A stretch of DNA of 64,000 bases from Perkinsus marinus ATCC 50983 (taxonomy: Eukaryota > Perkinsozoa > Perkinsida > Perkinsidae), in contig NW_003215247.1 of the NCBI RefSeq assembly GCF_000006405.1, forward strand, positions 157,437 through 221,436, in the 5' to 3' direction. The position numbers and the translations under genes are program-made. Positions within the stretch are counted from its first letter, which is position 1; every line of letters begins with the position of its first letter. The notes beneath the pieces are model-generated. The model worked only from the letters and a program-made list of their open reading frames with translations, made no database searches and had not been told where the DNA came from. Of this stretch, positions 1 to 64,000 are shown in pieces.

Positions 1-19
1 CTTACTATTGATCTCTTCT

Positions 20-1544
20 ATGATTCTCAACACCATCATCATTGTTGGAACCTTGGCCATCCTATCCCAGGCCATGAGGCTCCGATCTGCTGCTGCGGCC
101 CCACAAGGAGCGGTAAGACCGGACACTAAGTGGCGGACCTGGTCAGATGTAGTTCTTTAGGAGGCGACTGCTACCGGAGAGCTCGATAGACCAGTCGAGC
201 TGAGCTCCGACCAGCCGTTGAGTACGGAATACGAACCCAATTACCAGAACATCGATATAAGCGCTACAGTAGGGAGAAGGCAATTTCGTGGAGCGCGGGA
301 AGATTTTGCTCTCAGTGGGACAAGGATAAGCCCGTCCTAGAGCCTCAAGGCGGTGACTTCGGCTCCCTCTCCAACTCGGTGAATCAGCCTCGTGAGCTGA
401 AACCAACCGAGCCGAAGTTCCACTCATACAAACCCGAATGGGACGAAAAACAGTAGAGGATAGGGCTCTGTGGGTTACGGCTTTCGATCAATCTGATTAG
501 ATTCCCTGTGAAAATGGATAAGAGTAAATACGTTACAGGAAAACTGCCCGTACAGCAGAAAACAGAGGGCCTCTTCGACTCGCCAGAGTAGGATGGGTGG
601 TCCTACTCTTGAAATGCAGTCCAATCTCTACCTTAGGATTGAGGACCTTCGTGAGAACCTCCGAACCTCTGATGAGACCCTCGTCAAGAGAGCCAAGGCT
701 GAGCTTGGCTGCGATGTAATAACGAGACCATTCGATTAATAGCACGGCTCGTGTGATGTTCTCTGTATAGCACGGGCAATCCATACAAGCGATCAAGGAG
801 GTCAGCGAGAAGCCCATTAACCCTGATGATGCCATCAAAGCTATCGATGCTTCTGCTGTGAGTCCTCCTCCTTGTATTGTAGAGGTATATCGTTCATCTC
901 TATAGAGTTTGGAACCGGAAGCACCTCCACCTGTCGAAGCTGAGAACGGCGTTGTTATCCAGCAGAAAGCCCCTCGTACCAATGTAGGATCTACTCACCG
1001 GGTTTAGCTGGACACCGGAACGAGTCGATTGTCGTTCTCTTCCCTCAGAAAGTACAGTTGGACATATCTCATCGATCCTCGGGTTCTGAGCTTTGGGATG
1101 AGGTAACACACTCCTGAACCTCCGAGATGTCGGAGCATGTCCCACTCCCTCAGGTTGCACGTTTCGCCAATAAGCTGCCCGAAGAGCCCACTCCGGTCGA
1201 GAACAAAGTGGGCGATGTCGCTCAGGCAGCCAAGCTTACTGCGGCAGCTGCTGCTGAGAAGGGGTCTTTCCTGGTCGTTGGGGTAAGGTAACCAACAGGG
1301 CCGACATGACAGTATTTTCTCTGTTGTAGAAGAAAGCTCATGAGTCTGAATCGACTAAGGCCTCTAATAGCGGTTCCCCTTCAGCTAAGGTAAGCCAGCC
1401 ACTATTCTGAGTGGTGTTCACGATTCACTCTTCCAGTCACGTAAGAAGAACTGCGATCCCCGTGCCTACACTAAGGATAAGCCTTATCAGCCATGCTACC
1501 AACCCGATTGGGTCGATCCTAAGATGCCTGAGACGAAGCATTAG
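20..1544 (+). CDS. Putative secreted protein, multi-exon, unrecognised family
   Basis: The ATG at 20 opens a hydrophobic signal-peptide-like segment (MILNTIIIVGTLAILSQAM) that runs to a GTAAG donor at 113. Later open stretches are hydrophilic and rich in Lys, Pro, Asp and Trp, for example around 330-452 (ending HSYKPEWDEKQ before TAG). The last exon starts after an AG near 1437 and reads CDPRAYTKDKPYQPC and QPDW before a TAG at 1542-1544. Internal junctions are visible at several GT...AG pairs (about 1284-1329, 1391-1436), but I did not fix all of them. The repeated aromatic/acidic/basic pattern (QWDKDKP, KPEWDEK, CYQPDW) and the two C-terminal cysteines suggest a small secreted or surface protein. 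I do not recognise a family. The start could also lie upstream of the window. Confidence 0.45.
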
Positions 1545-2095
1545 TCATGCTCCCACCGCATAATGATCGAGTGATGTCCTTGGTACCCTTCTACTTGTGT
1601 TGTGTACGCTGCTCTAGTGTGTAATATGCGCCATTGGTAAGATAGACAGTGCTTCATCCCTGCGCGTGAAACCTCCTTGAACTGAACGCAAAAAACTGAG
1701 TCATTTATCCTTAACTTCCCGACAGTTGCAAGAAGTGTAGTAAGTCCTCATAAGAGGCTCCTGCCCCGATGTAGTTTGGTAAGACCGTATCACCGATAGG
1801 TAGATGAGTAGTTACATAAAATGATCATTCAAGCCAGGGTTGAAGTGCGGTACCTCCCGGATCAATTAACTGTTAAACTTCGACTTCGTCACTCGAGTAG
1901 TATCACGTGAACACGGCCTACTATAGACCGTGGCCCCAACGACGCAGTGCTCGGCCATTCGACCACAATGATTCTCAACGATGATCTGCCCTCAAAAGAG
2001 TTGGGATGAATCGTTGATTGCTATTGGCCTGTGAAATAATGATATATATTCATCACTACGTAACACAAGACGGAACACGGATAACGTAGAAACAA
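1545..2095. other. Spacer between convergent genes
   Basis: This is the 3' to 3' interval between the secreted-protein gene and the PP4 gene. I see no open frame with family-like content, no RNA gene and no repeat. It presumably holds both 3' UTRs. Confidence 0.4.
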
Positions 2096-3975
2096 TTACA
2101 GGAAGTAGTCAGGCATTGGTTTCCTTGCTGGAAGGGCTCTCTCCTCAGCTGGGGCCGCATGGAAAGTACGGAAGTCCATCTTCAGTTGCTCGTCTAGGCA
2201 TAACACACTTGCAATATTACCACACCTGAGATTTGAAGTTGGTCACGACTCGGTCGTTAACAGAAAATTCGTCAAATAATCAACGCAATTCATCCAACAC
2301 TTAGTTACCACACACATATGCTACATTAGAGAACCTCGGACTATTCCAAGCGCTCTGCTAAACCATGACCGAGAGTCCATGGGCAGCCAGCAAGAGCCAC
2401 GATCCTCAGGATAGAGGAGGAATACAGATCGCGGAGGACCACCGATGACTCACCTGTAGCAGTAGTTTGGCGCACTCCAAACTGTGCAGAGTTGATCATC
2501 AAACATCATCTTGTAACCCTCCATGACCAATTGATGTGCCCTCGCAATAAGAGTCACAGAGTTAGTATGATTCCACTGCCTGAAAGGTCGGCATCGACTG
2601 CACAAATATCCACGTCCGAGTTTACTTGACGATGTCCCCACCGAACAACCAACCGGCCCCTCTGGGGGACTCAGCCCAGCCGTTGATCTCATCTGGATCC
2701 GACCTGAGACGAATCGCAATACCACAGTAGGCCTCCAAGTATGAAATTCTGCTCGCAGCTGATTCTGATTACTAAAAAACTAAACGTGGTGCCGTCTAGG
2801 CTTTGAACTACACCTACTGTGGAAGTTTGAGGAGCAATTCCCAGTGATGAGATTCACATCGTCATCATACACCACGATGCATCCATGCAAACTACGATGA
2901 TGATTGACTCACCACATAATGTCCGACATCGCCCCTTCATGGGGAACCTCCTGCTTCCTGTCAATCAAACGAATTTCGTCCATAGTGTGCCTGCCAGTCG
3001 ACAGCTCCATTGAGTTCCACTCGCGCGACACATGAGTCGGGAAATCTTACAGCGCCGGACTGAGACCACCGTGAACCGCGAAAACTTTATTATCGATGAT
3101 AGCACTGAGGGCCATGTAATCGAATAGGTCCGTGCAGCACCTCCATACGTTAACCTGACCTCTACCATCTACCGAAGCTGATTAACTCATAGAGTGACCT
3201 ACATTGCCGAACTTGCGAACACATTCATCATAGAAGCCGTAGACCTGGGTGATTTGCCGCGACTCGTGATTACCTCTGATGAGGGTTATCCGATCGGGAT
3301 ACCTCACCTAAGGGAACACCTACAATAAGTGACCTACTACCAACAGTAGTCTACTGTGAACAATTATTCACAAGGATTACATACCGCTGATGACGGAATA
3401 CCATTTCTATGCTCAATGACGCTTCCAACGAGGAATAATCGCAATAGCAATAGAAGCGCTGACTTCATGTCTTACTTTCAAAGCAATGAGGAGTAGAAGC
3501 GTCTCGACAGAGTAGAAGCCTCTATCAACGTAGTCGCCCAAAAACAGGTAGTTCGTTTCGGGGCATTCCCCTCCAACCTAAATACACAATATTACCACTA
3601 ATCAGTAACCGGGAAGGGCTCAACAACCTGTAGAGCATACCACCAATACCTACCTTGAAGAGCTCCATAAGATCATAGAACTGTCCATGGATATCTCCAC
3701 AAATAACTACAGGGGAGTCTACCCGTTGAATATTATCTTCCTCGATCAGTATATCACGACATAGGGAACACAGTTCTGACACAATATGGATATACTACGC
3801 ACCGAGATGATAAGTCCCAAAGGCAGCCATGATACCGGTGAGTGAGCGCATCCAGAATCGTAATGACAAAGAAAAGGGGACACCATGTTAGGCTATCACC
3901 TTTGACTTGGTCTGCCGGTAGAGTCTCACACTTCCGGAGCCGGGCGATTTGCTGATCCAGCTGGGAGGTGTTCAT
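2096..3975 (-). CDS. PPP4C: Serine/threonine protein phosphatase 4 catalytic subunit (PP4c/PPX)
   Basis: This is a metal-dependent PPP-family phosphatase that acts in the nucleus and cytoplasm on Ser/Thr phosphates. The start ([16 protein letters not shown] after Met) matches the PP4 N-terminus (DLDRQIEQLRRCE) rather than PP6 or PP2A. In gene order the visible blocks are [20 protein letters not shown] near 3690, [18 protein letters not shown] near 3530, [20 protein letters not shown] near 3260, FAVHGGLSP near 3075, [12 protein letters not shown] near 2650, [11 protein letters not shown] near 2530, [11 protein letters not shown] near 2460, and the C-terminus ending KPMPDYFL at 2099. The terminal DYFL is the methylation-type tail typical of PP2A, PP4 and PP6. 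At least six small GT...AG introns separate these blocks; the first splits Glu after DQVK (donor near 3904). All catalytic metal ligands in GDIHG, GDYVDRG and GNHE are present. The gene starts about 15 bp from the possible end of its upstream minus-strand neighbour. Confidence 0.93.
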
Positions 3976-3990
3976 AATAGACGTCCGACC

Positions 3991-5592
3991 TCACCAAAAG
4001 CTGTGTGCAAGCCAAATAGATAAAGTTATGGAGCCCGGTGTGAAGTGTCCATGAGTCAAGATTCATATCCGCACCATCCGAACGCAACCACAATATGCTG
4101 CCACAAGATGAGTTGATAAATTACCATGGCGGCTCTTTAGGCGTATCACATAGACAGGTCGCTTCATAATTACTTTGCTCATCAGATCAGTTTAACCCTG
4201 CATATGTATCCTCCTGGGGCTCCAAGAAGAATACATTACACCAACTGTAAGGAACATTCTTAGTACGGAGAGTGTAGGGACTCGCGTAGTGCTCCGGCAT
4301 AATCAACTTCAGTTTATACCTGACACCAATACACGTGCCTTTTGAGGGGATGACACGGAAATCAGTCCCCTCTCCAGTAGTGGAGTAGAGAGAGCTCAGA
4401 TAGTGAAAGGCTACATCGGATAAGCAATGAGTATACACAAATAAGTACCCGAACGATTGCATGAAACGGCATCCAGGTCTCACCTAAAGCATGGTATGTT
4501 GCCACAGAAGCCCATGTTGCCGACAACGACAGTGGAAGTAGCGAGGAGAGCTTTGTGGAAGGGGTCACTCTTGACAGCCAGATTGTGGAGGTAGTGATTA
4601 ACCAGTTTTGAGAATTCCAAATACCCGGCTAGACCTAATCAACGTCCACTAGACGATTATGCAAAAAACCCATACAAGTTGGAGACGGAATTTTTCCCGC
4701 ACCTAGAATGATCTACCTTCATCCTCTTGACCTTCGGGGAAAACCAGTCTAGCATTTTTATCGGCACCATGGGGCCGACGAAACTGTTCTGCAGCATAAC
4801 GTATGGCATCCACAACGATCTCATGAAGCACAGGATCCTGAACACGCCAGTATTCAGGAGAAGAAGAGGAACAACTCATCAATGGACTACTATCCCAAGG
4901 TGGATTCCTCATCGGAATGGTGACTTCTTATACAACGATTCGATATGCCGCTACTTCGTCCCCACAACAAAGAGGGACGGTATCATTCGACTAACTGTTT
5001 GAAACGTTCAGCGAGCTGAATCACACGAGCCTAGTCTGAGCGTATGTCCATGTAAGGAGCTTGCCAAGCTATTCGAGACGTGCATAGTATACAATCACGT
5101 AAGCATATACTACCTTATCAACAAGGATCTGAGCTGTTTTGCTGTGACTGGCACCAACAATGATGTGCTCTGGATCGTACACTTCATGAATGCCCGCAGT
5201 GCCTGCAAACCCCTATCCTATTAAATATTAGAGGTGAGCCTACCTCCAGTGGGGGCTGGAGGAGCATATCTGTTGGCTGAAAAGAGCTCTAATGAGGCAG
5301 GAGCAATATAATGCAAAAGGGCAATCAAGTCGAGAATTCCCAACATGAGTACTGCTCATTCCTATGCTCCACAGCCTAGTACAGAGCGTTCATAAACCAC
5401 ACCACCCTTACCTTTGGGAGCTGGGCCAGTGGCCTTCTGTTGCCCAGTAGCCACTGTAACTTCCTGATGATAGTGCTGTTGCACAACCTTATTACCACCA
5501 CCACGGCGGCTTGGGGAACGACGACTTCTACCCAGGTTATTGCGAGGCATATCTCTTCGAATGGAAAACTGAGAACTGCGGAGAGGTGACAT
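3991..5592 (-). CDS. Conserved-looking multi-exon protein of unknown function
   Basis: Exons read on the minus strand give a protein that starts MSPLRSSQFSIRRDMPRN with a basic, Ser/Arg/Gly-rich N-terminus. Further on it reads GILDLIALLHYIAP (about 5310), AGIHEVYDPEHIIVGASHSK (about 5170), VIQLAERFKQLVE (about 5010), RVQDPVLHEIVVDAIRYAAE (about 4820), LVNHYLHNLAVKSDPFHKAL (about 4570), GVRYKLKLIMPEHYASPYTL (about 4300) and KVIMKRPVYVIRLKSRH (about 4150). Introns are short and mostly start GTAAG or GTAG. The 3' end is uncertain: one frame stops at 3991, just outside the PP4 start. The amphipathic, well-spaced segments look like a real conserved protein, but I cannot name the family, and I see no P-loop, kinase or zinc motif. 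Confidence 0.5.
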
Positions 5593-7866
5593 CCACTACT
5601 CTTTCTGATCATATCAAAATTCTCAATCCCAGGGACATTTACTTGAAATTACGCGTAAAACTGTTAAGGGTGCGAACGCACAGATAAAGAGATAAAAACT
5701 TTAGAATTTCGAACTGCGAATTTCGGATATCGTCACATGACGTTTCCCCATGACGATGATAATGATGATGGCGAAAATTCCAGCATCCCTAGCATTGCAA
5801 CTTGCTACGGATGAGCAAGACAGAGGGCTCCCAGACAGAGAAATCCCATGCTATCTGACTACATACAAAGCTGCTTCAATGGAGAATTTCTGCAGACTCA
5901 TCCTCCCTATTCAATGAAGAACTAAAGTGATTGATCATGTTGTAGAAATGAAATAAAATGTTCTATCGCAGAATCAATCGCTCTCTTCAACCCGCCCGGA
6001 ACTATAGGAACTTGAGGATGAAAACGGAGGCTCATACGATCCGACCACCCCACTGGCAAATCTGATGCCATCAGGGACTCTCTCGGCTAACCACTCAGCA
6101 ACTAGCCGTGCAGCAGTTGCACTTGTCGAGACTCCTTCCAGCCGTCTCTAGAGTAACACTAGACATCAGAGTGCTCGTGGTGGTGGTAGACAAAAGATCT
6201 CGATAGATCGGTAGCCGTATCCATTCTAACCACAGAATTCGCCATCATTACCTGGATTATCTCATGAGCTCCAACCGTTATCATAACTTGGATACCTCTC
6301 TCAATGACATACATGGTGATATTATAGTCAGTCTAATCAGGAGTGAGGATTGTGATCGATCCTCCTCTAGGAAGGAAATCTATGACCCTCTTGTGAGCCT
6401 TCACATTCTTGATGACGACATTCGCCAGCCGCGTAGGCCATGGTCCATCCTCAGTAACGTAGGTAGTCGTAGATTCACCAGCGTACACACTACCACACTA
6501 AGAGACTGTACCAAGTTGGTACTACCAACGTTCATGTATACGTCCACTTTCAAGCGTCCTAGGCATTAATGACGAACTGAATCAATGGTAGAGAGGACGT
6601 GCTGAGAGTGACGGTGGACTAAACAGTGACTGCTATTGGTACAATGAAGCCTTCACACTGAGACGGGAAAGGAGACAGGATACGCCGGTGTACTGATATC
6701 GATGTTCCCAGTTACAGAACGAAAGAAGAGAGCGGAACTCTATACTGCAATTCAGGTGACTTCGAACGTACGTGCAGATGAAGGAATGATTTCTCTGCAA
6801 CCATGACTAATTTGAACACGGTGGAAGAACTTGTCCAAAGCTGAGTCGCCGGGTGTACTAAGTGATGCGGCGCGTCTCCAACAATATATGCACGAAAAGT
6901 GCAAGAAAATATCCGAGCCGGATTCCGGCTAGGATTCGAACGCGAGCACGACAGACAGTCTAAACCCATCAAGTCTTAGAACGCAGTTCGCATGGCACAT
7001 AGCAAGCCCCACCGCTTCGTCGACAGGGTCTGATACCACGCTCATCTCAATCGTTACACAAACATCCACTGTCAAGCATCAGTTCTTCAGCTGCCACATT
7101 CGCTTGTAAGGCAGTCGAAAAGTGTATGATGCCGGTTATAGATTACTTTTGCGCTTTAACCTTCGGTGTGGAACCAATACTCTGGTTTAACACGGGCTAT
7201 TAAGCGCTGATCAAACTCAGTAAAGTCCACTCCCCCTTACGAACACGAATCGTGGGTGTTTCCGATGTTTAGCGATACTATTGTGCATCGCTAAGCGAAT
7301 ACGGAACAACGCAACGATAATTTCGCTTGCCTTTTTCATGAGAAAATTTCTAAGAACAACGCCCTTCTGACAAGCTAGTTGTTCAAGCCAATGTGGTCTG
7401 TACGCACGCGCATGTATCCTAATCATTCGTCGTCGTCTACGTGCGATGACGCACGCATCGTAACTGCGTGCTAGGGGGACATCCCCTCAGTCCGCTCGGG
7501 TTTTACTCATGTGGCACAGTAATTGCTATTACTTTTGTTGGGACGGGTTCCGCGAAGTTGGAGGTTACGAATCCTAAACGGGTATATCATATTCGCATTT
7601 GTAACTCAAACTCGCTGTAGAACATTTGTTTGAGGTCGATAAGAAGTTCAAGTTCGTGATAATAGAATTTCCAGTCTCGACTTCCGAACCTTGAGTTCGT
7701 CATAAGGTTTTCGACATCCAATTGAGGTTTTACCTCTTGTGTGCCTGTATTGAGCAGTCAATTGATTGCTAACAGTTCAGACAGGAACGGCGGTTTGGGT
7801 ACTCGCAAGTGCGTGGTTGTATCTGCCTCCCTCGACACACAGTCTTCTTAGTCGTTAGTCGTTCTT
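5593..7866. other. Divergent intergenic region without a convincing gene
   Basis: This 2.3-kb interval lies between the 5' ends of divergent genes, so it should contain both promoters and the 5' leader of the receiver gene. Open frames on either strand are short, contain no recognisable motif and have no convincing splice partners. A short hairpin-like stretch (GGGGGACATCCCC, near 7474) is visible. Nothing else stands out. Confidence 0.4.
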
Positions 7867-10800
7867 ATGAACCTCTTGGAGGATGCCATCGGTCGATATG
7901 AAGAATCGAGGGAGTTGTTATCAGTCGATGATGACCCCGTGAACCAGATGGTCATATCCTCGCTCTTCGAGAGTGAGGGATTTGTAGTCCATCAAGCTAT
8001 GGACGGCTTTGAAGCCCTTGAGCATATGCAGAATAATCCTATGCCGGATCTCATCCTACTGGATGTTATGATGCCAGGCATGAGTGGTTATGAAGTCCTT
8101 GATACACTTCGGGCTGAGTAAGGTTATCCTACCATGGGAGTGCTGGCATCAGCAGCATCCAGGTACCCTCCTGATCTCCCTGTTGTCATGATATCGGCAA
8201 AGGCTGCTGTTGCCGACAAGGTCGAAGGCGTTGAACATTTTTGTGAGCTCTCTGAAATCCCTGTCCCAAGCGGGATGCTCTCTCGTGGCAGGCAATGATT
8301 ACCAGACAAAGCCTTTCGAGAAGGAGGAGCTCCTCGCCCGGGTCCGATGTCTCATTATACTTAGGCATATGATAAATGCTCATTTTGGGGAGGGTGCAGG
8401 TGGACCTGGAAAAGGAGGCGAGGGAGGTCAGGCAGCATCAAGTAGGATAGTCGGTTAGCTTCCTCGTGAGCCCCCGACTCTGCGAGCTTTAATACTCTGG
8501 AGTGAACTTGAGGAGTCCTGGTCAATGTTGCCTTGATTGACGGTAGTGGCCACTTGTTCAGTGACGATACCATCTCACATAATGGAGAAGATGAAGCAAG
8601 GAGAGTCGGATATCAATGAGAGATACGAGAAGGCATCCTTCCTCTATATGGTTTTCGATAAGTGAGCCAATGCACCAGACATCGGGACCTATTCGGTACG
8701 CTAACGTATTAGGTTGAGTGAAGCAGCAGAAGCCACTTCCCTGCCACACCTGCTCACGTTGATGACTAAGCTGCAGAGGTCATTCGAAGAGCTTCGTGAG
8801 AGCAGTAAGTTATCGACGGCAACTCTCTCTGTGGGGATATCAGCTCGGAATCAGCCATAGTGAACTCTCGGTGACCTTGACTGAACACGAACTGTTCCGA
8901 TAGTGCAGCTGATGACGATACCTTCGTCGTCAGACTATGATGCCATACACTTACAATTCATCGGTATCAACACTATTGCTGTCGCTGGTTTTAATGACGA
9001 GACCGCCAACTCAGAAGAGTTACTCTGTGGGTTCGGCAAAGCCTGCCTAGACAAAGCTTCCGAGGTCAGTAACACATAACGCTCCATACTTCAAGCCTCG
9101 AAGTTGCCTCGTAGATCGTCCTGGGTGACACACCTATCTCCAAGTTGATGAAGATAGGCATCCATACTGGACCAGCTTTCGCAGGTAGTTCTCGGCAGGG
9201 TTAGATGGTCATTCTGAGTTGTGAAATTGACCATGTCTCCTGTGATGTTGATATACCCGAGCAGGTTTCATCGGCGATGCCTTTGCCTTCATGGGGCAGC
9301 CCTCGCAGATATCGAGACAGCTAGCATTGGGAGGTGTCTGTGGGTGAGTGAAGGGCCGCACAGATCTGTCACTATGAGTGTTCCGAATCGTTATAAGGCA
9401 CGTCCATATCTCCAAGCCTACAAAGGAAGGTGTGGAGGCCTCAGCCCCTGGGTCCTTCCCATTTGGTGAGAGAGGCACGATCAGGATAGGCGAGGAACTC
9501 GTAGAGACATTCATCGTGAAACAGTACGGAATACCTACAGCGGAGAGCGGCGGCTGCTCACTGAGATCAGGTCGGATGATGAAGACCTGTCAGAGTACAA
9601 GACAGAGACCTCCTTGCTAGCCAGCGGCGCGGAAATGGTAGATAGTGGATTCTCGGTGAAGGCTTTATATAATCGCTCTTCAGGTTGAGGGGTTACAGAG
9701 TAGAGTGAAGGACTTGGAAGCTCAACTGAGAAAAATGATGTCCGGTAGGGTAGAACCTGCGTTACCGAGGCCCTCTATAGGGATGGTTGCTATTCAGAAG
9801 ATGGACGCGACGATGACGGCTCTCTTGCTAAGTGTGTGGCAGAACCCCTCACGATACAGATAGCTTCGAACAGCGATAATATGAAGGGACCAGACGGGCT
9901 CAACTTGTCGGAGGGTAGCTTGGGGCATGCTTCCCGGCATGTAGACAGCCGTCTTATTCTCACTCCAGGTGATCGTAATACCCTCAAGGGTATCCTCGAG
10001 GGGTTAGAGGCCGAGTTCTCGAAGCTGCTAGATGGATCGACTAACACAGCAGCGGGTAGCGACGGTGGCGTCCTGGATGTGTCATCAGGTAGTCAGCAAC
10101 ATGTATGTGTCTTAAGTGTGGATGAATCATTCTTCGTAGGAGAAGTAGATTCTATCATCAAGGAGGTTGAAGCTGTCATTAAGACTGTTGGAGTCCTAGA
10201 GAAGGTCTGCAAGGATAATACTTCAGCGGTAGTATTCCCGAAATCCCTAGTGGATGAACGTTCGTGGTAGGTGAAGTTGGCACAGAGTTTGATCGACGAG
10301 AAGCAGAAAGAAATAGAGGCTCTTAAAGCTAGTGCGACCTCTAAGGTTCCCGCACCTGAGGACGACGGTGCGGACGGTTTTGCTGTTGGTGCGAAATCAT
10401 CCACCTTGTATGTGGAACCTGGCCTACCTCCAGATGCGGCGATGAAGACAGAGAGTGATGAACCTATGGTACCGGCTTCCGAACTAGCTGCTGTGAAGAA
10501 GGATCTCGAGGAAACCAGGGCGGTAGGGCTTGGAGGAGGAAGCTGCCACTCGTGATGTGGTGCCCCCCAACTAGGCCCTCCATTGTGCCAAGGCTGCCTC
10601 TGCTGTTACAACGATTGGAGGAGGTGGTGGTGGTGGGATGGAGGCAATGATGGGAATGGTCACGGCTTTGATGCAGCAGTCTAACAATGCAACAAATACA
10701 CAAAAGGTGGAGTACTCATCCTGTGCTGGGCTAATATACTCGATTCTTCAGGAACCGCAGAGGGAGGCTAGAACTGGAGGGGTGATGAAGATTCAGCTCG

Positions 10801-11629
10801 AGGCTCTTGAAGCTGAATGTGACAGACTACGGCATGATGCAGCGCAGGCTAAGAGCCTTGCTACTGAGGTGGTCTTTTTGAAGAGGCAAATAGCAGGTGG
10901 GAAGAAGGGGCTCGATGAATTCTCTATCGATGGGAATATGGTGTTTAAATCCCCTCTGCAGAGTTGGAATTAGAAGGGACGATGAAGAATACAGATGCTG
11001 ATACAGTGGAGTCGTTGAAGGTCCAGGCAGAGAATTCAGTGAGGATGCTGAGGACGCTACAGTCATGATGTTTGATTCGGGAGGTCCTCTCATCAAGACT
11101 GTTGCTGTTGGAGAGACAGACACTAGACATGAAAGCCCGGAACAAGATGCTAGAAGACAAGTTGGCTGTACGAGAGTTGAGTGCCCCCCCCGATACGTCT
11201 GCCTTCCTTGACAGCTTATTGGGCGAACGGCGAGTGATGATAAAATCAAGCAAATCATCAACGATGCTGATATAACCGTCGGTGATGATCTCGAGGGTAG
11301 GATGACTTACGATATTTAGCCCTTCGACCCTCTCCGTGGTGGCAGATACACCAACAGTCTCGACCTTGACCAGGCTATTAGCGATGAGTAACAGAGCACA
11401 GGAAGATATGAGGCAGCAGCTGGAAATGCTGATGGAGAATGCTAGGGAGTGGGCAGTCATCCGGTTTGTGCTTCCCTTCCTATACAATCCCCTTCAGGCA
11501 GCAAATACGGCCCGCGTTGGGGTTCGCTGGTATGTCCCATGGCAGTCGTCCCTCGGAGGGAATGCCTTCGCCAACTCATCTCGACTCGACTATGTAAGTG
11601 GGATGCTCGATGAGTTCAGCTCGAGATAG
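7867..11629 (+). CDS. Response-regulator receiver + degenerate class III cyclase domain + coiled-coil protein
   Basis: The ATG at 7867 is followed by a CheY-type receiver: acidic cluster SVDDDPVNQMV, phospho-acceptor Asp in LILLDVMMPGMSGYEVL (codon 8062-8064), Ser in VVMISAKA (codon 8194-8196) and Lys in DYQTKPFE (codon 8309-8311). After a charged linker (VQVDLEKEAREVRQHQ, about 8392-8440) comes a class III nucleotidyl-cyclase-like fold: IMEKMKQGESDINERYEKAS (about 8577-8640), HLLTLMTKLQRSFEELRES (about 8745-8800), FIGINTIAVAGF (about 8957), KIGIHTGPAFAG (about 9150-9186), IGDAFAFMGQPSQISRQLA (about 9269) and VHISKPTKEGVEA (about 9400). The metal-binding aspartates and the transition-state Asn/Arg of active cyclases are not where expected. 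The remainder (about 9690-11629) is low-complexity and coiled-coil, for example LQSRVKDLEAQLRKMM, SLIDEKQKEIEALKASA, LEALEAECDRLRHDAAQAKS and LLLERQTLDMKARNKMLEDK. The end at 11629 is one plausible terminus. Receivers are rare in alveolates, so transfer or ancient retention is possible. Confidence 0.75.
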
Positions 11630-12362
11630 ACTCGTCAGGCGGTCGACCGGCGGATTCTCTCGAACGATGGGGTGGCCTCAAGTGTCGACTAAACGCTACC
11701 GTCCCATCTATTGATGACTGCATTATTTTGACCATTCACTATGCATCATGTCGGCCTCCAGCCTGGGCTGTGCTCACCCCGTTGTCGTTCACAGAGGTTC
11801 TTGTAGAGTTGCTAGTAGGAGCAGCAGAGAAGGTCCAGGCTCCACTCGATCGAGAGACTGTCTCAATGCACGATTTGATGCAACACGAAGAATACAAAAT
11901 GCATGTCCACCACAACGTGATCGGAGGGAACTCGCCGGAATGACCTCCCACCGAACGCTGACGTTGAATTCAGCACGACTCGAGTGCATTGTTTCAATTA
12001 ACGCGTCCACACCTTGCTCACTCAGATTCGATCCGAGTAAAGCTTCGAATCACCATAGCTCCACCTACGCAATCCATAAGACCGTCGTGAATGATAAAAC
12101 GGCATGGGAAGAACGCTCCTCATAAACCAACGGCTGCTCTGACCGGAATCAGATGACCGAAACGTCCCACTGGAGCGTCAGGGGGGACGGCGCGAATACC
12201 CCGGGTAACCACTTGGTCCTACTTGGAGGTAACCTCACCTTCCGAACGAGTCAGTCGAGCTTGACTGAGAAGATGAGGTTGTGGATGTCATCGGAGCTGA
12301 CCAGAGCAGATGATAATTTCACAGTTCTCAACTGCTTAAAATTCGGGGTAGTGGAAGGTATA
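11630..12362. other. Spacer left of the transposon
   Basis: The sequence between the receiver gene and the Tc1 element has several overlapping open frames of 70-125 codons on both strands, none with a recognisable motif. One piece (VLVELLVGAAEKVQAPLDRE, about 11785-11845) could be a further exon of the upstream gene, but I found no clear junction. TA at 12361-12362 is the left target-site duplication of the element. Confidence 0.35.
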
Positions 12363-12558
12363 CACCTCTCCACATATTCTTAGCATACATGGTGTGCAGC
12401 TCAAAATTCATCAATGAAGTCGAGTTTCACCCTGATTTTTGAATATGATAGCTTTAGTAACACTATCACTAACCTGGCAAGGTTTCAGACTCCCATTCTA
12501 CTGCTATTCTGATTTACGCACTCGACGCACTTGGAGACCTCCACATATTCTTAGCATA
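12363..12558 (+). repeat. Left terminal inverted repeat (196 bp) of Tc1-like element
   Basis: This is the reverse complement of 13587-13782 with about three mismatches, near positions 6 and 42-45 of the repeat. The outer copy of CTCCACATATTCTTAGCATA is at 12368-12387 and the inner copy at 12539-12558. These are likely transposase binding sites. Confidence 0.93.
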
Positions 12559-12663
12559 TTCTTGAAGCACCCTAGGATTTTGGTCATAGGGCACCATTGA
12601 AGCACCCAAATTGCCCCGCCGTCAACCACCATGACCACCCACGTCCTGTCATTACTTTGGGTT

Positions 12664-13517
12664 ATGTCGAAGAACAAAAACCTGACTTCAGCAGATAGGG
12701 CGCGTATCCGCGCGATGCATGCGGAGAGAGGCACAGATGGTCGTCGACGCTACACCCAAAAGGAGATTGCTCGAGCTCAGCAGGTCAACCAAGCTACGGT
12801 GAGTCGAGTAGTGAAGGCTCAGGATCAATGTGGGCCTGTATTTAAGCGGGGACCGAAGTTTCTGATGGACGAACGAACCCGACGTCGTGTTGTGCGCTAT
12901 TTCTTTGACAACTGCGGGGTGTCTACCGGTGACGCAGTTACGGAGCTCGATCTGAAAGTCTCACCANNNNNNNNNNNNNNNNNNNNNNNNNNNNNNNNNN
13001 NNNNNNNNNNNNNNNNNNNNNNNNNNNNNNNNNNNNNNNNNNNNNNNNNNNNNNNNNNNNNNNNNNTTCTAGTGCCGAGCAGCTCAAGAGCAAGAGAGCC
13101 TTCAATTGGCGGTGGTATCATGGTATGGGGTGCGAAGTCTATCAAGAAGTCCTCTCTCGTCATCTGTTACCATATTGGGAAGAGTTAAGAGAGGTGGGTC
13201 TCACGTTTCAGCAAGATAATGCTCCCTGTCATGGGAGCAGGAGCACTATCGACTGGCTCCGTGAAAGAAATGTGGTCCCACCTTGTTGGCCAGCCTTAAG
13301 CCCCGACCTCAGCCCCATAGAAAGTATATGGGCCTACATGGTAAAGACTCTGTATGGCCCGGACAAACCGATTTTTCGGACTCAGGGGGAACTCAGGACG
13401 GCTGTCTTTCGAGCATGGACCCAAATTCCTCCTGAGGTCATAACAAGCTGTACAAGCTCCCTTCCGAAGCGACTCACTGATGTCCTGGCATTGCAGGGGA
13501 GGAAAACAAGTTATTGA
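12664..13517 (+). pseudogene. Tc1-type transposase, interrupted by assembly gap and apparent frameshift/deletion
   Basis: The likely start is the ATG at 12664 (MSKNKNLTSADRARIRAMHA). The N-terminal part is a paired-like helix-turn-helix: YTQKEIARAQQVNQATVSRV, then a basic segment (DERTRRRVVRYF) up to the gap at 12967. After the gap one frame gives IGGGIMVWGAKS. The next frame gives YQEVLSRHLLPYWEELREVG and the catalytic core FQQDNAPCHG...LSPDLSPIESIWAYM, where 34 residues separate Asp from Glu (DD34E). The first catalytic Asp, expected in a DE-type motif upstream of MVWG, falls in the unsequenced part. The short distance between MVWG and YQEVL and the change of frame imply a deletion or an assembly error here. 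As assembled, no full transposase can be made. Confidence 0.85.
12967..13066. other. Assembly gap of exactly 100 N
   Basis: A run of 100 Ns sits inside the transposase. A round 100 usually marks a gap of unknown size, so coordinates and frame across it should not be trusted. Confidence 0.99.
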
Positions 13518-13586
13518 ACATCTATTGAGTAACTCTAGTCTGATATTATCATCGCATTTTACCTTTTGAATAAGTGACATAACTAG

Positions 13587-13782
13587 TATGCTAAGAATAT
13601 GTGGAGGTCTCCAAGTGCGTCGAGTGCGTAAATCAGAATAGCAGTAGAATGGGAGTCTGAAACCTTGCCAGGTTAGTGATAGTGTTACTAAAGCTATCAT
13701 ATTCAAAAATCAGGGTGAAACTCGACTTCATTGATGAACTATGAGCTGCACACCATGTATGCTAAGAATATGTGGAGGGGTG
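13587..13782 (-). repeat. Right terminal inverted repeat (196 bp) of Tc1-like element
   Basis: This is an inverted copy of 12363-12558, again with two internal copies of the 20-mer. It ends in GGTG followed by the TA target duplication at 13783-13784. Confidence 0.93.
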
Positions 13783-13784
13783 TA

Positions 13785-14600
13785 ATTTGACCGACATGAA
13801 GCATAGACGGTTTAGCTCGAGAGACGCACGCAGTTGCCCCGAGTATACGTAGGAGGAATCACTAATGGATCATATTTCGCCGTCTGTTGAGTCTAATGTA
13901 CAGCATCCTCTATCAGCATGTCGAGTGTTTTCTCAGTCCTATTGTACTGCGGTCAAGAATTCATGATTCTTTGAGCAATCCTTTCATGGCAGAATCGTTA
14001 TAAATGAGCTCGGGGATACTCCCACCGGGATATGGTAAAGAAGGCATCCTCCCCAATTAATAAGTTTCCCGTACGAGACCTTCAGCCTCGATCGGGGTAT
14101 GATCATAGCCGCGAGCAATTCATCTTCACCCTTTTGAGACTGGTGCTAATTTCCTACCCCTTCCTTTTCTCTGGGATATTGTGAATTTCGAGAACAGTCG
14201 TAGTTTCTGATGGCCGCAGGGAAGTTTTCTAACGGTGAATGGAGTATCGCGCTACATGTGGGCAGCAAACTATCATTTCTCTGTTTCTTAACGCTACCCG
14301 TCGGGAGTTATCTCTGTCTGGGCGAGCTGCCGCGGGATGGATCCACAGTTGTACCAACACAGTTGGCCCTGTGTGCCGCCATCATGATTAATAGCTTTAG
14401 CCTCCCACTACGCTTTGATAGAGCCGAATGATCTACTTCGGCAAGATCTCTACTAATTGATGGCCTTTCTTTCGAATCAATACACCTCAATCAAATTGAG
14501 ATGGTCACTTCGACACTGCGATCAGCCGAACTATGATGCCGATGCTTCAGAGCCCCATGTACTGTGGTGGACTAACGCAACCCAGCTCGGGATGAGAAAC
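13785..14600. other. Spacer right of the transposon
   Basis: This lies between the Tc1 element and the 3' end of the minus-strand gene at 14601. There is a 73-codon open frame at 14210-14431 with no recognisable motif and no splice context. I see nothing else. Confidence 0.4.
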
Positions 14601-16869
14601 TCATTTACGATATTCTTTCTTGAGATACAGTAAATGATCACGCACTTCGGCCATGTCCTTTAAGGATCTGGTCAGCTGAAAGATGACAAAGAATAGCACT
14701 GTGTCACAGCACTCTAGCACGAGCACTCAGGCCGATATACTCACCCACTTATACTCCTCACTATTCTTCTTCATGCCAGGGAACGTCGCAAGAACTTCCC
14801 TCAGGCCAAGACGGTACTCATTTCGAGCAAAGAGTTGTTTAAGCTGAGAGTAACATGTTGAACTCTATAGTTGGAAAGAGGATGTCTGTCACCTTTTCCA
14901 CCATCTCATCCTGTTTGGACGGCTTGTTGGCCTTGACAGCTACACAGGATTAGGTTGCCAACAGGGGATAGTACGTATATACTCACCAGTCGTGGTAGCT
15001 GAAGCTGAAGTATCTTTCCGAGTCTTGTCATCATTCTGACCAGCATCATCATCAATCTCATCAGGATCAACACCAGTTTGTAATAGCTCATCATCCAATG
15101 CCACCTAATGATGGCATCGATTAACCAAGCAAGAGTGGCCGATGGCCTACATCTGCCAGGCCCTCCTTCCGGACCTCCTCCTTATTCCTTTCCTTTTCCA
15201 TTATACCTACGACGGGCAATCATCATCGAGTTGAGTGATGGTCCTAGCAAGCCCCTACTCGTAATAGCCTTGCCCAGTGAGGTCGCCTGTTCATCCTCAC
15301 TATCGCTCGAGCTTGAGGACTCATTATCAGAGTCTCTCCCCGTCCTAGCCTAGGGAAAGGAGGCTGTAAGTTGCAGACTGCCGGGCTAGCCATACTTCTT
15401 TCATCTTCTCCTTCTCCTTATCAACTGCCCCTGTAGTTTCTATCTGGACTTCATTACCAGCATCGGGATCATCCAAGAGTTCATCATCATCACCTAAGAC
15501 CCCCGCCTAAGCCCTCCACACTTGACCCCTCCTACTGAAATCCTCATTGCCCTCCCACTCATCATCATGTTTCACTGCATACAGCTTGCCCACGCTCAGA
15601 CTGGAGCCAGGTACCTGACCTTACTATATCACCACCACCACTACACCAGCAGCAGCAACAGCACGCCACCACGACTACATCTTTCGTCTCTAGATCGTGC
15701 TTGGCTGCCTTCGATGCCTTCAGCCGACGCTTAGCCTCTTTTCGGGCCGCCTCTGAGCAAATGATTAGTGCTGATAATTCTGGACATGATGGCGCCTTAC
15801 TCTCGGCATCGTATCCCTCTTCTGTCTCCCCACCCTTTACCTTAGCCTTCTTCAGTTCGATAGCCGCCCTCATTCGTATGAACCTAGTCCACAACTCTTC
15901 TCATCCCTATTCATGAGCGCCCCATACCTCTTTTCATCATTCTTATCGGCCAAGCGTTGCTTCTTCATAACCTGTTCGGCTATCTCAGTTTCCGTCTCCT
16001 CTTTTACTCTAGACGACTTCGTTGTAACGCCACCATCAGCAGTAGCTAACGGGGGGCGGATGAGCTACAACGACTCTCCTCATGAGCCTACCACTAGGAG
16101 CAGCAGCAACATCAGATGGAGCCTCGGTTCTAGCCATACGGAGCTCAACACCCGTGAGCGGGCGGAACTCATGCCACCTAAGAATCCCGAATTAGTATAA
16201 TGCTGCCAGGTGAACAAAAACCCTACTTCCGAACAGGGGCTAGTCTATATATACCAGGGTTGGATGGGTCAACACTTAGTGAGAACCAACAGGAGGTGTC
16301 ATTGGCAGTTGGTCGGCCACAATAGATAGCGCTAGAGCCTGATAATCAATACCATAAATTCGCCACCTCCCTGATACTCCTACCTTGGGAAGCCCCTCGC
16401 AACGTCATCGAGTCCTCCTCATCGTACCGTGCCTGCTAGACAAAGTGCCCTATACAATGGAGGCTTCCCCGTACAGTCCGAATTTGTTCCTCCTTCTTTT
16501 TGAAAGCATTGAAGTTCTTCTTTTCACCAATCTCCAACTCCACTCTAACCTTCGTACGTTGGCTCGTGAGTGTTGCATCATCGCTGACGTTACTGAATCC
16601 ACTACCGCCCTCTGCCACGTTGGAACGATCTGCCAATACAGCGTTAACACTTCCATCGAATATCAAGGCATTTATCCCAATGGTTTCTGTGGTTCCCTCT
16701 ATCGAGAGGAGCCTTCTATTATCACACCCGATTTAGTACCGAAATTAGGTGGGAATTTGGCAACGTCGACATCGACTCCTCCATTGGTTGCATCAGTGTC
16801 CACTATCCATCGGACCTCTGGAACTGCTGCTGTAGTAGTAGTACCAGTAGGAGGGACCGCTGAAGTCAT
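14601..16869 (-). CDS. Charged nuclear protein, candidate TFIIF alpha (RAP74) homologue
   Basis: This is a multi-exon minus-strand gene. The likely start is at 16869 (TSAVPPTGTTTT after Met). Successive exons give KVRVELEIGEKKNFNAFKKK (about 16530), QARYDEEDSMTLRGASQ (about 16415), IDYQALALSIVADQLPMTPP (about 16320), WHEFRPLTGVELRMARTEA (about 16150), long Lys/Glu/Ala-rich helices (IEQ-type MKKQRLADKNDEKR; EAARKEAKRRLKASKAAK), acidic Ser/Asp runs (SDNESSSSSDSEDEQ, about 15310) and a C-terminal unit LKQLFARNEYRLGLREVLAT...LTRSLKDMAEVRDHLLYLKK ending at 14601. The WHEF.PL motif before a charged helix, an acidic centre and a small winged-helix-like C-terminus resemble the layout of TFIIF alpha (WYNFTPL; C-terminal winged helix). 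The match is weak, and an unrelated charged nuclear protein is possible. Confidence 0.4.
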
Positions 16870-17074
16870 TGCTGTCTAGCAGCAGTGTCTAACCTACAGC
16901 AGCGGTTTTCATCATCCCATGTATTACCCGTGAAACTGATACTCAACACAGAACTGATATTGATGGTAGCTTGCGAAAGGGCACCACACTAGTAGTAGTA
17001 GAGGAAATGTTCACAGGTCAAGGGGGAGGCTACTTAGGAGGCTGGTGGCTGCTTGTATCGTCCCAGTAGCTGCC

Positions 17075-18337
17075 CTATACCTCGTACATTGGCAAGATAA
17101 CTTGCGGCTCACCACGCAGTCGAGACCTATAGAACAAGCATGATGATAGCAGAAGGAATACCTCCTTACCGGAAGTAATAGTATAGGAAGTCGCTGAGGA
17201 TTAGGAGGTTGAGGGTCTCACTGGCCATCTGAACACCCCTGTTGTCTGGGTAGGCATGTTTGAATATAAGTGGATAACTGAAATAGTGGAGTTGATAACA
17301 AGGCAGTTGATGATGATACCTACCTAAACCAGAAGATGAGAGTGCATGCCCGGCTAGCAGCAGTGAGGACCACGAAGTTAGCCAATGGAGCCGATACAAC
17401 CTTATCCTGTTGGAACATCCATAGTTGAGGGAATAGGGCTACGGCACATAATACCTAGAGGTTGGGAAACACTGGTGATATTGGAGTATTGGTAGTATAG
17501 GAATATATTACTTCATAGAAGCAGCAGAAGTAGGAGACATAAAAGGAGCTATGACTCCTCCGAGCAAGGTACCACAGAAATGCTAGTACTGTGGTGAAGA
17601 TATATATGAACCCGAACCTGAGGACGCACTTCCTAAACGACGATTGCAAGGAATGGAAGGTATTATTTACTATCAGCGCTACTGCTCATATCACTCCTAC
17701 TACTACTACTTGGTCACCGCTGTCGTTACGGGTACTCCCATCTTTTGAAAAAAAGCGTGGCCAAAATTGTCCTTCTTGGCTTCATAGGATGGTTTGTAGC
17801 ATGTCGTGGTGTATACTATCATGTAGGCACCAGACGCGGCATTAAGGATCTAACGACGATGACCCAACCTTAGGTACTGCTCTTGTTAGTGTGATTACAT
17901 CCATCATGCCATACAACCAGAATGGTATAAAGGTTGGTCGAAAGTGTAGCCCTAATGGGTGACTTAGTAGATGCAGGCATCGAGCTACAGCAACACATCC
18001 TAGAGTTTGGAAGGATAGACCTGCAGCTGATCGGGTCTTCTTAACCTGAACGCCACCTGTGATGGTAATCTTGTGATGATGATTACCTGGTGGTAAACGG
18101 CTATAAAGGAGCCTAGCAAGGCTACATCAGCTCCTAGGATAAGGGCATCCAGCAGGATAGGGCTACTGTTGGTTGACATATCAAAACTACCTATCTTACC
18201 AATCGAGGAGCAGCAACGACCTTAGGATTATCTCCTATGTGACTATAGCATGCAAAGTTGGGGCTGATAGGGGCCTCGAGAATGTGTGATATAGTGAGGT
18301 ATTCCTCAGTCGAAGTAAAAGTCATGAAAGCCTCCAT
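17075..18337 (-). CDS. ERD2: ER lumen protein-retaining receptor family (ERD2/KDEL receptor-like)
   Basis: ERD2-family proteins are seven-helix Golgi/ER membrane receptors that return KDEL-type ligands to the ER. The minus-strand exons read EAFMTFTSTEEYLTISHILE (start 18337), LLDALILGADVALLGSFIAV (about 18150), KKTRSAAGLSFQTLGCVAVA (about 18020; compare IRNKRSCAGLSLRTQELYLV), an IYIFTTVLAFLWYLA helix (about 17600), VALFPQLWMFQQDKVVSAPL (about 17430; compare EAVAILPQLFMLQ), NFVVLTAASRACTLIFWF (about 17360), LLILSDFLYYYFR (about 17180; compare ADFFYYYF) and a short tail QVILPMYEV ending at 17075. The last junction splits an Arg codon and is clean. The divergent sequence is closer to the ERD2-like branch than to canonical KDELR. 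I did not verify ligand-binding residues. Confidence 0.82.
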
Positions 18338-18647
18338 AACCCTGCCCTATTATCGATCTGCTCAATAAGCCGTTCCATAGTTCTGATCACAGTACCAGAA
18401 ATGCGGCCAGGAGTTTTCGTAGGGCCACGTTTATGTTCGTGACTTTTAAAAGCAATTGCCTCATGTTTGAGAATTTTATGGCGCGTGACGGTGGGTTTTG
18501 TGGCGCGTGAAGTTGGCCAGTAGTATCAGATGAGCTAGAGGGATGGTATTGAACCCTCCTTTTCATCCACACCTATGATCGGCAGCTATCGGAGGTTGCT
18601 CTCAGAACAATGTTATACGGTCAGTTTCGTGGTGTTTTTATATCATC

Positions 18648-20469
18648 ATGTCTATCGTGACTGTCCATTTACGAGGCGAGTCCATTAGCATCATAGATTC
18701 CCTAATCTCGAGGGAGGTATCATCCAGATTGGGCAGTCGTGACGGTCTATGCAACCTTGCCCTTGCTGGACCCACTGCCTCTCGTAAGCCTTCTTCTTGT
18801 ATTGTTGGTACTTCACCACATAGTTGAGTAGATTTCGGGCTATCAGTGAACGAGAACTGCGACCCTACAGTGCAGAGCGACCATTTAGCAGCATTCAGAC
18901 GGCTGGACCCAAGAGGTTGCCAGTCAGGACCTGTATTAGCACGAGGATCCATGTCACTACCGGTTAGGAAAGGTCAGCTTAAGCGAGGTGAGAGGCTTAT
19001 TAGTAGATGTGTTGATAGTAGCAGTCGAACCACCAAGGTACATGGCAAGGTATATATCTGATAAACACCTCTAAAGTGGACACTAAGGCCTCTATTGCCA
19101 TCACTTGCATACCAGCAGTATCGACATCGCAGTTTACCCTCTCTGGTGGGGGTAGGGGTTCCCATAGCATTCCTAAAGACAAGTGGTATAAGGTAGTGTA
19201 GCAGGGTTAGGGAGGGATCAGCCATGTTTGGGTACTCAGTTCCTTTCCAATGGGGATGCCATCGTGAACTTCTGTGAACTGCACACCTCTGCATCGCTGT
19301 CAATGCTCAAGCCTGATTGTGCTAACACTTTGGAGGATGCTATGTCGAGGGTTGTCCCGGAAACGTGGAATATGGAGATTTTTCAACACGTCTACGAGGG
19401 ACCAGATGATATGCCGGGTACTATCACAGGTCCGAGGTCTCGGGTTCGATCCCTGCGGTAGGCCATATGAAGTGCACACTCCTGGGATGTAGCCATTCAT
19501 TATCCTCACATGCCCTGAGTGACCCTAATGGTCCTCGCCCCTACCTTACCGAGCATAGGAACTCTGGTGGATGGGGTGTGGGCCACACTCGGACAGTGGA
19601 ACTCACTACCGTTCCAGCCGCCCACAAGCCTATTGTATCCACGATCAAGTAGGAATATTGTAGTGGCACACAGTTAGTTGTATCTGATGGTAAGGTCCAT
19701 GAAGAAGTGTTGAAGCAATTGGAGCTGGAAGATTCTCAATTCAGTATGGTTAACCTTACTGTTGAGGAGGGGTTCTCCTTAGTACTTGCTTGCGATACCA
19801 CACCGGAAGTGATCCCTGAGCTACAGTTACCCCCTGCAGCTGTAGGCAACGGGCGAACTCTAGACGTGCCTTTGAGACAGCGCTGCAGCGTCTGGGTAGT
19901 ACCTGTTCATTCAACTGATCTATCTGCTCGTGTCGAGGCTGTCTACTTCGGTACGCCCCCCTAAAAGTATACAACAGGGTGTTAATAGTATTATCCACAA
20001 CTTCCCGTGTGTTTCCATTCTCTTCTGTGACCCGTGTTGCCAATCCTTGGCTCCTTTTATCGATGTTATAATGTCGAATGCTTCTACAGATAGTGTCATC
20101 TGAGAGCCTCCACAGAGTACGCCATACCAGTCAGAGCCGGGATTCGTCTCCCAGCTGTAGTCGTGAGGACTTGTACCGTTGGTGGAGGTCTTGATGCAAG
20201 TGGTAATTGAAAATGTCTCCCACGGGCCGTAGGCCACGGCTTCCCGTTGTTTGACGGGGCTAATGCAGAGAGGTAGAGGTCGAGGTATCTCCACCCTATA
20301 GAAAGATAACATGACCAAGACTCGTCCAAATACCTCTACACAAGCGTATAGGATGACGACATTTCCGAGGTTGTTGAAAGTGAACCTATGGTGTGCAGAC
20401 GTCGATGCCCGCATAACTATCGAGAATGATATTAGATGCCTCAACTTGCATACTCGTGTATCCCTTTGA
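18648..20469 (+). CDS. Unrecognised multi-exon protein
   Basis: The ATG at 18648 opens SIVTVHLRGESISIIDSLIS... Downstream exon-like stretches on the same strand include LAAFRRLDPRGCQSGP (about 18890), GDAIVNFCELHTSASLSMLK (about 19255), VHEEVLKQLELEDSQFSMVN (about 19700), a beta-rich stretch LTVEEGFSLVLACDTTPEV (about 19750-19820) with VWVVPVHSTDLSARVEAVYF (about 19890), AGIRLPAVVVRTCTVGGGLD (about 20140), and a last piece DARITIENDIRCLNLHTRVS ending at a TGA at 20467-20469. The 19700-19960 stretch could be an extracellular or lumenal beta-sandwich. I recognise no family, and the chain of exons is only partly verified. The piece from 20490 on may belong to the same gene. Confidence 0.35.
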
Positions 20470-20489
20470 CGTGGTCAGGACTACTATAG

Positions 20490-21308
20490 CTGTCCAAGCC
20501 CATGCGGATAAGGCTCAGGGCAGAGATACTCAAGATGTTCTATGATGGTCAGGGAATTGTTGTTAATATGGTAGGAGTAGCTCTCTATGTAAGAGTAGAC
20601 CTAGGCAGCTGCGACTATATGGAAGACGGTTGATACACTTAACGGCACGATTGACTGAACACTCGAGGTAGGCTGCTGCTGCAGCTCATCGCCACGCTGA
20701 GTGTGGGACTGGCTGTGTCCGCGTGCTTCCCATTGTATACGATGCTATATGAAAGGACACAACGTAGCGGTTAGGGAGGCTGTGATGCAGCTGCTGCGGC
20801 TGCCTGGTGATGGTAAGGGGGTTAGAGAGTGATGGCACTGCTGACATGACCATGTACTAGTTTTCCTACTAGGCTTTCATTGTGAGCCTGTTTAGTCACT
20901 ATGAGGGGACATTACTGAGGACTCTATCATCGTGAGAGGCATATTCTGCTTACCTCAGAAGTCTTTGTGATTCTTGGGGAGTCTTTGATACCAGGCCCTG
21001 GTAGTCCTATCTTCCTGCTAGAGAGACTTATGGGATGGTCGAGTTCATCATGCAGGCCTGATGTATAGACGCATATGGACCCAGAAGCACAGCTGCTGCT
21101 GCTGGTGGTAGTAGTTGCCACAGACACCATCACATATAACCATTGTACCACACCTGATACTAGTACCGGTATGAGCAGGCATCAGATATACAGCAGGAAG
21201 AGGCTCGAAGGGGCGGGTTTACAGCACTGTAGAGTAAGCCGACCGATGGGGAACATCCTATTCAGAGGCTCTACTACCTATAATAGAGATTACTATGAAT
21301 TCGAGTAG
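20490..21308 (+). CDS. Exon-like segments of a probable membrane protein, unassembled
   Basis: Visible segments bounded by plausible GT...AG sites are MRIRLRAEILKMFYDGQGIV (about 20500), LRLYGRRLIHLTARLTEHSR (about 20622), a hydrophobic helix LIATLSVGLAVSACFPLYTM (about 20685-20740) and AFIVSLFSHYEGTLLRTLSS (about 20873-20930). A further open stretch at about 21180-21308 ends MGNILFRGSTTYNRDYYEFE before a stop. They read like parts of a polytopic membrane protein. I cannot assign a family, a start codon or an end, and the region could be the 3' part of the gene starting at 18648. Confidence 0.3.
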
Positions 21309-21862
21309 GTCAACATATCCCTCAGCACCAGTAATGTTGTGGACCCGCCTCATGCCAAGCTAGTCGCAGAGACTCTCCTTCATGATTGTATGAACTACTT
21401 GTAGTACCGATTAACCTCTTGTTATCAGTCTTAACCCACTAGTGTGTATCTAGTCCTACTACGACTACCATCAATGCTGTTCATGTGAATGATGTATCCA
21501 TATACTCCGTTGAAGCTCTCTTGTGTTGTTAGTCAGTTAAGGGAGGTGCTTGCTTGTGCTTATTCGCGCTCGACGCCCATTGGATGTAGTATTTGCTTAA
21601 GGGATCATCATAGTAGCTGGAGGTATAGGGATAACCTTGTCATGATGGTCATTGTTATCATGAGTTCAAAGTTTGTATTATGAGAGACTCTACAGTAGCA
21701 GGAAGTAGGCCTCCCCCCACTACCGCTGGGTCAGGGCTCCAAGAGGGTTACTCAGCAGAGCAATGGGGACCCTGGAGGAGTCATGGGCTGCTACTACAAC
21801 AGTGTATACGCCAATTGAAGTGGCAGGTAGGCCCTTCCTTATACTCATGTTGAAGGCAGATT
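21309..21862. other. Spacer upstream of the EF-hand phosphatase
   Basis: No motif-bearing reading frame is seen. Short frames here contain several stops, and no RNA gene or repeat is evident. The interval may contain the 5' leader or an early exon of the downstream phosphatase. Confidence 0.35.
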
Positions 21863-24800
21863 ATGATGTCCACATGGCAGGATAACGCCACTGCCCTGTT
21901 GAAGCTGATGAAGCAGTATGCTTGCAAACCACAATCCCTCAATAGGGAGGAGTTCACTCGTCTCCTCGAGGGTATTGCCCTATACTCCCACATGCGTCTT
22001 GTTACGAGCCTTACAGATTACTCTATCACCGATAATGATGCTCACATAACAGCCCAACAGCTGTGGGAGGTCTTCGACAGGGATCAGGACGGTCTGCTAT
22101 CAGAGACGGACTTGCTCGCTGGGTGGGCCCTCCGCTGGGGATACCTCTGCCAATGGTCTAGTCTTAGGCTCATAGCTGTAGACCCCTTTACTCCCCATGA
22201 CCTCGAGTCACCAAGTGGTATGTTGCGTATGCAGTTTATATTCCTATACTTTGATGAGGACAAGAATGGCCAGTTGGACCTCAAGGAGACCACTGGCCTT
22301 GTCATGCACCTTCGTCAGCTGACTAGGGCTACTGGAGGGTAGGCTTGGAAGTGGACCTTTATGGCAGCTCCACTGCAGGGCACTACGTTCGGCATCATCA
22401 TCATCATCGACTACCTTGGAAACCCTTGCAGAACTCCGCGCCTCCTCTATAGTCGAGGCCAAGACTCTACTGTCAGAGGCAGGCTCTGCCTCGGCGGCGC
22501 TCACCTATAAGTTGTTCTATGAAGCTGTCAAGAATGGGTCTATCAATGGTAAGGCGGCTCCTAGTGTATCCCAACACACCTGCTCTATCAGGGACTAGCC
22601 AAGTCCTTCGCGTACCCCACAGTCTACCACAACAGGCTTTACGGAAGCGTCGCTCCGCCTCCAACCGGTCTGATGGGAATGTTAAAACGTTTACGTAAGA
22701 GTCTGCTGCAAATGTCAGTGCTAACGGTAACTGAAGTGCAGGCCCCCATCTGATGATAGAGAGATATCATCTTCCTCTACCTCCTCCTGTTCACGTCGAC
22801 CTGCCTCTAAGTATAGATCATCTGGGTTGGGAGCAAGCCGGCCTCAAGGTAGCGATCAAGACGCTAAGCAGGGTAGGAACGCCATCAGTATCAGGACGGA
22901 ACATGCTGCTGCACTCGAGACCTTCTGTCATCGAACCATCCTTCTCCCTTGAGGACCCTCCAGTGCCAGGCATGGTACGGCTTCCACTGCCGCATCATGA
23001 GTCACGTCACTGTTGCCAGTTCCTTAATGCTGGCAGACAGTATTGGCCTGTAGATGAGAACACCAAGCAGCGAGAGAATCTCCAGAGGAATTCACGAGTA
23101 TGGTGCACCTGTTGCCATGCTTGGTGTATCCTCCCTAGTAGTCTCCAACTAGCAGTGGTGTGGTGAGCTCTAACCCCATGATCCGTCTCTCGACCACTCT
23201 AGCCCAGAGACAGAAGCGGACAGAAGTCTTTGCCAAGGAATATGGCCTTGTAACACGACTTATTGAATTCACATCATCGCCATCACCCAGTCGTAAGAGC
23301 CTCTTCTCCCAACTGAGTCTATAGCCGCCCTAGGTATCGATTGGAATAGACTAAACCTCTTCCCTGGTGGTGCTGAGGATATGCTTACTATCATCGACCA
23401 TGCAGTATCGGTCTTGTCTATGGAAGACTCCCTCGTGTCGGTCCCTCTACCTTGCCGAGTTTATGGGGACATACATGGTCAACTGCCAGTAAGGCTGCTG
23501 CTAACCTCACGGCTCTGTGCATATATGGCCATTCAGGACCTGGTCCAATTCTTTAATAAGTTCTCGTGGCCTCATACCAGAAAAGGTGACATCTTCTCTA
23601 TGAACTACGTATTCCTCGGTGACTTTGTGGATCGAGGAGCATTCTCAGTAGAGGTCGCTGCCCTCTTGCTCTCATTAAAGGTGACTACACACCTCTCCTG
23701 GTCCGCTGGTATTGCCCGCATTCCTTGTGGAAGGTCATTTATCCGACCAAGATAGCCCTAGTGCGTGGTAATCACGAGGACCGGTCCATGAACGCCAATT
23801 ACGGCTTTCTAGCCGGGGCCAAGCAGCGCTTCGGTGCCGCTGATGGTACAATAGTGTCGTATTAGCATTTACAGGAGCTTCCTCCTCGTGCTTAGGGGAA
23901 TTAGTATGGGAAAAGGCAAACGAAGCCTTCGAGTACCTACCACTGGCAGCTATAGTCGAGGAATGCCATGCTGATAGTGGGCCGGCGGGTGGCGTTGGGA
24001 GATGCTTGCCACCAGCCAGAGTTGGTCAGAGACATGACTCAGGCGCTGATAGCAGCAGCAGCAGCAGCAGAGTCCTATGCATTCACGGAGGTCGACCGTC
24101 TGCACTATGGCTATGCTGTTATACATGAGCATAGGTATCGGTGATAACATCCATACCCTGGACGATCTATCCGCTATCCCCAAGCCTATCACCGTGCCAG
24201 CATGCTCTGTGGCTCCAGCTGCCTCAACTGAGGAACTGTATCCAGGTGAATACAGTTAGAAACCCCTTGGCCACTGGTCATCAGCAGGTACCACTTGCCG
24301 ACGGGAGCGTGTCATTCTTGATGCTCTCTGGAGCGACCCAACCGAGAACGATAACGTGCCTTGCTTTCTCCCACCCACCACAGTGAAAATGTCACCATCA
24401 GGTCCTCGGGATACATCTATCACCACGTGGGCAGTCCACCTGTCGGTTCGGGCCTGATAGAGTTGCTAAGTTCTGTGAACGCAATGACATCAAGCTCATC
24501 ATACGAGCTCATGAATGTGTAAAGAGTGGACATGAGTAATCATAGGACTTATCGTCGCCGTGTCCGTAACCCTGCTACTCATCTCCCATAGATACTTCGC
24601 CTCCGGCCTCCTCCTCACGGTCTTCTCTGCTACTAACTATTGTAATGTCTACCAAAATGATGGGGCTATGATAGTCCTTGTAGTGGACCCTGAAACAGGG
24701 GAAGTACTCTACTGTGTTGGTGTCATCCCGCCATCATCCTCTCTTGTGCTCTAGATTGATGAGCATGCACAAGTGATCAAGTGTGGGGAATCTGGACAGG

Positions 24801-25036
24801 ATACTTCTATTGGGTGGAATCCCTCGCAGTTCCGAAGCCCGTCGCCTTTGCGGAACAGCGGCCGTGAGACTCGATCAGAGTTCTCAGCGGCATCTAGTAC
24901 TTGTCTATTGTGGCGTCGTATCCGTGTTACTTGGTTGCACCTTAGGTTTATCAAACACGGTGGTCGGTGGCTCTACTGGAGGATACTCTTTCCCATTCAT
25001 GACTTCCTATCCCACTCACAAGCCTACACAACGTAG
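21863..25036 (+). CDS. EF-hand protein joined to a PPKL-type Ser/Thr phosphatase catalytic domain
   Basis: The first long exon (21863-22341) has two canonical EF-hand loops, DRDQDGLLSETD and DEDKNGQLDLKE, so calcium control is likely. A helical region follows (LETLAELRASSIVEAKTLLS). The PPP core then appears over several exons: CRVYGDIHGQL (about 23455), DLVQFFNKFSWPH (about 23537), YVFLGDFVDRGAFSVEVAAL (about 23608), IALVRGNHEDRSMNANYGF (about 23750), VLCIHGG (about 24070), ALWSDPTENDNV (about 24328), IKLIIRAHECVKSGH (about 24490) and LLLTVFSATNYCNVYQNDGA (about 24610). The LWSDPTEND and SATNYC...N.GA motifs match plant/alveolate Kelch-type phosphatases (PPKL/BSU1), but no Kelch repeats are visible upstream. 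After a 51-nt intron ending at 24754 the tail reads IDEHAQVIKCGESGQDTSIG and RSPSPLRNSGRE, like the PPKL C-terminal linker. The 3' end is uncertain, and the EF-hand part could be a separate gene. Confidence 0.7.
24051..24071 (+). repeat. (AGC)7 tract inside the phosphatase gene
   Basis: Seven AGC units lie immediately before the codons for VLCIHGG. They read either as poly-Ser or as a run of alternative AG acceptors. Confidence 0.9.
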
Positions 25037-25454
25037 GTGCTCGAAGGCAGTACCATATGCTTTTGTCGTCTGGCTTTGTGTCGGTTGTCCCCATGATCAC
25101 GATGGTCAGTCGTGGATTGTTGGAGTTGCTCTAGCCTCAGATTTTGCATCCCTAGCATCCTGGCAGCACCCCAGTGCAGGCAGCGGTACATCACCTGTTG
25201 TGCAATCCCAACAACAACAGCAGAATGGGTTCACCTCTCACAATCAATTCCATACCGTCTCGTCGGCATCACGCTTAAGTGCTCTACCATAGCATATAGC
25301 TGGTTAATATCACTGCTCTCTATCACTACGCCTAATGGGCCATATCATTTATCACTAGTTTTAGGCATGATAATCAATAGCAAGATGAACTATCACTCTC
25401 TGTATTGTGTTGTTGTTTGTAGTTGGAGGATAATCAACAGTTTGCTTGCAGAAG

Positions 25455-26470
25455 ATGAGATCTCCTTGGGCGCCTTTCCTGTTACTCTCGTTTGCCATCC
25501 CACAAGGAGTCCATTCCGAATGTGTAACTCTTACGATTCATTACCTGGCTGGGACCTTATATTTTCAGGTGCTCTCAGCTGATCCAGGAAGCCAGTGCAG
25601 TGGGCACGGCAGGTGTGTGAAAGCCGCGGGTGGGTCAGGATTCATGGCACCATCTGACATAGGCGAATGCCAGTGTTCCAATGAGTACTTGGTTTTCTAT
25701 TGATTGGTGATGTACTAAATTGTTGTTATTAGTTTCTTTGGTGCCGATTGCTCCTTGGACGAGGCAGCTCAGACGGCTAAGCTGATGAACGCAACTGATG
25801 GTCAAACGGTCGTTCATAGGTAGGATGATAGTGTCAGTCTGTCTCATGAATTCTACATTACTCTAGGACTACGGTGATTCATACGCAGCCTACTGTGGTG
25901 CGTCGTACTGTTGTTCACAGGACTACCATCGTTCACCATCAGGTAGGAATGGCAGGAATAGAGCTCATGCACTTGTGACTATATTGTCTGTGTCTCAGGC
26001 CCCTGTGGTTGCTCCCGTCGTTGCCCCTATTCCTGTAGTTATCCCTCCACCCTCACCCTCAGTCGTAATTGAGCAACCGAATCCCTATCCTGCCGTTGGT
26101 GGCACTACAAGTATGGTCATCATTCACCATACGCCATGGTATGCCCATTGGTATACTATACTCGTTATGGTGCTACTGGTAAGCCATCATTTGCCCTCGT
26201 CTCTGCTCATGATACTCTTAGATCGTCCTCCTTGCCATCCTCATCTACTTCCTTTGTTGTACTGAGACCACCGATGACGAAGTTGTGGATGTTTACAGTG
26301 TAAGTTATCGATTCTCGACTGCAAGTGTCGGTCGCGCACTTGTAGCAATTTGTCATTCCTCGATTGTTCTTCATTAGCCGGTCGAGGATACCACTACAGT
26401 CACCACCACGACTACGTATGTGACACAGAGTGCTCCTGCTAATCAACAAGCCATAGTGGTTCATCAATAG
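25455..26470 (+). CDS. Type I membrane protein with signal peptide, EGF-like domain, Pro/Thr-rich stalk and one TM helix
   Basis: The ATG at 25455 opens a signal peptide (MRSPWAPFLLLSFAIPQGVH). It is followed by an EGF-like module, CSGHGRC...GECQCSND|FFGADC, whose last part is made by splicing out 25690-25740. Later exons give TAKLMNATDGQTVVHR, TTVIHTQPTVVRRTVVHRTT, a Pro/Val-rich stalk (APVVAPVVAPIPVVIPPPSP), a transmembrane helix WYTILVMVLL|IVLLAILIYFLC split by a 42-nt intron (26179-26220), and a short acidic then Thr-rich tail (TTDDEVVDVYS, PVEDTTTVTTTTTYVTQS) ending at 26470. It is probably a surface or secretory-pathway protein. The family is not recognised, but the architecture is clear. 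Confidence 0.75.
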
Positions 26471-27673
26471 GAGCTTCGGCAAAGCCTGATTCGATTGAGC
26501 AAGACCCTCGTGGTGGTCAGAGCACAAAGTTTCAATGATAGTCTCAAGTTGTGGGTGTGTTCATCCTCATCCCCCATTTTCATTGTTGAGTTCCAAACGG
26601 AATGTGAGGTATAGACAGCCTAACAAAGTCTGCGACTGAAACGGAAAGCGCTACCCCATGTCGAACCTGAACTGGGAACTAGGACTACATCTTTTGGCGC
26701 GTTCATGTCATACTTGAGACATTCGTTTTAGAGGACAGAGGTCGGTAGTTTGAAAATTTCCATCTAGAGCCCACTTCACAGCGGTGTTGTCCATGTGTTG
26801 TACTCTGGTGTTACGATCTTATGATGCGCATATCGGAGGTTATCAAAGTATGCAGAAGTTGCCAGCATAATAACTCGATTCTTGTCCCTAGATCTTTCGG
26901 AATATCCCTTTTTTCACCTTCTATCCGCCCTTTCTTAGCGCCTGTATGCATCGGTTTATATCCCAGTGCCGCCGCTAACTTAGCCGAATTCAAAAGCGGT
27001 ATGCCAGCATGTAACGATGGGCTCTGTGTTGGATCATGCAGTTATACCGAACACTTTCTTAAGGGTCGACTAACAAGGCAGATAGCCGCATTACCCAGTC
27101 CATGTGTTTGATAAGTTACTCAGCCACTGGATGTGCATAAATCAACTAGGTGATCCGTATCCGCTTCACAGATTGCTGAGTCGAAATAATAGTGAGATGT
27201 GCCACTAGGAGGTAACGATGTTAGCAGGGATACCATGTCCTTCCCCAGCAAGCTGAACTAATGCTTGTCACATTTCCTCAATCTTTGCGGTTAAGTTATC
27301 CGACCCTGTTTGGCTGCTCACTTCGAGTAACATTCCTTTTCGCATGTACTAGAATGCTCAACGATTTCTCAGACGAATGCGTTTCCATGGCCAATATACC
27401 GATACCGGAGATCAAATGCGTTGCGATACTCCGACCGACACTCCGATTCCTCTACCTAGTTATGTGTGACTACGCAAGAGATGATAATTGTAGAGAATTC
27501 CTTGACAGAGATCACGCGCCCACAAAGGGAAGCATACTTCCCCACTGTCTACGGAAACAGTTGCAATTGTTATAAAACAACTCGAGAGTTGGGCCTTGTA
27601 CTGATGATAGAGCTGTAGCAACAGAAAATGCACAAGCTTCTGCTAATGGTCATGACAACCATACCTTCTCATC
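26471..27673. other. Convergent intergenic region
   Basis: This lies between the EGF-like gene and the 3' end of the V-ATPase gene. Two plus-strand open frames of about 100 codons (26821-27111 and 27261-27575) have no motif, no splice context and unremarkable composition, so I do not call them genes. Confidence 0.4.
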
Positions 27674-29301
27674 TTACTTGGACTCCTGAGTGGCCTTCTG
27701 AGCCTCACGATCACGAGGGTAGTACTTATCCTTGACCTTCTGGGGCACCTTCTTAAGCATACTCTCAGGGAAGAGACGAAGAAGCTCCCAAGCGATATCC
27801 AATGACTGGAAGATATCACGGTTCTCATAGGGACCCTGGCTCAAGAACTTGGACTCGAACTTATCAAGGAACTCCAAGTACAAGTGATCCTCCTCACTAA
27901 GAGCCTCCTCACCAACGACAGCCTTCATGGCACGAGTATCGACACCAACGGCGTAGTTAGCATAGAGCTGATCGGATACACTAGGATGATCCTCACGAGT
28001 CATACCACGACCAATACCGGACTTCATCAAACGTGACAGAGAGGGCAAGACGTTAATCGGGGGATACACCTGTCTGTTATGCAGAGATCTATCGACGAAG
28101 ACCTGACCCTCAGTAATATAACCGGTAAGATCAGGGATAGGATGAGTAATATCATCGTTAGGCATGGTCAGGATGGGGAACTGAGTGATGGAACCGTTAC
28201 GGCCCTCAACACGACCAGCACGCTCGTAGATGGTAGCGAGATCGGTATACATGTAACCGGGGTAACCACGACGACCGGGGACTTCCTCACGAGCAGCAGA
28301 GACCTCACGAAGAGCATCAGCATAAGAGGACATATCAGTCAAGATGACGAAGACATGCTGCTCACGCTCGTAGGCAAAGTACTCAGCAGCAGTAAGCACG
28401 AAACGAGGAGTGACAATACGCTCAATGGTGGGATCGTTAGCCAAGTTCATGAACAAGACCACATTCTCCATAGAACCGTTCTCCTCGAAATCATTACGGA
28501 AGAATCGGGCAGTTTCCATATTGGCACCCATAGCTCCGAAAATGATAGAGAAATTCTCCTTGGAGTGATCATGGATATCCTTACCTTGGACAAGCTGAGC
28601 CTGACGGCACACCTGGGCGGCGATCTCATTATGAGGAAGACCGGCAGCAGAGAACAAAGGTAGCTTCTGGCCACGGACCACGGAGTTCATGGTATCCAAG
28701 GCAGAGAGACCAGTCTGAATCATCTCCTTAGGGTACTGACGAGACTTGGGGTTAATGGGGGAACCATTGATAGGCAGGTACTCCTCAGCCAAGACTTGAG
28801 GACCCTTATCGATGGGCTGACCGGAACCGTTGAAGGAACGACCCATGATCTCATCGGACATAGGCATCTTAAGGGTATCACCCGTAAGCTCAATGTAGCA
28901 GTTCTTGTTATCCACACCACTAGTACCCTCGAAGACCTAGATATAGTAAGTAGCAGGGAGATACAAAGCTATGTCATGATGATTACCTGAACGACGGCCT
29001 TAGAACCGTTAACTTCCAAGATCTGCCCCTGCCTGGTTGAACCATCAGCCAAAGTAAGATTGACAATCTCATTGTACTGGGGGAACTTCACGTTATCAAG
29101 GATGACCAAAGGACCCTACAGTAAGAGAAAGCATGACAATTAAGCTGTGAAGGGGATCATTCATATGAGTTGCATTAGGTTAACTATGTAAGTTCTTACC
29201 TCAACACCAGTGATAGTCTGATACTCAACACGAGGATTGATAGTATAATCCCTGGTCACGGCAGCTGCGTTAATCGCAGCCGCATCCATCTTAGTAGCCA
29301 T
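27674..29301 (-). CDS. ATP6V1B: V-type proton ATPase subunit B (non-catalytic nucleotide-binding subunit)
   Basis: Subunit B alternates with subunit A in the cytosolic V1 ring that drives proton pumping into vacuoles and endosomes. There are three exons. Exon 1 (29200-29301) reads [20 protein letters not shown]...YQTITGVE. Exon 2 (about 28988-29116) carries [20 protein letters not shown] and ends KAVVQ. Exon 3 (27674 to about 28936) starts [12 protein letters not shown] and runs uninterrupted through [80 protein letters not shown], the ATP-synthase signature [10 protein letters not shown], and a C-terminus ending [11 protein letters not shown]. At about 500 residues it has the family's normal length. 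Codon choice is more uniform than in its neighbours, as expected for a highly expressed gene. It is the only minus-strand gene between 18.6 and 61.9 kb. Confidence 0.97.
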
Positions 29302-30011
29302 TATACGGAAAAAATCGGAAACTGTTACGAGTAATGAATGAGTCAAGACAAAGTCTGCAGAAGTGGACATCGAATATCTTCACGATCCGCTAAACGACGA
29401 GAACCGGCAAATTTAGGCTGAGGCTGCGGCGCCCACTATAAGCGAGCTCAGCTTAGTGAGGAAATGCAAGAGTGCAAGATTCAGCTCAGGTAGACTAGAA
29501 ACTAGAAATGATAGACTTTAGGAAACTAGTCATTCGTAGACTCGCATATGAGGCCTGGAATCAATATCATCCGTGATACTAAACATTGAAGAGGAGGAGT
29601 TGAACCTGTTTCTGGTGGTGGTATGTCGTAAGGAGAGCCTATTCCGAACATTAATTATACGCAAATCTTTCTAGTGAATCGGGTATCTTTGGAATAAGGG
29701 CAACATCTCCTTCATCTAACAGTTCAATGTTTTGTCTGTGCTACAGTCGGATTTCTACCTCTATACGACTCCATCACATAAGTTGTGTTCCAAGGTTGAG
29801 AAGTGATAACATCATAACACAGTATTACCGAGTAGTGATGATAAGTTGAGTTAGTGAAGGTAGACAGGAGGGAATATCCAGATAGTTTTGAGTCACCAAT
29901 CCAACCGTTATAATGAATGGATGTAGGCAAGTTCATCCTTACTTCGTAGACCAACATTATAGACTCCTAAACGTATTCAATAACTTGGAGAACTACGCCA
30001 AGTTCTCTACG
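29302..30011. other. Divergent promoter region between V-ATPase B and THOC3
   Basis: This 710-bp interval between two divergent 5' ends should hold both promoters. I see no TATA box I would defend, no RNA gene and no repeat. A 61-codon frame that overlaps the THOC3 start is not supported. Confidence 0.4.
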
Positions 30012-31643
30012 ATGGCAGCTCCCCCCAGTAGTCGGGAGAGTCGTCCAAAGGTAACACTCACCACCTTCATGAACTCACTCTCAGTGTCTTTCACTTAACA
30101 GTTGGAGGACGTGGATTGCCTCGATTGGACTTGTGATGGTGATCATCTAGTAGTAGCTCATCGTAACTGCAATATGGTCTTGTGGAATGTTAATCGAGTA
30201 AGTAACGAGTAACACATGGGTTGCTAGAGGTGTACGCCATTAGTGTATGCAAGAACGTCAGTGGACAGGGGATACATGGACATGGGCCGAGCCTCATCCC
30301 ATAGACTCACATGTTATTGCGGCTGTCACCTTCAATGGTCTAGTGAAAATATTGGATACTCGAGCACCGAGCGGCAAGGATGGACTCATGTACTACTGCA
30401 AGGCAGGGAGGAATACCTGACTATGGTATTACCACGTCCAGGTTCAGCGCAGAGTTCTCGAAAAACCCAGGGCCTACCGAGCCTAAGGGGCTTGAAAAGT
30501 TATTGAACGTTACTTGGCACCCAGATGGCCGCTTCTTGGCTGTCTATGGCAGGGTAGTAACTGGTCTAGGGTGAATGCCCAATGTTGCTGTTATGTAGGC
30601 GGGGACGATACAGATACTAGACCCTAGGATGGTAGTGTCCTCGACTATGTCGAGTAGAGAGGGACAGACTCCTGTTGGTAGTAGTAGTAGCAGTATTGGT
30701 AGTGATATCATGCACTGAATGATATAGGTTCCTTTGCCTTTAGTCAGCAGATTAATACTGCTGCTAATACGGAGGTATATTCGATCCTATGGGATAACTA
30801 TGGTAGTACTATTATTAGGGTATTGGGCTCTTGATTGTCTGTCATAATAGATGAGGGATCTCACTCACTATGGGCGGCTACTACTGGAGCTCCTAGTAAA
30901 ATACTCCTTTACGACGATGATGTGGTAATAATAGACAGTGATCCGATGGGCTGATACCGCTCATTGCCACAGCTCCTTAAAGGATCTCAATGCCCACCAG
31001 ACGCAGTGAAGCCCTCGGAGGTGCTTATCGGCCACCAGTCTACTACCTTCACATTATCCAGAAGTGGAGATGGACGCTTTATGGCATCTGGAGGGGTAGT
31101 AGTACGGTTGGAAAGTCATTCACTCAGCTCCTCCCTCAGGGAGACTCCTTGGTGGACATTTGGTCAGTAGCGGACCTCACCTGTATAAGGACCTTTTCCT
31201 CTTCTACTCATGTTCCTATACAGTCAGTCGCTTTGAGTAGTACACAATACCTATTGGGTAGTTGCCACACCCTTGGTCTTAGGTCACGATGGTAGTTTGG
31301 TTGCATATACATCATTACCGTCTACGGGTGGTAATGATGTGATTGATCGTAATCTAGTCATAGCTGGTACTATGACTGGAGTGGAGTATGTGGACGTAGC
31401 TCAGAAACTCATAGGCAAGAACAATCGGATACCCCATCCAGTGAACCATGTTGCATGGTCACCAAAGGAGCATGCCTTAGCCTACAGCATGACTGCTAGT
31501 GGTGGTGGCAGCACTGGTAGGATCATACCATCGTTAAAGGATTCATATTGTTGTTCATAGAGCCATCGCCGAACAGTCTGGTAAACGTGATGAAGATAGA
31601 TGCTGATAATAAGACTTTACAGGACTGCCCTATAGACTTTTAG
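30012..31643 (+). CDS. THOC3: THO complex subunit 3 (TEX1/THOC3), WD40 protein
   Basis: THOC3 is a WD40 propeller in the THO/TREX complex, which couples transcription to mRNA export. The ATG at 30012 gives MAAPPSSRESRPK. Exons follow with LEDVDWLDWTCDGDHLVVAH (about 30103), IAAVTFNGLVKILDTRAPSG (about 30315), LLNVTWHPDGRFLAVYGR (about 30500), AGTIQILDPRMV (about 30600), HQSTTFTLSRSGDGRFMASG (about 31035), SLVDIWSVADLTCIRTFSSS (about 31147), VEYVDVAQKLIGKNN (about 31384) and VNHVAWSPKEHALAYSMTAS (about 31440). The last exon (from 31560) reads EPSPNSLVNVMKIDADNKTL to the TAG at 31641-31643. The LVDIWSVADLTCIRTFS block matches THOC3 LVSLWDVDELVCVRCFS, and VAWSPKEHALAYS matches VAWHPKRPLLAFA, which separates it from other WD40 proteins. 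Introns are short and numerous. Confidence 0.85.
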
Positions 31644-31706
31644 TCCATCGTATTACCATCATTACGTTTCGCTACACATCCTACTGTGTTCACTTGGCTG
31701 AGGCAA

Positions 31707-31728
31707 TATGATGATGATGATGATGATG
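31707..31728 (+). repeat. (ATG)n microsatellite
   Basis: About seven ATG units sit between the THOC3 stop and the carrier start, in the short spacer. Confidence 0.9.
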
Positions 31729-31776
31729 TCATAGTTAAAGTACTAGGTTGGACGAGGCTTCTGCTGGACCACGACG

Positions 31777-32863
31777 ATGAGTCAACACCAGCACCCTAAG
31801 GAGAGCACCTCATGGTATCCTAAGTCGGTTATAGCAGGAGACATATCTTCACTCAAGCCGAGTACTCTGGGGACTACTACACCTGCAACAGCAGCAGTAT
31901 CGTCGTCGTCGTCGTTGGAAGTCCCTTCTGAGGAGCGCATGTTCTATGCGAGTTTGTTCTCCCATGGTCTAGCCGCACTTACTGCTAAGTTAGTGAGTGC
32001 TCCTGCTGATAGGGCCAGGATATTGGTAATAGGGAGAGAGATGCTTATCGACGTGGTACTTTGCCTCCTAGTTGCAAACATCGACGGTATCTACACAGAG
32101 ATTATTCCCGTCTATACGTAGTGTATTGAGGAGTGCCCAGGGCCATCACTATACAGCTGTCCATATACACTTGCTCCATATGGCTGGCACTACTTGGATA
32201 CGTCATTACCTGTAGGGTTCTTCTCTGCTCATCAAGTGGGCTCACTAAGCTTCAGTTACCACTGCCACCTCCGTCCAGTATTGGATAGCAATACTAAAGG
32301 CCAAGGCTTAGCATCTACTATATTATCAGGAGCAGCTGCAATGATCGTCATGTACCCTCTGGATGTCTTGTAATAGGGCTACTTGTGGTAGTCACATGAT
32401 GGTAGTTTGTTGGTAGATACACACGGCGATTGGTCATGGCCATGCCGTCACGATTGCCAATCACTCGAGCACGTGATCTGTATAGAGGTCTGGGGGTCAG
32501 TCTATTGGCCGCTCCTGTCTACTCTGCTGTGGCTATGATGGTACAATGTGGGGAGCATACGTTATTGGTAGTATACTATCTATACCACCTCAGGCATACG
32601 GGTATTGCAAGGATAGAATTCGTGATCCAGTAATAGCTGGTGGGGTAGCTGGTGGTATAGCAGGGATAGCGACCTATCCAGTAGAGACAATACGAAGGAG
32701 GATGATGGCTGGACTGCCTTGGGGAGGATTGAACATGACCCTATATAGAGGGTTAGGTGTGTTCATACTCAAGACAGTACCCGAGATTGTAGTATTATCA
32801 GCAGCATACAAGTACATAGTTAATCTACCAAGTAATTCTAGTGGTATGGATGATACCATGTAA
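31777..32863 (+). CDS. Mitochondrial carrier family protein
   Basis: This is a six-helix solute carrier of the mitochondrial inner membrane; the substrate is not clear. The ATG at 31777 is followed by a Ser/Thr-rich N-terminal extension of about 55 residues. The three tandem repeats each keep a carrier-type motif: SAPADRARIL (about 32000), MYPLDVL (about 32350) and TYPVETIRRRMMAG (about 32675). The paired YRGLGVSLLAAPVYSAVAMM (about 32482) and YRGLGVFILKTVPEIVVLSA (about 32742) segments are the even-numbered helices of repeats 2 and 3. The first repeat reads APADRAR instead of PxDxxR, which is divergent but compatible. The arrangement is closest to nucleotide (ADP/ATP-type) carriers, but the RRRMM-type signature is not complete enough to claim that. 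It starts 133 bp after the THOC3 stop and 178 bp before the ABC transporter start. Confidence 0.8.
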
Positions 32864-33041
32864 GATCGTGTACCCTTCTATACAATATAGTACTATATCG
32901 TACAACAACTACACTTCATATTCCTAATACGCTATTCCTTTTTTATCCTAATACTTCTTCCTGAGTTTCTCGTTACGTCCTCGAGTAGCGTTCACCGAGT
33001 TGTATTCTAATGGGAAGTTTCCTACTCTTTGATTATACACG

Positions 33042-36000
33042 ATGAAGGGAGGAGGCGGTCGTTTCGGTGGTGGCATGCGTTATGGTGCTCGACCTAAAGG
33101 GGATGATGATGATCTAGAGGGTCCAATGAGCCAGGAGGCATTGGCTAAGGTAAGGCAGCAACTCACCAGTGTATGGTCAACATATCCTTACTTTCAGTAC
33201 TCCGAAGAGCTGTCAGCTCGACGGTCCTCCTACAATCGTTGTTTCTTGCTTGTGGAGCTTGTTGATATCATCGTATTGGGGCTCTTGGAGATCGTATGGC
33301 ACGGAAGTTTGAGTGCATGGGTGGGTTGAAGTCCATAGATCTCTCCTTTGAAAGGTCTATCGTAGTTCCACTTGGACGTAGCCAGTGCATACAACCCCTC
33401 CTTGAGTACAGTGGATATCTGGGCCTTGTGCGTAGTACGATTTATTGCGGCCGCTCTACACTTCAGCTCCAAACGTAAGTGATTAGTTCTTCGTCTCGAC
33501 CAGCTAACAGTACTGGTAGGTAAACTAGAAGTAACAAACTCCTTGTGTGGCTTCTGCATCGCCTTCATACTATTCAAGGCTGCATTGATGGTATGTAGAG
33601 AAGGAGGGGGCGGGGGTGTCATCTAAGGCGGTCTGTTCTTATCTCAGCCCCGTATGCAGGAATTAAGTTTAATGGGTTTGCTCGGGTTTGAGCTACTAGT
33701 CTGCCTGGTGGATATGGTCATCATTAATAGGTTACAGAACACTGTTGGGGTAGTAGATGTTGGGGTGTATGGCATTTATAAGCTTTGATCACAGGTAATT
33801 GAGCACGTTCAGGAATTCAAAAACTCTCTACTTAATAATGTAGAGGATGGTCATGCTGATGGTGCATCAGAAGCGGCCGAGCCCCAATATCGGTTCGAAG
33901 GCTTGGGGATGTGGGAGACTCTGAAGGTAATCATAAATGAGGTCATGGGATGAGGACCATGGGATGGGGTACTAGGTATTGAAACCATACTTCTGGCCAA
34001 CTACCCCGGCTACAGCTACTGGAGAAGATGTCCGTCATAAAGTGTATTACCACCCATAGGGGCACGTAGTGGATGAGCGTCGTCGTCGTGTCAATTGTCA
34101 GTTTCATCAACCGGTGTCGTGCTGCTGGTACATGGTTCTGCGTTATTCTATCTAAGATATGTAATGTGATATCACCTCTATACTTGGCTTATGCTACCAA
34201 TGAGCTTACATCTCTTCTAAACAGCAAGTAAGATCACTAGTGGAGTACCTTTTCTAGTGTGGTGGCTCCGAGTCAGATCGCCGGTACTGTCGAGCTCCCT
34301 GATATGGTATATCGTACTCTACGCCTTGCTCACAGCTCTATCCAAGTCCTTCAAGGAGGCACAGTCCTTGATGTATATCAGTGTACAACAGAGCGCGTAG
34401 GGCAAGGTGATACAGGCCCAACCCAGTACTTATCCTGCAGATATGTGGAGATAGCCAACCTAACGTTTAAGCATCTCCATGAGCTGTCTCTTGATTGGCA
34501 TATAAGGAAGAAGACTGGCAATACTGTAGGGCCTTCCCTTGCCAATATTGACTTCAAGCCCTCCTAGGTACGTAGCTTTACTCGAGGAGTCCAAGCTGCC
34601 CAGATGATGATGCAGGTAGATGTGTATAGAAGTAGTGGTGGTGATACTATAATGCTTGTCAGTACCTATTCCTGTATCTGGTTCCAACACTTGCAGAGTG
34701 TGTAGCAGTAACCCTTATCTTCACTATACACTTCAATAACGCACGTCTAGCAGCTACGTGTCTGCTCGCGTTAGGGATCTACATGTAAGAACCCTTGAAT
34801 GGGTAATACATCATCATGTTGATCATTTGTAGATACATTACAGTAAAGGTGACCATATGGCGTAAGAAGTTCCGAGAAGGGACTATGGTACATGATAATG
34901 AGCTGCATGATAGACTCAATGACTCACTTACCAACTACGAGACTATCAAGTGAGGAAGAGGAGGAAGATATCATAGTCATACCATATGCCGGGTCATAGG
35001 TACTTTGGTAATGAGGACTATGAGCTGATGGAGTTCACTAAAGCTGTGTCTCAGTAGGCTGGGGAGTAATCTGTTGATAGTAGTAGTAGGAATGATGGTG
35101 TATAGGTTCCAGGCCTATAGCATGATGACACAGGCATCCCTCAGTATACTTAACGTAGCACAAGTTGTAAGCAACAAAAATTAGTAACACTGAGTATAGG
35201 AGTATTACACGTATCTGTCAGTTCGTAATATGTGCTACTACTATTGTATCACTCCTACTCATGGCTGACGAATCAGTGATGGATCATAGTGACATAGGTA
35301 ACTATTATCAAGGGCTTGGGGGATCTAGGTAGTACCTCCTCACCTTACTTAGGTGCCTTCGTAGCTGTCAATGCATATGTCCTCAATTTATTCGCCCCTT
35401 TAAGCTGGTTAGGTAGGCTGTTGTTGGTATACCGTTGATACCATGTTGAATCGCCATATGCATCACCATCTCCTTAGGGACCATCTACAATATGGTAATC
35501 AACTCCATCATCGATATGCAGTCCTTTGGGCAGCTTTTGAAGGAACCTCATGATGTGAAGGATAAGCTTGGAGCGATTGAGCTCGTGAGTGTAACTGCTC
35601 TTCTTGTTGGAATACTACAGTGTTGTTCCTCAGAGGATCCAGCCTGGTACCGTAGCAGATCTAGTTGTATTCGACCATGTGTACTTCAAATATAGGAGGC
35701 AACCGGTGAGTCATATGATAACCAACGAGGCCTGGTCCTCAACAGCAGCAGCAGCAGCTTCGCTTCAGTATTCGAGGTCATTGAGGGACTGCAGTTTCGT
35801 AGTGCCTGAGAACACAACCACTGCTATTGTTGGAGTCACTGGCTCTGGCAAAACCACAGTCTCTAGGTGAGTCGGCGTGTAGTTAGAAGAGAACGAAAGG
35901 GCATGCATTCACAAGTTACCAATGCGCTGGATGCTTACATTTGTATTTGCTCTCAGACTACTATTCCGCTTCTTTGACGTTGATGATGGTGCCGTACGTA

Positions 36001-36927
36001 TTGGTGGTTATGATGTCCGTGATGTGACTCAGAAGAGTCTAAGAGCCCAGATAGGATGCGTACCACAGGATGTAGTGTTGTTCAATGATACCATCATACA
36101 CAATATACGGTAGGGCTGTGTCTATAGGGGATGAGTATGCAGTGTTGATGATGATGATATACTAGGTATGGTCGTCTTGATGCAACAGATGAGGAATGCT
36201 GGGAAGTAGCTCGTAAGGCTAGGTTGGACCAGCTTATTAAACAGCAGCTAGATGGCATGAATACTGTATGCTCATGCTCACTTATATTGCATTGATGTAG
36301 CATCCCTGTTAGGTTGTCGGTGAGAGGGGCCTTAAGCTCTCAGGAGGGGAGAAGCAGAGGCTGGCCATAGCCAGGTGTATGCTGAAGAACACCCCAATAC
36401 TCTTGCTCGACGAGGTGAACGAATGCTGCTTCAACCTGCTTGTGGTGATGCTTGTCCATACTTCTTCCAGGCTACCTCTGCATTGGACTCTGCTACTGAG
36501 CAAGCTGTGCAGATAGCATTGGCCAATCTGAGGGAGAATAGGACAACTATTGTCATTGCACATCGTCTCTCTACTATAAGGCATGCCAACCAGATAGTGG
36601 TATTAGGGTATTACTATAGAGAGGAGCATCCGCAACTATACCTCTAAAGTGCTCTCATAGGATCTCTCGAATAGGTGCTGGAGTTCGGCAAGCTAGTTGA
36701 GAAGGGCACTCATGAGGACCTTATTAAACTACCAAACGGGAAGTATTGCTACTGTCGTTATGATTGTGTCCTATCATTCATTGGGCAGATATAGAGATCT
36801 GTGGGAGAAGCAGCAGAGAGGTATCGATGTTGATCTGCACTCTGGTGGTGAGATGCCCAGTAGTGAGGGCAGCGGTAGTAGCAATGAGCAGCAGCCCAAA
36901 GCACACCCCCATCCTAGCCATACGTGA
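33042..36927 (+). CDS. ABC half-transporter, ABCB6/ABCB7/HMT1-like
   Basis: This is a multi-exon half-transporter with a membrane region followed by one ATPase domain. The N-terminus is Gly-rich and charged ([20 protein letters not shown]), followed by extra hydrophobic segments ([37 protein letters not shown]). In the core, [20 protein letters not shown] at about 34454 closely resembles the ABCB6/7 F(R/K)HLH.LSL.WH...KTG block. LFAPLSWLG...[18 protein letters not shown] follows at about 35390-35535. The nucleotide-binding domain has Walker [13 protein letters not shown] (about 35826), Q-loop [14 protein letters not shown] (about 36055), signature [15 protein letters not shown] (about 36337), Walker [17 protein letters not shown] (about 36400-36490, split by an intron) and H-loop [16 protein letters not shown] (about 36548). 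The acidic, Ser/Gly-rich tail ends at 36927. This group moves metal, haem or sulfur-linked compounds across mitochondrial or vacuolar membranes; the location here is not decided by the sequence. Confidence 0.88.
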
Positions 36928-37142
36928 TATAATCGAGCAGTGATTGTGACCCGATCCTACTCCTAGCCTGGAGTATCCTCTCTGTTATCGCCGTATGGAG
37001 TCCCGATACCCAGCAGCGACTCTGATCTCTGAGTTGGGGGGCTGTTGCATTCTCCACCCCCATACATCGTGTTTCGATAACTCTTCTGAGGTCCTCGTTG
37101 TAGTCCTTTTGGGGTATTCCATTGACAGGCCCCTTAGTTTTT

Positions 37143-37613
37143 ATGTCTCTTCTTCTTGGTAATGCTAGCACTCTTGGAGATAGTGAGTACCTCGCACAAG
37201 GGAAGGTGGAGCGGATAGGAGTCGTGCTCGTCAATGGTGATGGCACTGAGTTAACATCGAGTCGGACATCTAGTGATGTGAGTGAAGACTGACATGCTAT
37301 GGTATTGGATATCTATCAGGACATGATTCTGCTCCTTCTACCATGGACTGTAGCCTTAGGGTGTACCCTTTTACTGCTCATAACGCTACCGTCAGTAAGG
37401 CATAAATTATTGGAGGTAGTTGTGATGAGTAGGTTAGTAGTGGTAGTAGCAGCACTGTATCTGTTGTGTCAGAGACTGGTGTACCTCTATATCTGCCTAT
37501 GGTATGTTTGTCGTAGATTGAAGAAGTTCCTTGGCCTTGGTAGGGCTCGTGATAATAATAATCATGTTGGAGGGCCTGATGCCATGCTACTGGGGCCACC
37601 TAGACCATTATAG
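37143..37613 (+). CDS. Small multi-span membrane protein, unknown
   Basis: The ATG at 37143 gives SLLLGNASTLGDSEYLAQGK and then VERIGVVLVNGDGTELTSSR. A clean 42-nt intron (37278-37319, GTGAG...CAG) joins two Asp codons to DMILLLLPWTVALGCTLLLL. Two or three hydrophobic helices follow (TVALGCTLLLLITLP; LVVVVAALYLLCQRLVYLYI), then a basic stretch RRLKKFLGLGRARDNNN and a stop at 37613. The total is about 130 residues. Upstream hydrophobic and Cys-containing sequence (about 36940-37110) might be further exons. I recognise no family. Confidence 0.5.
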
Positions 37614-37862
37614 TGGCTACTGTATTATGTGTGTACTCGTATGCTGTACGAGTACTGCCCTTGTCGTCGTCTACTGTTCCTAGTGGACTTCCCCAATGTG
37701 GCTACAATTGCATCCAAAGACACAGTTATACTTATGTATTAATGTTAGCAATCTGAAGTACTCAGTTGAGACCATACTAGAATGCTCTCTCTATTGTGTT
37801 TAATTCAGTCAATGGAGGTGAGACAGCGCCTATCCACAGTGACCTCAGTTCAATACAGATGC

Positions 37863-39574
37863 ATGTTCTCCGCTCATCGATAGCCCTGGCAAGATATCAC
37901 CGCTTAGGGACAGCTGGGCCCCTCGCCTATCGCCGATGGTTCGCCAGTCGAGCTCTCGGGCCAGCACTCAAACCTGAGAAGCCCAAACCGTGATACCAAT
38001 GGACTTCTGCTGCTGCTGTTGCTGGTGGCGCTAAGATAATATGAGTAATTGTGTATCAGGTTGTTATTGGACCGGACTACTAGCTTGCCACCTCTTGAGT
38101 GTCCTGTCCCATGGAACTACATCTACCGAGAGGACGATGTGATGGAGATACGTAAAGCCCTCGAGGCCACAGATGGTGAGGCATACGGAGTAAGTCACAG
38201 TATATTACCATCGTTTGGGGAGGATATCGAGGGTATATTGTCTGTATATTACCACTCATTCTCCACAAAATAGCCGTCATATAGGTCTATGGTCCAACAG
38301 GGGTAGGCAAGACTACTGTACTTGAGAAGGCTATGGAGGAGTCTCGATATAGGTGCATAGTCGTAGACATGCAGCGGTAATAGGAAGGCCATTGTTCGAC
38401 CAGCTCCCAACTCCCCTCATGTCATAGGTATTCCCACTACAATTTGGATGTTTTTATAGATGAGCTCAACAGGACTGATGTACTCTCTGGCCGTGATCCT
38501 CTAGCCATCGCTTCTTATTGTAGTCTTATCCTTTGTGGAGCAGGGTATTGTATTCGTCTGTTATTGTAAGGTCAGTCAATGGAGCTCCCTTTAGTAGTAC
38601 TCCACGCCGATCTACTCCGAAGATCCCGATGGCTCAATTCTTCGGGCCGTGGAGAGGGCTTTCTTCGGTAAGGGTTAGGGTTACCTCGATATGGGGTCGA
38701 TGATAGGAGTGCCCATGGTCCCTGGCCTCAGAGACCTCCGAGTAGCTTTACAGGAGAAGGGTGTCCCTCTAGTGATGGAGTCGGACTATCTTACGGAGTC
38801 GGAGTACTGTGACCAATCCCTCGTCGTTGAGGACCCTGATGGTAAGTCCATTCGCGTGTATGTGGGTGAGATACTTCTACTCACAGTCTCGCTCCTTGCC
38901 GATCTATATGCCCAATCGATACCCTACTTTGACACCCTATCCCCGATCATACTGGGTCGATTGAGCCATTGGAAGGATGTATGTGAAGGTGGCGATCTAT
39001 CCTCAGCCAGCCGAGTGGTAGTATTCGTCACCACTCTTATGCTGCTGTAACCGCTTGTAGGCTAACAACCGGTGGATGGCTTTCCTGGCGCATCCTTATA
39101 TCGTACAGCTCCGTGATCAAGGGAGGCTGGACTACATGTTCACAATCAATGAGACTATACGTTATGTAAGGCAGTTCTATTGCAGGGTTTTGTTGGCACA
39201 TATCCTACTCTCAGTTGGTGCAAGTACTCGGTTCAGAGGGCGCTTCGTTGAAGTGTCAGGGCCCATGGGAGGCCCTAGAGGATAGCAATAGGCTGCTCGG
39301 CATCCTCGTCGAGTGCGGTGTACTCACTCTACTCCCCACGGGGGGCTCTGACTTTCAGCTGCTTATGTCCTCAGGCGTAGTAAGTGGAATGCTTCGAGGT
39401 ATGCTCGTCCTGTAGTTGTCCTAGTAGATGGCCCACGCCCTACGGTACTGGTTAGAGAAGGCCCAGCCAGATCTCCATTGGAGGGAGGAAATACGATACA
39501 TCCGACATTTATTCACCCGTGACAAAGTCATTAAAGAGCCTCTCAGGCATCTGGCATCGACCACGGCTACGTAG
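37863..39574 (+). CDS. Predicted mitochondrial P-loop ATPase of unknown family
   Basis: The ATG at 37863 starts [20 protein letters not shown]...[12 protein letters not shown], an Arg/Ser/Ala-rich, acid-free leader typical of mitochondrial targeting. Exons then give [20 protein letters not shown] (about 38110), a Walker A segment [20 protein letters not shown] (about 38284), [28 protein letters not shown] (about 38443), GMGS-type sequence [20 protein letters not shown] (about 38698), [16 protein letters not shown] (about 38815), [20 protein letters not shown] (about 39076) and the C-terminus [20 protein letters not shown] ending at 39574. It looks like an AAA/STAND-type ATPase with a [17 protein letters not shown] segment after the core. 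I cannot name it. It ends 64 bp before the MLH1 start. Confidence 0.6.
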
Positions 39575-39638
39575 TGTTAGTGAGGAGTTTCTGTACCATA
39601 CGTGTTGTGGCGAGGGATATAGGGCTCCACGGTGCTCG

Positions 39639-42378
39639 ATGGACAGTACTGTTATGGAGACAACCCAGACTACCTCTGTGACGCACAAGCAACGGGAGTC
39701 TCCTCCTCCTCCTGCTCTGCCTCGGCCCATTGTACAGCTCCCAGAGGCTGTTGTTAATAGGATAGCTGCTGGAGAGGTGGTGGCAAGGCCGGTGAATGCT
39801 GTGAAGGAGCTATTGGAGAATAGCATCGATGCTGGCTCTACTAGGATACAGGCAGGTTGCTGGCGTTATAGGCAGCAGGCTGATGACATATCAATCAACC
39901 TGGCTACAGCAGGTCCTATTCAGTGCGAACGGCGCAATAACAGTCTCAGACAATGGGTGTGGCATCCAAAGGGAGGATCTACCTATACTGTGCAAGTGGG
40001 GCTTACGACCGATCGGCCGGAAAGTACTTGTATCTTGCCAGGCGCTTTACGACTTCTAAGTTGAGGTCATTCGATGACTTGCAGAGTATCATGACCCACG
40101 GCTTTCGTGGGGAGGCTTTGGCATCTATCTCCCACGTAGCAAGGCTAACAGTAACTACTATGACCGAGGTAGGCAAAGCTCAGAACTTGAGGTCTGTGAT
40201 GCAGTAGCTCAGGACTCACAAGTGGGGTATAGGTGTGAGTATATGGATGGGGAAGCTGTTGATGAGGCTCAACCTACTGCTGCTACACCTGGGACCACCA
40301 GTGAGGCTTTCACTGATTTATCATCCTCTTTATGGAGGTCTACTCCCTCAGTCCACTTCACTGATCTCTTCTATAATCTCCCTACACGCAGACGTTCCCT
40401 CATGAATACCCAGTCAGAGGAGTATGCTCGTATCGTTGACTTAGTAGTGGCTGCCCTCTCCGTACCGATCTACACGCTATTTCATCAGGTCTCGCGATTC
40501 GCCGCAGAATACTATACGATAGCCTTTACCTGTCGCAATGCTCGCCATGGGTCTGCTGATATATCGAGTCCTGGTAGGCCAGGCGGCTCGCTAGCTGTCA
40601 TGACATCTTATACGGATGATAGGTGGAGAGGTCGATGAACAGCTAAAGGTGCTCCACTTCGTGCTTGGTGATCGAGTCGCCAAAGACCTCATAGAACTCC
40701 CTGATACTGACATCGATGTTGGATCGGGGGAATATACAGCATCAGTGAGAGGCTTCCTCACTCATGGTAACTCGGCTGCCTATTATAGAGGCTCTCAACG
40801 TCATACTGTTTACTCTGGAGGTGAGCTTATTATTCACAGTGTGAGACCAACTAGTAGTGTTACTTCACTAGGCTCCACCGGTGGATGGTGTACGATATTC
40901 ATCAACGGGAGGCTAGTTGAGTGTGCTCCATTGCGGAAGGCTATTGGGGATATTTATTCGAGGTATGACCTCTACTTGAGCTACTGAATACACCTTAAGG
41001 CAGGTACCTCCCAAAAGGGCAGAAGCCTGGCGCAGTCCATCTATCCTTCAACCTACCTGGAGAGTGTGTAGATGTGAACGTACATCCAACCAAGAAGGAC
41101 GTGACGATAAGTCATATGGAGTCATTGATTGAGGGCCTTCAGACTCTATTGGATGCCACCTTGAAGGGCCATCATTACTCTAGAACTTATATCGTACCGG
41201 TCACTGGAAGAGGTCCTCCTCATACCACAGCGATAGGCCGGAACAGGCCCTCTTCCTCATCCTCGTCAACCAGCATGATCAGTGCTGCACCTGTTAGAGT
41301 CGATAACACGCAGGCATCTCTCACTACCATGCATATGTACTCACAACAACAACAGCACCAAGGAGACCACCAGCAACAGCAGTTTAGTAATGGTGATGAT
41401 GATGAGGCTACTGCTGTTACCGAGGAGGGGGAGGCACGGTTACTGGTGATACACTGTGGAACTGCTACACGACTGATGCAGTCAGCATGTAGCTCTTCTA
41501 GTGATCATCTGACGGACTTGCTTACCCATAGTGTCTGGGTTGGACCATTAGAGGAGGATAATAGAGAGGAGTTAAGGCTACTCATCCAACACAAGAGGGG
41601 ACTCTACCTAGTAGAAGGAGGGCCAGTCCTTATGGAGGCTGCTTATCAACAGGTAGTTACATCAGCAGGCTTACTCTCTAGGTATCAGCCAGGTGCTCAG
41701 ACGTTGGGGTAGCCCATCTCTATCGAGGGATGTTGCGGGACTTCATCTCAATGCGGATGCTATACTAGTCGACAGGCTCTGCCTAGACCCGTCGAAGGCT
41801 AGACTTATTGTGAATAGGCTCACTAAGCCGGAGATGCTCTCACTCATCGCTGAGGCTGGTCTCGTCCTAAACACCGATACTGAGGCTGGCGTGGTAAGGG
41901 GTTGTGGTACGGGGAGGTCGCTGATGTCAGTTGGTACTAGCAGGTGATTGACAAAATACCAGACGTTATAGTGCCGTATCCAGAAGACATAGCTTGCATC
42001 GAGATTGCTATCGCTAGACTATTGGTTCGGATATGGGCTCAAGTACCCGAAGGGGAGGTTAGCGACCCCCAAGTGGATGCTCTAGCTCGAATTTTAGGAG
42101 TATGGGCAGTGCAGGAAAGCGTTATAGTCACCCCGAGTAATACGAGTAGGAGGAAGAGCTTTTGAAGTGTGATCGATATTGGTCGGTGTGTCTCAGACGC
42201 CGTCGGTGGGACGGCAGTCCACCCATTACATCAGCTATGGTTGAGGTATGTATCTCGGCCTGCTCCCTTCCAAGCCCCCCAACGATGGGCACCAAGTGGT
42301 GATACAACACTATCATCACCAATAGTCCGCAAATTGGTCGAATTGGATGACCTATACAAAGTCTTTGAGAGATGCTAA
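39639..42378 (+). CDS. MLH1: DNA mismatch repair protein MLH1
   Basis: MLH1 is the common subunit of MutL heterodimers in eukaryotic mismatch repair. The start at 39639 gives [13 protein letters not shown] and then the conserved N-terminus [20 protein letters not shown]. The GHKL ATPase motifs follow: [14 protein letters not shown] (about 39810), [19 protein letters not shown] (spliced, about 39930), [20 protein letters not shown] (about 40045) and [18 protein letters not shown] (about 40100). [17 protein letters not shown] (about 40351), [16 protein letters not shown] (about 40900) and [20 protein letters not shown] (about 41073) complete the N-terminal half. A Gln/His/Asp-rich linker (about 41340-41420) leads to the C-terminal dimerisation domain ([16 protein letters not shown], about 41950), and the last residues DLYKVFERC at 42351-42377 are the invariant MLH1 C-terminus. 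In MutL-alpha that terminus completes the partner's endonuclease site. Introns are many and small. Confidence 0.95.
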
Positions 42379-43264
42379 TGTTCAGTTTTTGTGTACCATC
42401 ACTATGTACCATGCTGTATCGATAATAGTCTCTTACCTCCTCCAGACTCGTTTCAGTGAATATGCACGGATAGACTCACCAGAGGAGTGTGCCCGTGTTG
42501 GGGTTAATCTTTATCAATCTTTAGGAAGGAGGTGCTCTCACCAGTACCGTCATCGTTTGACTTGCTTGCCGGTTTGTATAGTTCCCCTTTGCTCCCTGAT
42601 ATTGCATCACCATGCCTTCGGATGCCCGCTTATACCATTCGTCAAACCAGGTCCTAACCTACCACGTTTACCTCATACCTGTAAGCATGACGTAGTTAGA
42701 CTATTTACTTCAGATATACTCCGGAAAAGTCACAATAGGTGAGCTGTGATCAGAGTTGACTGCAACATTAGCTACAGCATAAAAGATAGTGAGCTTGAAC
42801 TCCTCTATGGGCTGAGTGTCCTCAATTAGCTAGAAAGCTCAATGCACAGCCTCCGGGTACGGCCATCCTACAACCCATCCCCGTCTACTGTGCGTGCGTT
42901 TTTCTTATGCACATGCGTGAAAACTCGATTTCTCGGGTAATACGGCGAATAATCATACAATCTCTCAGAATAATGAATGTATCCCTAAAACAAGTATACA
43001 CTAGGAGTTTGGTTGGCTAAATCGAACTCCCTAGATTCCTAGATCTGTCCAGCCTGTGTACAAGATTCAAGTATGTTACCGATGGCAGCTAGAAGTAGTA
43101 TGCCCTAGAAAAAGTATCTGCATGTTTGGTGTAGCCATGATGCTATACTCGGTATCACGGCTACAATATAACATCCCCGTGTTGTCTTCGGGTGTAGCGT
43201 TCAAGCAGGGTGCGCTAGCGTCTTGATAGTTGCAATTGTCCGATACTTTCCTCTTCTGACTGTG
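42379..43264. other. Intergenic spacer between MLH1 and APC11
   Basis: At about 890 bp this is the widest gap inside the plus-strand gene run. Short open frames have no motif. I see no RNA gene or repeat. Confidence 0.4.
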
Positions 43265-43618
43265 ATGAAGATTAAAGTGAAGAAAATCCACGCTGTAGCT
43301 GCATGGAGGTGGAAGACTGCTGAAGTGGGGTCTGCGTGACATGATGATGATGATGCCAGCCACTATTATATCGTGTTAGGAAGACTGTGCTATATGCTGT
43401 CAACCATTCGATGCTACATGTGGGGAGTGTAGGATACCTGGAGATGACTGTCCTCCTGTATGGGGACAGTGTGGTCATCATTTCCATGTCCATTGTATAT
43501 CAAGGTAAGCACTACTACTCTACCAATACGGCATCATCATCATCCTATTAGGTGGATCAATGATCAGAAGCCATGTCCTATGTGCCGTAGAGAATTCAAA
43601 CCAATAGAGAGGCAATGA
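43265..43618 (+). CDS. ANAPC11: Anaphase-promoting complex subunit 11 (RING-H2 protein)
   Basis: APC11 is the small RING subunit that, with APC2, recruits the E2 and forms the catalytic centre of the anaphase-promoting complex. Exon 1 starts at 43265: MKIKVKKIHAVAAWRWKTAE (human MKVKIKKWNGVATWLW). The intron (GTGGGG...TTAG, about 43325-43379) is followed by EDCAICCQPFDATCGECRIP and GDDCPPVWGQCGHHFHVHCI, nearly residue-for-residue the APC11 zinc core. A second intron (43506-43551) splits the Arg codon before WINDQKPCPMCRREFK. The protein is about 80 residues, the family's normal size. All zinc ligands are present, and the CRIPGDDCP insertion separates it from RBX1. Confidence 0.95.
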
Positions 43619-43801
43619 CACCCTATCCACTTCTGCGTTCTAGGAGGGGGGTCAGCGAGTACTTGGCTTTCCCATTCGAGCTCTCTATCATACTCTCCTT
43701 CCGTCCTCCTCCCCGTCCTCCTCCTTCTCCTCCTCGTCGTCGTCGTCTCGACTCCCGCCTCCCTTCGGAAATAGTTCTATAGCCGTCTACTTCTCCTGCT
43801 T

Positions 43802-46800
43802 ATGCCACTACCATCATCGGCTGGTGCTGCAAGTGTAAAGATGCTGCGAGTCCTCAACCAGGCTCTGCGTAATGGCGGTGTAGCTGGCCACGGCGCCCGT
43901 CTGACAGCAGCTACCGGTCTCCGGCATGGAACACGTAGGTTTCGGGGCTACAGTCTGACGTAGCCTATCAATCTGATATGTACTCAATTAGATCGACTGC
44001 TTCGCATCCCTGGGCCGAGTCCAATCAATCCGGCGGATGATCCATGGGCATTCCTACAAGTAGCAGATCCTACCACTTCCCAGACCATACAGAGTATAAT
44101 TGATGCCGAGAACGATCTAGCTGATGAGTACAAGGGCTCCACCCGCATCACCCTAGTAGGCTCGATTGAGGTATGTAGGTATTTTTCTGATCCTAAAGGG
44201 CTCAAGTATGAGAAGATACTCTACGACGAAGCCTCTGATATGTTGGTGCCCGAGGGGGCGTCATCACCAGAAGAAGATAAGGGTATCACCACTCTCGTGT
44301 CTAGGACTCTGTTATCTATCTTCCCTGCAGGATACTTATATTTCCAGAGAATGGTCGGCTCGGATGACAACGCTACATCTCAGGAAGAGCTAGATCAGGA
44401 TCGCCTTCAATTCCTCCGATTTTGTCGTGTACCTGCATCTGTGGCCGGTTCTAGTGCCCATGCTGCTGATGAGGAAGTCGTCCTGTGTACGAGGCAGCTT
44501 GTCCAAGAGCGTGGCCAAGGCACGTAGGTCCTCCTCCCCCTGCCATCCCCCTCATAGGCTGTGCTCATCTTCCTACTCTCAGTTATGTGGAAGTCGTAGC
44601 GGTAAAGCTTGCTCCCTCCAATTCCCTTGTCGGGGTTGTAGTCGACTTCAATGGTGATGAGCGCTTCGATCTCCTCTTCCGACACGTACCGGGTGGAGGC
44701 CCCACTGGTTACCCCGAGGTAGTACTACTCAACTATCGCAGGAGCTAGGATGAGTAGTGGTAGATACCCCTGGTTCGGAACTTTGAATGGGTGGACAAGG
44801 TGACCTATATCCCTGGAAAGGAGATGTTATATTACACCGAGCTGGACCCCGATACATTGCGATCGTGGAGGGTTGTGCGCAGAACTATCGATGGCAGTGT
44901 GAATGATGTAAGTACCTATCTTCACTTATGTTCACTCGCCTACTGTGTGGTGTAGGTCGTCTTTGAGAGCACTGATCCAGCTGAGTACGTTGACGTGTTT
45001 AAGAGCAAGGATGGTAAAGTGATATTTATGTCTGCCGTTACAAAGACCACATCGAGGGTTTCGGTCATACCCAGTGACTCGGAGCATGGCATACCTCAGC
45101 CTGTGAAGGCTCCTACTCCTGGTGTAGAATACTATTGTGAACATCGATGGGGGTATATATACGCTGTATCCAATGAGAACAACCCTGACTTTGCTGTATA
45201 TAGGGCAAGTTTAGCAGATATTACAAATGGGGTGGGTGAAGCTTCTTGGGAACATTTCCATACACCAGACGAGATGTCTATAACTGATATCGATATGTTT
45301 GATAGATGCCTTATGCTCTATGGTTGGGGTATGGAGGGGGAACCTGCTGTAGAGGTAGCCCAAACACCATCCTACTGCTTGCACACTCTGTCCAGGCAGT
45401 CCACTTCGAGGACACGCAATGTGGAACACCCGAGCATGTGAAGAAGGACAAGCCCACTGCTTTCGTTCCGTTAGTTCATCTTATGCAGCATCGGGCTAAG
45501 CATCATGTAGTCTTTGATACACAGTTGAATGTCCTATCGGTTACGGCTTAGGATCCCACCGATAAAGTATTGGACTTGAGAGAGAAGCCTCCCCAAGAGA
45601 CTGTGGAAGATATGTTCTCGAAGGTCATCTCTGGTGCACCCGACAATGCGTCTCAGAGAGAGGCTTCTCGGAAGTTAGCTGACTATGAGGCCTCGAGACG
45701 GAAGGATCCTGAATCCAGTGCAGGGGAACAAATGGTGGACGATGCTCTCTCTGGGACAATAGAGAAAGCACCTACTGCTGCACAGTTGATAAACAAAGAG
45801 GTTGACTTGCATCCTGATGTTGATGATGCATTCCGATTCCCCTTTGTTGGTCGCTTTAAAGTGGGGGCAGTGGAACTAGGTAAGTACTAATATGGGGATC
45901 TCGCAACAGAGTTGCAAGAGTGATCGAATCAGGTGTGAATGGTGACTTCTTCGCCAAGAGCTCAAGACTTATATTCTCCTCCCCTGCTGTACCAGGTGTT
46001 GCTTTGGATTATGATATGACTGAATTCAAGATCAAGGCTACGAAGAGTAGGGAGTATCAATACAAGCGAGAGCCCGAGATGACTGTAGAGAGGGTGAGTA
46101 CAGTATTGGTATTGTATCATCAAAGGGTCTATCTCCACGCTCAGGTTAGAGTCCCCTCGAGTGATGGATCGTCTGATATCTTGCTTACTTTAGCTTCGCC
46201 AACAGGCAGTGTCGGTCAACCCGCGCCCACCTTTGTGCAAGTGTAGGGAGTCGATTATTGGAGTATCCGACTTATCCTGGTAGGTATGGTGTGTATGGTA
46301 CAGTATTAGAGGCGGCATGGCATCCAAGGACCATCTCCCTCATATCGAGGGGTTGGAATGTGGCATGGGCCCATGTCCGGGGTGGTGGTGAGCGTGGTGC
46401 TGCATGGCATCAACAAGCAAAGTATTCCACCATCTTATTCTCTCGCTTATCCACCTTTGTAGGGGCTCGAGCCGTCATCGCTCTTTGACTGACTTTGAGG
46501 ACTGCTTGAGATGGCTTGTTGCCAATGATGTTACCCGTCCACAATTGCTTTGTGCAACAGCAGCATCTGCTGGAGGCCTCATCTTGGCAGAACATCTCAA
46601 CCTGTGTGGCAACCGTTGGATCGGTGGGGCTGCGGTATGAGCTCGATGATCTCGTCATTATCTCACTATTATCTCATTCAGATACTGCGTGTTCCCTTCC
46701 TAGATCCTTTATCATGCATGCTAGATGATACCCTGCCTCTTACTCAACACGAGAAGGAGGAGTGGGGGGATATCACTCGAGATCCGGATGCGATGGCGGC

Positions 46801-47179
46801 AATGAAGAGCTACGCCCCTTATCATAACATAATCGGTAGGTAGCTTTATGGTTCTAAAGACAAATACCATGTGCTATCTTTAGATAAGAATGATGATAGC
46901 CCGATTGATTACCCTCCCATTTTCCTATCTTGTGCTGTGGATGATTCCAGAGTGCCTTATTGGGCACCGTTGAAATGGGCTGAGAGACTACGAACAGCCA
47001 CTGAGACAGATAATCTTGTGGTACGCATCCATAAGGCTGGAGAGGGTGGACACTTCGGTACCACATCTGCGCCACAGAACTATGAGGAAACCTGTCGAGA
47101 AATGAGTTTTATGTTTCGGTCATTGGGCCTTCAAGTGAAGCCTCTAAAGCGAGAGAAGAAAGTAAAGACGAGTGAATAA
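43802..47179 (+). CDS. Prolyl oligopeptidase family S9A peptidase, oligopeptidase B-like
   Basis: The ATG at 43802 opens an Arg/Ala/Gly-rich, acid-poor leader (VLNQALRNGGVAGHGARLTA) that could target mitochondria. Exons build a seven-bladed propeller: DPWAFLQVADPTTSQTIQSI (about 44038), LVGVVVDFNGDERFDLLFRH (about 44626), FEWVDKVTYIPGKEMLYYTE (about 44780) and VEYYCEHRWGYIYAVSNENN (about 45124). Next comes a charged stretch of about 100 residues (45550-45860), then the hydrolase domain: VYLHAQVRVPSSDG, GWNVAWAHVRGGGERGAAWH (about 46350), the nucleophile region TAASAGGLILAEHLN (about 46560), SCAVDDSRVPYW (catalytic Asp, about 46930) and HKAGEGGHFGTTSAPQNYEE (catalytic His, about 47030). The RGGGERG.AWH and DDSRVPYW.PLKW blocks fit oligopeptidase B, which cleaves after basic residues in short peptides. 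The end at 47179 follows a Lys-rich tail. Confidence 0.85.
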
Positions 47180-47618
47180 CGTTTCCGAGAGGGAGGTGGA
47201 TTCTGAGTTAGTCAATTGAGCAGTAGTTTAGCGCTTATGGGCCCTAATGGCCCGAACGAATCCGTCGCACTTTTCACACAAAACCATTCCAGATGGTAGC
47301 AGGAGAGCTTCGACCGAGATCGCACAATGTGCACGTGAACCTTGCGCAGGCACCTTGGACCATCTTGCGCTCTCGAAGTTTCTCAGTCTGTTCCCAAGAT
47401 GCTGTAATTCTTTGGCGATCTGTTACAGGAACAGTGTTCCTGAGACTCTTCCGAATCTACCCCATCATAGAGCCGGGTCGTATGGAGTTGTGATTCATCC
47501 TCGCAGTTTGATCCGATTGATCTTCCTTTTAAGGAGTAGTGAGCTCTGCTCAGACAACACCTCCTCAAATTTCAATTGGTCATCGTCAACCTACTGCTCC
47601 TGCTACTACTACTACTAC
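47180..47618. other. Spacer and leader of the RING gene
   Basis: The reading frame of the RING protein stays open back to 47247, but this part has no domain, and its composition differs from the membrane/RING part. I treat it as spacer and 5' leader. A short ACT repeat lies directly before the ATG at 47619. Confidence 0.4.
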
Positions 47619-48284
47619 ATGAATGGTACAGTTCGACGGCTCTTTGCACGAAGGCCCTTCCTGGCCTTTGTATGGACTTCAATCGCCTTAGTATTATTAT
47701 TGAGTCTGATAAGCAACTCGGGTTCTGGCAGAGTTGCGATCATAGTGGTACTAGTAGCTTGGATTTTTCTACCATTTGCTTTATCTCGGTACCTTTCGTA
47801 TCGAAAACAAGTCACCCGAGCCCGTCGAATAACTGAAGCTAACAGAGTGAAGACAGAGAGAGCCAATACGAGAGCAGCGTTATTGTTGGAAACAGTCGCT
47901 GAGGAAGAGGAGAGTGGGCCTGTAGTGGATGGACAAACGTGTGCAATATGTTTACAGGATGGGTCAATAGGTGGTAACTGGGTTAAGTTGAAATCATGTG
48001 GTCATGAATTCCATAAGACCTGTATGAAGGAAGTTATTGCACATGATGATTATGGAGCATCAAGTCATCAAAGGGGGCGGCAATACTACTATCATCACCA
48101 TGCTCCTGTTGTGAGCTCATGTCCATTGTGTCGTGCACCATTGATGCTCAATGATAACGATGATGTTAAATATCCTACTACTTGCAGTACTACTGCTATC
48201 ATTCCAGTACAACAGTCTTACACTACCACCGGGAGCGCTATCCCTATATCTGCAGCTGCTGCTTCACTTTACCTTGATGTATGA
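47619..48284 (+). CDS. Membrane-anchored RING-H2 protein, probable E3 ubiquitin ligase
   Basis: From the ATG at 47619 the intronless frame encodes about 221 residues. A basic start (MNGTVRRLFARRPF) is followed by two hydrophobic helices (FVWTSIALVLLLSLIS; VAIIVVLVAWIFLPFAL), then a basic/helical stretch (RARRITEANRVKTERANTRA) and a RING: CAICLQDGSIGGNWVKLKSC, CGHEFHKTC and SCPLCRAPL, with an extended, His/Tyr-rich insertion (QYYYHHHAP) before the last cysteine pair. The tail is Thr/Ser/Ala-rich. An open frame extends upstream to 47247, but I choose 47619 because the membrane segments begin there. The target is unknown, and the protein probably sits in an endomembrane. Confidence 0.75.
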   Translation: MNGTVRRLFARRPFLAFVWTSIALVLLLSLISNSGSGRVAIIVVLVAWIFLPFALSRYLSYRKQVTRARRITEANRVKTERANTRAALLLETVAEEEESGPVVDGQTCAICLQDGSIGGNWVKLKSCGHEFHKTCMKEVIAHDDYGASSHQRGRQYYYHHHAPVVSSCPLCRAPLMLNDNDDVKYPTTCSTTAIIPVQQSYTTTGSAIPISAAAASLYLDV

Positions 48285-48689
48285 TGTGGACGATTCGAAC
48301 TTCAATGTCGATTCATGTTTCTGTTGTCCACAATTGGAGTACACAGTAGCGAAGCTGCATTGCTTTACGATGCTTTCGGGTTGTGAAACTCCCTTGCTCT
48401 GTTGTAGAGGTAACTTATAGGAGTCGGGTGATGTTTTGTATGCTCCTAATCTCTTCTCTCTAGAGCTGCCTAAAGAGGCTCCTCGACGGTATTGATGTTG
48501 TTATATTTGGTTATGTTGATGTTATATTTACAGCAGTATCATTAGTATCCGCCGAATGCAATAGGAAGGTTCAGTTTCTCGTATTCAATTATCCCTTCTG
48601 CATTGGGACTGAGTTGTGTTGGTGGTAGTAGTCACTACTAAGTGGTGGCAGCCTTCACCAGGTTGTTCATAAGTTTCAGTTTTTTGGTA
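48285..48689. other. Spacer upstream of the START-domain gene
   Basis: No independent gene is seen. The START frame is open back to a GTG at 48642, but the first ATG in frame is at 48690. Confidence 0.4.
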
Positions 48690-50369
48690 ATGGCTTTCCT
48701 ATCATGGCGTTCTCGTCAGTACTGCTATTACCACAGTTATCGGAGTAATGCATTGGCCCGTAGCCATCATCATTATGGACATCGGTGGTGGCCTCACTGG
48801 TGGTCACGTCATGAGTCATATATGGATTTGATCTACAGCTTGGGTAAACCATCTACACGGCAAAAACTCCTATTAGGGGTGGTAGCGGCAGCGTTGGTTA
48901 CTCATGAGATCTGGAGGGATATGAAAAAGGACAACGCCGTAGAGGGTGGCTTAGGGAGTGCCATGGACGGCGGCGGTAGTCGCGATTCACTAACATTAGA
49001 GGGGATGCAACGGGGTGGAGAGGCCATGCCTGCTCCACCAGCGCTGTTCAAGGCACCAGTACACATGTCATTCCTGCCTATGTGGCAAGTCATACCTTGG
49101 CCATCTAAGGGAGTACACCTCCCTCCTGTTACAACACCTCCCGATAAGGTCTCCATACCTGGGGATGTCCTCGAGCGGGGGCTGCATGCCTCACGTGAGG
49201 TTCTTACCCAACTTGATTGTACCGGGGTTATACAGAGTAGCAACATGGGGGAAGACTACGCAGCCTCTCGGCATGTAGATAGTGTAGAAGCATCTAGCTA
49301 TAGAGGGCTCAAGGAGGAGTTTGATATACCCAGTGATATGGCCTTACCCCCTCGAGTCCACTCCCTGCTCGATGGCGTATTGTCACTAGTGTCTGATGAG
49401 ATGGCTACTGACCCTGATGTCTATCTCCCTTCGCATGGGTGGCAACGTTTCAAACATCTCGAGAAGGATGGTCAATACACTTGTACGATATGGCGTAAGG
49501 AGCTGCTGACTACAGGAGGGAAGAGTCCGACGGCACAATGGATGATGACTGGCGATATTGCAGTTACCCCCGCTCAGTTCCATGCCCTTAATGTTGACAT
49601 AGACAATAGGGCATCATGGGATTCTACGTTCGAAGGGGCGAGAAAGGAGGACGAGAAGGAAGATGATGGTAGCAGTACGTTGGTATGGAAGGCTAAATGG
49701 CCATGGCCTTTCTCTTCTAGGCTCTATAGGTATCGCCAGATTCCTCTTGTACTTCCTAATGATGATACTCGTGCTATGCTTTCACTTGGTTTACAACAAG
49801 AGGGAGGCCCGGGCGAGAAGGATGATAGCTTGGTTCGTGTTACTGACTATATAAGTCTATCTTGTATAAAGCCTAATGTACGGCAAGAAGGGAAATCGTC
49901 CCTCCAGAGTCGATACTGCCTTTATTATTATGATGATCCTAAGGTTGGCGCATCGATGCCTGCTTGGTTGGAACGTAATGTTGCCGAATCTACCCTTCCC
50001 AAGCTAGTCAGCAACATTGTTACCGCTGTGTCTAACTATCCTCTACAGAGGCTAGAGAAATACAAGGATGTTGGCTTGAGGGATAACAGTGTGGTAGAGT
50101 CTAACGATGAAGCATTATCGTTAGATCAACAGGAGATGAGTCCGACAACGTTAGAAGTGAATACCCTCACCCCCACTCCAAGTCTTACTGAACACCAGTC
50201 TAGAAGACGTACCCCTCCCTATGCTACTCCTATCATATGCCAATGGCTACCACCAGCAGTCTCCGGTAGCTCTGATAAGGGCGACGATACTAAACCGTTG
50301 CTGCTGCCATGCCCGTTCCTTTTTACCCCTCTCGATGTAGTTGTTACTTTGTATGAGGACTGGCTCTAG
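48690..50369 (+). CDS. START-domain lipid-binding protein, membrane-anchored, single exon
   Basis: An uninterrupted frame of 559 codons starts at the ATG at 48690. The N-terminus has a His/Trp/Tyr-rich stretch (SHHHYGHRWWPHWWSRHESY) and a short hydrophobic segment (LLLGVVAAALVTHE). The START fold occupies roughly residues 230-470: GDIAVTPAQFHALNVDIDNR and ASWDSTF (the dNR..WD motif), then KAKWPWPFSSRLYRYRQIPL (compare STARD7-type W..PYPLLSRDYVY), VRVTDYISLSCIKPNVRQEG and a C-terminal helix WLERNVAESTLPKLVSNIVT. START domains carry phospholipids or sterols in a closed cavity; the SSR.Y motif suggests the phosphatidylcholine-type branch. The Ser/Thr/Pro-rich tail ends at 50369. Unlike nearly all neighbours it has no introns. 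Confidence 0.8.
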   Translation: MAFLSWRSRQYCYYHSYRSNALARSHHHYGHRWWPHWWSRHESYMDLIYSLGKPSTRQKLLLGVVAAALVTHEIWRDMKKDNAVEGGLGSAMDGGGSRDSLTLEGMQRGGEAMPAPPALFKAPVHMSFLPMWQVIPWPSKGVHLPPVTTPPDKVSIPGDVLERGLHASREVLTQLDCTGVIQSSNMGEDYAASRHVDSVEASSYRGLKEEFDIPSDMALPPRVHSLLDGVLSLVSDEMATDPDVYLPSHGWQRFKHLEKDGQYTCTIWRKELLTTGGKSPTAQWMMTGDIAVTPAQFHALNVDIDNRASWDSTFEGARKEDEKEDDGSSTLVWKAKWPWPFSSRLYRYRQIPLVLPNDDTRAMLSLGLQQEGGPGEKDDSLVRVTDYISLSCIKPNVRQEGKSSLQSRYCLYYYDDPKVGASMPAWLERNVAESTLPKLVSNIVTAVSNYPLQRLEKYKDVGLRDNSVVESNDEALSLDQQEMSPTTLEVNTLTPTPSLTEHQSRRRTPPYATPIICQWLPPAVSGSSDKGDDTKPLLLPCPFLFTPLDVVVTLYEDWL

Positions 50370-50679
50370 CCATTTAGACTACTCATTTAGGCCTGTCGTT
50401 TTTGTAACATGTTTCCTGCACTATCCAATGTAATATATACAAGTTTCATTTGCTTCGATAGGCCCTCTGAGGCTAGGGTTCAGTGGCTAAATTTCAAAGT
50501 CGAATGTTGTTGTCCCAGTTGGATATAGACTGGCGGACGCAGGTTCGACCCCCACGAGATGCATTTTTCACCATTACAAAATCACTGTCGCAAGAATTGA
50601 TGATGTCCATTGTGGTTATCGCTTGTATTGAGATTGTTCATCTTGTGTACTATCTGTTGGCTTTTTCGTTGTTATCAAA

Positions 50680-52932
50680 ATGAATGTTGACGCTATCAAG
50701 GAGAAGGTGAAGGAGGCTCTGAAAGACAACCTCAAGATGGACACTGATGGCAAGGATGATGGTGGTAATTACTCTTCTACTACTACTACTACTACTACTA
50801 CCCATTAATACAACAGTGCACATAATGATACTACATTCAGGCAACCCATGGGAATGTGAGAAGCCTGCGGTTATACAGGAGACTCGTATCTTCAACAGCA
50901 CCCCTATTGATACGGTCAAGTGTTGCAAGCTTATCACTAAGGTAGGGTATATCACCCTGCTTTTGGGACATGTCATGAGTCGACTTTAGATCCTCTATCT
51001 GATCTCACAAGGTGAAGACTTCAAGGGCTCTGAACTAACCGACATGTTCTTTGGAATCACCAAGCTTTTCCAAAGCAATAACGTTAAACTGCGGAGGATG
51101 GTGTATCTAGTTTTGAAGAATCTTCACCCTAGTGAGACGGAAGTAGGAATGATGTCCACATGTTGATGATACAAGGAATGATGCGTAAACACATATCAGG
51201 TTTTTATCGTCACATCATGTTTGACAAAGGATATGCAGTCAACCAATGATTCATATCGAGCTAATGCTATACGAGTATTGAGCCGTATACTTGACCCCAA
51301 CATGGCTGCTCAGGTCGATAGATACCTCAAGTCAGGTAGGATGATTGATAGGTAGTCTATAGAGTACTATAACATGATCTCAGCTATTGTGGATAAATGT
51401 GCATTTGTCCAAAGCGCTGCCCTTGTATGCGGTATGCAACTCATGAGCACAGTGCCTGATCTCGTGAGAAGGTAATGATGATGACGACGACGGCAATTGT
51501 ATGAGGAATGATGGTGGTGATCCTGTAGATGGGTATCCGAGGTCCAATCCGCAGCTCAGAATACCAGTACCCCTATGGTGCAATATCATGCTCTGGCCCT
51601 CCTTTATGACATCAAACGTGAGCAGCTAAGGATAGTCGTCAATGCTTTCACAACTCCTCTGTAGGCAACGATCGTCTAGCCCTACAGAAGGTATTGGGTC
51701 AGTTTACTGCCGATGGACAGGCCCCTCCTAAGAGCCCTATGGCTGTTTGCTCCCTCATCCGCTATACTGGTATAACCACTACATAGAGTATCCCTTACCT
51801 CTCCGTACTTCAGGTGCAGCCCTGATAGCCCATGATCAAGATATAGTGGTAGAAAGGCAACTCCTCAACTTTTTGAACACATGCCTGCGACATAAATCCG
51901 AGATGGTAGTGTCTATACCTAACTTACCCTTAACCTTCCTATATACTTGTCCAGGTACAATTCGAGTCGGCTAGAGCCTTCTTCGACTTGGCTGATGTCG
52001 AGATCAAGAAGAACCCGCGTCAGGCAGTATCTATGGCTAACCAGACCATCATATGCAACGGGTAGTAACACCTCTATGACAGTTCACTTTAGTGGATGCT
52101 GCTCTTTATCAGAGTATACGATATGTCATCGGCTATGGCTGTGATGCAGGTCTTATTGAATTCTCCTAAGCCTGTGGTTAGGTAATAATACTAGGCACGT
52201 GGTTTAGTCAGTATTGACGGTATCCTGCTATAGGTTTGCAGCCATAAGATGTCTCAACAACCTAGCCAAGACCCGTCCAGGGGTTGTATCGAGATGCAAT
52301 GGCGATATCGAGCCTCTACTATCTGATACTAATCGTAACATTGCCACCTTGGCTTTGACCACACTGCTTAAGACTGGGCAGGAGGCTAACATTGACAAGC
52401 TCGTGAAGCAGATACAGACCCTTATGAGCGGTAGTACTAATCATTACTGTAGTGGATCCTGTGTTGACCTGTGCCTTGTTGTCTTTCAGATATATCAGAT
52501 GTTTATAAGTTGGATATTGTACGTGCGATCAGAGGCCTGTGTATACAGTAATAATAATGAGTATTGGTCTATTGTAATAGATGGCTATAGGCTTGCTGTA
52601 GGTATCCCTCCAAGCATCGTGTATTAATGGGATTCCTATCATCGAGTTTAAGAGAGGAAGGTTCACACGAGTTCAAGAAGGAGCTTGTCGATACTATCAT
52701 ACTCGTCATCAGCCAAGTAGTCATCATCCTTCTCACTCACTCTGCTACTTCCACTACTACGACGACGACGTAACCTGTCTAGGTACCTGAGGCCACTGAT
52801 CTAGGCCTCCTACATCTATGCGAGTTCATTGAGGATTGTGAGTATCCAGCCCTATGCTGTAGAGTCCTCACCTTTCTAGCCAGCCATGTACCATCGACAG
52901 AGCATCCTGAGAAGTATATCAGGTTAGTAGCG

Positions 52933-52977
<45 letters not shown>

Positions 52978-54934
52978 TCACCCTTCTACTATCTGTATAT
53001 GATCTTATACAGGTTCATCTATAATCGTCTTATATTGGAGAATGCAGTAGTCCGTGGTGCTGCTGTCGATGCCCTGACCAAGATAGGCCTAGCAGTGCCT
53101 ACACTCCGTGGAGACATAGTAACTCTGTTAGAGACAGCCGATAAGGATAATGATGATGAGGTAGTGGTGGCAGTACTATCCTCCGGTATACTCGTATTAT
53201 TATCATTTGCTAGGTCCGAGATCGTATTCGTCTATATACTGCTACTATGAAGGATGCCATGTCACCAGTGAGTTCGGATTCTACAGAGGCTACAGAGGAT
53301 CTAGAAGTCCTACTTACTGAGAAGGAATTACCCTTCTCTATCGGTGAGCATCAACATCTACTCTTGTATTATGCTTATACTCGATACCGTCTAGATGCAC
53401 TCTATGACAGTATGCTAGTCCAAATGTCGGATCCTACCATGCATGATAAGGAGCTTGACACTAGTATCCTACCAACACCCGAGGCTTATAGAGCTCAGAT
53501 GAGAGAGGTAGTAGTAGTAGTAGTACATCATGGATGGCGATAGTGTACTACCACTCTTCAGATGGAGATCGAGCGTCAACAGGCCATGGAGGCCTCTGCT
53601 GCTGTCGCGTCTCAGAGTGCTATAGCGAGGATGGGTGGTGCAAGACCTGCTGCTGGGGGTGCCAGTGAGACAGAGGCTAGTACGGGCTCGGGAGGAGGTC
53701 GTGCTCCTCCTGGGACTGGCAACGGTAGTATGCCCTGTATAAGTCATCCTTAGGAAGTCTCTCTCGTGTTGCAGGTGCTCCTGGTGGTGGTCCATCCTAT
53801 GGTGATACCCAACAGGAGTTCTACCAGGCTCTAGCTCCTCTGGTATGCCTGTGTAGAGAAGCATATCACCGTTATCCTCCTTGTTTAGATATCTTCATCG
53901 GATCTTGGCCCTCTCCTACACTCGAGTCGAGGTCAGATGTTGACAGAGCAAGAAGCTGAATATCGTGTTAGAGGGAGGAAACATATCTTTAAGTCATATC
54001 TGGTAGTAGTCCTGGTATTAGTGTGGACCATGTGAATCATCATCGTATAGGTGCTCGAGTTCGTTGTTACCAATACTCTGGAGGATGTACAATTGGATAA
54101 CATAACCGTTAAGTTAAGTGGTGTAGAGGAGACAGGCCTCTTCCAGGAGATAGGCGAGCTTGGTATTGCTACACTGGCCTATGGTGATGTAATAATACCT
54201 CCTATCACTACTACTGTTGCTGTTGTTGTTCTACTTTTATTACTTAGAGCGGATCAGCCTATGTAGTGTTACAGAAGGTGGATGGTGGTATACACTGTGC
54301 AAGGTTTGGAGCATGCCTAGAGTTTACTGTGAGGGAGGATGGTGACGACATAGGGTATAAGGATGAGTACCCTGTTGAGGATGTACTCTTACTACATCAT
54401 AACAACATTTCATAGACTCGTTGCCTCTCGATCAGATCACCCTTACTATTGGGGATCATATATCCCCACGAGGTCTACCTTCTGGACAGTTCCGTCAGGG
54501 TTGGGAGGCTATGCATGCCCAAGGTGGTGGGGAGACAACAGCCAAGCATATCCTGGCCTATAAAACTCTAGAGCAGGCTATTAAGGGTATACAAACATCC
54601 CTTAATTGTGAGCCTTGTGATGGCAGTGGTAATACTAATGTCATCATGGTACATGAGTACATAAGATTCCTCTGGCAGGTGTGATAAGTGATGAGACGGC
54701 TGCTAGGGGTCATACCTTACTCCTCTGTGGGACCTTTGCCGGTAGTATTAGTAGTAGTAGTAGTAGTAGTAGTAGTACTTTCTTCACTATACTACCCTGT
54801 CAGGTGGTATGACTGTATTGGTGAAGTGCCTCCTTGGTATTGATCCCTCTCGTGGATGCTTATTGAAGTTGAGTGTACGTGCGAAGAGCCAGGCCGTTAC
54901 TGAGTTGGTTGCCAGAGCTATCGAGGATCAGTGA
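50680..54934 (+). CDS. COPG: Coatomer subunit gamma (COPI coat)
   Basis: Gamma-COP is the AP-like large subunit of the COPI coat for Golgi-to-ER vesicles. The ATG at 50680 gives MNVDAIKEKVKEALKDNLKM. The HEAT-repeat trunk appears over many exons: EKPAVIQETRIFNSTPIDTV (about 50861), ISQGEDFKGSELTDMFFGIT (about 51001), MQSTNDSYRANAIRVLSRIL (about 51233), SAIVDKCAFVQSAALVCGMQ (about 51381), RFAAIRCLNNLAKTRPGVVS (about 52232), TLLKTGQEANIDKLVKQIQT (about 52366), LREEGSHEFKKELVDTIILV (about 52650) and RLILENAVVRGAAVDALTKI (about 53027). A Gly/Ala/Ser hinge (about 53600-53740) precedes the appendage: YLVLEFVVTNTLEDVQLDNI (about 54046), ISPLDQITLTIGDHISPRGL (about 54410) and a terminal GIDPSRGCLLKLSVRAKSQA ending at 54934. 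Several introns contain triplet repeats. KDEL receptor and coatomer act in the same retrieval route, but the genes are 33 kb apart. Confidence 0.93.
52932..52978 (+). repeat. (ACT)n microsatellite in a coatomer gamma intron
   Basis: About 15 perfect CTA/ACT units lie inside an intron that starts just after the codons for KYIRF. They make up more than half of the intron. Confidence 0.95.
54742..54777 (+). repeat. (GTA)n microsatellite forming the 5' half of a coatomer gamma intron
   Basis: GTAGTATTAGTAGTAGTAG... begins at the intron donor after GTFAG and continues for about 36 nt, so the donor itself is the first unit of the repeat. Confidence 0.9.
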
Positions 54935-55087
54935 TGATACTAGCAGTCGTAGCATCGAGTGTTTCGTGAGGGAGCTTTTATCCTCTTCTCATCATCATCA
55001 TCATCATCACCCTCCTGTATTGAGTGTAGTATTGTTACAATGACTAGGTGATCGCATCCATCCCCTTCCTAAAGTATTTTTTCACCC

Positions 55088-58000
55088 ATGCTGTCTCGGG
55101 CAACAGTGTTGCCTGTGAGTATCCCGAGGCTGGGAGCCTCTCATGTCATCCTGAGCATCACGGCAGCAGCATCATCATCATCAGCGGCTTACAGGGTCTC
55201 CTCTCACACTGGTGGTTACCCTCCCCAAGCGTACCTCGGCGTTAGAGGGTTGTCACATCATGTACACCTTAGTGGTGATGGCGTGGAATCATTCTGCGTG
55301 TTAGGGCTCCTCCTCCTCCTCCTCCTCACACAGCGCTGTTGATGAGTATGTGAAGTCCCTCTCCCCTAAGGATAAGCACTACTTAGGGCTGCATACTATG
55401 GGCCTCTTCGATAAGTCAGCTGTTCTCTAACAGTGAATGCTTTACCGTGTCTATCTTCAGGACGGATACTTTCCTACCTCGCCATATAGGCAGTGGTCAG
55501 AGTGACATAGAGGAGATGTGCCGTGTGGTTGGTGCCTCTAGTCTGAAGGAGCTCATACAGGAGACCATACCCCGTATAGCCCTGCCCTGCAGCTATTCTT
55601 CCTTCTGAACGTCATAATGTCCTTCAGATCACATTATGCGTGACCAAGGCTTCCTCAGTATCACCGGGGCTAGGTCAGAGAGTGAGGCCTTGAGCATCTT
55701 TAAGAAGATGATGAGAAAGAACAAACTCTATAAGAACTTCATAGGCCAAGGGTGAGAATAATCCTTTACTCCTGTTTAAAGAATAGATACATATACAAGC
55801 AGATATCATGGTACAATCGTACCCAAGCCTATCCTTCGTAACCTAGCTGAGAACCCTGTCTGGTATACTAGCTATACACCCTATCAGGCAGAGATATCTC
55901 AAGGTAGGGGTGATGAAGGATGATGATGAACATGAAATGGACATCTTTATTAGGCCGCCTCGAGAGCTTGATGATATTCCAGACAGTTGTATCGGAGCTG
56001 ACGGGTCTACCAGTGGCCAACTGTTCCCTATTGGATGAGGCTACCGCCGCTGCAGAGGCAGTTACTATGATCCAGCGAGGTAGTCGTTGTTGTATGTTCC
56101 TCTGTATATTGATCTTGTATAGGTGTTGGTAATAGTACTCGTAAGGTCATGTTCATATCGGATACTATGCATCCACAGACTATCGAGGTCGTTAAGACTC
56201 GGGCTCAATGGGCAGGGATACCTTTGGAGATAGGCGATATTGATTCCTTCGATTTTACAAGGAAGGACCTCATCGGAGCCTTTGTGCAATACCCTGATAC
56301 CCAAGGTGTCCTTCGTGATTTCACCTTTCTTGCTGATGCCCTCAAGGAGGGTAGTGGAGGAACTCTGGCTGTAGCAGCCGATCCTCTAGCACTTACTGTA
56401 TGCAAGCCTCCAAGTGATATGGGTGCCCAAGTAGTAGTGGGTACTATGCAAAGGTTTGGTGTGCCTATGTGGTATGGTGGACCAGCTGCTGGATATCTAG
56501 CTACTACTTCAGCAAATACCCGTCGTATGGCTGGAAGGTTGGTAGGGGTATCACAGGATGCCCAGGGTAACCCGGCATATAGGCTTACACTGCAGACTAG
56601 GGAGCAGCATATCAGGTATCGATCATTCTACCTCAGTAGTCACTATCTTCTCCTTGATCTTAGGCTTAATAAGGCGACTTCCAACGTATGTACAGCCCAG
56701 GCACTCCTGGCTAATATGAGTGCAATGTATGCTGTTTACCATGGACCATCAGGCTTAACTCGTATTGCTAGTAGAGTGCATGCTCTTGGTCAACTGCTTG
56801 TCGATGGACTCCAACGTATGGAGGTGCCGGTCGTCACCTCCGACATGTTTTTTGACTGTGTGTCAATGAAGCCTGGATCGCCTGAGGCAGCTTCCAGAGT
56901 TATGAAGGCAGCAGTGGCAGCGGGTATGAATCTAAGATTGGTCGATCCAGCTACAGTGTCGGCTACCTTCGATGAGACACATACTATAAAGGACGTAGAA
57001 GCTCTATTGCAGGTGGGAATACAATACTAGCCTCAACTGTAGGGTGCTATTCTTAGGTCATTGCTACCGCTATTGGCACTGAGTCCACCGAGGGGGATAG
57101 GCATTCCACAGAGGCTGACCTAGGCCTTATACCCAAACCATTGCGGCGTATTACACCGTATATGTCACAGAAGGTATGGATATCGATCATAGGCTCTCTG
57201 CCATAGCTACTGTGTTGTTGTAGATATTCAACAGTGTAGTCACTGAGACTGACCTCATGCGGTATCTTTATTATCTACAAAACAAGGTAGTGTCCTGCAA
57301 AGCTTGTTATGCCTGCCATCAGTGGTTCCCCCGTCAGGATATCTCCCTTACTAAGTCTATGATAACGCTCGGTTCATGCACTATGAAGTTGAACTCTTCC
57401 AGCTCTATGTATACTATAGTACAGTAGGGACTATTCGGGTAGACTTGTTGTTAACCCTACCTCTATTATCTTAGAGAGGAGGTCACTACTCCACACCCAT
57501 TCACACCACTTAACCAGATGGAAGGATATACTGAGTTATTGAGGTCTTTGGAGAGGAGTCTCAAAGAGGTATCAATAGGCATATGATGCTGTTATCGATA
57601 TATCTAATATCAGATCACGGGTTTCGCAGTGTGTTCCCTACAGCCATGCAGTGGGGCTCAAGGAGAGTTTGCTGGCCTGTTAGCTATAAGGCAGTATCAT
57701 GCATCTCGAGGTCATACATGATACTCCATCAGTATCAGTATTAGCCGCTTTAACAGGTGATACTCAACGCAGTGTATGTCTAATACCACGCTCGGCTCAT
57801 GGTACCAATCCAGCATCAGCTGCTATGATGGGCTTTGAGATAGTATGGCTTGATGATGATGGTAATAGTATGATCATCGACAGTGCGATATGGGAGTAGA
57901 TAGCTTCCCTCCAGGTCCCAATGGTATGGATATCGATGTACTTGATAGGATATGCTCGGAGATTGGGGATAGACTGGGGGCATTGATGATCACATATCCC

Positions 58001-59213
58001 AGCACTAGAGGGGTCTTCGAGACTCATATCAAAGCAATATGTGATACAGTGCATCGATATGGTGGCCAGGTGTATATGGATGGTGCTAATATGAATGCTC
58101 AGCTAGGGTTAACATCACCGGGGACTATTGGTATGCCATAGTATAATGCTCATGTGTGTAGCGCATTCTCTGGTGTAGGTGCTGATGTATGCCATCTCAA
58201 TCTACACAAAACCTTCTCAATACCACATGGTGGTGGAGGTCCTGGTATGGGTCCTATCTGTGCCGCTCAGCATCTCAAGTACTCATACTACTATTACTCT
58301 CATTATTGTGATATGTTATATCTAGGCCCTTCATGCCTTCACACTCTGTTATCTCTACTGGCACCGATATCGCTATAGCAGGCTCTGTGAATGCTGCTCC
58401 ATTCGGACAGGCTGGTATAGCATCCATCCCCTGGATGTTTATCAACATGTTGGGAGAAGAGGGTCTACGTGCTAGTGCAGAGATGGCCATACTTAATGCC
58501 AACTATATGGCGGCTAGGCTCAAGGTACGCCTTCTCTCAGGGATTGTCGCCAGGATGATGATGATGCTTGCTATTCATCTCAGGACTACTATCCTCTCAT
58601 GCATGTTAACTCTAATGGTAGATGTAGTCATGAATTCATCATCGATATATCGGATATACGCAAGCACACTGGGGTGATTACCACCAGTAACCAATGTAGT
58701 AGTATTACAGGATACCCATCAGGTTGTAGAGGAGGATATCGCCAAGAGGCTGATGGACTACGGGTTCCATGCCCCTACTATGAGCTGGCCTGTTCATCAC
58801 TCATTAATGATTGAACCTACTGAGAGTGAGAGCAAGGACGAGTTGGACAGGTGCTACCATTAAAGACTATCATCTCCTTGAGCATATCCTTCAGGTTTTG
58901 TGATGCATTGATTCAAATAAGGCGGGAGATAGATCAGATTGCTGAAGGGGTCTACGATTTGAAAGATAATCCTTTGAAGAATGCCCCACATACTGAGGAT
59001 ATGGTTACATCGGAGGAATGGGATCATTGGTGAGTTCCAACAACATGCCTCTACCGTCTGTATACTGTCATCATCATCCTCTGTAGCTATTCTCGTGAAG
59101 TGGCAGGGTTCCCTTTACCCTGGGTACGAAGTCGTGGTAAATTTTGGCCAAGTTGTGCACGAGTAAACAATATCCTTGGAGACCGGCATCTCACACTCAA
59201 GATGGTCCAATAG
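55088..59213 (+). CDS. GLDC: Glycine dehydrogenase (decarboxylating), P protein of the glycine cleavage system
   Basis: This PLP enzyme decarboxylates glycine and passes the aminomethyl group to H protein in mitochondria. The ATG at 55088 opens a presequence ([20 protein letters not shown]). Then come [19 protein letters not shown] (about 55460), [20 protein letters not shown] (about 55852), [20 protein letters not shown] (about 56005) and a long exon (about 56120-57012) with [17 protein letters not shown] and [39 protein letters not shown] (about 57350), [16 protein letters not shown] (about 57495), [19 protein letters not shown] (about 57790), [20 protein letters not shown] (about 58000) and the PLP site [20 protein letters not shown] (Lys about 58206) follow. 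[20 protein letters not shown] (about 58442), [20 protein letters not shown] (about 58805) and a C-terminus with [11 protein letters not shown] and [15 protein letters not shown] end at 59213. There are many short introns. All main blocks of the roughly 1000-residue enzyme are present in order. Confidence 0.95.
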
Positions 59214-61936
59214 TCTTGTCCAATTGTCAATTTTGTTATCACTTAAATGGAATCATCCCACAACCAGTGCTCCGGAAGTGTTTTACATCCAGTAAGTCGA
59301 TATTGATCGGTTGCGTTGGTTAATAGCACCCCGAATATACCTTGGAGTTCCTGAGTAAGGTCAAAGACTTTTCATTCTATTCGCACGATGTTAAGTTCGA
59401 TATTTGAATGTCCGTATTATTAATCGTTACATGGTGTTTACAACTGACAATGTGGCCATACATATTTTTAGCATTCGTTTCGAAGTCATATCCCCAAAGA
59501 ATTGTTGAAGTGTTTCAATGGTGAATGTTGAATACAATCAAGCCGATAATCTCCCCGACAATGCAAATGTGCATATCAAATGATAACTAAGGCAACTCGG
59601 GATAATAATATGCTGAGAATCAAGATCTTCCATCATTAGGGGTCTAAAATATCCTGATAACTATTTCCATTTCATCTTCCGATTACTTCCTGTCTGTATT
59701 GGACTGAACGATCTATACAACAGGGTGCCACATCGTAACATAGCCCAGGCTAGAATCAACGTTCCAATGTATATTTTAGACCATTTCATAACCTCTACAG
59801 GGGGCAATAATATACACCATAGCTCGCTGATCACCCGGCGTAATCGTGGGACGAGTCTGATGAGAGAGTTGCATCTGGGAAGTGATTGGAACGGCCTACT
59901 GGGAGTAATTGATATCAGTTCTACTGGGTATAATAGGCAGGATAGAGCTGAAAGGTAGGATCATATCACGATGCTAATGCGGGATGGTCTAGTACCTCAA
60001 ATCCACAATACTATCATCCACTAACCTTATTCCAAGAATGGTCTGAAGTAGGAGATGTACAGAGGCAGATAATTAGTAGAATAATGAGTAGCCTCACAGG
60101 AATCATCCGTAGCATGAGATCAATGTCCATGAAGATAGTGATAAGTCTGGGTACAATTGCACACTCGAATGCGGTGTACATTGTTCGCATATAGCGAGTA
60201 TCGCGTTCTAGTCGATCCGGAGAAGTCTCTTGGTCACCATTCAGGAGCCAGTATTGGACCATCTATAAAAGTGGCTGGGGAGTGGTACCAACTCTTTATA
60301 ACTCACCCCACGAAGCGTGCCATAGGTAGTTATATCAATGATGGATATAGCAATACCCCAAGTGATAAAGTCCGGTAGTGTTGGGATAGCACTATGCTGA
60401 GCTACTGATAGAGGGGATGTTGAAGGGGCGAAGAGTAAGGGTATAACCTGATGTGGGTAGGATACAATCCTCTCCCCCTTGTGCTCTCTCACACCATTGG
60501 GGATAATAACCCAAAATAGCGGAGTATCCAATCCCTTGTCATCGCTACTGCTCCTCCTCTAATCGAGTCCAATGTATCCTCTGAAGGGACTTCTCGACAG
60601 ACCGAGTTGCATGCTGCCTCTCGAATGTGGGCTGTCTGACCCCCTCTTATCCATGCATTCAGAATATCCGTACCTATGATAGTAGATGAGATATCCCCCA
60701 GGCACTATGGGTTTCACTTCTGATAGATGGCTCTACTATGGTATACACAGCCAGCAAGAGGCCAATATATAGCAGCATATACCTTGAAGGGAACTTTGAG
60801 GGTACAGAGATCAAGTGGGAGATCTTACGTGATGCCCCGAAGGATGGGTAAGTAATCCTGTAGTCCGAGGTCAACTAGGAGGGCTTGTTGAAAGGAGGAT
60901 AGGGGGATATTGGAGCGGGGAGTGTCCACGCCGAAAAGACGCGACCTAAGTCTAGGATGAGGAGTCCCTGATGGAGAAGGCATCTTACGTATTGAAGGAC
61001 GCTATAGGGGTGATAGTTAGGGCAAGTAAGAAGGACAAGACCTGATTGCTATTGCTGGATCTAGCTGTATTACGCCATGCTGATAGGATAACCTGAAGGG
61101 AGGTGAATCCTCGTGTACAAGGTACAAAGGAGCAGCCTACCGGGAAGGCCATGCACATGGCGGAACCCAAGAAGAAGGGGGAGTAGGGATCTGTTCGAGC
61201 CTAGAACGAAGGACCAGAATGTGAAGGTATCGGATGTAGCGAGGGGGGGTACTCACCATGAGATACCTCGTGAGTAACACTAGAGCAAGGGAGAACCCTA
61301 ATGCCATAGGGATGAAGGCGATGATCTGAAGAGTGATATGAAGAATGGGAACACTATGAGGTTACCCACCTCGAAGGAAAGGAAGTAGGGTAACTGCTCG
61401 ATACCCCTCCCAGGAGTAGCTCTAGTCGTCATGTCGCATACCTCACCTAGCCTACCTAGTCGTGTAGAGGTGGTCTTCTCCTTAACAGGTACGACAAGGA
61501 GGGAGGACCTGGAATTAGCTAAAGGCTGATATAACTCCTATGGACGGTAGCTTACGGATTGACGCTAATATTCATGCACCATCTCCTACGTTTGATGGTG
61601 TTACTATATAGGATGAATATTGTGAGGAGTAGGGCTAGGGTATCGGTATCGAATAGACCAGTCGGGGACATAGTATTTAGACTACTACTACAAAGGTAAG
61701 ACAGCACTGTGTGAGGTGTACACAGCCTACTACATAGTCACTATATGCTGTCTAATCCCACCGGACAACGGTTAATCCTTCGTAGGAGAACCCGTAGCAT
61801 GAACCTCGATACTATCCACAACGGGTTTGCGGTAGTCGTGTGGATCTCACTGACAGGCTATCCATCCTCTGATGCAACACTTAACACCACACAGCAGTGT
61901 TATGATAATTGTGCACAAGAACAGTGAAACGATGCA
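59214..61936. other. Region with scattered exon-like segments, no gene assembled
   Basis: On the plus strand several stretches look translated and have splice-like ends: RELHLGSDWNGLLGVIDISS (about 59865), IESNVSSEGTSRQTELHAAS (about 60565), TASKRPIYSSIYLEGNFEGT with EIKWEILRDAPKDG (about 60738-60850, then GTAAG), VNPRVQGTKEQPTGKAMHMA (about 61100-61160), SLPSRVEVVFSLTGTTRRED (about 61450), GSLRIDANIHAPSPTFDGVT (about 61545) and RARVSVSNRPVGDIVFRLLL (about 61630). They could be one or two plus-strand genes of unknown family, or a decayed gene. The first 500 bp (59214-59700) shows nothing. I cannot choose starts or ends. Confidence 0.3.
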
Positions 61937-62745
61937 TCAACTCCTGCCGAACCTAGCCCATTGACTGGGAGGCCATACCTTGGCACGTACTCTACCCTTC
62001 AGTAAAGCTTGTGGTACTGGTCCATAGGCTCTAGAGTCTAACGACTTCTCCTAAGGAACGTGTAGCATTGAGAGGTGTTGGATAATATGTCATGAAGGCA
62101 TGAAAGATATGCCTAGTTAGTACCGGATTATCCCCCAGCAGCCATACATGTCCTGGTGGTATCCGGAAGTATACCTCTCTCCCTGCTCTATGGACTGCTA
62201 CTCTATCACCTATAAGCCAATGATATGAGTCCCCTATGAGCACCTCTTTATGACACTATAACATGATGGACGCTACTATGCCTGATAATACAACGAGCTA
62301 CTATTCGTGGCTCCATAACCGTTCAACGAGGATGGGATAACAGTCTACCATTACTCCAGTATACGATCAAGAGCATTCCTCAGCATTACTACTACTACCA
62401 GGCACTCCTGCTATCCGTTTACATATCTGATGCCCTCCATGGGGTGCGGTAGCTATCACTACATCTCCTTTATTATACCCATTGACCCTAGGAGAAACCT
62501 AATGCATGATGATGATGTGCAACAAGTAGTAGTAAGTGGAACATGATGCTGCCTACCTTATCATAAAATAGGACACACCCCTGCGATCGTATGCTGGGTT
62601 CCATACTACCCCCTTGTGTTGTTGAAAAGTCGAATACATATTCTTGTGTACAGTGTAATAGACCAGCAAATTGTATCCACTTCCACCCATACAACAAAGC
62701 CTCTCTGAAGCCTCCACTAGTAGTAGTAGCAACCATGGCAGCCAT
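61937..62745 (-). CDS. IMMP1L: Mitochondrial inner membrane protease subunit (IMP1-like signal peptidase)
   Basis: This is an S26-family Ser/Lys peptidase that removes sorting signals in the intermembrane space. The minus-strand start at 62745 gives MAAMVATTTSGGFREALLYG and EYVFDFSTTQGGSMEPSIRS, where GSMEPSI holds the nucleophile Ser. After an intron (about 62497-62561) comes SPRVNGYNKGDVVIATAPHG and GHQICKRIAGVPG, in which CKR carries the general-base Lys (human ICKRVIGLEGD). Then come VHRAGREVYFRIPPGHVWLL with GDNP, and after an intron starting GTACTAAC, EKSLDSRAYGPVPQALLKGR with VRAKVWPPSQWARFGRS to the TGA at 61937-61939. The LDSR.YGPVP...GR block is the family's box E. ICKR is closer to IMP1 than IMP2. 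One internal junction around 62300-62400 is not settled. It is convergent with the unresolved plus-strand region. Confidence 0.88.
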
Positions 62746-63094
62746 TGTTGGGTGGAGGAAAAAAACAACGGCTACAAATACCGTTCAGTCTAGTCCTAAT
62801 TCATGCCTCTATAACCCGTACTATATGTAGATCCGTAAGAGCCGATAAACGCGGCAGATTACGGTACACCAGAGAAGGAGAAGAATAAGGTTTAATTATT
62901 TAACTTGTTGAACTCAAATAGTACCGCCGACGCGATACGATTCATGCTGCGCCCCCGCCGCCGCAAGATGTGCCTTTTCACTGCGCCCCCGAATTCTTAG
63001 TAGTGCTCCTTACCTTAGACTTCTACAGAGTAAGTGTTTGTCGTCCCTCGCACTGCTATGGTGATATAGATGTAGCCTCTGAGTTGATAGGAGA
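62746..63094. other. Divergent spacer
   Basis: This lies between the 5' end of the IMP-like gene and the 5' end of the next plus-strand gene, and presumably holds both promoters. No motif-bearing frame is seen. Confidence 0.35.
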
Positions 63095-64000
63095 ATGGCA
63101 GCTCCTCATTATCATATTCCGATAATGTCCTCGTCCTCTATTGATGATGTTAACAACAGGATAGCTAACTAGTTAGAGTCTTCAATGAGCCGATTGGAGG
63201 GTATGCTATCCATGTTCATAGAAGGTATACGGAACCCTTCACCGGTGGTGTTATCGGAACAGACTGTATCATCATCGTCCTCTAGTAGTGAGACCAAAAA
63301 GCCTACTGCTGGGGACCATAATGGGAGGACGGTAGTAATGGCCCACTACTAATGGGAGAGAGATGTGGTCTCAGTATCCCTCCTACCTTATCAATTCTAC
63401 TGTCGGGTTCATCTAGTTCCGAATACCTCCTCTGTGCTCTTCAAGGTAGCCACCACTGCCAAGGGACAGCTCACGGCAGTAAAGTCCGTCATTTAGTAGA
63501 TCTTCGCCGTGCACTACCCCACATAGAGGCACACCATCTCAGAGGAAAGGGATGGATAGCCCTTATTGTCAAAAAATATGGTAGATAGCAGCATAGGGAG
63601 GGGATTACAGGGGAGGGAGGAGGGACAGCCGCGGTCCCCTAAACGGAGGAGATCAGAGAAGAGGGTCGACAAGGTGGTCACAGTGGGTGATAGAGGTTAC
63701 ACAAGGCAGGGTGTGTGAATCTCTAGTGACTCCAATTCTGGACTATCGTGACCATGCCACTATCGGGCAGCAGCGTATGCCTCCCTTTGATGAAGTAGAC
63801 GTAAACTAGTCCGCTAGGAGCTCTCTATTGATTGTATGCTATTGTTCAGGGGGTAATGGCGGTCTATCCCTTCACCTAATGCATGACGTCACTAAGCTAT
63901 TCATCAAGGTGTAGTTATGCGACTATTGGGACCACGTAGCTGTGCCTATGCATAGTCAGTGGTATCCATCATCATCATCATCATTAATATGCCCATCATT
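63095..64000 (+). CDS. 5' part of a plus-strand gene, incomplete at the window edge
   Basis: The ATG at 63095 gives AAPHYHIPIMSSSSIDDVNN. After an in-frame TAG the same frame goes on with LESSMSRLEGMLSMFIEGIR, NPSPVVLSEQTVSSSSSSSE and TKKPTAGDHNGR, followed by a GT donor near 63334. Downstream, a segment around 63398-63495 reads HLVPNTSSVLFKVATTAKGQ and LTAVKSV, faintly like the glycine-rich loop and VAVK lysine of a protein kinase. Basic, Arg-rich stretches follow (about 63600-63715). Reading continues beyond the window, so neither the product nor the exon chain can be settled. The kinase idea is only a guess. Confidence 0.3.

What the first reader, a model, noticed from the sequence alone, without database searches (positions are those of the whole stretch)
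7867..9560. Phosphorylation-competent receiver domain fused to a catalytically dead nucleotidyl-cyclase fold
The receiver keeps every residue needed for phosphotransfer: the acidic Asp cluster, the phospho-Asp in LLDVMMPG, the Ser in MISA and the Lys in TKP. The following domain has clear class III cyclase framework (KQGESDINERYEKA, IGIHTGPAFAG, IGDAFAFMGQ, VHISKPT). However, the first metal Asp (family FADI) reads YMVF, the second (family IGDAYMAV) reads IGINTIAV, and the transition-state Asn and Arg (family GDTVN.ASR) read GDAFAFMGQ. This suggests a two-component input driving a non-catalytic cyclase scaffold, perhaps a regulator of an active cyclase or a nucleotide sensor. Receiver plus cyclase is a bacterial layout and would be unusual in an alveolate.
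Basis: partly seen in the sequence, partly recalled or inferred. Interest (0 to 1): 0.78.

Follow-up and report, generated by a model that had tools for sequence, protein, structure and literature searches.

The report
Phosphoswitch fused to dead cyclase
A gene of a Perkinsus-type parasite joins an intact bacterial-style phosphorylation switch to an enzyme fold that has lost the residues needed for catalysis, and related proteins from other microbes share this layout, which suggests that the fold now serves as a pairing module rather than as an enzyme.

The parts
7867..11714 (+). whole gene: 23 exons, 22 GT-AG introns of 42-129 nt, 854 aa plus TGA stop at 11712-11714
   Evidence: spliced alignment of P. 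olseni P0121 to the window
7867..8386 (+). receiver domain, residues 1-142, in exons 7867-8117, 8163-8242 and the first part of 8292-8441; D21, D22, D66, S95, K117 present
   Evidence: Pfam E 4.3e-28 over residues 18-129; residues; 138 of 142 identical to P. olseni
8567..8641 (+). conserved segment before the cyclase core (IPSHIMEKMKQGESDINERYEKASF), counterpart of LPxxIxxRLKxGE in active cyclases
   Evidence: alignments; the term cyclase transducer element is from PMC5995499 (one passage); that this segment is that element is inference
8562..9523 (+). class III cyclase-fold domain, exons 8562-8661, 8713-8804, 8934-9064, 9115-9184, 9265-9343, 9398-9523
   Evidence: fold from the P. olseni model
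8651..8653 (+). position of the first metal Asp: Val191
8966..8968 (+). position of the second metal Asp: Ile236
9306..9308 (+). position of the transition-state Asn: Gln306
9318..9320 (+). position of the transition-state Arg: Gln310
9571..11711 (+). C-terminal region with long predicted helices, probably coiled coil
   Evidence: exons; helices in the P. olseni model at low to fair confidence

Best explanation
The gene encodes a two-component response regulator whose output domain is a class III cyclase fold that has lost catalysis and is kept as a dimerising or docking module. Shown here by sequence and prediction: gene structure, complete receiver residues, cyclase fold, loss of the four catalytic and two base-recognition residues, the same state in P. 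olseni, and kinship with environmental proteins of the same layout. Inferred: a histidine kinase phosphorylates the receiver; this rearranges the receiver and pseudo-cyclase dimer through the connecting segment; the dead domain pairs with itself or with the dead cyclase domains of the kinase hybrids, bringing a kinase with a broken receiver next to a separate intact one; the output passes through the helical C-terminus to an unknown partner, not through a cyclic nucleotide made by this protein.
Against: No phosphorylation, dimer, partner or expression has been shown. No Hpt domain was found. The inventory is a lower bound: the receiver family search hit only three of the six genes. C267 keeps its own Asp, so the broken-receiver pattern is two of three, and its cyclase could be read at only two of four positions; C100's could not be aligned; C333's model is weak around the first Asp. 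The C333 counterparts in P. olseni and P. chesapeaki keep one of four. The environmental proteins' second domain is not recognised by Pfam (P0003, P0008) and rests on one predicted model and a weak profile match (51% probability; for the second set 31% to active cyclases, over the pre-core segment only, and 2.8% to the window pair).
Confidence: 0.5

Rival explanations
1. Regulatory subunit of an active cyclase: the dead domain pairs with a catalytic one. As it offers neither the two Asp nor the Asn and Arg, it could complete neither site, so pairing would most simply inhibit, under receiver control.
For: Cyclase exons that keep catalytic residues exist in the genome, such as C346 with D, D, N, R. 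A heterodimer with an unidentified cyclase is proposed for Cop5 (PMC8006352, passages).
Against: No partner identified. In many heterodimeric class III cyclases the missing residues are supplied by the other chain (PMC8815786, passage); here all four are gone.
Confidence: 0.25
2. Nucleotide sensor: the domain binds ATP or GTP without turning it over.
For: The fold is kept (P. olseni model).
Against: Both metal Asp and both base-recognition positions are changed. Phosphate-contacting residues were not examined.
Confidence: 0.08
3. Active enzyme that uses unusual residues.
For: An Asp (D193) lies two residues after the first metal position, here and in P. olseni (sequences).
Against: The other three positions have no evident replacement in the alignments; not tested structurally.
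Confidence: 0.04
4. Relaxed or decaying gene whose cyclase part has no retained function.
For: The cyclase part changes faster than the receiver (74% against 97% identity).
Against: Frame open over 23 exons and the cyclase part aligned to P. olseni with one gap at its start; confident fold; wider kin with the same layout. No test of selection could be run.
Confidence: 0.06

Closest known systems
Chlamydomonas Cop5/HKR1 (PMC8006352, PMC11621555; passages read)
   Same: receiver plus cyclase domain lacking several key residues; no cyclase activity detected; heterodimer proposed; knock-outs have a phenotype
   Different: Cop5 has opsin and histidine kinase in the same chain; the window protein starts at the receiver and has a long helical C-terminus. 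Cop5's sequence was not aligned here
2c-Cyclop, Cr2c-Cyclop1 (PMC6284317; passages read)
   Same: receiver directly followed by a cyclase domain; the receiver Asp controls the output
   Different: active guanylyl cyclase; opsin and kinase in the same chain
Perkinsus olseni FOZ60_012830 (P0121)
   Same: orthologue, 81% over the first 366 aa, same four positions lost
   Different: 926 against 854 aa; annotated only as hypothetical / response regulatory domain-containing
Bacterial receiver-cyclases such as P0056
   Same: same two domains in the same order
   Different: all four catalytic residues kept; receiver on the other side of the tree

Membership tests
Response regulator receiver (PF00072) | profile score over the curated cut-off | tested here: met
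   98.2 against 30.2 bits
Response regulator receiver (PF00072) | acidic pair, phospho-Asp, Ser/Thr, Lys | tested here: met
   D21, D22, D66, S95, K117
Response regulator receiver (PF00072) | takes phosphate from a kinase | not testable with these tools
   needs biochemistry
Class III nucleotidyl cyclase, as a fold | profile score and cyclase fold | tested here: met
Class III nucleotidyl cyclase, as an enzyme | two metal-binding Asp | tested here: not met
   V191, I236
Class III nucleotidyl cyclase, as an enzyme | transition-state Asn and Arg | tested here: not met
   Q306, Q310
Class III nucleotidyl cyclase, as an enzyme | base-recognition Lys and Asp | tested here: not met
   Q and A
Two-component cyclase opsins (2c-Cyclop, Cop5) | receiver directly followed by cyclase domain | tested here: met
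Two-component cyclase opsins (2c-Cyclop, Cop5) | histidine kinase and opsin in the same chain | tested here: not met
   the protein begins at the receiver, as in P. olseni, and P0121 has only the two Pfam families
Two-component cyclase opsins, inactive type (Cop5) | cyclase domain lacking key residues | tested here: met
   Cop5's state from PMC8006352

The most novel reading that the evidence does not exclude
In Perkinsus the two-component network has been rebuilt around catalytically dead cyclase folds: kinases with broken receivers pair, through dead cyclase domains, with separate proteins that carry an intact receiver and a dead cyclase of their own, so that a second-messenger enzyme fold has become the address label of a phosphorelay. 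A stand-alone receiver with a dead cyclase-like domain also exists in unnamed environmental lineages, so this use would be older than Perkinsus.
Probability: 0.28. Interest if true: 0.78.

Novelty: new variant of a known kind. Interest (0 to 1): 0.6.

Why it matters
Dead kinases are well studied; dead cyclases seem little described (my own knowledge; the single word 'pseudocyclase' gave no paper). This gene and its kin give a conserved, testable case of a two-component switch whose output is a cyclase fold without chemistry, in an alveolate, and may bear on how Cop5 acts in Chlamydomonas without measurable cyclase activity.

Tried and rejected
Rejected: exon mis-assembly as the cause of the lost residues (the P. 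olseni protein, itself a prediction, has the same losses; the positions lie inside exons). Rejected: recent transfer from bacteria. A scan of prokaryote genomes for the first environmental set's cyclase-like part matched two short patterns at 77 places, none a relative (such a scan can miss diverged relatives).

Led nowhere: viral contigs gave 27 loci, matching mostly over the receiver, best 43%; phages 177 records, none covering 80% of the query. That they are eukaryotic is inferred: P0213, P0214 and P0216 begin inside the receiver at the same residue, as if an upstream exon were missing (P0215 was not printed). That P0144's label INCI means Incisomonas is recalled and not checked beyond the genus existing.

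Literature: Perkinsus with response regulator and adenylate cyclase 0 papers; with histidine kinase 6 and with guanylate cyclase 4, seen as listings only. Searches were seen as listings; PMC4758236, PMC6284317, PMC8006352, PMC11621555, PMC5995499 and PMC8815786 as passages only. The library lacks most subscription journals.

Limits: my 14-intron model of 772 aa missed three introns that the P. olseni alignment shows. The VIA rows for the environmental model were filled by the receiver, so its cyclase part rests on Foldseek, where receiver and diguanylate-cyclase regulators rank above the class III cyclases. The cyclase profile lost 3 of 17 seeds for lack of the anchor. The tree dropped 2 of 50 wanted rows with short or split receivers. 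The splice script allowed a stop codon at a heavy penalty; none shows in the alignments printed, and the C223 alignment was not printed. Rfam and tRNA scans found nothing.

Full report
WHAT IS THERE. That it is a Perkinsus species is inferred from the orthologue below. Hand-chosen GT-AG junctions restore one frame through a receiver and a cyclase-like domain; an extension adds a C-terminal region. A search with that longer model found P0121, P. olseni FOZ60_012830, 926 aa, 81% identical over all of residues 1-366. The first search, with a 367 aa query, could not reach it because only proteins up to 1.75 times the query's length are candidates. Aligning P0121 to the window with a splice-aware script gave 23 exons, 22 GT-AG introns of 42-129 nt, 854 aa and a stop at 11712-11714. 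The far C-terminal exons rest on that alignment, and P0121 is itself a prediction.

THE RECEIVER. Pfam E 4.3e-28. The acidic pair, phospho-Asp, Ser and Lys are present. 138 of 142 residues match P. olseni. Best solved relatives by sequence are YycF, PleD and PhoB.

KIN. Nine environmental proteins of 399-479 aa (first set P0001, 2, 3, 5, 6; second set P0008, 10, 11, 15) group with the window and P0121 in the receiver tree at 99/99. Receivers of the first set are up to 73% identical to the window's. Pfam does not recognise their second domain (P0003, P0008). For the first set, a profile comparison with the window pair aligns 197 columns, but at 51% probability; the model of P0003 matches class III cyclases such as 4ni2_B (target TM 0.74, rmsd 3.4 over 195 columns), ranked below receiver-diguanylate cyclase proteins and receivers. 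In the alignment, GGVVNGRY of the first set stands opposite AGFIGDAF of the window without gaps between them. For the second set only the segment before the core aligns to active cyclases (31%), and the match to the window pair is 2.8%. So the shared dead-cyclase layout is supported for the first set and tentative for the second. The kinase-receiver-cyclase rows P0134, P0144, P0145 and P0193 and all seven Perkinsus stand-alone receivers in the tree lie apart from the 14 bacterial rows at 98/94; the three Perkinsus kinase receivers sit on very long branches and are not reliably placed, C231 falling on the bacterial side.

THE REST OF THE GENOME. Exon-level searches and splice-aware models gave two more stand-alone receivers (C333; C100/C142, the counterpart of P. 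olseni P0218) and three kinase hybrids (C231/C215, C104, C267/C223). The paired contigs may be allelic copies; not tested. Two of three hybrids lack the phospho-Asp (Glu in C231, Ser in C104); the three stand-alone receivers keep it. C231 and C104 keep the kinase His (VNHEL, VAHEL) and the ATP-binding boxes. This suggests transfer in trans, but the inventory is a lower bound and kinase activity is untested. No Hpt match was found. Cyclase loci whose exons keep catalytic residues exist, with no receiver exon found there: C346 D, D, N, R; C311, C280, C297 and C197 D, E, N, R. cNMP-binding matches are present (29 exon matches), so cyclic-nucleotide signalling as such seems not lost.

MECHANISM. 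The segment before the core is kept even in the second environmental set, which fits a retained transmission from receiver to a paired fold (inference). Class III sites take the two Asp from one chain and the Asn and Arg from the other (established knowledge; complementing chains in PMC8815786, passage). With none of the four, this domain cannot complete a canonical site with any partner, so it should be a neutral pairing module or an inhibitor of an active chain.

KNOWN. In 2c-Cyclop, phosphorylation of the receiver Asp is needed for the high dark guanylyl cyclase activity (PMC6284317, passages). Cop5 has a similar layout, a cyclase lacking several key residues, no detected activity and a suggested heterodimer (PMC8006352); its knock-outs have a largely reduced chemotaxis response to ammonium (PMC11621555). 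The window gene is thus a variant of a known kind: without kinase or opsin, with a helical tail, and with wider kin. My searches found no paper on it in the held library.

Noticed in passing
window about 12360-13780: transposase-like frame flanked by inverted copies of a short repeat, resembling a mariner-type element (recalled); a stretch within it is masked
   Followed up: no
window 27674-28936 (-): 420 aa frame with ATP-synt_ab and the C-terminal domain of V and A type ATP synthase
   Followed up: partly
window 56113-57030 (+): 305 aa frame matching glycine cleavage P-protein, E 4.8e-88
   Followed up: partly
window 47232-48284 and 48642-50369 (+): a RING-like frame under Pfam's cut-offs, and a 575 aa frame with no Pfam match at E 0.01
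   Followed up: partly
L020/L021, L024, L023/L025: three histidine kinase-receiver-cyclase hybrid genes of the same genome; in two the receiver Asp is replaced while the kinase motifs look intact
   Followed up: partly
P0022, P0025, P0026, P0030, P0032 (database proteins): receiver proteins among the hits with only the receiver listed as Pfam domain; their C-terminal parts may be still more diverged cyclase folds
   Followed up: no
P0122, P0217 (database proteins): two receivers and two (P0122) or one (P0217) degenerate cyclase domains in one chain
   Followed up: no
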